Source of the DNA: Struthio camelus
Taxonomy: Eukaryota; Chordata; Aves; Struthioniformes; Struthionidae
Direction of reading: 5' to 3'
NCBI RefSeq assembly: GCF_040807025.1
Contig: NC_090982.1
Coordinates: 78,037,931-78,101,930 of the forward strand
Length of the DNA stretch: 64,000 bases
Positions 1 through 64,000 of the stretch are shown here, piece by piece; positions within the stretch are counted from its first letter, which is position 1; each line of letters opens with the position of its first letter. The position numbers and the translations under genes were made by a program. The notes beneath the pieces were generated by a model that was given only the letters and a program-made list of their open reading frames with translations, searched no databases and was not told where the DNA came from.

Positions 1-3000
1 GCTGAGTGATGACAAAAAGGCACAATCTAAGCTTCATATAACCCAGCAACTCCCCCAAAGTTTGGGTGCAGGTGGGTGTGGATGAGATGAGACATGAAAG
101 AGGGATGGGATATGTACGCATTTCTACCTGTGAAAAGATGGTGATGGAGAGCACCCAGCCACCTGTCTAGGCTAAGGGACATCTTGCAGGAGAAGGTTGA
201 GACTCCAACCTTTGCTGAGCAGCATTAAGCTGTTGATCAGACCTTGTTTTTAGGATCTAGTCCAAAAATGCTGACTTTTTTGATGAAATATAATGATGAA
301 ACTCAAAACAAAATGCAGCAGTTCTTCTTCTGGGATGCTCTAGGACTTCACTGAATTGCAAGCCTGAAACAAAACTCATGCCTGTGGCTTTGCCAGGGCC
401 TGATCAAACCCAGCCTTTCCCAGGCTTCTGTTACTTAATCCAGATGAGGAAGAGAAGTCTGGAAGGGATCACAAATGCTTATGTGGAAGGGCACAATCTG
501 CTCCACTGCAAAGGCTCAGCGGTGCTGTGAGCAGGGTAGGAACATGCACACAGTGGCTTTGGCAGAGCTTTCTGGATATCCAGACTCAGGCTGGGGAGCC
601 CATAGGCCTGCCCCTTCCCAGATCACCATCAGCTTTGCTGCCTGATACTGACGGGGTGAAAAAGGAGGCCTGCATGGCTATACAGAGCAATGGGACAGAA
701 AAACCATGAGCTTACAGCAAAGCCTGCGGGTGGCTGGGGTAGGCTGTTTCCCAGAGCCTGTCCAGAGCCTGCTGCTTGAAAACTGAGGTGCTTGGACAGC
801 TGAGAGGAAGACCTGAGACTGCTCGGCAGGGGCATGGCAAGGCCATTTTCCCCTCAGGAGCTTTCCCCCTCATTGAGCAAAGGTTTTTTCCCCTCAAACT
901 GCTTAGCTTTTGAAATTGCATCTTGTGCATGTGATTTCAGACGATAACAGCTTGCAATTATGCAGCACTTTCCACACCAAGGATCACACATTTCTTTAAT
1001 GCCTTTGTACAATACTGACTACGGCTGCTGCTGGGATGCAAAGCTCTAGCCTGTGCAGAATGGTTGCTGCTAGGATCCCCCAAATTATTCCTCCATCCCA
1101 GGCTGGAGATGGTTCGTCCTGCAGGAGATTTAAGAGTGCTGTTGGCTGCATGGGGCCTGGTGTCCGGGATGGCCAGAGCAAAGGGGCACACAGGATGTCA
1201 AGCGATTGATATCTCAGGTGGACTCTAACCCATGCTTTATGCATTTTCCATTGCTATGTGCTTGCAGGATGAGGCCTGACAGTGATGGTGAGGATTATCC
1301 ACCCAAGAGTCAAAGGATTCCCGCAGGAAAGAAGGGCTCTGTGCTTTCTGGGGAAAGGGAAGACATGATTTGAGCTGGATGAGTAAAGGGAGCAGTAATT
1401 GCTGTGAGGCTGATTATGGAGTCCAACCTCTTGGAAGTCGTTTCCAAGCACATAAAGGGCAAGAAGGTTTATCAGCGGGGGTTTCCCAAGATCAAAACAT
1501 GCTGGACTCCAAGGGTGGCAACCAGCAGCTCGACACTCGGCTGGTGGCCAGGAGTGAGTGAAGCATCCCAGGGCTGATACAGTGCTGATACCGCTCAACA
1601 TCAGCGACCTGGGCAATGACACAGGATGAATCTTCAGCAAAGCTGCAGGAGATACTAGGCAAGGGTGGCACGGTCGCCTGGCACAGTCTCAGTCTGGATG
1701 GATTAGCTAAACATGAGCAAACCTCATGAGCTTCACCAAAGAGGAATGCAAAATGCAGCAGAGAGTGGAATAGCTGTAGGCTGGGAGCCGACTGCCAAGC
1801 GGCAGTGCTGCTGGGAAGGACCTGGGGGTTATCATGGGCGTCGGGTTGAACCTGAGCTAAGAGAGCGCTCTGATCACAAATAAGGCAAACCACATCCTGG
1901 GCTACATTAGGAGGACAGTGGCTAGAAGATCAAGGGAAGTTATTATCCCCTCTTTGGCGCTGGTGAGGATGCACAGATCGCTCAAGTGTTTCTAGAATAG
2001 CTTCTAACAGCAGCGCTCCCACAGCTTCCTTTGTTGTTAAAGAGATGTGGAAATGCAGAGGATGATTAAGGCATTGCTGCAGGAGCAATAAAAGGGAGCC
2101 ATAGTGCCTTATCCCAAGGCACTTAGAGTACTTGGTTGGGAAGTGGATGAAGTGGTATCTCCTGAGGGTCCCATATAGTTCAAATGAGACATCTGGGGAA
2201 GCCAGGAACTTTACACTTAGATATTAGCTTCTTTTTTTGGATGGAAAATTAATGAAAGGCTTGGCTGAAAAGACCATGCTTTTTCTGTGGTCACAGATAC
2301 CCTAAACTATGGCAATAGCAAAATGCTTCCAATTATTGTTTGCTGCTACACAGCTGAAAGGGAACAATACTTTGTCTGCTGGACCGTGTTCAGGCTAGCG
2401 ATGAACCTCCTTCAGTATTTGAAAGTGTGAAAGAGTAAATGTTTTGTAGCTTGGCAGACCATTGTTATTTGCAGCTGACAAACTGCAAATAACTTTGGGC
2501 GATCCCTCTGTGTTTACAAGGGAATGGACAACAAAAATAAATATTTGCCTAGGGTTGACCACTCAGCTTCTGCATCATGCAGAGCTTACTCAAATCAAGT
2601 CTGATTTTAGGAGCTGGGTAGCTTTCAATCCTTCTTCCTTGTCAGCTACAGAAGCTTCAGAGTTTTAGATGAGACCTGTCCGTTGTGGGTGGACTCAGGC
2701 AAGTCCCCACGTGGGGCTACCTTCATACACTGGAGTGGAAAGGAAGATTTAGGGGCTCTAATAACTATCGGTGCATGAGGGGAAAACTGTGGAGTGTCAT
2801 TCTGAGAGGTTCTTAAGGCTGGTGAAACCTGAGAGGGCTTTCTCCACTGGGTGAAAAGGTTGTCACGCGGGATTGCATTCACTGGGGTATCTTAGTCCCT
2901 AGCACCTGCCTTTGCAAGTGATTGCCGAGCATCAATCCCCAAACCCTCTCTGATTCCCAAAGCTTTTAGGCTCCCTGGGCTCCATTATACTGAAAGGCAG

Positions 3001-4540
3001 CAGCACGAAAGAATATTTTCTCTTTGTAAACAGAGTTAGTCAGACACAGAGACCTGCTTAGCATCGATCCTGTTAGGCTGGACTTCAAATTCAATTTGTT
3101 TCCTTTGTACCTGTGAAGAGTTTGGTAAATTGATTTAAACAATGAAGATGTATTGACAGTGATTACAGCTGATAAATACCATTTTAAATAATAAGATGAG
3201 GCTTATAATCACTAAATTGTTTCCTTGAGGGCAGCAAAAATGTACTGTAAAGAGAAGAATGGTATTTCTCTAAGATATCCCTTGAAGTCCTGGCCTTTAT
3301 TTCTCATGGGATTGACTCCATTTTCCATCCATTTTTCAGAGGAGGAAGCTCTAAGGAAGTCAGAGTGAAGCTAATAGTCCCCAAATCTGCAATTTATGCC
3401 ACTATTGTAAACTCTGCATAACCGTGACTGATGAATATGCATCGTAGCATTTCCATGCGCAGCAGAAAGTAACCTACTTCCAGCCCCGAGCCAGCTGCAG
3501 TAGCTCTGTCTGCCTCTTTCTGCGTCTCTGTGCCAGGAGTGGGGCTGTAGGATTTTGGGATAGATGAGGACGCCACAGGAAAACCCTGAGTCTGGACTTG
3601 GTCTGTGGGTTAAGGGCAGCTGCAGCTGCTAGCCCACCGCAAGGCTGTCGGTCGTGCTGCTCTGTGCCTGCCTCCCCTGGACACGTTTAAGGGATCTGGG
3701 TCTCAGCGGAGTTTGGGGTTCAGCGAGGTGCCAGCCGGATGCAGAGGGGTTGACGGCAATCTCAGAGACAGCCTCGACTTTGCGGAGGTAATAGCAGCAG
3801 AGATGTGATAGACTCGGATGAACAGCCAAGTGACACTTTAATGAGTGTCAATGGGAGGCAAGAATTAAATCCTGCCGGCTCATTAGCATGGGAAGAAGTG
3901 CCATCTGCCACGGCTGGCAGGGTTCGCTGCTGCCGTTTTGGGGGGGCCGATTCCCATGGGGAGTGGGGAGATGAGACCGGTGCCTGGGAGGGCCTGGGCC
4001 ACCTCACCTGTGAGGGCTGCGTCCCTGATCCCTGTCTGACCGGTGGCTGAATCCCATCTTTCACGGGTACCACAGGGCATCGGACATGTGGCTTTCGCTA
4101 CAGTCATAGCGTGTCTGGTTCACACTAATAGGAGATGCCTGGACCCTGCTTTGTTTTAACACGTGTTTCATGGCATTGTGAATTTGTATGCTGTTTCTGC
4201 AGGCACCGTTGAGCTGTGGATGGTGGGCTCTGGCCGTGCCACCTTCTCCTGGCTGGTTCCCACCTCTCTGCAAGCAGCGGAGGACCAGGTGCGTCCTGGA
4301 GCTGCACGGGAGCTGGCCGAGGGCGTCCCTGTTGCTGGTTTTAATGGAGTGCGAAAGCCAAGGTGATGCCAGAGGGGCCAAAGGAAGTGTCTGTCACCCA
4401 AAAAGCCAGGCGTGACGCCGAGGTGTCGGGGCACCTGGCAAACGGCTGCAAGAGGACTAGTGGTGGTAGTGTGAGCGCCAACGTGGCTTCGGGCAGGGCG
4501 CTGGGAGCCCAGCAGGACTTGCTGGATCCTGGTGGGCTCG
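1..4540. other. Gene-free left flank
   Basis: I see no convincing coding exon here. Open frames are short and lack recognisable family motifs or paired splice sites. An old CR1 fragment lies at about 1565-2000. The stretch at about 3100-3260 is AT-rich and looks different from its surroundings, but I cannot assign it a role. GC content rises towards the SPATA31-like gene on the right. Confidence 0.6.
1565..2000 (+). mobile_element. CR1 LINE remnant, sense orientation
   Basis: The text follows the CR1 consensus as I remember it. A 'catcagcgacctgg' segment is followed by a 'cttcagcaaagctgcag' segment, then 'aaggacctgggggttatcat', then 'catcctgggctacattagga', and 'ctggtgaggatgcac' at the right end. 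These are the successive landmarks of the 3' part of the CR1 reverse-transcriptase frame. Many substitutions and small indels show it is old. The boundaries are approximate. Confidence 0.75.
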
Positions 4541-4547
4541 CGAAGCC

Positions 4548-4679
4548 GTGGGTCCGTGACCTCACAGTGGTGGATCCGTGACCTCACAGCGGTGGATCCG
4601 TGACCTCACAGCGGTGCGTCTGTGACCTCACAGCAGTGGGTTCGTGACCTCACAGCAGCAGGTCTGTGGCCTCACAGTG
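4548..4679 (+). repeat. Six tandem 22-bp units carrying a CRE-like TGACCTCA
   Basis: Six units of exactly 22 bp start at 4548, 4570, 4592, 4614, 4636 and 4658. Units 2 and 3 are identical and the others differ at a few bases. The core TGACCTCAC is intact in units 1-5; unit 6 has TGGCCTCA. TGACCTCA is one base from the palindromic CRE TGACGTCA and also contains a nuclear-receptor half site (AGGTCA on the other strand). The 22-bp period is close to two helical turns, so the cores would face the same side of the DNA. The array ends 77 bp before the start codon of the SPATA31-like gene. A promoter role is inferred; the repeat itself is plainly visible. Confidence 0.9.
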
Positions 4680-4756
4680 GTACCCATGGGGATCGCTCCG
4701 CACCCCCTCCGCCTGCCCGGCCCGGCCCGGCCCGGCCCGTCGCGGCCCGTGGCGCC
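4680..4756 (+). promoter_or_regulatory. GC-rich probable core promoter and 5' UTR of the SPATA31-like gene
   Basis: Between the 22-bp array and the start codon the sequence is GC-rich and CpG-rich and holds five perfect GCCCG units at 4715-4739. I see no TATA box. This suits a CpG-type promoter, but the transcription start cannot be placed from sequence alone. Confidence 0.45.
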
Positions 4757-7700
4757 ATGCTGGGCGCCCTGGGGCCGGCGCTGCACCGTGGCCTGGCCCC
4801 TCTCGGCACCAGCGGTGCCCTCCTCGGCCCCGGCCTCCTGCTGCTGGCGGCCGCTGCGGCCCTGCTCGCCGCCGGCCGCCGCCGCCGCCACCGCCGCCAG
4901 GTATGGGCCAGGTCGGGCCGGGGTGGAGAGGGGAGGGAGGTGCCGGGGGTGCGTCCTGCCAAGTCCCTTCTGGTCTGGTCCCATTGCTGTGCTCCTGTGC
5001 CCGCAGAGCGGTGGCCGCGGCTGGTGGCGCCGGCGGCAGGCGCTGGGCGAGGGCCCCGGTCCCGGCCCCGGTCCGGAGGTGCATCCCACCGGCAGCAGCA
5101 GCAGCAGCACCGGGGCCGAGCCGCGGTGCCGCCGGGCCGGCTGCGCCCGCTGCGCGGCGGCCGCCCGGGAGCTGCAGCGGCGGGTGCTGGCGGCGCGGGC
5201 CGGGCCGGCGGCCGGGCTGGGGCCGCGCTCGGTGGCCTCGTGGGGCTCCAGCACGTGGCGGGCGGCCTGGTGGGACCTGGAGGAGCTGGTGCGGGCGGGC
5301 GGCCTCTCCTGGGGCTCCTCCAGCAGCGACAGCGCGGCGGGCTCGGCCCGGCGGGGCGGGCGCTCGGGGCACCGCTGCCCCTTCTGCCCCCCGCCCCGGG
5401 GCCGGGCCGCCCCCTCGGAGCCGCAGCCGGAGCCGGAGCCGGGGCCGAGCCCCCCTCGGAGCCGGAGCGCCGCGGCCCCGGGCCCGGAGGGACGAGCCCC
5501 CGCCGGGCGCGGAGCCGCTCGCCCGCCGGGCTCCGAGCGGGACGGCCGGGCCTCTCCGTCCCTGCAGAGCCACCTGGCTCGGAAAGGCCTGGAGATCTGG
5601 CTGGGGGCGCTGCCCGGGCCGGTGCGGCGGTCGCAGCAGCGAGCCGCCCTGCGGCAGGGCCGCCCCGGCCTGCCCAAGCCCATCGGCCCGGGGCAGGCCC
5701 GGCCCCTGGCCCGGCGGCGGCTCTGCCCCTGGCTGCAGGGCAAGGCCGACGCCGTGGCCGCCAACGTGCTGCAGAAGCACCTCCAGGGGCTCTGGGGGGT
5801 CCCCAACCCCACCGAGGAGTCCCTGGCCCGCCTGGTGCCCTGCCCGCCGCCGCTGCTCGCCCCCCTGGACCCGGGGCCGCCCCGGGGCCCGCCGGCGCCC
5901 CGCTCCGCCCCGGCCTCCTCCGCCGGCTCTTCCCCGGGCGCCGGGACGCGGGGGCCCGGCCGGCCCCCCCGGCGCCTCCAGCAGCAGCCGGCCCCCGAGC
6001 CCCCCGGGAGGGCGGCCGGGGGCGGCGAGGCCGCCGGCGGAGCCGAAGATCCCCCCGCCGGGGCCCGCTCCTCCGCCGGGCGCGCGCCGGGCAGCGCGGC
6101 GCGGGACGGCCCCCGGCGCCGGGGCGGGGGGCTGCCCCCCAGCGCCCAGGAGCCCCCGGGGGGGCCGCTGGCTCCGGGCACGGCCGCCCCCAGCCCCGAG
6201 CTGCCCAGCCCGGCCGCCGGGCCGGCAGGAGCGGCCGCGCCGAAGGCCGGCGCCGACCTCGAGGCCGATTCCTCCGCCGGCGAGGACGGGAGCCGGCCGG
6301 GCGCCGCGGGGCCCGTCGGCGCGTCGAAGCCGGAGCTGAGCCGCGACGTCCGCCGCCGGCTGTGGCTGCACGCGGCGAGGAAGTGCCTGGAGACGCGGCT
6401 GCGGATGCTCCCCGCCGCGGTGCGGCGGTCCTTGGAAGCGTCGCGGCCGGCGCCGCCCCAGCTCCCGCCGGAGCGCCTCTGCCCGCCGGAGCCGGCGGCG
6501 CGGCCGCGGCCGGGGAGGTCGCCGGGGGGCCGGCGCCCGCCGCCCGTCCACATCGCGGTGCCCGAGGCCCTGTTCCTGCCCGAGGAGCAGCGCGAGGCCC
6601 TGGAGCTGCACGTCCGCGCCAAGCGGCTGCAGCGCCGCGGGGACCTGCTCGGCCCCCGGCCCGGCCCGGCGCCGCCGGGCGAGGAGGAGGGCGGCGGGGC
6701 GGCCCCCGGGGCCGGCTCCCTGCCCGGCGCGCTCGGCGGCGCCGGCGACGAGGCGGCCGCCACCAGCGAAGCCCCGGGGAAGAGCCGGGGGACGCCGAAG
6801 CCCTGGGCAGGGCCGGCGGCCGCGGTGGTCTCTCCGGTCCTCGTCCCCGCGGCTGCCGGCTCGGCCAGGGGGGACGCGGCGGCGGCGCCGCCGTTTCTGG
6901 AGAAGGAGGCGAGAGCGAGCGCGGAGGCGAGGAGCCGGCCGCAGATGGAGGCGCAGGCAGGGGAGGAGGAGGAGGAGGCGAACGCCCGCGGCCGGGAGCC
7001 GCAGCCCGCCTGGGGCCTCGCCGCGTCGCCGGAGGAGCCGCCGGCCGGGACGGAGGAGAGACCCAGCGCAGCGGCGCCGGCGGCCCTCGCCACGGCGCAG
7101 GAGCCCCCGGCCGCCAGCGAGGGGCCGGCCCAGCGGCAGGGCGTCCTTGCGCGGTGCCGTGCCCCCCGGCAGGGAGCCCCGCACGGGGACCGCAGCCCCC
7201 CGCGGCAGGGCCGGGGCTGCTCGCCGCCGGCCTCCGTGGCCACGCTGCGCTGGAGCAGGAGGCAGATCCTGCGGGCGCTCGAGTCCGGCCTGCAGGAAAT
7301 GGCCCAGAGCCGGAGCCAGCGGGACGGGACGGAGACACCTGTTCCCGAGCAGCCTCCTTCCCCTCCTTCACACCTGGAGGCCCAGCCCCAGATGGTGGAG
7401 GGGCCCTTGGGTGCCTGGGGCTGCTGTGGGGCCCCCCCATGCTGTTGCCCACAGCCCCAAACGGAGGAGTCATGGGCACTCCTGGCCCCCCACAGCCCTT
7501 CATGGCCACGCCAGCAGCATCATCCTCCAGCAGAGGGGACGGGCAAGGGGTCCATGGCTGCCAGGTGCCCAGCACCCTCTCCATCCCTGCCGGAGGCTCA
7601 GGGACCAGCAGCACTCAGCACTCCCTCTCCAGGCTCAGCAGCTGGGACAGGGACAGATGCCAGCAGCAAGAAGAAGGCACCGAACATGGCCAGGGACACA

Positions 7701-8045
7701 GGAGCCAGCCCTGTGGAGCAGCGGTGCTGGGTCCCTGGTGTCGCAGTGGGGACTGTGCTGCCTTGGGGCCTTGGGGGCCATGTGCCTGGTGAGGAGCACG
7801 GGATGCCAGGAGGCACGCGGGAAGGGAGAGGCTTGAAGACACCAGAAGAGCAACCATCTGTGCGGGAAGCCGAGCAAAGGAAGGGGGTTATTGCCTGGAT
7901 GGCACAGGGCTGCACCCGGGATGCTGGAGAAGAGACCATCGCTTGGAGCGGAGACGTGAAAGACTGCACAGGCGGCTCCTGGGATGTTTGGGAGGGATCG
8001 CAGTGGGTCCGGGAAGGACAAGCATGGGAAGACAGAGGGGGATGA
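4757..8045 (+). CDS. SPATA31/FAM205 (SPATA31F)-like single-pass membrane protein, 1060 aa
   Basis: Two coding exons: 4757-4900 and 5007-8045, joined across a 106-bp GT-AG intron in phase 0. Exon 1 gives a 48-residue start with one hydrophobic segment (about residues 20-39) followed by an Arg/His-rich stretch, the usual N-terminal anchor of this family. Exon 2 has a Cys cluster at residues 89-97 (C89, C94, C97), a second CxxC at 172/175, and family repeats: 'LARKGLEIWLGALPGPVRRS' near 238, 'ARKCLETRLRMLPAAVRRS' near 505, 'FLPEEQREALELHVRAKRLQ' near 571, and 'LRWSRRQILRALESGLQEM' near 795. Mammalian SPATA31 proteins act in spermatogenesis; the bird role is unknown. The body is Pro/Ala/Gly/Arg-rich because the exon is extremely GC-rich. 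The last 220 residues are less biased and match nothing I know, so the true C-terminus is less certain. Its place beside CCL21 matches mammalian FAM205A. An acceptor-like site at 5566-5567 would allow an alternative exon split. The start codon was chosen for the anchor and the gcgccATG context. Confidence 0.82.
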
Positions 8046-8075
8046 AAAGGTCTGGACCATTTGTCCTATAGTCCC

Positions 8076-8081
8076 ATTAAA
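8076..8081 (+). terminator. ATTAAA polyadenylation signal
   Basis: An ATTAAA hexamer lies 31 bp after the stop codon of the SPATA31-like gene, in a T-rich setting. It is the nearest plausible signal; usage is inferred. Confidence 0.5.
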
Positions 8082-9989
8082 TCCTATTTTTCACCCCACA
8101 GTGGTAGTCATTCGCTGTGCTGTGAACTGTGGGCAAACTCAGAAGTGCTTGGAAGGAGGGTCCTGGGACAGGGCTGGTGCTGGGTGCCATGGGGTCCCTG
8201 AGAGTGCCATGAGCTGTTGCCCTGGCTGTGCCTGCCTGCTGGTGGGTGGCCAAGCTGGGTGGTACGCTCCGTGGGGTATTCGCCGGTCTCACTGCAGGCT
8301 GGCCCTGGCAGCAGGGATCGGGGAGCAACCTTGTCTTGCTGGCCTGGGGCGTGGGAACCCCCCAGCGAGAACCTGCCTGTGTGGTCCCTCCAAGCCTGGC
8401 CAACCTAGTGGCAACCAGATGTTTGTGTGATACAACCTACTCCGAGCTTCCCTGCTGACAGTGCTGTGCCTCAGCTTCCCTCTGCTTGTGTCCAGGCCAG
8501 CCTGTCCAGGTATTTTCCAGAATTTCTGTCAGGCTCATTAGAAAATTTCCCCATTTTAAATACTGACACAACTACATTGCCTTCAGTCCTCTAGAATTTC
8601 TCCCCCCGGCCCTGAGCTTGGCCAGACTTCAGCAGCTCAGAGGGAGCTTTGACCATTTTGCGTGCACACAGCAAGTGTGGCTGGTGAGACTGCAAGGACT
8701 TTGCCGAAGCTGGCAAATGTGCTCCTTGGTTCCTGTTGGACATGTTTCAGTATTGCTGCAAGATGTGAATGTCTTGTGCAGCTTCCTTCCGAAGGCGAAC
8801 TCCAAATGCCTATGGTCTGGTCCTGCTCCACAAGAGAGCCTTGTACTTACCAGCCTTTTGGGGACTATGCTGTAAAATACTTAGTTCTTCAGGATATCTG
8901 GTTAACAGCTATTCGGCATGAAAGATGAGGACAAGTGAAAGGAGGAGTAATGCATTAACCTTGCAGATGCACAGACCCTAAAGAACAGGGAATGACAGAG
9001 GTTTCAGCTTACTGACGGCCAGGCCAGTGCAAGGGCACGTGGAGCTGCGACGTTCAGCCAGAGCTGGGGAACAAGAAAGAGGGCAATGAGATCTCCCTGC
9101 ATCTCATGGGACAGAGCAAGCTCTTCGAGGGGTTTTTGAGGGAGGGTTGTGCAAAATTGGATGTTTTAAGGGGATGGTGAGAATGTGCAAATGGGATGTG
9201 TCATGGGATGTTTGAGGAAGGGCCAAAGGCAGGGAAAGGAGGGGTCAGTGTGGATCGGGGCGGGGGGGAATAGGCATGGGAAAACGGAGGAAGGGGAGTG
9301 AAAGGGGCCGGTCATACACTTGCCTGGCTGAGTCCTGCTCCTTCTCACCACAGTCTGTCTTCTTCTTCTTCATCTCTTTTCCTAACTGTTTCTCGTGTGC
9401 TGCACAGGGACCAGGATGGACACATCCATTTAGCTGCTGAGGAGCAGAGGGGAGGCCCTGGGGCCAGGGGGGACCATCAGGGCTCTCAGACAGCCACGAG
9501 CGGATCTCACCCTAGGCAGCCCACGGGGACTGGGGCACTGTGGGACGCATGAGCTCCATCACCAAGGACATGCACCAAAGCGATGAGGCTGGTGGAGAGC
9601 AAAGCAGCGGGGACAGAAAAGGGGTAGCTGAGATAGCATGTTCTTTGAAAAGAGATTATTAGAGGTTACAATCTGAACTGCACAGTGAGGAAGGGGACAC
9701 CTCTGGCTCGACCCTGGTGGGTTCAGCAGAGAAGGAGAAGTAGCCATCAAATTGGGTTGAATTGTCATGGACAGATACAAATGGGAAGTTGGGAAGTGTA
9801 TAAAATTGGAAAAGAAGCTGAACACTCCTGGGAGATCTCCATGGCAGACCTCAGTGATGATGAGGAAAGTCTGTTTCCAAAAAGAATGAAAACACTGTTA
9901 AGCAAAATGCAGAAAGGAAGAAAATATCTGTATTCAGTATTTGGAAGAAAGCAGGAAGGCTTCAAAATGCTTTCCAGTCTATAGGGCAC

Positions 9990-10130
9990 AAGAAAGGGTG
10001 ATAGATGACATACACTCAGGGCAAATATTTTAAAAGAAGCAGCAGCCCAGATAAATTGTACCCAAGAGCCCTGAAAGAATGGGCTAAAGGATCTTGGCCT
10101 CATTGGTATTTATTTCGAATACAACTGGAA
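9990..10130 (+). mobile_element. Probable ancient CR1 fragment
   Basis: The words 'ccagataaattgtacccaag' and 'agccctgaaagaatgggcta' follow the CR1 text just upstream of its reverse-transcriptase core. The surrounding 9700-9990 may belong to the same copy. It is strongly diverged and the limits are uncertain. Confidence 0.4.
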
Positions 10131-11569
10131 TTTCCCTGGTGCTCCCAGGAGATGAAGGAGCAGGCAGGCATTTGCTGAGTATCTCCCTGCTCATACATCC
10201 ACATCCTCCTGAGCAGAGAGCATCCTTCATGTGAGTCAGGCACGCAGAGGTGGGATGGCTCTTACTACAAGTGTCTCGAAAGAAGAATGACTGCTTGCTC
10301 TTTCTGGGAAAAATCTGGAGCAAAGCAAAGCTAACGCAAGTCCCAGATGAGGTTTAAAAGATGAATGGGAATGCATGCTATCTCCCAAATTTGTCTCCCT
10401 GGCTGTCGCTGGTGCCAAGGTGGGTTCAGCTGCACTCTCCCCATGGGAAGGAGCTCATCTCTGTGCGGCTCTATGCCTCTGCCTTCTCCTTTGTCCCCAG
10501 GATGGTGAATAAATGTGAGTAGTAAGTGAAGAGAGAGCCTTTCTCCCTGAACATGGGGGCACCCTGTGAGCTTGCTGCTGGGGCACTCTGCAGCTCAGCT
10601 GAGAGTGTCTCTTTGTGGTATGCACATGGACCCAACATAACAGCCCTTTAGAGGTTCAATCACCAGTCTGCCAAATGGCCCTTCATCAAGAAAACACCGT
10701 AAAGTTTCTTAGTCTGTGCTTCTTGCCAACAGAAAGTCCTTCTTGCCTCCAGAGTAGCTTCCAACTTGCTTTGCCCAAGTTGCAGTTTTCCTGCACGTTT
10801 TCTGTTGTTTGCACAATTTAAACCATGAGATCTCTTGAAATCGTGTTTGCAAACTGCACTGTCATTTCTTGTCCTTTTCTTTGCTGTTAAGGATGTTAAG
10901 GATACCCTAGAAAGCATATTGGAGATAGGAATCCCTGCAACAGTTTAGGGACTCCGGGTTGCTCTGATCTGAGGACGGGCTGGAGGCCATTCAGGAGTGT
11001 GTGTGTGTGACCCCGGGCAGCTGCAGCCATCCATGGGGACGTGGCACCTGCCAGCCTATTCCCCCGAGACCAGTCCTGGGCTTGATATCATTCAGCATGA
11101 TGAGAAATGAATATTAAATTACTGCAGGCAATGAAATGATGAATGATGAAATCTCCAGGCACAGAGACAAGTAAGGAGCTAAAATATTGTAAGAGCAGCC
11201 AGACAGGGAGGCTTTCGGCAGTTGCTGCGAAGGAGGTGCAAGAAGGTGATCTGATGGCTCCCTCTGGCCGTAGGCTCTGTGAGTCTGAGAAACGCGTTCT
11301 GTAGCTGCACCATTTCCACAGACATCCAAGGAGCTGCGGATCCTGTTCCTCTCCTAGAGCCGTGCTCTGCAAAAGGCTTCCTCCACCGACAGCTCCTGTG
11401 AGCTACTAGGCAATGCAGAAACACAGGGTTGGTGCTCGCAGGGCATCACGCACAGGTTTTTAGGGCACACAGGAGGCTGTGAATCCTCATTTCCTGGGAG
11501 CCTGAGCAACAGTTTTGGCAATGCACTTGGATCGCTAAAGGCAAAAGGGCTCAAGCTCTCTCCTGCTCT

Positions 11570-12070
11570 GGGGAAGTGATTATCGCCCTCTACTCATCAC
11601 TTGCTACACCACATCTGCAGAGCTTCTAGCTGGGTCCCTGAGTACAAGAAAGACATCAATAAAGTGGAGCGAGTTCAGCGGAGGTCACCAAGATGGTTGG
11701 GCTGGAGCGCTTGTCCTGTGAGGAAAGGCTGAGGGAGCTGGGCTTGAGCCCAGAGAAGAGACAGCTTCAGGGGGACCTCACAGCAGCCGCCAGCACCTGC
11801 AGAGAGAGGACTGAGGAGATGGAGCCAGGCTTTTTATGGAGGTGCACAATAGGAGGATGAGAGTAGTCTAACTTGGAATAGTGGGGAGTTTGGCCCCTGA
11901 AGGAGTCAAGCACTGGAAGAGAGGCCCAAAGATGTTGAAGATTCTCCAACCTTGAAGGTTTTCAAGACCCAGATGGGCAAAGCAGTGAGCAACCTGGTCC
12001 GATCCCACTGGTAACCCTGCTTTGGCAGGAAATTGGACTAGAGACCTCCTGAGATCCCTTCCAGAATGGA
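11570..12070 (+). mobile_element. CR1 LINE 3' portion, sense orientation
   Basis: Successive CR1 landmarks are present: 'gagcgagttcagcggaggtc', 'accaagatggttgggctgga', 'gaaaggctgagggagctggg', 'cttgagcccagagaagagac' and, at the end, 'gacctcctgagatcccttcc'. The copy stops near the usual 3' end but lacks a clear terminal octamer array. It has indels throughout, so it is not recent. Confidence 0.8.
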
Positions 12071-15000
12071 TGGAAGGGCCCTGCAGTGGGAGAAAGCAGG
12101 GAGATCAGCAGCTGAAAATGGACTTAACCAAAAGGAGCCTAAGGGAGGAACAGGGGGAGGCTGGAGAAAAGGACTATCTGGATGCTCACTGGAAGTAAAA
12201 CCTGCTCTACCCTGAGAAGCTCCTGGCACCTGGTGCTGAGCCTGGAGGTGAGCTGATCTTGGTAAGGCCTGGTCAGAGCACAGGGCTCTTGGAACTGGCA
12301 GAGGAGTGGGAGTGGGATCGAACAACTTGAGAAGTCAGACAAATTTAGATAAGAAATGAAGCCAATTTCTAGCATTTCCTTCTGGATTCAGATTCATCCC
12401 AGCATGCTCTTCTGCCAGCTCCTAAGGAGACCCAAGAGGAGGGATAAGGGGAAATTAATGGAGCTGTTTGGAAAGCATCTGTAAACTCTTTGGCCTGGAG
12501 CGGCAGAGCGGCTGGGAGCTCACGCTGGAGGGCCACAAGGGAAGGGGCAGAGCACGGCCTGGGGCAGTCTGCGTGCTCCCACGCAGGGCACATACCCTGG
12601 GGCCAGGGGCCGAGCCACTCGGGTGGTGGGGGATGAGAGCTGCCTTCCTGCGGGGAGAGCAACGGGGTGCTGAAGTCTATGTTGGGAACAGAGCAGGGCA
12701 AGAGCTTATGCCTGAGTTTTGGGGGTGAGACGGGGTGAATCCAGGGAACATGCAAGGTTGAGAGAGGAAGGGCTAGGCTTTCTGGCAGGACCCGCGTCTG
12801 TCAGTGATTCATGAGGGCTCAGCTGGGCCTGGGCGAGCTGATTAAGCGTGCATGGGGACGTCACCAGGCACCTCAGCCAGCTGGCTAGGAGCGGTTCAGG
12901 GCCAAGCTCTCGCTCCCAGACGTGGCGGCTGCATCCACCGACCCTTGGGGCTGGCCCCTGGCCCTGCTCACCCCACAGGGCAGCTCTGCATTTAGCGCTG
13001 TGCTAGCTGGCCCGTCTCAAAAGCATGCGAGGGAGTGTGTGCACAATTTAGCAGTGTGCATGGTGACCTTCCAGCAGGATCGCTGCAGCCTGAGCATTGC
13101 TCTGGGAGGACATAGTCACTCCAGGGCCTCGGCTCTAATAGATCAAGAGGTATCAATGTGAATAAGACCCAGAGAGACTCCTCTGAAGCAACAGGCAGTC
13201 CCTGGTTTTGCAGCAGAGGTGCTGAGAAACCAGTGCCTGCAGGTATGGAGAAACCAGAACGGAAAGAGACAAACCATACCACCACCACAGTTTTCTCCAT
13301 CCAACTGCCACTGACTGTAATAGGTCATGATGGTGAGAAATCGAGTATACAGCCTTTTCTCTTGTTCCTTTTATCCTCCCTTGGACACTTAGTCATGTGA
13401 AAAGCTTCTCTACGTCCCTGTGATTTTCCTGGATGCTGTCACTGTCCTGATTAAGAAGACAACTTGCCTCTTTTGCCACGGTTCACTGCGAGGCTGTCCG
13501 TCACCGCTGCTGGTTCCTGGGGTCCTCTGGTCAGTAAGTGCAGTGTCCCGGTGGGCTCCTCTGGCAGCTCACCTGGCTGGAAAGCCTGTGCCTTTTTCCC
13601 AAATGCCTTTCAGGACCATGCTTATTTCTCCCAAAATATATAACTGAAAGTGTCTTTTCCTATTTCTACTTCCACCTCTGCTTCTGAGTGAAATTAATTA
13701 AACTGTTTATTTCTCTCAAAATCCCCACTCTGTAAGGCTGAGCCATGGTTCCGATTTAACTGACTTTAGGTTTTGGGGCCAAATTATCCTGTTTGTATTA
13801 TCAGCAAGAGCTTAATGCTTTCATGACTAGAATGCCTTACCCTGGGAATAGCCTGCCGTGCTGAGAAAGGGATGAGTTCTTCTCTAGCAGAAACGCCATG
13901 AATAGGACACCTATAAGGCTCCCTGCTTCGCAGGTCATTCAAATCCCTGCTCCTGGGGCTGCCGCAGGTCTTTCTCACCTTGCACCTTGCCAAAAGGCAG
14001 CCCCTTACAGGCCTCTCCTATTAGGAGGATAAGTTTGAGACAGGCTTGGGTACCCCAGAAAAAGAATAGGACTGCTTCAAAGCACACGTGGGACCCCATT
14101 TTCTTCAACAGGAAGGTGTTGCACCAGCTCCAGGCTGTGAAACAGCAATAGGCAGTCACAGAGGCTGGCAGGATCTGGTCCTGATGACACACATGCAGCT
14201 ACATGTGGCTATGGGACGGGTGCATTTAGCCTGAGGTTTCTGCTGTGCAGCAGTGTAAGCATTGCCCATTACCTTCCTGCAGAACCGCTCCCTGGCACGC
14301 AAATGCATGAGATCCTGGCCTGGCTGCAAGCAAGGCTCAGGTCTGCACCATTTCAGCCTGCTAGTAAATCCTCCCCAGCACAACACGAGGGGGGCTGGTC
14401 TCAGGAAGGGAAGGGTCGTGTCTGTCAGCGGTCCATCATATCCTGCAGTCAGCCAGATGATTGCACCCTCTTCTTCCCCAGTGCGATCGCAGTGAGAGCA
14501 GCTGCAAGCAGCTTGCTTTTACACAGTGGCAAACACAGGGGGCTACAGATGGTCTGGGGGTTCAAGGTGACCCCTCAAGCTTGTTAGTAGACAGAAGGCG
14601 ACCTGTTTACTTTGAAAGGGACAGCGGTTTGCTTGGTGGGTGGCTGCTGCAACCTCAGCACACAGCTGGACAGATGCAGGGCGGCTTATCTGTCATCTTG
14701 GCCTGGAGTCTCCTGGCTGTGAGTGTTCAAACGCTACAAAATCTGGAGTCAATCTAAAAGTGCATAGCTCCAGCCAACAGCTACTGCCTGCCGTTGTGGT
14801 GCTGCAAGGGGCAGCGCGGGGACATGGGTCTCTGAGCTGGGAGGACTGGGCTGGAGGCTCCTCTCCGCTTAGCCCCGCTGTAACTTGCGCCCTCCTGGGG
14901 CTTCCCCTTCCCAGAGGGGTGAGTGTGTTAACACGCTCAGGCACCTGGAAGTAAGATCTGGGCAGACTTTCTGGGGAGACAAGGGACACTGGGACCCAAG

Positions 15001-18000
15001 CTGTGTGCTGGAAGGCACTGGGACACTGGGGCGCCTTGTCTCCAACCTTGCTGCCTTCATCAGCTTTCCCTTTCAAGGACCTGTGCCCAGTGACCCCTGA
15101 GTTTGCTGTCCCTAAGCTGATGGCTGGAAGTAGCACTGAGCAGGCTGGTCTCTGGCTAGGCTGAGTTAACACTGAGCCCTTCCCAGGAATTCCCTGCACT
15201 GATGCCATAGGCTTTATTAGCCCAGCAGCTTTTGTGCAGGAGCACTGATCGCAAAAACTGTTTGCAGCAGCAGGCTGGAGCTGTTTGCAAACCTCCCAGG
15301 CTGGGTCTTTGCCTTAATCTCCGTGATTAGCCCAAATGGAAAGGAACAGCTGGGCAGCTCAGGAGCCTGGGAAATGGGACAAACACATGTGAGATCCAAA
15401 GTTTCCCAGAAATTGCAGTGTATTGAGTTTAGTGCCGAGAGACTGGAAGGACAGCTTTTTATGGGGACATCCTCGGAGCGGGAGAAGGGAGTGGGCCTGA
15501 GCAGCAGTGTGTGGTGCTCCAATGGCTTTGGCCAGCACACAGTCTGGCGGCTGGGGCCGCACAGGAAAGTTTGGCTGTGTGGTGAGGATGGAGGAAGCCA
15601 TAGGTGCTGCACGCCCCATTACACTGTTTGGGTTTAAGGCTGGAGGAGACCACTGGGTTGCCCACTCTTCCCCTTGTGCAGTGCAGACCCCACCTGTAAG
15701 AACTGGTTGTGCTCGGGGCTCACCCCCATCCTGGACCTCAGAGATGTTTCAGTTCTACTGTGGGGTAGGAACAACCCTTGTCCATGCACCATCTTGGCTT
15801 GGCAGAGCGTGAGTGCCTTCAGGATCAGCTCTGCCCTCCCCTATCTCATACATGGCTCTCTCACAAGCTCATGGCTGGGACTGTGGGTTGGTAAAGACTT
15901 GAGAACTGCATGGTCTGTGCATCTCCCGTTACACTGGGGAGGGCACTGTGGTGATCACGACGGGCTTGGGAGCAACAGCTCGCGGAAGAACATGGTCGGG
16001 AAACCTCTGTTGCAGGGCAGCGAGCAGCCACTGCTCTTCCTGTGCATGTGGCCGAAGCTTCTGGGCGGTGGAAGGTGGAAGGATGCCGTATGTTGTCTCG
16101 GGGAGGTCATTGCGGGGAGATTTGGGAGTACAAGCTTAGACAGGCTGCGCCCATCCCAGAAGTGCTCTTCTAACGTCCTGCGTCATTCGCTCTAGCATAT
16201 ATAAAACGCCTATTCCAGCAAAGCGTGCCGAGCACAGGCAGCGTCCAAGTCTTGGGACAGCGGGGATTTCCAAAGGATTTAGAAGAAAATGTTATGCCAA
16301 TATTTGACAGGGGTACAGGGGCAACTAGAAAGATGGTGTGCGTGTCTGGGGGGACATTTAGCCCCTAGTGTATCACCAAGCTCGAGAAGTCTCTGGCAAT
16401 TGAAAGTTTTTAAGTAAGATGGGATTTTTCCCTGAAATTTGTATGCAACCCAGCGGCTCCCAAGGCAGATAACATCAAGTGGGAAGGGAGAGCGACTTGA
16501 CCTCCATGATCTGCTTGGATGTTTGAAGCATTTTCTTTATCTTTGCAGTGCTGTAGCCAAAGTGGTTGTGTGCTTTCTCTGCCGAATGCTGAGATGAGGC
16601 TCAGCAGCGTGGAGATATGCTTAATCTTTTAAATCCCTGTGATAATTGAGTGATTACAAACTTCAACAGGTTCCAGGAAGATTTGTTAAATTGCCTTGTA
16701 CAAGAAGGTTAAGTCTGAAATATCATGAGGATGGGAGATGAAAAGGCACCCCATAAGCCCTGAGTAGATACAGGGAGGAGATAGGGTGAGCACTGCAAAG
16801 GGTATAATCACGCGAGGTGGGCACCCCGCATCCCGGCTAAGGTCGCTTGTGTGAGAACCAAGAGCTGCTTTGGATGCACAGGGTCAGCCGTCCACCCTGG
16901 CTGCTCCAGCCTCTTCTTTTGAAGAGCTGCTGAAAAGCACATTTTTTACATGGTTTCAGCTGTAAATAATGACACAGCTTTTGCGTTTATGCTCTGAATC
17001 CTTAGGCCGAACCTGCTTAAACCGATCTTTACGTGCTACTACTGCTGCAGCGCAAGGTGAGACAGCCAGATGGGAACATGCGACCTCCCTGGAACCATGG
17101 GGCTGTTGCGGCTGGGAGCGGGAGAGCCTCGGGACTGGTGGAGTCTTGCTCTTTGGAAGAGGAAATATAGATGGTGCTTCAAAGAGTTCCTGCTTCATCA
17201 GAAAAGGATGTGGTATCTCTTTCCCTGATGTAGGAGGAGTCAGACGAATAGAAGAAGGGTTGCAGTGTGGGGTCTGAAGTCCCTTTCAGGCAGCTCTGGA
17301 GACCGGCATCACTCCCAGCAGCACAGCAGCCATGGCCTCCATCCATGCCTGCTCGTGAAGCAGCAGGACACGCTTTGAACTCTGCTCCCCTCATCTCCTC
17401 CACTAGATTTTAGCTCCAGCACTGAGTTTCCCTCTCTGACCACAAAGTTTTGGCTGTTGGATCATGAAGGGATGCTATGCTCTGCTGCAAGGAAAAAAGA
17501 TGGGTTTCCCAGGCTTAGTGCGAGGGTCCTTTCATTGGGCAGCTGTTATCTGCTCCGGTGCCCGTGTCCTCAGCACAGCAGCCTCCAGCCCAGCAGACGA
17601 GCCATAGACATTTGCTGTCCTGCAAAACGTAGGGCAGGGAGTGACCAGCCATCGTCTCCCTGGCCACCAGATGTGGCACCGAGGATCTGGACAGGGTGCG
17701 GGAGTTACCCGGCTTGTGTCTGCTTGTGAAATCAGACGGACTCTTGCCGAGCCTTCGGGATGCCAAAATTTAATGGGCTGGTGCACGGCCTGTCCTGACC
17801 CTAGACTTCCTGCTGGAGAAGTTGAGATGAGAATGTTCTGAACATTTAACCACTTCAGGAGCCCCGTGCGGGTGGTGCGCAGCTCACTGGGGAAGCTGGG
17901 CTTTGTGTCTCACAGACCGTCTGGCAGTTCAGCTCCCAGAAGCAGGAGCATGCGGGCCGAAAACAGAAAGGGCAGGAGCATCCCCACGGCTTTCGGTACT

Positions 18001-18075
18001 GAAATAGCACACAGTCCTCTGCCAGTCTAAATGTCCTCCCCTTCTTCTCCCAGCAAGGCAGTGGTTTTGCAATAC

Positions 18076-18345
18076 TGGCAATTCTCACAGGGACCTTCAG
18101 AACTGGAGCAGAGCCCTGTACAGCTGGGAAATGGGGCTGTGGCCCCTGTGGTCTTCCTTGGGGGTGCAAATTCCCCTTTCTGACTGTAACCACAGTCAAC
18201 CACTGTGGGGGACATGGGGCACGGCCAGGTCTCGCTCTCGGCAGCCATGAGTTCCTCCTGACCTCTGCAACACGTGGGGTCTGCTCTGCTGCTCAGATGT
18301 CAGGATAGGACCGACCAAGGGAGGCAGGGATGAGACCCCTGGACT
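18076..18345 (+). repeat. Duplicated block A, copy 1 (direct partner at 21316-21570)
   Basis: Shared landmarks with the partner include 'cccctttct-actg-aa', 'cacagtcaa' and a long near-identical run around 'acctctgcaaca-gtggggt' followed by 'ctgctctgctgct'. The two copies are in the same orientation about 3.2 kb apart. They have diverged by substitutions and small indels. I do not recognise the block as a known repeat family. Confidence 0.7.
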
Positions 18346-18544
18346 CCAGGATCCCATAGTGGGAGAGCCAGGCCTGCAGGGCTCGCAAGGTGGGTGCAGA
18401 GCCACCCGCCAGCACAGACACCACAGGTCAATCTGCTTTGTGTGCACAGGGATGTCCCTCTCCCTGGTGTTCACGTGCTACAACAGCTCAGGCTGTGTTA
18501 GGGCCGTCTTAGTGTCTCCATTAGCCTCTGCAAAGGGGAAGGGG

Positions 18545-18885
18545 TCTCACATCTCCACTGAACTGCCCTGTGGAGAATCAGGACTCCAGAAATGGCTACC
18601 AAATTGGTCACCCAGGGGAGGTGGACGGGACTGACACCCACCGGAGCATAGGGAAAACGACGTCTGGAGCTGAGACTCTGCTTGAGACCCCTCAGCTGGC
18701 CAACTAGCACCCAAGCTCTTCAGTTCAGCTGGCTGGGCTGGGAGCAATGCATGTGAGTGGGAATTCCCTTTGGACACGGGGGTCAGGCAAGACAGCTGTT
18801 TATAGCAAGGGAGCATCAGGAAGAAGCTGAAGGGTGAGAAGCTGCGAGACCTTCTGGCACCATCCGCCTGCCAAGGCTCTGGAGG
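18545..18885 (-). repeat. Duplicated block B, copy 1 (inverted partner at 21673-22045)
   Basis: Read on the minus strand, this segment matches 21673-22045. Shared words include 'tccaaagggaatt', 'tttggtag/gcggtagcca', 'tctggagtcctgat', 'tggccagct' and 'ctcaagcagagtc'. Block A beside it is duplicated in the direct orientation, so block B was either inverted after the duplication or is an independent repeat. Confidence 0.7.
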
Positions 18886-20829
18886 CCAAGCACGAGGACG
18901 GAGATGGGGAGACACCAGCCCATCCACACAGCAGCTCTGGGCTGTGGGGAGTGCCAGATGGACCAAGGCTTGTTCATCTCCCCAGATCAGGGAGGATGGT
19001 TATGACACAGACAAGGAGATTTGGAGAGAGAAGAGCTCCTTGGGAAACCTTCTTAGGGGCCTGCATATCTCCAGGAACAACACAGTAGATGCTTTCCCCT
19101 TGGAAGTCCTGTGGACAGAAAGTTCCACTACCTCACAGCAGTACCTATCCTACCTACTGCACCACCCATATTGCACCTGGTCTCACTGGTCCTAGCCAGC
19201 AAAGGTCCTCAGATGCACAAGGTGGGAACTCACCTTCTGCTCAGGCTTCCAGCTCCCTCTTTGGGGGTCTTGGCTCCTCCATTTGCTGGAGGGAGAAAGA
19301 TCACGTATCTGCAGTGCTGGCTGAAAGAAGGAGTCAGGCTCTTCTCGGAAGAGGCACCACCTTCATCACTGCTTTTCTGCTAGCTCGTTTCCAGGGCAAC
19401 TCAGCCTTTAGAATGAGAAGAAACTCACGGTTTTGGGAGTGACATCTGGGTGCTCTCACTGGTCTATCCTGAGCTCTAACCTGACGGTCTTCCTAGAGAA
19501 GCTGGATGCCCAGTCGAGATCCTTACTCACAGTCTCAGGCGTGCTGGGGATTACAGAATGCTCCTCATCTCCCAGAGAAGCTCTCCATCCCTGGGAAGGC
19601 TGGGGGTCCCTCTTGCCCATCACAGGATTTCCTTGTTATATATTGGGTGGTGGGTGTACCTGAGGGCACTCTCTCTGCACACAGTGTCTAACCTGAGAGA
19701 ATATGGACTTGCCATTGAGGTGGAGAGAGTTGTTTCCGAGCATTTATGATGGCCAAATTACTTTCCAAGCACGTCACAGGCAAGAAAAGCAAGCCCAAAG
19801 GACAGGCAGAGGATGGCAGTCCTTCTGCTGTTGTCGATCTGATGTTTCTTGTTGTGTGGGGAGGAAACCGGATTTTGTAGACAAGGGGGAACTTGTCACT
19901 GTTGTAACCATGCGGAATAAACTGTTGGCTACGGCCAACCACAGGAACAAAAAATTGCTTGCTGCTCTGTGGTCTTGTCTTTTCTGGCCTTGCAGCTCTG
20001 ATTCAGTGAACTGCTTGATGAGTTTTGCTGTGCGGCAGATCTGGTGAAATACAAAGCGTTCGGATGCACGTGAAGATTGCACTCCAACCCCTGGACGCAT
20101 TAAAGATTAAATTTATTAATCTTTTAATCTATAAATCTATTAAAACTTCCCCAGTTCTTCCATAAAGTGAGGTTCTGGCTTGAATATTCCAGATGAGGCT
20201 CTTTTTTAGTCTCCTTATAAATTCCTCCTCACCTTTCTCTCTCTTTTCAGACCCTAATCCAATTTTTTACATCCCTTCTGAAGGGCTGACTCCAGAAATG
20301 GATGGCATCGGCAGTGATCTGCTGATATACATGTGCACAAGGTACGCTGCCTCCCTTCCCCCGTTAGTGATTTCCCAGCGTTTGTGCCAGCCACACATTT
20401 TTAAAATACAGATTATTTTGGCCGCTGAAACTAGTGAGATTGGACATTTTGGTGGATAGCAGAGCTGTCTGGAGCTAGATGAGCAAGGAGCTGTATGGAC
20501 AGGAATATAGGTTAATGCACTTCAGGGCACAGGCTATCAGATGGGTCTCTGGTACAATATCTGCATGTGAAGTACATGTGTGTCAGTCTGTGCAGGCATG
20601 CTCATTTTCTAAAATGCCGTGTGTTGCTTCTGCAGACTTCTTTTAGGTGCCTTACACAGCCTTTCCATGGCCCAAAGATCAGGGGGTGACTGTGAAGGGC
20701 GTTATAAAGAGCTTTTTCCTTAGGGACCTTGAGTTTCCTTCTCCAGCCCAACCTATGTGAGCCCAACCTCCAGTCCCTCGACTGGTTGAGAGCAGTGGGG
20801 CTGGGCAGCCTGGGGAAAGGGAGGCGAAG

Positions 20830-21145
20830 GGGCAGCAGCCTGATGGGGTTAGAGAGATGCCAGGGCCAGGTTGGTTCTGCTTGGAGCTGGCCAAAGACAG
20901 AATGAGAGGCAGTGGCGCAAGTTGTGCCAGGAATTTCCTATTACATGCTAGAAAACTCCTTCTTCCCCAAAGAGCAGTGCAGCCCTGGATAGGGCCTAGA
21001 GGGATGGTGGGCTTCTCTGCTTGGAATAGTCCCTGAACAATTTGATCCAGATGGAAGTTAGACCTGCTCTGAGTGGGATGTTGGAGTGGAGAGCCAGAAA
21101 TCCCTTCCCTCCTCAGTTATTCTGTGATGCTATGGTATTTGTCTG
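20830..21145 (+). mobile_element. CR1 LINE 3' end remnant
   Basis: The text runs through a degraded version of the CR1 3' end: 'caggaatttcctattacatg', 'gaaaactccttcttccccaa', 'agttagacctgctctgagtg' and a tail 'tattctgtgatgctatg' resembling the terminal ATTCTRTG octamers. It sits just left of block A copy 2. Its left limit is uncertain. Confidence 0.55.
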
Positions 21146-21315
21146 TGACATCAGGTGTTGAATGGGAGGCAGTTGCAGGCAACGGAGACAGGAGCATACT
21201 CTGAGAATGCTTTTTCTGACTATCAATTAATCTCAATCATATCAGCCAGTCTAATACAGCTCTTGCTTGTCCCTGTAACCCTGCCTTGGTGCAGCTGGGT
21301 GGGGGGTTTGCAAGC

Positions 21316-21570
21316 TGGCAGCTCTCACGGGGACATTCAGGACTGGAACAGAGACCTGCAAAGAGAGAGTAATGGTTGTAGCACTCGTGGCAAAGTCCCC
21401 TTTCTAACTGCAATCACAGTCAATTGCTGTGGGAGATACAGGGCATGGCCTGGGCTCAGTTTTGTCTTGGCCATCATGAGCTCCTCCAGACCTCTGCAAC
21501 ATGTGGGGTCTGCTCTGCTGCTGAGGTGTCAGGATGGGACCATCTGGGGAAGCAAGGATGCAGCTCCTCT
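21316..21570 (+). repeat. Duplicated block A, copy 2
   Basis: This is the direct partner of 18076-18345. The best-preserved part spans about 21480-21540 around 'acctctgcaacatgtggggt'. The left part of the block is more diverged, with a segment around 21360-21390 that does not align. Confidence 0.7.
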
Positions 21571-21672
21571 TCCTAATGTCACATTAGCCAGGAACTCTCT
21601 GGTCCCCTAGGGGAGGCTTGCAAGGCATCTGGGAGGCTCTCCTAGAGCTTGCACAGACTTGGTGCTGTCATT

Positions 21673-22045
21673 TTAGGGTCTGCTGGACTTTGGCAGGGGG
21701 ATGCGGTCCAGAGGTCTCACGGCTTCTGACCCTGCAGCTCTTCCCCTGCAGCTCCCTTGCTGTAAACAGCCATCGCACCAGACTCCCATCTCCAAAGGGA
21801 ATTTCCACCCACATGCCCTGCTCTCAGGCCAGCCGGACACCACCTGCAGCCAGTCGCAGAACCAAAGAGCTTGGGCACTGGCTGGCCAGCTGGGGCATCT
21901 CAAGCAGAGTCCCAGCTCCAAATGCTGTTTTCCCCATGCTCCAGTGGATGTCACTCTTGGGGTGACATCTTGGGATGTGCCCTCCACCTTCCCTTGGTGA
22001 CCAATGCGGTAGCCAGCTCTGGAGTCCTGATGTCCTAAGTCTCTG
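21673..22045 (+). repeat. Duplicated block B, copy 2 (inverted relative to 18545-18885)
   Basis: This matches the minus strand of 18545-18885 over most of its length, with one indel around 21850. The pair forms a long imperfect inverted repeat with about 2.8 kb between the arms. Neither copy keeps a shared reading frame, so I read it as non-coding. Confidence 0.7.
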
Positions 22046-24081
22046 ATTAATCCCTGCTCTGTCTGTACCCACAAGGAGGTTGCTGTGCATCACCCAGGTC
22101 TCCCTGGCAGTGCAGAACATCCTCTCTGCATTACTTCTGTCTGTCTGGGAGATGGACAGACCCTCAGGTCACTCCTACTTTCTCCAAGCATGGTCCCTGT
22201 CACCTATAGTCACTTATTGCAGGGTCTTGACTGCTCCATCACCGAGCCCTGCTGCTCTGAATTACTGGTAATGACTAGTCATATTGAGATATCGACTCTA
22301 TTACTTCTTCCTATCATTTAATTATATCCGGGCAGAGTGAGACCTGTGCAAGCCGGGCTTCCACCGCTCCCCCAGGCGTTTCCAGGCTTCTGGCCAGCTG
22401 TTTCCTTTCCACACTACTGAGAAGGGCTCGGCCAGCTGCTATTCGTGCACCCTCCTGGCAGCGTTGCTCCCCTTGATGCCAAGCCAAGTGAGCTCACTGC
22501 CCCATAATCAGCAGCTCATATGGCAGGTCTGTGCCTGGTGCCTGTGCTTGGCAGCTCCTGGACCGTGTGGGGGGTCATCTCCTTTCTCTTGGCCTTCTCT
22601 CTCCCCTGCACTTGATTTTGCCACCGTTGCCTGGGAGTTGGGCCCTGTTGCTTCCCTGGTTGGGGTGGCTGGTTGCACCTTTGCTGGGAGTAGAGCTCTC
22701 CTCTGGCGTTCTCCAGCCTTGGCTGAAGCACATCCAGTTCCTTGTTTACATTTTGCTATGATATCTTCTACAAACTCTCCAGAGCCTTCTTGATGTTTTG
22801 CTTCATTTCCCTTTGGCCATCTTTAATTTCTCTGTCTCCTTTTCTCTCCACTTGATGAACTCGCTGTGTGTGCCAGCTTCTATCTGCTCTAGAAACTGGA
22901 TCCAGGCTCTGAGCAGCAGAGCTGAGCACACACCAGAAATGCAGGCAGAGCGGCCTGCTTGGCTGATGTTGGTTGTCTGCAGTACAGCTCTGCCTGTTTT
23001 CAAGTACAAAGTCCCATGTTCCTTGGCACCAGAGCAATGAAGTGGAGAAGGAGCAGTTTCCTTTCCGACAACACTCAGCCATCTCCCTTCCCTGCAGCTT
23101 CCCAAAGCTCTCTGAATTCACACGTCATGTGGGCCAGGCCAGGACTATGTGTTTGTACACAGCGTACACGTGTGCACGTCGCTGCTCGGAGCCCGACCAG
23201 ACCACTCATTCCAGGCAGTCCTGGCTCAGCTGGCACACACGTGGTGACTTGCTTTGGGGGCTGCTGCTCGTTTTGCCATGGGAGGATTTATGACTTGTTA
23301 CCTCTCCATATTCAGTAAAGGTTGGGTTGGGGCCAGCAGTTTCCACAAAGTTTCACCCTGCCATAAGAGGAACCATGATTTTTCTTGACGGAGGATAGCT
23401 GTTTCTCAGTGGAAGAGGGAGGGGTGGCTCTGCGGTCAGTGCAAGGGCTGAGGACCAGCTGAGAGGTGCCTTACATTTGGAGGGTTATACAGACTCCAGC
23501 TGACCAGCTCTTCCCTGCAGCGTCTGCTGCTGGCTGGCCTAGCTGCTCTGCCAAGAGAAGGATCAAGTACCCTTTCCACCAGGAACCTCGGCCACCCCAG
23601 GGAGGTCTCTGCCATGCCACAGAGGGACAGGCTCTGAGCTGTCACCCCTTTCAGCAGGCACTGAGCATGTTTGCTGTAGCAGTAGTGGAAAAAGCTCAAA
23701 CTACCTACAGCCTGAATGCACGGGACCCCCTTGTGCTTGGCTCAGGAGGGGTGAGAGCAGCATGAAGCTGCCCACGTGCTCTCCCTGGGGAGGAAGAGGC
23801 AGAGCTTGCCCCATGTGAGTGGCAGGATGAGTGGCAGCGCCCCAAGCCACAGAGAAGATGCTGTAGGAAGAGTGCATCTTGCCATGGTGCAAGACCCCCT
23901 GGGGTCCCTCTCAGCCTGATTGCTCCCATTTCACACCAGCACATTTTTCCGCGGAGAGCCCGCCCTGTCCAAAAGCAGTCGAGTGGCTCTGCGGATGTGC
24001 TAGCAGCAGAAGGGTTAACTTCTTGCACCCACACCCCGCTTGGAAACTGCTTTTCCTCCTAGGTCAGAGCGCTCGGGGCGT

Positions 24082-24095
24082 GGGGGGGGGGGGGG
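24082..24095 (+). repeat. Run of 14 G
   Basis: An uninterrupted G14 tract follows a small GC-rich patch (about 23940-24170). It could form a G-quadruplex and is a likely site of length variation or sequencing error. No gene is evident beside it. Confidence 0.9.
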
Positions 24096-26784
24096 AATTA
24101 TCCCTGCTGAAGGCCGTCTCTCCGAGTGCAGCCGGCTCCAGAGTCCGTGCGCGAGGAGGGGACTCCCAGGCAGCCTGCCTCCCGGCCCTTCCCAGCATGT
24201 TGTGCTCAGCCAGCTCTTCCCATCAACTCTGCTGATTGCTGGGGATGGAGAGGCAGCCAGTGGGGAGGCTGCTCGGCTCGTGTGCCGCTGGCTTCCAGCA
24301 ATTCTTTCCCAGTCCCTGAGGGCCACTTGCTATGTGAGGTTTCTATACCGTGTGCCTGGCAGGCAGCCCACTCCCCTTCCCAGCCACTGGGGCTTTCCAC
24401 ACTGGACTTTGCAAAGTACCTCTTACTGCCTGCTCCTGGGAATCAGGGGCCTCTGCAGGAAGGAATTTGCTGGTCAGCGAGTTGAATGGAGTTGGGCGAC
24501 CCTGTTCCTGTTAACAGTGACTTTAATTTGGACGCAGCATCCAGAAGGATTTGGAAATTCCCAGCCCCCCTGGTGGGCTCCCCTTGACGCCCTTGGCCCC
24601 GTGCATGCACCCGAGGAGCCTCTGTTCCAAAGCAGGGCTCGAACCACTCCTCCTGACCTGCCCAAGGAGCAGATCCTACAGCCTAGTTAGCAATGGGCAC
24701 ATGCACGTCAGACCTGAGGGCTTTCGCAGGGCTGAAAGGGAGCCCAAGGCTGGGCTAGCAGAGGGTTGAGAGTTCAGGAGAGAGGGGTCTGCTGGCATTA
24801 AGAGATGGGATGCCAGGAAACTGGGACACTGGGAGTCAGGAAAGTAATTCCTAGGGCAAACTCCAGATTCTGGTGTGGAGTGTGAAGCTGGAAGCATTTG
24901 GGATGGAGGTTTGAGCGATTCCCTACCCCTTCCCATACTGGTTTCACTGCATGGGAAAGCCTCACGAGCAAGGCCCTCTTTATGACACCCTTCCCCCCTC
25001 CTCCAACCTGGAGGCCCCTCCACCACAGGGGTGCACTAAGGGCTGGAGCTGGGCTGCCAGAGTATGGAGGTGGATGGAGGCACCATTGCACGCAGCTCTG
25101 TGGGTGCGTGAAGCTGTGCATGGCTGTCTGACACAGGTCCTGGGGCCAGAGTTTCCCTGTGGACACAGCAGAGGAGTGCCTTGATTGGCTGCATCAGGGC
25201 TCTGACCACCTCCACCTGCCCAACTTTAGGCAAAGGCTGGCGTGTGCAGGAGCCCAAGCTGGTGAGAAACAGGTTGATGTGAGTGTATGCAAGAAATTGT
25301 GCCTCACCAGGGCAGAACTGCTGGAGGCTGCTGTCATTAGAGACCCCTAAAAAGCTGCCTCCTCCCCTGCCACCCCAGCAGCTCCTCCGTATCCCGAAAG
25401 TTAGGTCTGCCTTGCGACCTCCCCTGCAAGCTGGATGCTCACTGCCTTCTTATTGCCAGAAGCTCCCTGCTTCCTCCCTGTGCTGGGTGCCCTCCTGGCC
25501 CCTCTCCTAACCACTGCCCTGATGCTTTAGCTGGTATCAGACCCGTTTGTCCCCTGCCTCCCTTCCTATCCCCCGTGTGCCCTTTCACAGTCCCTCGCTA
25601 AGCCGCTGAGAGTCTACTCAGCCAACTAGTTTCATTGGACACAAATTGCGGTGTTCAGAGAAGTGCCTGCAAAGGCAACATATGCTCTAACCCTCCTCAG
25701 CAGCTCAGACCGTACAGCCAGAGGATGCTGCTGTGATGTCTTGAAAACATGCAGAAAGCTTGGGACTTTCCAGGCGCCTGCTGCTGTGGCCAGGGCTGGG
25801 ATGTGGCAAGAAGTGCTGCTGGGCTATCCTCCTGGGTGGTAGGCTCGCTTGGAGGGCTCCTGGGCTCCTTCAGGACCAGGCTGGACTGGCCCTTGGCCCT
25901 CTAGCCGGTGGGGCATCTCTGCTGGCTTCTCTTTCTGCTCAATCAAGCCAAAAAACTCACTTTGGCTGACATTGCTTCCCAAATTTCCTTGTGCTGCCGT
26001 GCAGCTCCTTGACAGTAGTCCTCAAGTGTGCGGATGTTGGGTCCATGCTGGTGGCAGCTTGTGGCTTGCCACCCGTCCCTCCATGCCACTCAGCCCTGGC
26101 AGGACGCAGCCTCCAGGAGAGCTATGATCGGGATATACAACCTGGGCTAGGGCTGAGGGAGTAGCGGTGCCCCCAGCTTGTCCAGCACATGGGCCTGCAG
26201 ATGGGACGGGAGAGGCTATGGGCAGTCCCAGAGGGAGCAGATGTGCCAAGGCAGTGGGGGCTTTCCCCAGACACCCCAGTTCATCCTTGAGGAAGCCAGT
26301 AAACCCCAGAAACTTGCTGGGTCCTGTGCCCAAGGTGGGGATGTAGAGCCATTACCAGTGAGCCCTTTGGGACTCCAGCATTGCCTCCTCCCTGCCGAGA
26401 CGGGGGAGAGCCTGGGTATCCTATTACTCTGCTTTTTAAAACAACCGGGACTTTGTTCTCCCCCTGGGTTACTTATTGCCCTTGATAACTCTTTATGAGG
26501 GTCCTTATCAGGTACTGGTAGAAAGTCCTGGTGTTGCATCAGCAGCTCCCCAGTGCTATGTCCCCCTGGGGTGGCTCCTTGGGCAGCACAGCCAGCTGGC
26601 TCCCCTTCATGGTGCCAAGGTCTCCCGTGCCCGTGAGCCCCTCAGGCCTTATTAGGAGGGCAAGGGGGGGCAATCGAGCCCTTGCCTGCCCACCTGTGGC
26701 ACGGGCCAATAGGGCCAGCAGTCTCTGGGCAGCAGTGGGGCTGTGCAGCCTGGGAAAGGGATGCTGTCAGCAAGAGCCTGATAG

Positions 26785-27008
26785 GGTTGGAGAGAAGATG
26801 GGGCTCCTCACTTTGGAGGTGCCCAGAGAGAGGACAAAAGACCACAACACAAGGGATTAGCTAACCCCAATCCAATTAAATCCTGAGATAAATGTTTTCA
26901 ACATTAGAACACTTCAAACGTTGGAAGAGGTTGCCCAGACAGGTTGTTAAAACTTCGCCCTTGGTCCCTTCCAACCTCCACTAGTCTGTGACCTGGTGAT
27001 TCTGTGAA
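26785..27008 (+). mobile_element. CR1 LINE 3' end remnant
   Basis: 'ggaagaggttgcccagacag' and 'ggtcccttccaacctccact' followed by 'gtgattctgtg' are the classic CR1 3' UTR and tail. The body is shortened by internal deletions. It is directly followed by an antisense CR1-like stretch. Confidence 0.7.
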
Positions 27009-27224
27009 AATGAGGAGGTCCCTGGCCCAGACACTGCTCAGAGCAGGACCAGACTTACATCAGGTTGCTCGGGGGCTGGCCCGACCGAGGGTCGACCATC
27101 TCCAAGGATGGCATTGTCGCAGCCTTTCTGCCCGTTGCCTTGGCAGTGAGTGGCCCCTGTCACCGCAAGGGCACGCTGCAGGCTCCTGTTCAGCTCCACC
27201 TGGACCCCAGAGTCATCCTGCACA

Positions 27225-27410
27225 GGTGCTTTCTAGCTAGCTGCCTGTCCTGTGGCATGGTATCACTCCATCCCAGGCACAGAACTTTGCGGTTTGTCTG
27301 CGTTGGCGTTGAACCTTAGGAGGTGTCCGTGAGCCCCTTTCTCCAGCTGGTCCAGGCAGGTGAACATCCACAGCTCCTGACAATTTAATGTCATTGCAGA
27401 TTCCTGGGTT
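27225..27410 (-). mobile_element. Probable antisense CR1 fragment
   Basis: On the minus strand the segment resembles the CR1 region whose antisense text mentions 'tccatcccaggcacagaact', 'ctccagctggtccaggcagg' and 'aatttaatgtcattgcag'. It is diverged and short, so the family call rests on these words only. It lies about 600 bp before the CCL21 promoter. Confidence 0.45.
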
Positions 27411-27995
27411 TTTTTTTGTGCTTGCAGAGCTGGGAGTGGGCTATGCCCTCTCCCGCAGCCCCAGTTGCAGCCTGGCCCCACCACAGCCCATACATATGTG
27501 CCCAGCTGTTTCAGGAGGATCCCAAGGCAGCAGGACATGGATGGGGGTTAGGGGACCACGACTGGGGTCTCCCCGAGCCCCTTCTTGCCCCTTCGAGGTG
27601 GGCAGCCTGCCTTGGGAACAACCAGGGAGCTGGCGGCTGCCGAGCAACATATTCTGGGGGAAGTGGAGCAGGTCGACTTTTTGGCTTCCCGGCTGGCTTG
27701 GCAGCCCGCCAGGGACTGCGCTTGGGGAGCAAACAGGCAAGCAGCAACACCTGACCTGACAAGAGCAGGTAGCAGCAGGTTGTGGGACCGGGTAGGAAAC
27801 GAGAGCCCACAAACTCGAGACATGATGGGGGCTGTGTCTCTAGCGTGCCCCCCGCCTGGTGCAGTGAATGGCAGCTGGGAACAAGATAGGACACATCTGT
27901 AAGGGGGGGCTTGCTGCTTACAGGAATCCTCTCCCTTTCCTCTCCTCTGTCACCCAGCCCCCTGTCCGACTGGAGGGCTGCATGCCAGGGTGGCC

Positions 27996-28029
27996 GAAAA
28001 TGAAACCAAAGCATCCAGGGATAAATAGG
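27996..28029 (+). promoter_or_regulatory. CCL21 proximal promoter: ISRE-like element plus TATA box
   Basis: GAAAATGAAACC begins at 27996 and fits the ISRE consensus GAAANNGAAA bound by IRF proteins. The TATA-like ATAAATA lies at 28021-28027 inside GGATAAATAGG (28019-28029), 80-86 bp before the start codon. A CAGTG at 28051 sits about 30 bp after the TATA box and is a reasonable transcription start. The same elements, at almost the same spacing, precede CCL19 in this window. IRF control is inferred. Confidence 0.7.
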
Positions 28030-28106
28030 AGTGTCCGAGGCACGAGGCAGCAGTGCGCGTCCTGCTCCCAAGCAGAGCTCAGCACCCGACGCACCAGCTG
28101 CCCGCG

Positions 28107-29509
28107 ATGGCTCTGCGCCTTCTCCTGCCGCTGCTCCTGCTGGCCGCTGCCCTCCTCGTCTACCCGGCTCGAGGTGAGGGGCTGCAAACCCCCGGTGTCC
28201 AGACTTGGGGGGGGGGGGGGGATGGTGCACGGGTCGGAGTGCCCTAAGGGGCTGTGCAGGGTGCTGAGCCCCTGGGTGCAGGCTGCCAGCTGGAAGGCCT
28301 GCGCGTGTGACCGGATTGCAGCGTGTCCCCCTGCGTGCATGTGTCTGCGTGGCTGGGGTGCGCTGTGCGCATGCAGTGTTTGCAGCGCTTTGCCGTGCAG
28401 ATATGCGTGTGCATGGCTGGCCGGCAGGGTTTACTCGTAGTGCTTGTGCTGCGTTCATGCGTGGCGGGGGGGGGGGTGCCCATGCCTGTGCACGCGGTTG
28501 GAGTCGGCGCGTAGCGTTTGCAGTGCGTTCACGGGCAGGGGTGCGCGTGCGCGGCTGGCTTGCAGTACGCCGGTGGTGCTTGCCATGCGTTCCCACGCGG
28601 TGTGAGTGCATGTGTGTGCGCGCACGTGTGTGCGCGTGCTGCGCTAGCTCTTCCCCTGAGGACTGCCCTGCTTACCTCAGGCCAGGGAGAAGCAGCAGTT
28701 GTGGCTGGCAGGGCAGTGGTGGCGGTGGGTGGCAGGGGCAGAAGAATGATTTTCAGCTCCTTTGCAAGGAGCCCCTCTCTGCCTCAGTTTCCTCACCAAA
28801 AAACCTGGCGTCACGTCTCCCTGGGGCAGGGTCTGACCTGCAACAGGGAGTGGGGGCTGAGGGCTCCCATCGTCACGTGGCTGCCCCAGCACCTCTCCAG
28901 TCTCTCTGGTGCTGATGGCACCGACGTGCATCCCCGGAGGGCAGAGCCCTGAGCCTGTGGATGCTCGCCCCCACCACCAAAGGGGTTGCTCCTAACGGGG
29001 GCTTTCTGCAAGACCTGCTGTGGTTCCCTTACCTTGAGCTGGCCACGTTACGGTCCCGCAGTGCTGGAAAGCTGCCCCGGGTCAGGTCTAAAATCCCACG
29101 TGTCCCCCCTTGTCCCCCAGGCATAGGCAGCCAAGCCTCCGACTGCTGCCTGAAGAACAGCAGGAAGGTCATCCCGCATGGCTGGGTGAAGTCCTACAGC
29201 CTACAGGGACCTGACTCAGGCTGCCTGCTGCGTGCCGTTGTGTGAGTACCCTGGCTGGGTGGGAGCCATCCGGAGCAGGTGGGTCCTCCCGACCTGTCAC
29301 CCCTGTAGCCTCCCGTCCACCTCCATAGCAGCCCCACAGCAAACCTTTCTGCCTCGACCCCCAGGTTCACCACCAAGAAGAATAAGAAGATCTGCGCCTC
29401 CCCGACCGACACGGCCGTCCAGAAGCTGATGCAGAAGCTGGACAAGAAGAAAGCGCAGCCCGCAGCATCCAGCAGGAAAGCCTCGCGGCAGAGGGGGCGG
29501 CGCACCTAG
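28107..29509 (+). CDS. CCL21-like CC chemokine (CCR7 ligand), 110 aa
   Basis: Coding exons are 28107-28173, 29121-29241 and 29365-29509, all with GT-AG introns in phases 1 and 2, the standard CC-chemokine pattern. The product starts with a leucine-rich signal peptide (about residues 1-23). The mature chain has the adjacent cysteines C31-C32 in a DCCL motif typical of CCR7 ligands, then C57 and C73, giving the two usual disulfides. The C-terminus after 'VQKLMQKLDK' is a 20-residue Lys/Arg-rich tail, fitting heparan-sulfate binding. Mammalian CCL21 has a longer tail with an extra cysteine pair; here the tail has no cysteine and the stop lies in exon 3. CCL21 is made by lymphoid stroma and endothelium and recruits T cells and dendritic cells. 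The neighbouring CCL19 gene and the SPATA31-like gene support orthology with the 9p13.3 locus. Confidence 0.95.
28207..28221 (+). repeat. Run of 15 G in CCL21 intron 1
   Basis: A G15 homopolymer begins 34 bp after the exon 1 donor site. It may form a G-quadruplex near the start of the transcript. Another run of about 10 G lies near 28467. Confidence 0.9.
28310..28650 (+). repeat. GT/GC-rich degenerate repeat in CCL21 intron 1
   Basis: About 340 bp rich in alternating purine-pyrimidine words (TGCGTGCATGTGTCTGCGTG, GTGTGTGCGCGCACGTGTGT) with loosely recurring pieces such as 'tgcgttc', 'ggctggc' and 'gcagtg'. It reads as a decayed minisatellite. Alternating GC/GT tracts of this kind can adopt Z-DNA; the last 50 bp (about 28595-28650) are the best candidate. 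Confidence 0.6.
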
Positions 29510-30350
29510 CTCAGCCCTGAAGAGGTAGGTGGGATGAGCGGGGGGTGCCGAGCAGTAGCGGGAGGATGCTGCCCCATGTCCTGGTTAGCACCCTGTGGTT
29601 TCTCATGGGATGGAGGGAGGCACCTGGCTGAGCTTGGAAAAGGTGCTGGAGCAGCAGCCGGATCATGGAGGCAATTAGGGCACGGCCCCCTCCAAACCAC
29701 TGGTTGCCTTCGGATAGGGTCTCCTGCCACAGCTGCTGGGCATAGCGATGCTTAAAGCAAAGGCGCAGCAGGGCTAACCATGCTCCCCTTCCTACCTCTC
29801 CCTAGGACGGACGCCTTCCCCACCGACAATCGCCTGGACACGGACATCTGGAGAGTGCCGGCCACCAGCCCTGGCCGAGGCGAGGATGGGCTGGCCGAGG
29901 GGGCTGCCCTCCGCCCCACGGCCCCCTCGGCACTGCCGTGCCCGCTGCAGCGTCGCCCCCGCCGTGATCCAAGGCACGAGCCGCTGGGGTTTTCGGCAAC
30001 GGCGGCTCCCGGCGGGGTGCAAGAGCCAGCCTTCGGGATGCCCCCGTCCCTCTTGGCCCCGGGGAGGTGAGCCGTGGCCCTGCGGGGTCGAGCCCCACGC
30101 CGGGGAGGGTTGGCCGGGGGGCTGCGCCAGCTCCAGGGGTGCCCGACAGGATGGCAGCTTTTCCTTTGACTGTTGGGGGGGGGGTTTATACGTTTGTATT
30201 TATATGTAAAGAGTGTGCTTTCATTCAGGCTTCCTGAAGGGCTCTACTTTCGGCTCCTCGTACTTTTTACAGGGTACCCTTCATATCATAGGCTAGCTTT
30301 TCTGGAAGATTACTCCTATTTTTCTACCGAATAAACCACGGCTGCATTTC
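29510..30350 (+). other. CCL21 3' UTR with a fourth exon
   Basis: Fifteen bases after the stop codon there is a good donor (GAG|GTAGGT, intron from 29525) and a matching acceptor ending at 29805 (CCCTAG). This gives a 281-bp intron in the 3' UTR and a fourth exon from 29806. The fourth exon is GC-rich at first and then AT-rich towards the polyadenylation signal. Mammalian CCL21 also has four exons, which supports the model. Confidence 0.65.
30330..30335 (+). terminator. AATAAA polyadenylation signal of CCL21
   Basis: A canonical AATAAA is followed by a T/GT-rich stretch suited to 3' end formation about 15-25 bp later. It is the first canonical signal after the last CCL21 exon. Confidence 0.75.
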
Positions 30351-30359
30351 ATTGCTCTC

Positions 30360-33300
30360 TGGCCCGTTTGCTCTTTTCCGGCTTGCCAGGCTGTGGGGTG
30401 CTGGGTAGGGTCCACGTCCCTGTGTCCCTGGGCCTCCTTGCGGAGCAGTCGGTAGTGGCAAGAACAAGAGTTTGGGGACAGCGGGGGGATGGTGTGGCTT
30501 TATTCCTGAGCTGCTCTGGGGCTTCTCTTCTGCTTTTACAGCACACTGTTGCAGTGTAGTTTGGAGGAAGAAGTCAGGATTTGTCCGCATTCCCTTTTGA
30601 TTTTTTTGTTAAATGCCTTTTTTTTAAGTATGAAATTATAATTAAAACAAATGTTCATTTTGGTGGAATTTTGCCCCCTTAGTCCCCCTTGTTTTTGCTG
30701 TTGTCAGCTGTTCAGTCTTAAGTTTTGCCTTCTGAGGGAAAAAAAGATGCTTTTACACTTTCATCCCAAATCCAGAAAGCCTGCATGTGAAAATGGTGTG
30801 TGCGAAGCACTGCAGGTGGGGGAGCAGAACAGTTTGCAAAATTCATTGCAAACACACTGCAGTTGTTTTGAGAGTGACCCTATCCCAAATCTTTAGTAAA
30901 ATGAGGAGTCACTAACCCAGGGACACCATGAAGTGAGAGCGCAGGGAGTGAGGGGATAGATCTGGGAACAGGGCTGACAGGGTCGTGGCAACTACCCGTG
31001 TTTGCAAAAACCCCTCCAGTATGCTGAGAAGGAGCAATCTGAAGGGTCTTACTGCAGCTGCAGTGCTATTTGCTTGCAGAGACTTCAGACGTGGACTTTG
31101 GTCAGTTAAAGTCTATTAAGCTGTATAATTACAATAATAGGATTTGCAGAGCTTAACAATATCAGCAAAGGCTGTGTGCTGGCTGGAGAAAGCTTGTAGC
31201 TGACTGTTTCTATCAAGTACATTTATCTAGCTTGATCGCTTTATTAGGTGGACGTTTAGGTGTTGTTTAAAGACTGCATAAAGAAACTGTGAAGTCTGAG
31301 ATACTGGCCCTGAAGAACGGACAGGTGCTGAGCTTGCTCCGCGGAGCATGTGGGAGCACGCGTCCGCCCGCCGGGCGGGTTTTGAGACAAGATGTAAGGC
31401 AATAAAATCACATTCTTAACCAACCTCGCTGTTTCTTGCTGTCATGATTTGGGATGGGCAGGGGAAGGGGCCGTGCCAGCATGGTAGAGCGGGGCAGCGG
31501 GTACCCTTACCTGCAGCTCCTGCCTCGGCTGTCATTGCTTCGTTGCCCAGGGAGGTGAAGCCCTCCTATTTGCTCCAATCGCCCCACGCTAGCTGAGCAC
31601 GAGGCGTCTTGAGATCCTAGTAAACCCAGCGACACAAAATGGTTTTTACGCAGCATCTTTTGCTTGTGGCCAAGTCTCTCTCCGCAGTGCTGAGCCTCCC
31701 CGAACAAGCGCCTCTCGCTCAAAGTAGCGCTTGGGCTCAGCCCTCCTGGCTGCTCCGGGAAAGCAGCATTAAAGTGAGTTATTAAAAAGGCTATGCTCTG
31801 GCCTGGACCGTGCTGGGAGCCTGGGAACTGCTCTCTGCAGGCTGGGAGTCAGCCGGGGCTGTTGTGGGAGGGCCGGAAGCAGCCCACCCCGCGTTTGCTA
31901 AGGGTGAGCTGCATCCAGGCACTGCGAGGCTGACTTCTGCTTGTGCAGGATGAGCTGTTGCGCTGGTCTCGGTGTCAGAGGATTGTGAAATGATTGCAAA
32001 AAACCCCTAGAAAGGAGGCCTAACCAAATACATCTCCGGCCACAAACAGCAAAGTGGGAGCAGATGTCAGGAGCCAGTCAGCACGTGAAAGAGAGCCTAA
32101 TTTCTCCGTGGCTGTAAATGTGAATGCTGCTTGAGTTTTCCTCCCCCCCGACCCCCCCCCCCCCCCAAAAAAAAAAAAAAAAGCTAGATGGGCCAGGGAC
32201 TAAGACAGGTTAAAAAATGTGGCTAGGGTGTGCTCTGTAGACAATTTATCCTAAAAGCAGGCTTTCTGCTTCGATGCTTGTCACGTGCATGAGCACAGAT
32301 ACCTGCCAGGAGCACACACCTAAGCACAGACATGAATGCACAACTGCATCTCCACACATGCCCCCCCTCCCCCCCCGGCATTTGCACACAGCTTCCAGCT
32401 TTATTTCCAAGTATTGCTTTTAGAGAAAATAACATGTTAAGACTTAGTGAACTCTCTTACTGGAGAGGTGGGCAGCGAGTGGTGCTGTTGTGGTGCGTGG
32501 CGTGGGCATGGCACCGGGGAAACATTTCCGAGGAGATCCCTTGCAGGAGGCTGAAGAGAGAGGCGATGGGCTGCAGCGGGCTCACTGGAGCCGAGCTGTC
32601 CCAGGAACGTGCCTGGGGGTCCTGGCAAACCCTAGCATCCTTTACCCCCACTGGAAACCTCACTCAGGAAACTCTGAGCCCCTTGGGTCAGACTCGGTGA
32701 GCAAGCACTGAGCTGCGGCTGCAAATGCAGAGTGGAAGGCAAAGGGGACAGGGTAACCTGCAGGAAGGAGTCTCAGGCATGGGCACTGCCCAGCTCTCAA
32801 GGAGGCGAACCCACAGACTTATGATGAGCAAAATGGGGCAAAGAAGGTGCTCTAAGAAAGTAGTGAAGTGGCAGAGGAGGATGGACATGGCTGTACATCT
32901 GGGCAGGGCAAAACAGCCGCAGGAACGGGTGCTTTGCCGCATATGCAAAGCCAGGGCAGCGCTTCTCTGGCTTGTGCCACGGCAGTGAGCGTGCAGGGCT
33001 GTACAAGCCTGCAAATCATTCTCCTGAGAGGGAAAGAAAAATTGCAACTGCGTCAAACAGAGTGAAAAGTTAGGAGGGCTTGGACACCCTAGAGCAAAAA
33101 GGATTAGGTGACAGAAAATAGCCAGGCGAGACAGGAACCACAGCCTGCCGTGGGAAATCTTGAACCTGGGCCAAATGATCAGCTCAGTAGATATCCAGTG
33201 CAGATGATGCTCCAGGCTTGCCCTGGCACGGAGCGAGCTGTGCTGAAACACTGGGCTGGGCTCCAGGTGTGCGCACCTGGAGACACATGCAGCGGGTCAG

Positions 33301-36300
33301 TCCCTCTGCACCACGCGTTTCCCAAGAAGTGGTAGTCTGTTGTGATTCAGCATCCCCGGCTGATGCAGAATGATCTTCCTGGACTAAAAGGCTGTGAACT
33401 TTGACTGCAGCTTCAAGGCTTTTTTTGATGCTAGTTGCGTGCCAGTTTTGCGATGTCTGATGAGGGCTGGATGCACAGCAGGGAGTGCACTGGGGCCAAC
33501 ACCTATGCAGCTCCCCTCTCCGTCCCTGGCCATCCCCGGATGCAGTGCAGGTGCCCACATCCAGCTTTGAGAAGCTCCAGGGGATCTCTTCTGGCTTTCC
33601 CTGTCGTGATGCCATCACAGGGGCAGTGCTGCAAGGACTCTCTGAGGATGTCTGCAGGAAGCACAGGCAAAGCCTGGCCAGCTGTCCCTGAACGCCTAGG
33701 GCATGGGGAGCAACCAGTGCTGGGCTTGTGCCCAGAGCCCCAGTTTTACTGTAGCAGGGGAGGAGGAAGAGGGAGAAAGAAGAAAAACACACAGAGATCG
33801 AAGGCCACTGCCAAGGATGGAGCCCTGAACGGAAAAGAAATCCCCCCCTCCCATCACCACCAGCGAGAGTCATGCACGACCCCAAATTTCTGAAGGGCCA
33901 CCGTGAGACTCTGCAGGATGCTACGAAAATATCTCTTGCCAAGGGATCTGTGCGTCGCAGGGACCTAGGGAGATGGATGCTCCCCAGGGCAGGTCGAGTG
34001 GAACACAACTCAGAGGCCGTCACGCCTGGGCACCTCAGCGTTAATGATGCAGAAGGCACCAAATGTCAAGGCAGAGGGGCACTCACGGACCAGGAATTGG
34101 GGCCTTTAGCACCCTCTTAGCCAGACCTTCAGGGTCATCTTTACTTGCTCTAGGCAAAGGAATACCTGGCTCATTTCCTTCCCTAAAAATCCCATCTAAA
34201 GCAGTCCAGCCAGGTTCCCCTCAGCTGGAGGAGCCCCAGTAAGACAGCAGGGCCCTGAGCCCTGTGGCTGGCCATGGCCCTGGTCCTCAGGCAGCACTGG
34301 GGACTGTGCAGGAGGCTCTCCCATGCCAGGCTGCTGAAATGGATAAAAAGGAAATCAAAGCAGCTGTGATATCCCAGTATTTCCCAATGAGGCAAACACA
34401 GCCAGGTCAGATCCTGCCCCAGGGACTGGCTGTGCCTGGAATTTACTGGAATTCCCCCTTTGCCCTTCCCAGGTCCCTTGGTCAGATGTGGAAAGGAGAT
34501 CACTGCAAGACCACTGCAAGCTTCAGGGCTCTGGGAGGGTGCTGGGGGGGAAGCGGGCGGCGTGGCCAGTCCTCCCTGAGGAGAGCCTGGAGATGGAGGT
34601 GCTCACACAGCCCATTTGCATTTAGATGGGTTGCACTTCCCCTGAGGATTCCACCTCCCTCGTTGTTTCCACTTTCATTAGCAAACGAGTTATTGAGGCT
34701 CCTGCAGGGGTGGATGCTCAGGGTTGTGTCTGCCTGCGGTGAAGCTCCGCAGGGCTGGAGCTCTCGCGCTCTGGATGAAGCATCAGAGGCCAGTGCGCAC
34801 AGTGCTCTCTCCTGTTCCCAAATGATATCAGATCCCCTGTCCGTTTCCCTACCAGTGTGTGTTTCAAGAGCCTACATCCCCAAATACCCCCTCTTCCCTG
34901 TCTGTTGCATCTCTTCTGGCCCATGTGCACCACCGTGCTTCCCCGCAGCTCCTGACTCAGCTCTATGAGTGGGATGGGGACACCTCCATGCATACTGCAG
35001 CGATGGACTTCAGAAATGACCACTCACTTCTTAGAAACCCTGCTGACCCCAGCGTAGGGGGGGAAACCCACCACATCCCCCTTTCACAATGCCAGTGGAA
35101 AGCCCCTTTCTTCACCCTCCGGTGCCTTTGCTGTGCACAGCCTTTGTGAGCGGGCTGTGCTTTCACCCACTTGGCATGGAGACAGCTCCCAGTAGGAGGA
35201 CGAGCATCTCTTCCCCCGGCATGTGTCAGCAGGGACTATGGGTGGCTCATGAGCAGGAGTCCCCACCACCTGGGTCAGGTCACCGCAGCTGGAGGCAGTA
35301 AAGGGGTTAACCCCCAGTGGGATGTATTCCCAACACTGGACATGCATGGCTACCCTGGAGACCAGCCATGGCCAGAAGCCCCCTGTGCCAGGGAAGTGGC
35401 TGGATCAGAGCCACTTGCCATGGGGGACCTGGACCCCAGCAGTGCCTGGAGGTGGTTCACATGAGGGGACCCACAACATCCCCGGCAAACCCACCAGCTC
35501 TTGGGCACACTCCGTCAGCAGTGAAAGCCACTAAACGTGCAAGGGGCTGAGAGTTCATTGTCAGCTCCCCCCACACTGCTGCCTGTGAGACACTGCTCTG
35601 GCAGAGCCCCTCTTTGAGAAGAACGGGCTCTGGCTTAAGAGCAGCTGCTGATGCTGGCCACCAGCGTCAGCAGCCAGGAGCTGCCATCCTCCCTGCCGTG
35701 GGGTGTCCTTGGCACATGCCTGGGAAGATCAACGGAAGGCAGGTCCTAGAGCCAGCCCGCATCCCTGAAATCCCCAGGGAAGCTGAGGCGGATGACTGAC
35801 GCTAATCCTCTGCTGCCTAAATTCCTCCTCCGTCAGCCAAGATTTCCCTCTGATAAGAGGGTTTGTGAGTGATAAAAGGAGACAGGTGCTGACTGAAGTT
35901 AAGCTAGCACATCCTGTTTTTACTGCTCTTCCTGCCAACCGGCTCTCTCCCTTGGCATGGAGATGGCCTGCTAGGTCACGGGGAGCAGCTGGATGCAGGG
36001 GTCTGGTGCCTCTCTCCCACCATTGGGAGCCCATGCTGGTGCCCAGACAGGGGCACCTCAGCTGATGGCACAGCTGGAGCCTCCTCTCACTTCTTACTGC
36101 AGATTAGCGAAGGGGCAGAGCACGCTATCTGTGGGACTCGTACATCCAAGAAGACACCAGGGAATCACTGACCTCCTCCAGTTCCAACTTTGTGGCTTGT
36201 CCCCGTGGAAGGGCAGCACTCTCTGCCAAGGAGCAATGGAAGGCCAAGGCTGGAGTAAGGGAGAAGATGGAGGGATGAAGGTCTTGCTCCAGGATTTGGC

Positions 36301-37420
36301 CACCTTCGCTGGGAACATTTTTTACTGGTAGCTAATGGGAATTTTCTCTGATGCAACTTGTGCTGCTGCTTCTCATCCTGACCCTGGGCCCCTCCAAGTA
36401 GATCCTGGCTCTGGTTTCCCTCCAAACCCACATCAGGCAATTGCTGACAGCAAGGACAGCCCCTTCGCTTTCCCCTTCCCTTCTCCATGCTGCCTAAACC
36501 CACTGCTCTCAGCATCCTATATGCCACCTATCAAGGCTGAAGCAGGCTGGTTAACGGACCTTGCCGCAGGAGGTGCTGGCCCAGTGATGATCCATCTTCT
36601 CCAGGAGAAACAGGCTCTGAGTGTAGGTTGACAGTGCAGGTTTGCAGCAGGAGCGTGGGTCTTCGCTCCCTGCAGTGCCTGCATAGCCATGGAGCTGCTC
36701 TGCAGCAGTGCAGACAGAGCTCTTCTGCTCTTATGTCGAGAAACCTGTTTCCAGAAAAATCTGCAGTGCCTTTGGCTACTAGCCCATTTGCTGGGACACC
36801 TGGGAAGCATGCTGCCTTTTGCACATGGGCTCGTGGCCTCGGAGCAGAGCATGCAGGCTGGGTCCTCCCCTGCCGGTGTTGGCATAGAGGCACCTTGGAG
36901 CCGGAGAGGTCGGATGCCAGGCTCTGGATAAGCCCAGCACCCAGGCACTGGGGGAGGCAGGAGGAGCCAGCTGGCTCCTGCAACCGGGTCAGGGGGATCC
37001 AGGGCAGCAAGGCAAACTTCAAGGGCTGAGCAGTGTGGCAGGTTCCCCCCAGCAGAGAGAGGTACCTGGAGAGAGGGACTGAGGCAAGTTCTCCCCTTGA
37101 CCTCAGAAATGTTGATGAGCCATTGGGAATGTCTCAGAGATGTCTTGGAAGAAGGACTGGGAAATGTGCAGGATGAGACCCCAAATGTGCCTGCTCAGGG
37201 CTCTGGGGTGCTTTTTCATGGTGAGCAGACACCGGGGCAACCCTGGTTCTGGCCAGCAGGCTCTGTGCCCCGGGCCACCAGCAGTGGAGAGGGCAGGAGG
37301 GTGTTTACCTCTGGGCCAGAGAGCAGCTGGATGCAGGGAAGGCAGCTGGGACCTTCGGGAACTGCTCAAAGATCGAAATCCAGCCTCTGGCAAGCCTTGT
37401 TGCAACTTTCCAGCGCTCTT
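30360..37420. other. CCL21-CCL19 intergenic region, no recognised gene
   Basis: I see no supported exon. The stretch 31080-31440 is AT-rich and ends in a second AATAAA (31401) followed by a T-rich patch, so it could mark an extended or separate transcript. Open frames on both strands up to about 290 codons (for example on the minus strand at 33184-34062) match no protein family I know and are probably chance in GC-rich sequence. The interval is the natural place for shared chemokine enhancers, but no motif cluster stands out. Confidence 0.5.
32152..32182 (+). repeat. C15-A16 homopolymer junction
   Basis: Fifteen C followed directly by sixteen A, preceded by a shorter C-run at about 32143-32149. 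The tract is likely to vary in length and to be error-prone in sequencing. No gene lies beside it. Confidence 0.95.
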
Positions 37421-37425
37421 CAAAA

Positions 37426-37460
37426 GAAAGTGAAAGCCACAAACTGGATGGATAAATAGG
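37426..37460 (+). promoter_or_regulatory. CCL19 proximal promoter: ISRE-like element plus TATA box
   Basis: GAAAGTGAAA (37426-37435) fits the ISRE/IRF consensus. ATAAATA (37452-37458) lies within the same GGATAAATAGG 11-mer seen before CCL21. A shared GCAGCAGTG follows in both promoters (37468 here, 28047 there). The start codon is 121 bp after the TATA box. IRF and NF-kappaB control of CCL19 is known in mammals; I see a good IRF site but no clean kappaB site here. Confidence 0.7.
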
Positions 37461-37572
37461 CAGTGGAGCAGCAGTGTCAGAGCACAGGGAAGCTGCACAG
37501 AGCGCTCACCTCTCCTGCCCGGAGGACCGCAGCCAGCTCCCAGGCCATCCTCTGCCCAAAGTCGGCAGCGAA

Positions 37573-40316
37573 ATGCAGCACCCGCATCTTCTGTGCATCA
37601 GCCTCCTGGTGCTGGGACATGTCCTGGACGGTAAGAGGGAACCTCTCGGGTGCCTTGCTTGCAGAAGGGAATGGAACCAGCTTCTAGCCCCCTTTTGCTT
37701 TTCCAGCAGACATTTAGAGGGACCCACTGCTGGGAGTCTGTCACAGCCCTCCTGAGTCATCTGCTTGCATCCTATCCCAGAGGAACTCTGTGCTGCCTAA
37801 AGTCCAGGAAGGATCCTGCAGGGCATGAGGGGGGAGGGCTGGACTTGGGAAAGGCGGTGGAGCAATCCTGCCTCCCAGTGCCCTAGCCCAGTCTGTGCAG
37901 ACCAGACTGGGATGGTCTCAGCCCCTTTTCCCCCTGCGGGAGCAGGACTGCTGCAGGTCCAGCACCTCCGGCACACCAGGGGAAATGTGTTCCCCCTGGC
38001 AGTGGAAAGGAAGCTGTCTCTTTGGTGTGGGGTAGCCCCGGGACGAGCAAATAGCTCCCGGGTCTGCAATGCTGCAGGGAGTTATAGTCATCCCAGGGCA
38101 TTGCCAGCCCTGCTGGGCATTAACAGTAAATAGAGCATTTGCTTGGAGGATGGCTGGGCTCCCCTACCCCGCCACGAAGCGCAGATAGTTGTGTCCCTCA
38201 GCTATAACGGGACTGATCAGTGTGGGGTGGGCTAGTAATGGGGTGATTGCAAAAGCAGGCATATAGCAAATATAGACAAAGACATTCCCAGCCCCTTGGG
38301 GACAGATGTCTTCAGTATCTGTATCACAGCGCCCCGGAGCCAGGCGAATGCTTTCGTCCTGCCCTGCCCAGCTGGCAGGCACTGGCTCCGGGGTTGCAGG
38401 AGGGAGCTACGTGTGCAGGAGGGGCGCCCTCCTCCAGCCTGTTCTTTTTCACTTTCTTTGCTTTCGGTCGGAAGGAGGCAAAGGGCTCCCAGCGCCAGGG
38501 AGTGGGTCCAATAAAACTTGAGCGTGCATTTGCGATCAGGGCTGTGCGCAAGGGCACGGCTCGCTGTGGCAGTGGAAGCACGGAGCTCTGCACTGAGCTA
38601 GCAGGGACACCATCCCACTCAGCTCCACGTGGGGCATGGTTCAGATGGACTCCTTCAGATGGAGCCCACCTGCTTAGACAACAGCAATATTCCCCAGCCA
38701 GAAATCACTCTTGCTTTTCATACTCCAGCCCAATTTGTTGCTTCTGAGCTCAGCCTGGCTGAGCACAAAGAACTCACTCCACAAGTGCTAGTCCCAAGGG
38801 GACCAGGGTGTAGGGAGCTCAGATTGGCAGGATCACCTGGGGGTGGTGAAGCTGCTGCTGCCCACAGGGAACAACCTCAGCCCACATGTTGCATTCCTCC
38901 CCCAGTGTCTAGTGGGAACAATGTCGTGGACTGCTGCCTGCGGACGAGTCAGAATCGCATCCCCCAGCGGATAGTGCAGGACTACCGGATACAGCTGGTG
39001 CAGGACGGCTGTGTCATCCCTGCCACAGTGTAAGACACCCAGGCTGGCCATGCGGCAGGGAGGCGCTCTGCAAGGAGGGAGGCAGAGCAGGGTGGAGGGA
39101 GGGTAAGAAGAGAGATGGGGCTGAATTTGGAGACAGGGGAATGGGAAGAGAAGGGAAGACCCTGGAGATCAGAGGCCCAAACAGAGTAGGAGAGACCTGC
39201 TGAGAGGGGAACACCTGAGAAAAAAGACAGGGAAGAAACTCATCTCAAGTCAGGGCAGAGGAGGGCAGTGCTTTACCCTGTGTCCTGTGCCAGAGCAGTG
39301 GTGGAGGCAACGGGTGAGAGCTCTGGCCATGCTGGAGAATCCCCAGGGTTTCTCGCTCAGGTCTTTTTTTTCCCGTGGACCTGGCAGGTTCATTACCATG
39401 AAGGGCAAGCGCCTCTGTGCTCCCCTGCAAGCCCCATGGGTGATTCACCTCCGAGAGAAGGTGGACGCCAACTCCGCCAGGAAGGTAAGGACTAGCCCTC
39501 AGCCTGCCTTGGCTCAGCTCTGTGGCCAAGCATTGGGGTAGCCCACGGGCAGGTTTAACCAGTCACCAGATAGCATTTTCCCAGTCTGACTGGGGTGCTG
39601 GTCAGAGCCGGGGAGGCTGTTACAGCATACCATGGATAGGCATGGATAATTGGTCTCAGTTTCCATCCCTCCTCCCTCAAACTGGGATCGGTGTGCGTCC
39701 TCTGCAATCCCTCTTCCACCCCAAATAAATCCAGCCCTGGCACTACTGTATGCAATAACTACCTTCTGCCAGGCTGGGAAAGGCCACTGCTTCCAGGGCC
39801 TCCCTGGGCTGAGATGCAACACATACGTCTTCACAGGGGCAAGGGGAAAGTTTGCAATGAGTTTGGTGGGTGCTTTGCAAGTCCTCGTAGGCATGTCCAT
39901 GACCCTGGCGGTGGGCAGCCCCTGCCAGGTCCCAGGTTGCCTCCTTGCCTCAGAGATGTGGTGCTGCAGTGATTTGGGAAGGATGAAGAAAGCAGCCCTT
40001 ACCTTTTCAGCTGCGCCTCTCTGCATCTCTTTTGGAGAGTTTGGTTTCCCACAGCAGTGCCAACCCTTGGCGGCCCAGGACATTTGGATGCCAAAAGAGG
40101 CTTGCGGCCCTGTGCAAGGATGCCCAGGATGAGGCTGCGGTGCTTTTGTAAGCAGATGCACACAGCTGTCCCTCCACTTTGCCACCGTGGCTTGGCCAGG
40201 GGAGGAAATCCCCAGTGACTGCCCAGACCCCAGGGAAGGGACTCCTGCCCCTGAGGCATCACGCTCACCCACTGCTGTATTTTTCATTTCCTCAGGCCAA
40301 ATCTCAAGGCATATAG
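37573..40316 (+). CDS. CCL19-like CC chemokine (CCR7 ligand), 99 aa
   Basis: Coding exons are 37573-37630, 38906-39029, 39388-39484 and 40296-40316, with GT-AG introns in phases 1, 2 and 0. The product has a short signal peptide (about residues 1-20), the DCCL motif with C29-C30, then C55 and C71, and the CC-chemokine core with 'RIVQDYRIQLVQDGC', 'VFITMKGKRLCAPLQAPWV' and a C-terminal helix beginning near 'LREKV'. Length and exon count match mammalian CCL19 (98 aa, four exons). It lacks the long basic tail of CCL21, as expected for the more soluble CCR7 ligand. The last exon codes for only six residues (AKSQGI). CCL19 is made by stromal and dendritic cells and guides CCR7-positive lymphocytes and dendritic cells in T-cell zones. 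The start fits a good signal peptide; no upstream in-frame ATG gives a better one. Confidence 0.96.
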
Positions 40317-41449
40317 GCTCTGAAGAAGGCTGTGGCTGGCCCCCATGCCTGTAGCTGGAGCTAGCTCCCAGCTGTGAATCTGAAGCTTGTGAAGCCTGCC
40401 TGCTTCCCTTCCCAGGCACAGGGTGCATGGTAGACCCTCCTCAGGACTTGTGCCAGTGTGCGGGGCTGTGCAGAGTCCTGCCTGCTCTCTCTTCTTTGCT
40501 CTGTCTCCAGCGTGATTGAGAAACCTGCATCAGGCTGAGTGGGGAGCTGCTGGACTGAGTGCTGAGCTCCCCAGCAAGGAGAAACCCCATGAGTGAAGCG
40601 GGGCTGGCGGCACGTGGGTTACGGCCAAGTTTTGGGGTTTTACCTCTGCCACATTCAGGAACTTGCTGGAAGCTGGTTAGTGGATTTTTCTGTGCGATGA
40701 GTTTGAGGGGGTCTCAGCCTTCCCTTTGGAGCAGCAGCCACGGTCTCCAGCACAGGCCCGTTCCCTTTTCTTTCCATCCGTATCCCTGGGCCTGAGCTCT
40801 TCTGTGGCCTAGGAGGAGTTGGCAGGATGGAACAGTGCAGGGATGGAGGGGAGGGATGGGGATGTCCCTCACCAGCCGTGCACGGTGCCTGTCCCTCACT
40901 GAGTGTGACCTGGACCTCCTCAGAGCACAGCAGGGCTGATGCGGTTCCTCTTTCGAGCCCCGACATCCCTACAGTTTTTCCTTTCCTGACCTTTCTTGCA
41001 CGGGTTGAATTGGAGCCGGTAACAGCAGTGCCAGCATCCGTGGCGGCCTGGCAAAAATGCGCCAGGTTTGCCCAGCCCTGCCATCAATGGGTGTCTGCAG
41101 CGTGACCCTGGCATCTGCTGCAGCACCCATGGCCTCGCCTGCTTGAGGGAAACGAGTGATGAGCACCAGCATGATGCTGACTGCCTGGGGCAGCGGTGTG
41201 GAAATAGGCCAGTTTTCAACGCTTCACACCCCCTTCCCAACACGGCTGCCTGGCGATGCCGCCCCCCCAGCCCCTGCTCTCTGCGGGGACATTGCCACCA
41301 CGTCTGCCCCGAGCGCCTGCCTGGGCAGAGACGCCTGAACAGCGTTTGCACCACACTCAGGTGTTTGCTGCTGGATCTGTTTGAGGCAACAATTACGGGT
41401 GTAACTTGCTTCCTCTCTCTCTCTCTGTTATTTTGCAGTGGTTTTGTTA

Positions 41450-41455
41450 AATAAA
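41450..41455 (+). terminator. AATAAA polyadenylation signal, probable CCL19 end
   Basis: The first canonical AATAAA after the CCL19 stop lies about 1.1 kb downstream, preceded by a CT-rich run and followed by an A-rich stretch. That would give a 3' UTR of about 1.1 kb. An alternative AATAAA occurs at 42423. Confidence 0.5.
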
Positions 41456-44400
41456 AAAAGAAAAAAAAATTAGACAGTTGGCCTGCCTCATATTTGGGTC
41501 CCAAATCCAGCCATGAGCATGGGAGTGAAGCACTGCCTTGCAGGGCTTGCTTGCAGTCAGTGCTCCCTGCTACACCACGCAGGCAAGGAGGCTGAGCCGT
41601 GCACCGGGAAAGGAAAAGAGACTTTCAAAGGGGTGAAGGGCACTTTTTGCAGGAGCTGGGCTTCAGGTCTTTTCTGGGAGTCCCTCAAAACCATGGTCGG
41701 GCTTCCACCCTGCTCTGGGCCAGCAGATAAGGTTGCCTGAGCTGGCCCCTGGGAGGCTGTGTTACACAGTGGAGATGGGATGAGGAGGAAAGTGTGGGAG
41801 TACTGCACCATGCAGGCCAAACCACTACAATCCCCTTGTGCGGCTGCCAGGTCAGCGGTCCCCAGCTGGCAGGCGGCAGAGCTTGCGGTGTGGGCTGCTG
41901 TCGGGAGTGTGGGCAGACAGCTTGGGTCACGCAGGCGCGGGAGTGCTCTGACGGGTCGTGGACAGCAGGGACGGGGAAAGAGCGCAGATGCCAAACAGTA
42001 GCACCTGCTGCAGAACTAAAGGAACAGGAGGTTTGCCTTTGCGTCAAAGGCAAGCTGAGGCACACCTTGACTCAGATCTTCTGATTCCCCTGGTGGTTCA
42101 GTGCTGGCTATAGGTTGGGGTGCCAGGGACAGGAAAGAGATTTTGGGGAAATGGAGGCTGCTACAGACCCCAGTGCCCCTGCTTCTGGACCTACCCGAGG
42201 ACAAGGCATAGAGGGCAACCACAGGCTCCTGCCCCATGTCACTGGTGAGCTGGGAGTCCCTGGCCGTTTTGCCCCTGCACCCTGGCTCTCCTGGGTTTGT
42301 GCCCTGGGACTGTGGATAACGATGTCTCTCAAGACAAGTCAGTCTGCCCTGGGACCTGCTGTCCCAAAGTGGCATTGCGTCGTCCTGGAAACCTCCCTCT
42401 CATTCAGGCCATGCAAAGTTTGAATAAAACTGCTTTGCTGTATGAAAGCATCAGCCAAACGAGTGCAAGTAGCGTTAGGCACAGCCAGCAGACACCACTG
42501 CTTGCCACCATTGCACACCATGCTCTTGCTGCCAAAGGCTGTGGTGTCAAACAAGACTGTTCATGCAGTTAAATCATTAGCGCTACCCCGGCATGGTTTT
42601 GTTCCCAGCCAGCTGGCATTGCCCAGTACTGAGCTGGGCATAGTCTGGAAGTGAGAGGCCCCAGGACCATTCCTGAGAGGCAGGAGGGATGCGATCCTCT
42701 TGCTTGGAGGATGGGGAAGTTTCATGTTACCGATGTGGACTGATCTGTGCCAGCTGGCCCGGGAGGCAGGAATAGTCCAGGGCAGGTACGGATGCAGCCT
42801 GCTCTGTTCGACTGGCTGTGGCTTGGTCACCGTCCCCTTTGAAGTACAAAGCACCTTTGTGGTGAACAGGAGACCCGCTCAGAAAGAGCTGGGGTTTATA
42901 GCAGCTGGCCTGTAAACAGGACTTCCCTCTGCAGGGGCCAGGGCAGGGCAGCACAGGGCAGGGCAAAGTGTGAGATGGGCTTCCAGCTGGGCTGGATGCT
43001 TTGCGGGGCTTTAGTGCTTTGAGAGGGCATTTGTATCTCCTGGGGTTCCCCTGCCCATGGCTATGTGTAGTGGGTGGATGCTGGGATCATGACCGCCACG
43101 GCTGCTGGACAGAGGCACAGCACCTTGCAGTGAACAAGCGTCCCCAGGCAAAGGAGCCTACAAGGCCACTGATTTGTCCTGAGGATGGTGCCCACGGTGG
43201 TGCAGAAGCTGGGCTGTCCAACCCAGGGGAGGCCCTTTTTCTCTCCTGGTCTGCTGGCTCCCTTGGTTTGGTGGCAGGGGTTTTGGTTCCCATTGTGTTC
43301 CCCCTGCCGGGCCCGCCTCTCTGGTATCTGAGCACGTGCAATGCCCTGGGACCTGCTGTCTCTTGCTTTCCCAGAGCCTTTGCATCAGCTCTGTCCCAGA
43401 TCATTAGCTTTACTGACAGCTCCAGAAACCCAATCCTGAGGAGGAGGAGGAAGAGGAAGATGGCTGGTAGGGGAAGAGAGGCCAAGACAAACAGCAGGAG
43501 TGGGAAAGGAGAATGGCTGGTGCTTGTTTTGGCAGGAGCCTTCCTGCTGCTCGCTCGATGACCCAGTGAGGGATCATGCTTGGGGAGGAGGAGGATGCTT
43601 GGGCTGAGCTGCTGCAGCTGGTGCCCAGGGTCCCAGAGCAGGACAGAGGCGGCAGGAGGAGACTGCGGCAGCCAGTCTGAGAAAGATCAGGTTCATCCTC
43701 GGCTGGAGGCTACTCTGGCAAAGAGCATGGTGCTCTGGGGCCTGGCCCAGCTCCTTGTGAAGCTGAGGGAGAAGGGGCTTGCAGCAACCTCCTTGACACT
43801 GGAGGCAGGTTCCCCTATTTCCATCAGGATTTGCAGGGCTGTTTGGCCAAGTTCCCTGTAAGAGTGTGGCTGCAAAGCCTGTGGATCTCAGCTCTTTTGG
43901 GCCAGTAAAGGTGTCCATCTCAGCAATGCAGCCGTACATCACAAATCCCTGCTACATCACAAATCTTGTCTTTTCTGTTGCTAAGGACTGTGGTGACCTG
44001 GGCCCCAGCTCTGCTAGCAGGCTGCCCTGACCCTTGGGTGATGGACCAACTGTCAAGGACAGGAGGAGACTCTATCCTATCGAGCAGAGCCCTCTGGTCC
44101 AGCTCAGCCAGGGCTAAAGAAGATATGTGGCCTGGCTGGGTGTTCCTCCTCCAGCCCTGCAGCAGCTGACCCCACTGCAGAGCCTGTCTCTTGGAAATCT
44201 GCCAAAAAACAGCATGGCTCTGTACTAAGTAAACTGCAGACTGAGTTCTTCTTGTAAAAAAACCCTCTTTGGAGGGAAGCAGCCACTTTCCTTGAAGAAA
44301 GTGGCAAATCACTGCTGTGTCAAAAACCTTGGGTCCCAGCCAAGAGCAAGTCTCAGTAGACATCTTCCAAGTCCTCCTGTTTCTTTCTCTCTCCCACCAT

Positions 44401-47400
44401 GTTTGTCCCATTCATTTTTTAACATCACCCCACTCGCAGGATTCAGTGTGGCAGGATCAGGATCCATTGCAGTACGATGGTGACATGCCCTCAGAAGATC
44501 CAGGGTTATGTTGCATGGATCAGTTTGAGGTATTCTGGAGCATGGATCAAATCACACACAGTCTTTTATCCATGTCTGGGACCCTTATTTCTCATGTCAT
44601 GGACTAAGATATTGTAACCAAAAAGCTTTCCAGAGGAGCTAACAAAACAACCGCTTGCCTGCTGACTGTGCAAGGCCACAAAAGAGAAGCAAGGCTGCAT
44701 CTATGAAAGCAAAGTAAACATGCTCTGGGTTGTTCTCTGACCCCCCAGGTCTCACAGCTGGGATCAGGAGAGCCCTCCTGACTCTCCCATGTGTGGTGAA
44801 AGCTGTGTCGGGTGCTTCCCAGGCTGTATTCACATGACACAGCAGGCACCATCTACCCAGCTGAAGTCTTAGGGTCCACCCTAGTGGCATTCCCAGCTAG
44901 GAGGTAGGAGAAAAGGTAGTGTTTGGTCCATAGCAAAGGCACCCCATGTTGCAAAATTTGCTTCTGGAGTGACTGGAGAGCTCTGATCCAACCATCTTCT
45001 GCTGCTGAGCTGTTCTGTTGTCTACCTGGAGCTGGACAGTGTTGACCCCTCTGATAAGGAGCTGCAAGGCACAGTGGTGTAGGAGCGTGGAGGAACTTCC
45101 TCCCCACCCTCTGGCTAGCACAGCTCCCAGCACCCGCAGTCAGTACCAACCCATGTGGTAATAACTGACCACAGCAAATCTGCGAGAAGAGAAAAGTCCC
45201 TACCTCCTCTTTGGACGGAGGGCCCAGCCAGGCCTGAAGCAGAAGAGGCTTGTCCCTGTGCCAAACTGCACCCTCCCCTGAATGCAGCTGAATGTGAGGT
45301 GAGCAGCATCGGCAGCGTGCTAAAGACTCCCGTGGCCCTCACAAGACCTCTCCACATTGCTCGCTGGTGCACAGGTATCTGCAGAAGCTGCGAATGTGTC
45401 CCCAAGCACGTTTGCCCATGGCAGTGCTGGTTGTTACCCGCACTGGTGCTTTTCTCTGCTTGGTGCCATGGCAAGGGGCTGCTCTCCATGGGCACAGCTC
45501 CCTTGGCATGAGCACTGAACCTGGCTGGCAGGTTCCATGTTGGCACAGGAGAGCAGAGGGCCCAGGCAAATCCATCCATTTTATGGGCAGACGACTGCAC
45601 CAGGGAGCCTGTAGGGCAGGATGGCTGCTCCTGGGCAGGGAGGGAGCATCCCATGGCCAGCTGGAGCTGAGGACCCCAAAGCACTGCATGAGCTGCTCCC
45701 TGTGCACCCAGCCCTGTCCTGCTGATGACCCAGCTTACGATCCGGCTCTCATCGCCCACCAACAGTGGTGGCTGGCAATACCTCACTCACCTGCTCAGAA
45801 ATGCTGGGCCTGGGACTTCCCACTCCCTTCCTGGATCTGTGGAGAACCCATCCCAGACCACAGCTTTTAGTTTTGTTCCTCAGCTTTTTGGTTTCACTCT
45901 GCCCTTCAGTGTCTGAATGTTTGGTCAGACCCTTCCAAACAAAGAAATAACCCAAACGAAGCAGGGAGGTGGGTTTCCCATGATTAAGGCCTATCCCCAT
46001 CCATGTGTTGCACATAGGACTTGGGGTTATCACCACAGTCTCCTTCACAGGGGTTAGGCTTTCCTGAGGCTGGGAAGATGCAGGTAGAGCCTGGCCTGTA
46101 GGAGAAGGGATGTGGGGGGATTGGGGTGCTTGAGAGCTGGTCTGAATTCCCTCAAAGGCTGATTCCAGAAGCTGGCTCGTGCTTGGGGAGTGCAGTGTAA
46201 AGCAGTGCAAGAGCGTTTACCAGAGGGCAGGAGCAGCAGCAGAGCCTTGCCAGGCCTCCTGACAGGGGAAGGGCCAAGATTCCTCCTCTTCTCCCATGCA
46301 ACGGGAAGCGCCCTGGAGACCTCTCCCGCACTGGTGTGATCTGGCTACCTGGTTGCTGATCCCCGGGACTGGAGCAGGGGATCGAAGTGCTTTTCCTGAC
46401 CCAACCTCAAAGTGTGGTTCAGGTCCCTGGAGCCAAACTGAACCTAGAAGTTGCCTGATATAGGCATATCTTGCACCGATGTAGGGCTCAGTTCTGTGCA
46501 TTTACAAGGAGCTGGTACTCCAGCTCATTGAAGTGTAGGCTCAGCCATGAGCCATGTGCATTATTGCCTGGGACAGGCCCCGATTCCATAGCTCAGATTG
46601 CCCTTTGGAAGGGAGGTGGGGAACCGAGCTTGGTCATCCTTTCTATTCTCAGATGTACTCATCTTGCTACACACAGTAGCAGTAACACCTGAAGATTAAA
46701 GAGAAAACCAAGAGGACAAACAAATAAGAGACTTGTCCTGCTGCCAGGAATCTCCCTGGAAAGTACCTTCCCCATTAACCATCCCTCCCCATAAACCAGC
46801 AGGCAGTGATGGCAGGCTCAGTGACATTTGTTGTGCTGTTCCCCACCTTTCCCTCCTGATGTTGTGCTTAGCCCAGCTGGGCCGTAGGTGAGCTTATCTG
46901 GAATTTGCGTGCTGAACTATAAATCAGCACAGGCGTTTGAGAGTTCCTGACAAGCTTGGATTGCTCTTGTTTCACCTGGCCATGGGATGTGGGGAATAAA
47001 TCATGCTGCACCTCAGTAGCTGTTCCTGAGTCTGCTCTTTGCCCAAGGCAAGACACTCTGGCCTGAAAATGAAAAAGGCATGGGCCCTGTTTGCTCTACC
47101 TCCAACCTGGGTTCACTAAGAGCTCGTAAATCAGTGGTAGTCGCAATGTGGTTGGGACTGTTGGCTGTATGCATGTGTCACTGTCCTGGATCAAGCCATG
47201 AGCCCAGAGGAGCGTTTCCTCATGCCTCAAGCCCTGGGCCATTGCAGGACCTGTCCTCAGGATAGGTTTGGGCCAGGGAAAGGGAGATATAGAGGCTGGG
47301 AACTTAGCTGGGGCCATCTGGGATTCAAAAGCCTGGGTTTGCCCCAGGAACTCTCCTTTCACTTGCAAGCTCACTTGCTCCTTGGGGCTGGGAAGACATG

Positions 47401-49619
47401 AGTGTGGCCTCCCTGACAGCCATCTCTGACATGTAAGGCCAGGAATTCTTTGGAATTACCTCCAGCCTATACACTTTAAAGGCTTGCCTTAAGGTTGCTC
47501 CATTTCAGCTGCAGAAGGTCTGCTGGGATAAGCCCCACTTCTGCCAGAGGGTTGCTAGCTGTAAGACACACTCAGAAGGTCTTCCTGGGATCTTTGTTCA
47601 GCTCTAGCTAGTGCAAAGGTCTAATTCTGGGGTCTTCTGTCCCGCTATCTGCTGAACCCTGTGGTGCCCAGTTTCTGCCTTTCTTGCCAGTATTTGGGAA
47701 GTGAGATCATGTGGGTCCTCTGTGAGCTGAGGAGGCTCTGCTCCAGGACACCTCCCCGTCCTCCTCGTGTGGGTTGTCTCCATCAAAGGTAGAGCAGGGG
47801 GAGGCAGGTGGCTCAGGGGAGACCAGGGGAGCCCATAAGTGGGACTGGAGCCCTCCCTGCCCCTCACGAATGAGGGTGGGATGTGGGGTGGTTCTGGCTT
47901 TTGCTGAAAGAGCCTTTCTGCAAAGACTATCTGTGACATAGGGTCCGGGGATAAAAAGGAGTCTTCTGGTGAGTCTAGTGATGTCGGTTTGCCACTGGTC
48001 CACTCTGCCCCAGGCTTTGCCTGTGTGGTGGCCGTTTTGTGACTGACCAGAGAGATTTTAGTCCCTAGGCAGCTGTGTTGTCTCAGTGCAGATTTGTAGC
48101 AAGACTAAAGGTGCAGTACGGCTGCTTGGCTTGGGAGGCTTACCCTCCGCAGCCTTCAGTCTGCCTCCTCCACCAAACACTTCTTGCTCTTCTCTGTTTT
48201 CCCACAGAAGGCAAGATTTCCTGCTTGCAGACATTTTGCCTGGGAAAACCCCTCTTATGCTAGGCTGTGCACTGACTGTCCCCACATTGCTAGCAACTTT
48301 GTTTATGTACACATTCATTAATCTTGTTTAAACTATCGAGACATCAGTTTCCACTGTCTCTGGGGAGATGATGCTCCAGAGAGGGAGGATTTGCTATTGG
48401 GAGTCTTCTGAGCTTCTGAGGTGGTCTTTGGCAAGGAACTCAAGCATTTTCCTTGAAAGACCCTGCAACTTGCAGTTTCCCACCACCACCTTTTATTCAT
48501 TTGATGTGGCTTTTGGAAAGGCACTGGTCAGTATTTACAGTGATGGATGACAGCCACTGCATTGCAAAGAACAAAAGCAGAAGTGTCCCAGATACGCTAC
48601 AGCTACAGATTCACCCTCTTCTCAGTGCTTGGTTTCATTTCCCGGCTGCTGCGCAATTCTCCAGCATCTGCCTCTCCCCCCACCAAGGCCAGCTACCTCC
48701 AGGGAATTCCCAATGTTGGAGGCTGCAGAGCTGCCGGGTTTCGTTGCCATTTCTCACTTGGGGTAGGGATGATCTGCCCTGTTTGGGTTGCATTGCCCCA
48801 TATCTCAGCACAGACACTAGGAGCCATAGATATTTTAAAGCACGATGGCGGATGGTTGGAGGGAAACTCTCCCCACCTTGGCCTGGTTTCAAGCTAGACT
48901 AATAATTAGCCCTACTGATAGGAAATCAAATGCAAGTCATTTGTGGCAAAAATGAGCATCTCCTGGCATGCTGTGGGATCAGAGTTAAAAACTGTGCTAG
49001 TGTGGACCGAAGCAAATAATCACCATAAAAAGCCAGTGAGTCAGCCTTGTACCAAGAAGCACTCAGATCTGCAGCGTGACCTGGAAGCAGTTACAGTGGT
49101 GACAGGAGAAATGGGAACAGCATTGCAGCTATTGGGATGTGGAAGAGGGGGTACAAGTCCTGTAGCCTGCTGTCGGTGTCCCCTTCCCTCATTCAGGGAC
49201 CACTGTTTTGGTTTACCTCTGAGCTGTGTTCAGCGAGGATCCTGGGTGCCACTCATGAGTGATCCTGTGTTGCAGGAGTTTTGAAATCCACTCTTGATGG
49301 GAGAGGTGGTCCTGGAGAAGAGCAGGGGATGGCACATCTGGGCTTTGGAAAGGTGTGACCTCACTTAGGAGGGCTGCAGTGGAGAAGAGGTCTGGACACA
49401 CCAGCCTCCAAGCATGGACTGAAGGAGCTTCGGTTTACCCTGGAGGCAAGAAGCTTCCAGTAACAGATAAGATGCTCTCCAAAGCAATAGAAGGCTGCTA
49501 CGAAGCGGAAGTGCAGGAACTATTTTCTGAGTTTACTTTCGGTAGGACATGAAATCACAGGAGACCTTGGGGGCATACATTATGGGGAAATTCCATCTAT
49601 CCAGAAGAGGCAGCTGGAG

Positions 49620-49700
49620 AAATGCGAAGTCTTCATTGCTGGAAACTTTTACAGTTAGACCAGCACCTGCTAGAAAGATTTAAGTAGTACTGGACTATTC
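49620..49700 (+). mobile_element. Possible ancient CR1 scrap
   Basis: 'cttcattgctggaaactttt' followed by 'agttagaccagcacctgcta' parallels the old sauropsid CR1 3' text in which a 'tcattggaggtttttaag' segment is followed by 'gttagacaaacacctg'. It is short and diverged, so the call is tentative. Confidence 0.4.
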
Positions 49701-52700
49701 TGTTCTATGGGGTTCCCAGTGGGAGAGGTGGGCTTTCTCTGGCTTATGGTATTTCTCTGAGGGCTGCATGAAGTCACGGGGAACATGATCTTGGGGACCC
49801 CTCTAGAAGGTGGAGGTGGAAGGGAAGACTCACACTCTGAATCCCTCACTCATCTTTTGGATGTGTGACATAAGGCACCCCATGGCCACAAGAAGCCCTT
49901 CTTCCCCGGTGCAAATTCAGGAACTGACCTAGTGCCATGGGACAAAGCTGCCTCGAGAGCAAGCAAAGAGGTTGGCAGGCCTGGCTGAAGGAAGCAGATC
50001 TTGCATCATGTCCTCGAATCGCTCTGAAGCCAAGCGGGCTGTGCAGACGCCAATAGCAGAGTGAAAGTTGTCAGTCGTGAAAAATGACATCCTTGCTGTC
50101 ACTTGGGACCATCTGGGCCACGCGCTACTGTGCTGGTGGCAAGGATTTTGGCAGCTTTAGATCTGTTTCACCAGCACAGTTTGAGACTTGAGTTTGGAAA
50201 AAAAAGCAACCCAAAGAGAGAAAAGAAAAGAGCTCTTCAGGGGAAATGTAAAGCCAAAGAGTTTAGCATGAAATGCATTTTGAAAGCAGCTGTGGTGCCT
50301 CGTTCAGAGATAAATAAAGGCTGGTTTGAAGTGAGAGAGCTGGCTGGCAGGACACGCTGTTCCCATCTCACCAAATGTATTCCAGACCACCTTTCCTTGC
50401 AGGGCTAGGTTCCCCACAGAGCTGCTGGAGGAATCCTGGCAGAGATGAGTGTTTTGGCCTGCTATTCCAAACGGCAGGCGTGCGTCTGTGCGGGAGGCGC
50501 TGGGCACACCTTGCTCCACTGCTTGCTCTGCCCCAGATGGAGCGGTTCGCCCAGCCAGCAAACAGGAGGGTGCTGTCTCACCCCAAAACAGATCACATTT
50601 CTTGCTTTCCTTTCCCCCAGGCTTTTGAGCGAGCCCTGGTGCAAAGCCTTAAGAAGATACGAGGAGCTTAGAGAGGGCATGAGATCTGCGTTGCGTTAGG
50701 GTGGGTGTCTCTGGTTCACGTCGTGTGCATGCTGCACATACATACACGCAGGTTTTCATCAAACATGCTGTGCAAATGGAGAGTGGGAGACAGCTGTGTA
50801 ACAAACTCTTTTGCTCTCTCAAAGGAGGCCTTTTGGGGTCCCAGCTCCCACCACACTGCTGTGTGGCTGCAGCATGGAGCCATGCCACTGTGCTGGCCTC
50901 CAGAGTTGCCTCTCCTTTGGCTCCTTTATCTGCAGCACCCCTCGTCCCACCCCACCATGGAAAGTACTCCTGAGCAAGGAAATTTCTTTAAAACATAGAG
51001 GCCCCGAGCACAAGCTCCTTCCCGAAACGTGGCTGCTGAAGGCCGTGTTTGCTAGGCTCTTGACATGCAACCCCATGGTCAGAGCAGGGGCAGGACTCAA
51101 TGTCTTGGGGAGAGGGAAGCTCTACAGTGCTTCTTCTTTCTCTCTAAAGAGCTCGGAGAAGGACCCATCCACCTGGTCGTTTATTTCCACCCTTGTGAGA
51201 TTTTGAAATGAGGATTTTTAAGTGGGAGGCAGTCGTGAGAGTTTGGCTGGCAGGAGATCTGCACTGCCTGGCCCAGTAGGTAGGTCTAAATGGAGGCTGT
51301 GATGTTTGGTTGGTGAAACGCATCCGAGTCTAGAGCATTTTGACCAAAACAGGCCTTGAAGTGATCATGCTCAGCACTTTAACAGAATGAGGAATGGCTG
51401 GAGGGGGAAACATCTGGCACAGGACCAGAAGCCAGACACACTCCTAAACAAGAGAGACATGGCCTTGGAGGAGAAAAGAGGCATGTAAATGGAGACAGAA
51501 GGGGTCAAGAGCAGGTTGAGTTTCTCTGAATCTCATTTGTCTCCCTTTTGCTGCAACTGTCTAAAGTAAATATTGGGGCGCTGTGGTGTACCAGAACATG
51601 CCAGGCCATTCATCACAGGCTGTGCTGACTGCTGGGACAAGCCCATGCAGAGCAGAAGCTCCTGGCTCTCTCTAGGGGCTTTGCTTCACTTGCATCATCC
51701 ATTTGGAGGCTGCAGCCTTTCCCGTTCTGCATGCAGGCAAATACAAGCAAAGAGCTGCTCCTTCCAGGCAGGGCATTAACCCCAGCCCTGCAAATGTGAC
51801 CCCATGGTGCTTTTTTACAAGAGCTCTGGCTGGTTGTCAGTAGGGTCATTGCTCTCTCTTCTCATAGCTCATGAGCAGAGCATTGCTCTCTCTGCTCATC
51901 CCTCAGTCCAGGAGGGAATTCCTCCTAGGGCTGGATCTCTCTCCTTGAAAGGTATTACTGATCACAGTCAAACAAGCCTTCTGGGTCCACAGTACTGATA
52001 ATTTCCTTTCCTGGGCCAGTACTTTCCAATCTGAGCTGTCCCAATCTGCTTGGTGTTGCTGTTCCTCTTTGGGATGCTGGCTTTCGCTTCCCAAACAGTG
52101 TATGTAAGGATGGAGGGCAGGTTAGGGACAAGGTTTTGACCTTACTCTGCTACCAAGGGCTTGCTCTGAAAGCAAAGAGAGCTAAACTGGGTACCAGCTC
52201 TTGTCTCAAAAAAGTCCATAGCTCCGTGCCACACTCATACGGGCCATTAGAGACAAGATGGACAAGGAGTCAAATGCAGAAATCCCCAGGCGAGCTTTTT
52301 TCTTGGCTGTAGGGACACCACAGTGATAAAAGGGAGCTGGAGGAGGCCATGGCGGTTGGTTCTTCGGGGTCTCCCCCATGGATCGAGGGATGTGTGCTGC
52401 CCCAGAGGCAGTGTTTTCATTCCCAGCCTTCCCAGGGGTTTCCAGGCAGAGGATGACCAGAGCCAGGAACAAGTAGTCAGAGAGAGCAAATCCAGAGTGA
52501 GTGCGGGTAGAGCTGCCAGCAGGTCAAAGGCAGCACAGGACAGGAGAGCCGGGGAAGTCTCTGAAGCAAACGATGTATCAGGCTGATATTCCTACCAGGG
52601 CATACGAGCGAAAAGCGGAAAGTCCCTGGCTGGCTCTTCTGTGTCTGATAAGGCAGACTGGCTGTGTGCCCTGCTGAGGATGGACTTGCTTGCAGATCCT

Positions 52701-54806
52701 TTGTTACAGGAAACAGAGAGGAGAGGCCTCAGGAGAGTAGTCAGAGTGATGGGACAATAAAGGAGGCTCCAAGCAGAGCGGCTGTCTTAGCTAGGCTCTT
52801 GAACTACATGGGGAAGTTGTTGCAAGGTCCCAGGGAGCAGGCCCAGGAGCTTCTGGCCTATGCACTGCGAGATTAGCACTGAAGCCCACTTGGCCTCATC
52901 TCCTCTTTCCTGGTGCTGGCAGTTACACTAGGACTCACCTGGAAACGTGCTGGCCCCCGTGGGAACCATGAAGGTCTTTCAAAACCTCCTCCTCCTGCTC
53001 CTGGAAGGCCAGCCCAGCACCCTGTCCCCTGACAGCTAGAAACCTCCTGTTGTCCCACTGCAGTGCTCCCAGGACCAGCCCAGCTGCTCCTGCGCTCATG
53101 GTGTCCACAGGCCTGAAATGATCCGTGTCCATCCCTGAAATGATCAGGTTGCAAATTTAAAAGAAATAGGAGTCTCCTCCTCACACTCTGTGTAGATAAA
53201 TCACGGACACCTGCAGTACAGGGTCCTGGAGGAGCCAGATGCTCAGCCAGGCACTAGTCAAACGCATCAGGGTAGGTACACTGCTGCCCATTAAACCCCC
53301 CGGGGCCCAGGCAAGCTCCACCTGGGCAAGTTCCTGTGCTAGTGACTGCTGGAAGCTGAGAGGGGATAGCAGAGAAGGATAACTCTGGTTTACTCTGTTT
53401 CTTGTGCTTTTTCTTATGTATTTAGTAGTGGTCTCTGCTGAAGAGAGATCTAGAGTGATATGGCCTCTGCCCTGACCCAGGACAGCCATCCTTAGGCTGT
53501 GTCCTATGCCCTTTGCACTGCTAAATTTCATCCCATATCTATTGCACTCATTTCCTCCTGTAAGACACTCTGACACTCCTCTGAGTTATCAGTGAATGTC
53601 ATTAACCTGCTCCCACATTTCGTGTTACTATCCCACACCCAGCCTCACTGGGTGCCCAAGCAGCTCTCCGAAGCACCAAGGACCCTAATCACTGCCCTTT
53701 CAAAACACCCTGCTGCAGCATACCCTCACGCTCTGACTTATCCACCTGCCTCACTAATCCTCACCTCCTCTGGTATTGCCAAAATCAAATGGCATCTCCA
53801 CCTGCGTCCTTCCTCCCACTCCCATGTGCCTCATGATGCACCCCTCTGGGCAAGATTTACCGGGCAAAGCAACTGTGTGGGCAAGAAGGAAGCTTTGGTT
53901 TAATTAAAATGCACCAGGACTGCAGAGATCAGGTTTAGCACTCGTGTGGGAAGCAAACACCTGGCTGAGGATGGGGAACAGTTGCACATTCGTGCTGAGA
54001 TGTGCAGGGAGGCCAAGGATAACAGAGTCAGGACTGAGGGGTCCCAGGAGAGTGGACAGGGTCTGCATTTAGGAAATGGGGGGTATGTGCCAGGATGAGG
54101 GGTACCAGCAGTGCTGGGCTAGCAGAGCACTGCAAGGCAGCCCTGTCCTTCGTCCCTGGGAGATTTTCACCTACTGAATGCCTGTCACATCCTGAGGAAG
54201 TGGCGCGGCTGCAGATAGAGATGTAAGCTTTGTCTGGGAGGGAGTGTGACGGCCCTTTGACCTGGTATCCTGCAGGGCAAGAACTCCCCTGGCTCCCAGC
54301 ATTGCCTGAACAATGCTGAACCAAATGATCCTGCCTCTCCAAAAAATCCCAGCGAGCAGAAAAAGCCAGCCACCCATTGGGAAAGAGAAGGAAGGCACCG
54401 CCGAGCCTCTTCTTTCTTTTGTTCGGATGGGCAGAGTCCAAGGCTATCCACCACCGTTCCTGGCTGCACGCATGTGTTAGCACATCCTGGAGCCCAACAG
54501 GAGCTGGCAGCCGAGAAAAGTAAGCTGGAAAGGACCGTGCCTGTGGGCATTCAGCCATCCAGGGGGGCCCAGGACTCAGGGCATGATGGATGAGTTTGTG
54601 CAGTCTTTTTATGCACTCCCTGTGCTACTGTTTGCTCACAGTGATGGGCCCTTTCAGCTCCTTACAGTAAAGAAAGGGTTCATCCCTGCTGCCCAGGGAG
54701 GCTGAGGTAGCAGGGCTGGTATAGTGTTTCAGAGCAGCCTGGACCACCTTAGGAGCTGACTGTGGCATAGAAAATTGCTGATGGGTCACTCTACCACATT
54801 TTAAGC

Positions 54807-54827
54807 TTTTTTTTTTTTTTTTTTTTT
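54807..54827 (+). repeat. Run of 21 T
   Basis: An uninterrupted T21 tract, equal to A21 on the minus strand. It could be the A-tail of a minus-strand retroposed copy, but I recognise no processed gene next to it and no flanking target-site duplication. Confidence 0.95.
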
Positions 54828-57180
54828 GAAATTAAAGGAATTTCTCATGACAGGGATGCATGCAGTGAACACAGCAAGGCTCAGAGCTGTGCACAGAGTA
54901 AGGGGCTGCTCTGAGTGATGCCTGCTCTCCTCTTAAGTCTTTAGCAGCACCAGTTACTGCATCCCATGTACCGTTTCTGGAGGGGCAAGAACATGCATGG
55001 TTATCTTCTGTCAAGACACCCATTTCCCCCAGGAAAAATGGGGTAGAGGGGTGGCAGATCTACTCTCCCACTTGTGGCCTGCCTCGTCTACTTAGAGGAG
55101 ACTGAAAACTCTTTAGGGAGGGGATTAGCTTTTGTTTTGGGGCTCAGAGTAGGTCTGAGTCTTTAAACACCATCCATAATAATGATGATTCCTGCATAGC
55201 TTGGACTTGCACGCATGGCTGACATGTACCTGTAATCTGAGTGCTATGATCCTTGCAGTGTGCAGGAAACCCAAGCCATCATGCTGAGTGCTGGCACTGG
55301 CCACTGCAAACGCATCAGCTCCATCTTTCCCCTCTACTGTCCTAAAGGAGGGGAGGTGACCGCCATGCTCCTCCAGGCCAGGGAGCTCTGCTTTGATTGC
55401 ACAGAGCTTGTCTTTGCAGGAGGCACTATCTCAAGGACTCTGATGTGCTGAGATGAGTCCACAAGCCTCACCTCCTGCGACTCTGGGAGTCCTTCTTTGC
55501 TCTTCTCGCACAAATACTGAGCAAAATCAAAATGCCTCCCGAACCTCTGACAGCAAAAGAGGTGTTTGTGGGGATGCCAGAGGAGCTGAGCACATGATGC
55601 CTTTGAATGCACCCTGGAGCGCATGGTAAAAGGATTTGCACACAGTGAGCATAGGAGGAAGCCGAAATCCCCATCCTAGCACGTCTCTGCTACTCTTCTT
55701 TAAGCTCCCAAGATGGTACACACATTTCTGTCCTGCATCAGCTCAGGGCTGATAGCCCTGAGCCCTGCATGGACCCCTTCATCCGCTGCTTGATGTCTCA
55801 CTCCAAACTATGCTCCAGCCCCGTGGCGAGAAATAGAGGGCGGCATCACATTGGTGCTCCAGACACAGTCCCTAGTGCCACTCCCTGGCTTTGGCTCTAG
55901 TGCCACTGTGAAAATATACCTTATCCTCTAAGTGTGGTTGTCAGGTTGTCACCAGATTGTGCATGGCCTGTGTGAGGATGCTGAAAGCCACCTGGTTTAC
56001 AGCCAGGTGGGCCGAGACCCTTGCTAAGCCCACAGTGAGTGAACGCCAGTGAATAATTCACAGCTAATCAAGGATGTTTTGCAGTAAGCTCTGAGCCACG
56101 CACAGCAAATATCTCACACTGACGTTGTTTACCTCTGCAGTAAAATAAGATGCTGGTTACACAGCAGTAGATTAAAGGGCTCCTAATGTCTTTATTGGGT
56201 ACAAGATACACATACTCAGTCCGGTAACTATCTTCAAAGCAAAAAATTAAAGGCAAAACTAAATGATCAAGGCAGAACTCAGCATTTCATCAGCCTTTTC
56301 ACAATCTGCTCAGGTCTGCAGATTATACAGCCCTGCGTGTACTTGTTTAAAGAATCACAATGTTATAAATCAGGTTCATATCCTTAAAGGAACATTTGCA
56401 ACCCCCTCTTACCCCCCACCCCCAGGGCCTTGCCCTCCCTCCTCTCGCATCATATCAGCCAGGCCCCAGTCAGTGGCTGCATTCTTGCAGGAGTGCTGAT
56501 TGCTCCTCTCTTATGGAGGACACCAAAATGCTGTCGAGGAGTGCCGGACTGCAGGGCAGAGAAGCTGCCGTGGCCCTGCTCAGATGCAGCCAGGTGTCTG
56601 TTTGGTGAAGCTCTCCAGGTAGCAACAAAACTCCAGATCCTAAAGACACTAAGAGGCCGAACTTCCCTTGCTGACAATAGGAGTGCAGCTTGGCTGGGCA
56701 GCACGCCTTCTTGCCATGCTCTCTTTGGGTTTCAGCTGCTGCCCATCACCATGATCCCTGGCCTCCTTCTGTGCAATTGTTCTCTGGATCGTTTTCATTT
56801 CAGGATCCCAGCTGTGCTTTGGAGAAGGGTGTGGGGATTATTATTAAACTGGGGAATTACAGTAGTGGTGGCAGTGGGTTGCGTTGCAGCATGTGCAGGG
56901 AACTTTCACTTCCCTTTACCGCGAGTGCCCCAGTGAAGGCAGCAGATTTTTTCAGAGATTTTTCCTTTGAAATGGCTACCCCAGTTCCCAGTGCCTTCAG
57001 GAGGAAATGAGAGCAAGAACCTGCAAGTACCGGTACCCTTTTCTTTGGTCTCCAGACCCCTGCTAGCCCTTAAGTCTCTTACAGGCTTCCAGGCAATCCT
57101 ACAGAGCAGAGTGCACTGCATCAATGAAGCAGGTCTGCAGATCACCCATCAGGTTTTCATGGCTCTGCCACAGACCCTCA

Positions 57181-57234
57181 GGCAACAGTTTAGGAACTGC
57201 TGCATTTGGCAACAGTTTAGGAACTGCTGCATTT
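57181..57234 (+). repeat. Perfect 27-bp tandem duplication
   Basis: Two identical adjacent 27-bp units, each starting GGCAACAGTT and ending TGCATTT. The identity points to a recent slippage or duplication event. No function is suggested. Confidence 0.95.
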
Positions 57235-60200
57235 AAAGGATTGTGCAGAAAAAAGGGTAGATCAAAATGTTATTGATTGCAGAACCTGATCCCGGAGCAG
57301 AGCAAAGCGCTTATGCAACAGGAATAAACAAACACAGCTAGACTACCGCAGGAAGTGGAGGCCACTAACCCACTGCAAGGTCTAGCCACAGACCATGCCG
57401 TCTCCTTTGACCTGCCTTAACTTTGAGGCCTTGATCCCTGCTGATGTCCCCTTCTGTGATGTCGGTCACAGAAGGCTGCCATTCGAGCAATGGTGGTATA
57501 TGAACTGTACTAGGTTTCCTTACGTTTGTTCTTTTGCATTGGGCTTAGCCCCTATGGGTTCTGTTGCTCAGGAGGCATCTTTAGCCACAGTATGAGCAGG
57601 AGTCTGAGTTTCCGTTCCAGTGGCCCCTGAAGACATAGCAGCGTCCATCCCAGGACATTAAGCTGTGAGGATGGAAGTAAATGAAGTAAATGTTCCCGCA
57701 TGCTGGAACACTATTGTCCAGCTGAGGATGCTGAAAAATCCTCAGCACCATTCCTGCCAGGTTTTGGCCCAGGTCAACTAGCCCTGCACCAAACAACCAC
57801 CTGAGGCCAAGCACCTTGTGTGCCATGCCGGTTGGCCTCAGGGCCAGAAAGCTGATTTCCTAGTACAGATGTAGCTGGAGGGTGTAGTTCTAGACGCTGA
57901 TTTCAGCATGATGGTTCCAGAAGCAAGTGTGTCATGGTGAGTTATTGCATTTAACCCCCTGAGAGGCCAGGGGGCTGCAGCCGCAAGGGAGGCCAGCTTG
58001 GGCTGGAGATGCTCATCCCTTACCTCTGGGAACAGAAAACTTATTTCCCCAGCCCCCTCAGCTACCCTGCCTGCTCGTGCCTCCCATCCGTCACCTCCTG
58101 GGGGGATCTGAACCAGCATAAAGGGAATGAACAGCTCCGTGACCTCCTGCTCAGTCCAGCACAGCCAGTCTGCCTTTGCAGCCACTGCCCCACACTACAG
58201 GCACGGCTAAGACCCCATGAGAGTCCGCTCTCGTGGACGCAGGTCCTTGGCTGGAATAGCTTGGTGCAGCTTCACTGGTGTCTCCGAATCATTGGCTGCT
58301 TTCTGGTAAAGGATGCTCTCACCTGGCAGAACCAGGTGAGGGTTGTGGATGGTGTAACTCTGCTGCAGGGGAGAGGGGACATGGCTGGCCAGTTTGCCCT
58401 GGAGCCACTGGCTTACTGGTTAGCTTAGGACCAGTCAGCACCACAACCACAGCAGGCTCTATCCCCCAGGGACCTGGGAGGAGGAAGAAAGCAAGGTGAG
58501 GGGGCTCAGGGGGTGCCTGCTGCTCATGGTAGCCTGTCACCCTTTACAGATGCCACACAGAGGCAGGAAGTGTTTTTGCTTGGTGAAAGCCACCCGGGGT
58601 GGAAATATTAGAACCTTGAGCCTACAGGGAAGGGCCAGACCAACTCCTGGGACCTGGACTGCAAAGCTGAAATCAGACACGTGTCACAGCAATGACGTGA
58701 CATCCTTACGTAAGGGGAATTACCCATCCCTTGGTGTCCTCAGGTCAGGAGAGAGGTAGGGTCAATAGTCAGAAAGGAGCCGCGGGGTTGGGTAATATTC
58801 AATTAGGGCAATATTAAATGGCCTGGGGAGTACCAGCATGGTCTCTGATGCTGTGGCTGTGCAGGCACACAAGTCGGGCAGGCAAATAGATCCTGTTGGG
58901 TCAAAGCCGTCTGTATCTATAAATCATACCTGCCAGAGGAATGCAGCCACATCTGCGCTGAAGTGCTTTTGCTCTGCTGCCTTCAGAGACTGTGACTTTG
59001 GCAAAGGCATGGGGAAGCTTCTAGCCATGGGGATGCACCAGAGCCCACCCTGTCCATGTTGTCACTGCCTCTGCCCTGATCCCAAAGTCCCCAGACACCA
59101 GCACATGCCAACACAAGTGCTGGCAGGGAGCCTCGCTCTCCTGGAGTGAGCCAGAAGGGCTTTTCACTTGCTATGCTTGCGGTTCAGTAGTTATCACAGC
59201 GGGCTTAGCTGAGGCTTGTGGCCCTGAGCCTCATGCTGCATGTTGGCTCCTGACAGCTCCCACAGTTTCTGTTTCCCAGTCATCCTCCTCCTTTCATTTT
59301 TTTATGTTTTCTCTTTGACTATAAATGGCCCAAGAGGGACTTCCCAGTCCTGCTGAGGAAGAGGTAATAATCCCTTCCTGAAGGAAGCGTCCAGGAAGCC
59401 TGAAGGACCCTTCTCATCCCAGAGTAAGTGATGCCAAACAACATCCCCAGGCAGGAAATGCTGGAGGCAGCAAATGGAGCTGATGCTGCCAGGAGTGAAG
59501 CTCCTTAGCACTTTGCGGAGGAAATATAGCTGCTGCTGTTAGTTCATTAACATGCCGGGTGGTTCCTAGGAACGGCTCCTTTTACAGCCGTGCAGTGAGT
59601 GCACCCCGAGGCACCTTCACCAGGCAGAGTCTCTCCTACGCTCCAGTTGTTTGTGTTTCTTGATGCACACATCCAAATATTGCAAAGCATTAGAGCCCCA
59701 GGTTTGCCATGAAAGCAGGTGGCACACTGCTGAACTGCCCAAAGTCCCTTTGTGGGCCTCCAAGGAGTACTTCCAGTGGGAAGATTTACTTCTTTCTGTT
59801 CTACTGTCTAGAACTGCTCTCTCTCAGAGAGAGCAGCCATGCATATGCAAGATATCCAGAGATCTTTGTTTTAGACACAAAATCTTCTTCTTTTGAGACT
59901 CTTCTCTTCTCCCAGGTGAATCTACCTACATGGTGGCCCAGGGGATCTCTAAGAAAATTTGCATTCAGGCTCTTTACTCTTGGATGGCGCTGGAGGCTGT
60001 TGATCCTGTATAGCGGCTGGGGTTGTATCCTGCCACAGAAGCAGCCCTCTACACAGGACGGACACAGCCGATTAATACGATGCATTTCTCTCCATTAGTG
60101 TTCAGAGCAGACCCCGACATTGCCTAATTGGTTTGATTTGTCTGCATTAAATATTTACTATCTACAGTTAACTCTTCCATTAACTATGATGCATCATGTT

Positions 60201-60743
60201 TGACTGCATAAAAATGTTGTAGTGATTCCAGAGCCGGCAGAAAACTCTCAGAAAACTGCTGTGCAGGGTTAATACTGGAAACCACAAGATGATCTAGGGC
60301 TGAGTTCAAACAAACACGCACGAGCCTGGAAACACATTTGGGCTGGCAAAAAACATCAGACAAGCGGGCACATCCACCTGCATGGCCTTCATTCCTTCTT
60401 CCTTCATTTATGTAGGTATAAGGGCTTGCACATGGACCTGGGGGTTTGCTCTCATGCAAGCAGGAATGAGCACACGTTTGGCTTAAGAACCACAGAGTAC
60501 TCAATTCCCAGCAAAGCCTCTGGGTTTAGCTTTGTGGCTATCCCAGAGTTCACGATGTTATTAGGGTTAACGAGAAGTATCTCTTGTATATACATGACAC
60601 TCAGACCCATGGGCACAGGGTGAGGGATGGATCTCCTATGACGAGGGCAAAGCTAGGCAGTTAGGAAACAAAAGCAGTTTAAGAAATGATGGAGAAAGAA
60701 ACTGGACCCTGAAAACTTGAACTGTTTGGTTTTTATTCCTTTT

Positions 60744-61144
60744 CACAGAATCACAGAATGGTTTAGGTTGGAAGGGACCTCTGGAGATCATCTAGTCCAA
60801 CCTCCCTGCTCAAGCAGGGACCTCTAGAGCATATTGCCCAGGGTCACATCCAGACGGGTTTTGAATATCTCCAGGGAAGGAGACTCCACCACCTCTCTGG
60901 GCAACCTGTTCCAATGCTCTGTCATCCTCACAGTCAAGAAGTTTTTTCTCAGGTTTAGGTGGAACTTCCTGTGGTTCAGTTTCTGCCCGTTGCCTCTTGT
61001 CCTGTTGCTGGGCACCACGGAGAAGAGACTGGCCTCATCCTCTTGACACCCTCCCTTCAGATACTTGTACACGTTGATGAGATCCCCTCTCAGTCTTCTC
61101 TTCTCCAGGCTGAACAGGCCCAGCTCTCGCAGTCTTTCTTCATT
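60744..61144 (-). mobile_element. CR1 LINE, 5'-truncated, well preserved 3' end
   Basis: The element lies on the minus strand, with its 3' end at the left marked by two CACAGAAT octamers (ATTCTGTG in sense), followed by the CR1 3' UTR and the end of its reverse-transcriptase frame. Read in sense, the frame gives '[20 protein letters not shown]', the usual CR1 C-terminus. It is cut off at the 5' side at about 61144, as most CR1 copies are. Its low divergence makes it the youngest CR1 copy in the window and the best evidence for an avian host. Confidence 0.93.
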
Positions 61145-61429
61145 TTGAGCTGTTCTTTCTTTCTGTCACTCGGACAAGGTTTGGATTGAGAAAGAACCTT
61201 TGCAAAATGGAAAGTCGAAGCATCCTGTTTCCAAGCTGTCGCAATGACTCTTTCCAGCCCTGCTCCCTTCGGAAATCGCAGCGGAAAGTTCTCACACTTC
61301 CCAAATTTCTCCCTCTTGCTCCTGCATCCAAAGCACTCTCCTCTTCCAGACTGACCGGTTACAAACCGCACGCGAGCTTTGCCCGCTGCTAACCTGGCTT
61401 TTGTCCAAATCGCTCCAGACTTTGCTTCT

Positions 61430-62440
61430 CAGAGAGTTACTGCAAGATTTCCCCTTGTCCGAGGAACGGCTGCGGGATCGCGGCCAGGCGTCTCTGGACC
61501 GGCCGGCCTCTCCCAGCACTTTCCCCCCCACGCTCGGAGAGGCCGTTCACTCCCTGCTTTGCTGTTGGGGAAGTTTTCTCAGCCTCCTCTCTCAGGGGAA
61601 GGAAAACGGTTCCTTTAGAGGCCGTTTTAAAGGCAGTGTTTGCCATCTAGTGGGAAAGCAGGGTCTGGGCATCCCTGTTCCCTGCTCGGGGCGGCGGTGG
61701 GACCCGGCTTCACCCTGTTTTTAGCATTCTGGGAGCTGCCGGCATGAGACAGCACCGTACTCCCGCCGGCCCATCGCGCCGTGCCGATCCCTGCTCCTTT
61801 CCTCCCCTGGGATCATTTTGGGGTAACCTGCCCTGTGGGGGAAGTGCCCCCTAGACCGGCCTCCCCACACGCAGCCCCACAGCCTGCATCCCCGTGGCGC
61901 CAGCCAGCCAGCCGTGGGCGAAGGCCACGGGGAAGGTGCCGGCGGGTGCGAGGGCTGCTGCAGGCCTCCCGCCAGCGTGCGGGGCGCTCCCCAGGTGTGG
62001 TTATTTTTACCCCAGAAAAGGGAAGGAACCAGGTTTTGAGGGTTCCCCCCCCACCACCCCCCGCCCCATGGTGGGCTGGGGGCCCTTGCAGCAGGCCGCC
62101 GTCGCCATGGCAACGGGGCCTGCCCTGCCGCCTGCTCCCTCAGCCGCACCTGGAGGGGTCTCAGCCCGGCCCGGTGGGGAGGAGGAGGAGGAGGAGGCCG
62201 GGGGGAAGGCTGGCACCCGCTCTCCTCCGCTCTCGTTTTTGGGGGGGGGGGCGTTACGGCAGGGCGGGCGGCATTTCCAAGCCTGTGGCTGAGTCCCAGG
62301 CAGCGCAGCAGGGCCCGCGGCCAAGCCTGCGGCTCCCAGCCCCGGCGGCAGGCCCCAGGGGCGGTGGTAAATGCCGGGGTGCCACATCAGCTTTTTGCAG
62401 CCCTTTGCCTGCCTCAGGGAGCTCACTGGGCCCTTTGCAG
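61430..62440 (+). promoter_or_regulatory. CpG-rich promoter-like region
   Basis: GC and CpG density rise sharply from about 61430, with a GGA run (about 62177-62197) and an 11-G run at 62241-62251. The region ends in a pyrimidine-rich tract and CAG (62440) directly before the exon with the start codon at 62447. It probably contains the promoter and a 5' UTR exon of the right-hand gene, but I cannot fix the donor of that exon. Confidence 0.5.
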
Positions 62441-62446
62441 CCAGCC

Positions 62447-64000
62447 ATGGATGCTTTCATGGGTAACGATCGCCGGCCCAAGCTCTTGGAGCAGTCCCTC
62501 GTGTCCGACGTACGTGAGGAGCTGAAGGAAGGGCTCTGGAGTGGGGGAGAAAGCACCATGTCCCAGATAAACAGCACCTTCCAGGTCAGCATCCTCAAGG
62601 GGCATCAGGGCCTTCCAGGTCGGCATCCTCCTGGGAGATCAGGGCCTTCCAGGTCAGCATCCTCCTGGGAGATCAGGGCCTTCCAGGTCGGCATCCTCCT
62701 GGGAGATCAGGGCCTTCCAGGTCAGCATCCTCCTGGGAGGTCAGAGCATCACAGAGGCACTGGTGGTGTCTCCTGCCCCAGGAGGTCCCAAGCGTAGACA
62801 TGGATCCGTCACTTTTAGCTTCATAGCATCTCAGTGCACTGGGGGCTGCTGGGCACAGAGGTGAATATACCAGTGTCCAGCATGTCTGAGGAGCTTAGCT
62901 GCTGCCATGTCCAGCAGCTCTCCCAGCGTGAAGCAAGGGCTGGGGTTGCTTGTGCCCTGGGAGGGCACTGTGTACTGTAATCCTGCAAAGGTGCACAAGA
63001 CTCCCAGTCATGTTTAATTTTGGCCAGTTGTTTTCAGGATACAGTGAGGGACCCAGTTGCATTGGCCTGTCTGTTTGTCTTCCCCAAGCGTGCAAAACCC
63101 TTGGGCCTGTTTAGTGTAATCCTGGAAACCCAGGGAGTACCTGAGTCCCTCAGCTGGTAGAGGAGCATTTGTGTAGGGCTAGGCTGTGCCGTTTGTGACT
63201 TCTCTTCTCTTGGTTCATCCTTGCAGACCAAGCAGCTGATGCAGCAGTTTGTGCAAGCGGGGGAATGTAAGGTGCAGCTGGTGGAAGGAGAGCAAGTAGG
63301 GTGCCTTCTTCCTCCCATCTCCCTGCTGGGAGCACGTTCCCCGTCCCTCCCAAAAGACATCTCTAAAAGTGTTTCCTGCTCTGTTTCAGTCCTCACAGCT
63401 CTGGAGACAGCTGGAGGAGAGGATGGATTTTCTGCCAAAGAGAAAAGAGAGAGGTCATCTCCAAGCAAGTGTCATGGCAGCATCTAGGAGATCTGGGTCA
63501 AGCTTGGGGGAGCACTGTGGGGGCTAAGGGTGGGGATCTAGGTGCTGCACAGCAGCAGAGTGTGCATGCGGGGGATATGTAGTGGGTACTGTTGTGCAAG
63601 AGATTTGGCTGCATGTCTCCCCCTGTGCCACCACAGTTCATGGCAGGTACATGAAACACTGAAGTCTTGGTTGGACAACAGGCCTGTTTTCAGTGTAAAA
63701 AAAGCTGGCAGGAAAGTACTGTGCTCTGTAAGCTCATCCAAAGTGCTGCTGCTGGTTCGAGGAAAGAACAGCCGTTTCCTGGGAGCATCATGAGCAACAA
63801 CGCTTGGGTACAGCTAAGCTGCTGGCTCTAGCCTCCTGGCAGCTCTGTGTTTGTGTGTTGGGCTCTTCCAGGCCTTGAAAGACAAAAAGTACCCTGGAGG
63901 CAGGGAGGGGGCCAGCCCCAGCAAAGAAAGAAAGAATCAATCTTTTAAAAAGTGCAGAAGGGAGAGGGGGCTACAGTGGGGGCACCAAGAAGAGATGTTT
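62447..64000 (+). CDS. Unrecognised helical/coiled-coil protein, first 137 residues (cut by window edge)
   Basis: Four coding exons fit together in phase 0: 62447-62584 (46 codons), 63227-63295 (23), 63390-63464 (25) and 63872 to the window end (43, still open). The start sits in a good gccATGG context. The chain opens with a charged, leucine-bearing stretch ('KLLEQSLVSDVREELKEGLW'), continues with helical 'TKQLMQQFVQ' and 'SSQLWRQLEERMDFL', and turns Lys/Arg-rich in exon 4 ('SPSKERKNQSFKKCRRERG'). This looks like a coiled coil followed by a basic linker. I do not recognise the family. A faint likeness to the N-terminal coil of the meiotic protein IHO1 (VSxVRE) is too weak to name it. The exon 1 donor lies in a five-fold repeat, and the exon 3 donor appears to be GC rather than GT (CAA|GCAAGT); it is the only choice that keeps exon 4 open. 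Confidence 0.6.
62577..62746 (+). repeat. Five tandem 34-bp units spanning a splice donor
   Basis: Units start at 62577, 62611, 62645, 62679 and 62713, each 34 bp. Unit 1 covers the exon 1/intron 1 junction (CCTTCCAG|GTCAGC), so every unit repeats a possible donor, with GT at 62585, 62619, 62653, 62687 and 62721. The base at donor position +4 alternates A, G, A, G, A, which suggests that a 68-bp pair was the unit of later expansion. All have C at +3, a weak donor. The fourth donor would add 102 bp in frame (34 residues); the second, third and fifth would shift the frame. Confidence 0.9.

Follow-up and report, generated by a model that had tools for sequence, protein, structure and literature searches.

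SPATA31 is a fast-evolving sperm family that has been studied mostly in mammals, and among the matches listed by our literature search on SPATA31, FAM205 and SPATA31F no title concerned a bird gene; bird annotation may still exist. A GC-rich open frame in a 64,000-nucleotide stretch of ostrich (Struthio camelus) DNA, hereafter the window, raises the question of whether birds carry such a gene. The answer we favour, and regard as likely, is that the frame belongs to a diverged SPATA31F/FAM205-like gene that lies at its ancestral position, flanked by PHF24 and CCL21, on a bird sex chromosome and exchanges sequence with an inverted paralogue by conversion.

The two exons join in frame into a product of 1060 aa with a single terminal stop (Table 1), so that the exon coordinates, GT-AG junction and product given in the initial annotation were reproduced exactly, and the extreme GC content that it had ascribed to the coding exon is borne out, at 79% for exon 2 and 84% over positions 5001-7000 (exon 1, 83%; intron, 70%). 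The donor is the sole site above 2 bits within 4757-5006, scored with a consensus matrix, and the acceptor has the richest pyrimidine tract (11 of 15) among the four candidates listed. The gene is found on both chromosome versions of the assembly, C41 (which carries the window) and C40, and both splice sites are kept on the latter. None of 500 simulations from a block-wise Markov model (median 602, maximum 975) reached the 1012 codons of the exon-2 frame. Other frames are also long at such GC, with an ORF of 1062 aa on the forward strand and ORFs of 905, 963 and 980 aa on the reverse strand, and ORF length alone is therefore weak evidence.

Table 1. Features of the gene and its surroundings, in window positions (aa, residues of the 1060-aa product).
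Feature	Positions	Strand	Remarks
22-bp tandem array, six units	4556..4687	+	core GTGACCTCACAG; candidate promoter
Exon 1	4757..4900	+	48 codons; start codon, hydrophobic segment, RRRRHRRQ; identical on C40
Predicted GT-AG intron	4901..5006	+	106 bp; GT donor at 4901, AG acceptor ending 5006
Exon 2	5007..8045	+	1012 codons + stop
Near-identical core	5039..7415	+	99.3% vs inverted paralogue C41:78677755-78680159; candidate gene-conversion tract
Cys-rich RCRRAGCARC	5124..5153	+	by eye resembles the DUF4599 CxxC part; no profile match
SPATA31 motif copy 1	5568..5642	+	aa 236-260; 4.5 bits, equal to best shuffle piece at most
Sub-threshold FAM75 match, motif copy 2	5760..5852	+	aa 300-330, profile 150-180, E 0.0089 (fragment aa 225-345); 6.5 bits
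SPATA31 motif copy 3	6369..6437	+	aa 503-525; 2.1 bits alone; predicted helices; matched by C3-only profile
Sub-threshold FAM75 match, motif copy 4	6555..6647	+	aa 565-595, profile 193-226, E 0.15 (fragment aa 489-601); 7.5 bits
Exon-2 stretch beyond core	7429..7722	+	79% identical to paralogue B
Possible poly(A) signal ATTAAA	8076..8081	+	
CCL21-like gene, three exons	28107..29509	+	exon 2 ends about 29241; Pfam IL8 6.4e-18
CCL19-like gene	37573..39484	+	3' end undefined; Pfam IL8 2.8e-17

The sequence features on which the initial annotation had based a SPATA31 assignment are all present, namely the hydrophobic segment followed by RRRRHRR (basic residues follow the N-terminal segment, aa about 20-47, as read by eye), paired Cys residues (aa 94/97 and 172/175), and KxLExxLxxLPxxVRRS motifs. 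A regular expression for the latter matches two sites in the six frames (5583-5633 and 6381-6431), and a second expression, of the H..K..GLP type, matches none in these frames. The assignment itself fared less evenly. Scanned whole, the 1060-residue product returned no Pfam family (E up to 10), which under the rule proposed in the initial annotation speaks against the assignment; it is a weak test because the same type of scan, given most of a 1073-aa open frame on another chromosome (C3), misses FAM75 there as well, where a genome search scores 23.7-25.4 bits. When the product was divided, three of ten fragments matched FAM75 (PF14650, SPATA31) and seven did not, every match lying below the 24-bit curated cut-off. 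The best fragments reach 16.0-16.2 bits, the two matched segments are collinear with the profile, and a long fragment spanning both gives E 0.0073; none of eight reversed or shuffled control fragments matches. In the fragment covering aa 489-601 the unrelated family Metal_resist (E 0.027) outscores FAM75. DUF4599 (PF15371) was not found in the whole protein or its fragments, a profile made from two pieces of it found no match either, and the five sub-cut-off places reported by a PF15371 genome search do not include the gene, nor do the three places reported for PF14650. With the FAM75 scores below the curated cut-off and DUF4599 not found, we do not file the gene as a certified SPATA31 member. 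Diverged members of the family can drop below Pfam's line, given that SPATA31G1 and SPATA31H1 were named by HGNC on Pfam-N matches, according to the available part of PMC12807706.

Motif profiles point to the family more directly. A profile of eight motif copies from human SPATA31F1 and SPATA31A sequences, both of which Pfam recognises, ranked the ORF first among 1957 window ORFs (E 0.0098; next 0.86), and its 13.1 bits compare with at most 6.2 bits in 1000 block shuffles. Because the best shuffle piece reaches 4.5 bits, no more than two motif copies out of four (7.5 and 6.5 bits) stand alone. A profile built without any human sequence, solely from a pair of motif copies in the C3 protein, again gave the ORF the top rank among the 1957, with E 2.3e-5 against 0.019 for the runner-up. 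It matched motifs 3 and 4, and by both profiles the repeated LE..H..K..(W)GLP..V..S motif is above chance in the product. The best local piece in a blastp comparison with the C3 protein was motif 4 (E 0.095), and a single-sequence structure model of aa 489-601 predicts helices at motifs 3 and 4 (pLDDT 73, pTM 0.28). No paralogue of the gene was found elsewhere in the window (best off-locus E 0.63). Together with the FAM75 fragments, these profiles leave a relation to the SPATA31 family well supported at the level of sequence. Whole-length pairwise searches with three human proteins were set aside as weak family evidence: the real protein ranked 377th of 501 with SPATA31A and 103rd among the 244 reported with SPATA31F3, whose best tblastn match was elsewhere, and came first with SPATA31F1, but at 3.6 vs 2.8 bits. 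Whereas SPATA31A spans the full FAM75 profile, the window gene has two pieces of ~30 residues. It resembles SPATA31A/C (FAM75A) and mouse Spata31 (VAD1.3/AEP1) in having these segments in the same order and, judging from the accessible text of PMC5338094, in having one very long coding exon.

The neighbourhood suggests which branch of the family is involved. PHF24 lies on the reverse strand about 21 kb upstream of the gene, 16 kb to the left of the window, and is followed in order by the gene, the CCL21-like gene and the CCL19-like gene, all on the forward strand. Human FAM205A presumably sits between PHF24 and CCL21/CCL19 in the same order and on the same strands, which supports the F/FAM205 identity proposed from the start. 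Seven of nine queries made from human neighbours (VCP, DNAJB5, CCL27, IL11RA, GALT, SIGMAR1 and PHF24) had no match in the window at E 0.01. With human SPATA31F1/FAM205A the gene shares the motifs, the N-terminal hydrophobic segment, the Cys pairs and, presumably, its flanks and orientation; it differs in having no detectable DUF4599, two exons vs the four that we take human FAM205 genes to have, a GC content of 79-84% and FAM75 scores below the cut-off. In chicken, CCL19 and CCL21 are on the Z, as stated in the portion of PMC1082905 at hand. The avian origin proposed in the initial annotation draws support from this location, from a CR1-type 3' end in the window and from the layout of the genome.

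An inverted paralogue (B) lies 635 kb from the gene (A) on C41, and has a counterpart on C40. Over the core of about 2377 positions, A and B differ by 10 mismatches on C41, as do the C41 and C40 versions of A, and the two versions of B differ by 8; crosswise pairs, and A and B on C40, differ by 12-16. Outside the core, identity between A and B falls to 81% in exon 1 and 79% at 7429-7722, and further out 4638-4702 alone could be aligned (77%). As the core is equally close between paralogues as between chromosome versions, and is set within old flanks, gene conversion is the simplest reading of its near-identity. Agreement between the GC drop and the end of the tract is only rough, and GC remains high in B past the tract, so that the two are not exactly coincident. 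Paralogue B has no intron and no ATG at A's start, its hydrophobic segment shares the reading frame of the core, and from the start of the core it runs for 1368 codons without a stop, ending in a different C-terminal tail with a Cys/His-rich end; this tail (575 aa) contains no Pfam family and no SPATA31 motif. A further fragment (C; C41:77198964-77199221) matches the gene's 3' end alone (7800-8049, 79%) and is taken as a relic because of upstream stops and shifts in its frame. None of the nine neighbour queries matches within 80 kb around B or 40 kb around C (E 0.001).

Several other explanations have to be weighed against this reading. GC-rich repeats are difficult to assemble, and the near-identity of the core could have arisen from reads of a single GC-rich locus being placed at both. 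We consider this improbable, as A can be told from B at four sites on C41 and C40 alike, 8-16 mismatches and indels of 6 bp set the copies apart, and their flanks are distinct. Similarly improbable is a SPATA31-family gene from outside the F group, such as an orthologue of SPATA31G1, which we take to lie in the same human region: the gene stands between PHF24 and CCL21, presumably the place of FAM205A, and among SPATA31A, SPATA31F1 and SPATA31F3 its best single-sequence match is SPATA31F1. In favour of such a placement, the subfamilies are not separable by sequence here, and SPATA31G1 itself owes its name to a Pfam-N match (PMC12807706, same part).

The remaining alternatives concern whether, and from where, the frame is translated. 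A homologous but no longer selected relic of SPATA31F, either a pseudogene or GC-rich non-coding sequence, would account for the flank substitutions, which look neutral: between A and B dN/dS is 0.70, differences fall 32/30/33 by codon position with no third-position excess, and frameshift indels of 1, 2 and 5 bp cancel out. That further frames are open too would also fit. In the core, A and B differ by 1 synonymous and 9 non-synonymous changes, and A on C41 differs from A on C40 by 3 and 9, so that neither comparison gives a sign of purifying selection, in small counts that conversion confuses. Fast evolution is usual in the SPATA31 family, which together with the smallness of the counts reduces their weight in favour of a pseudogene. 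Against loss of coding function, the core has no stop or frameshift in any of the four copies, where indels are of 6 bp, the frame is open on both chromosome versions, and exon 1 and the splice sites are unchanged on C40; a relic is, in our judgement, unlikely. Less probable still, and indeed very unlikely, is a single-exon gene that would begin in the exon-2 frame near 4686 and lack the membrane segment. The frame is already open from 4626 and paralogue B has no intron, yet a usable donor and acceptor are both kept on C40 and the hydrophobic segment of B is in frame with its core.

Upstream of the two-exon gene, 90-200 bp before the ATG (counted to the ATG rather than to a known start site), the core of the 22-bp array is a CRE with one mismatch in five of six units and TGGCCTCA in the sixth. 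Of the 22 positions, twelve agree in 71 of 72 cells, while nine of the ten others vary (Fisher p 2.9e-4, the core having been chosen afterwards); with the last unit set aside, since its end may fall outside, 0 of 12 core and 8 of 10 other positions vary. All six units are kept on C40, with one change. TGACcTCA occurs seven times in the 64-kb window, five of them in the array, a total of no great rarity in itself (4 of 100 shuffles). Paralogue B has two homologous units of 22-bp period, one with TGGCGTCA and one with the consensus CRE TGACGTCA, B's only one in 20 kb, and this textbook site makes a CRE likelier as the reading of the array than a nuclear-receptor half-site. The testis ACE promoter contains TGAGGTCA, the reverse of TGACCTCA; a literature search for TGAGGTCA with testis gave no relevant title. 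A CRE-like element of the ACE promoter is named in the title of one published reference. In mouse round spermatids, the available sections of PMC3091680 describe the majority of CREM sites as one-mismatch or half CREs, a significant fraction as having neither, and occupancy as centred near -150 bp; by the definition given there, TGACCTCA contains no half-CRE.

Taken together, the locus probably holds a diverged avian SPATA31F orthologue that would be expressed in spermatids and evolves in concert with its twin, as judged from sequence and position. Expression would be brought about by CREM acting on the 22-bp repeat, and the product would be a membrane-anchored spermatid scaffold. Its extended tail would be largely disordered, and short helices within it (LE..L..LP..V..S) may dock partners such as syntaxin and actin. 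By analogy with mouse Spata31, docking could take place at the interface of acrosome, Golgi and nucleus, and conversion biased towards G/C would have produced the extreme GC. Syntaxin and beta-actin are binding partners of the mouse protein, and knock-out animals are infertile, as reported in the part of PMC5338094 available to us, and a human acrosomal set contains SPATA31F3 and SPATA31F2P (PMC12101322, in part). Human SPATA31A/C protein was observed in the nucleolus and nucleus (PMC5338094), a poor fit with a membrane anchor.

The genome search with PF14650 also marked two C3 places as over the cut-off, each in a 1073-aa open frame, scoring 25.4 bits and 23.7 bits (32.1 counting neighbours); 14 control genomes gave no match. 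The two copies (C3:18262321 and C3:18477139) are inverted and about 215 kb apart. They share a sharply bounded block of 5.74 kb at 99.7% identity, past which a comparison of 14.4 kb per copy shows no similarity at E 1e-20. Like the window gene they carry the same motifs and form an inverted near-identical pair; unlike it, they are at or near the FAM75 cut-off, lie on another chromosome and have no consensus CRE in 14.4 kb of each copy. The third place reported, a FAM75-like match of 20.4 bits with three stops at C41:54640842-54641045, is probably a relic.

A bolder generalisation, possible but in our view rather doubtful, is that bird SPATA31 genes are inverted twins homogenised by conversion, with one pair on the sex chromosome and one on C3. 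A G/C bias of conversion would have raised the sex-chromosome pair to 84% GC and made it undetectable by profile, while amplified CREs would keep it expressed in spermatids. If true, the origin and sperm role of SPATA31 predate the mammal-bird split; a syntenic bird gene and a second member on another chromosome would date the family back to the amniote ancestor. With its twin, the gene would allow a clean test of whether conversion causes extreme GC in bird genes, and the CRE repeats open spermatid expression to direct testing.

Elsewhere in the window, 8 of 17 ORFs with raised third-position GC were scanned against Pfam, one giving a sub-threshold Pox_F17 match (E 0.017) and seven no match. 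A 34-bp tandem repeat occupies 62577-62744 (4.9 copies, 93% matches), and a 27-bp unit present in two perfect copies at 57181-57234 overlaps a 99-aa ORF that has no Pfam match. At 60744-60789, on the reverse strand, a CR1-type 3' end agrees with a 24-letter pattern (one N) at 0 mismatches and is followed by an octamer tail with 2 mismatches.
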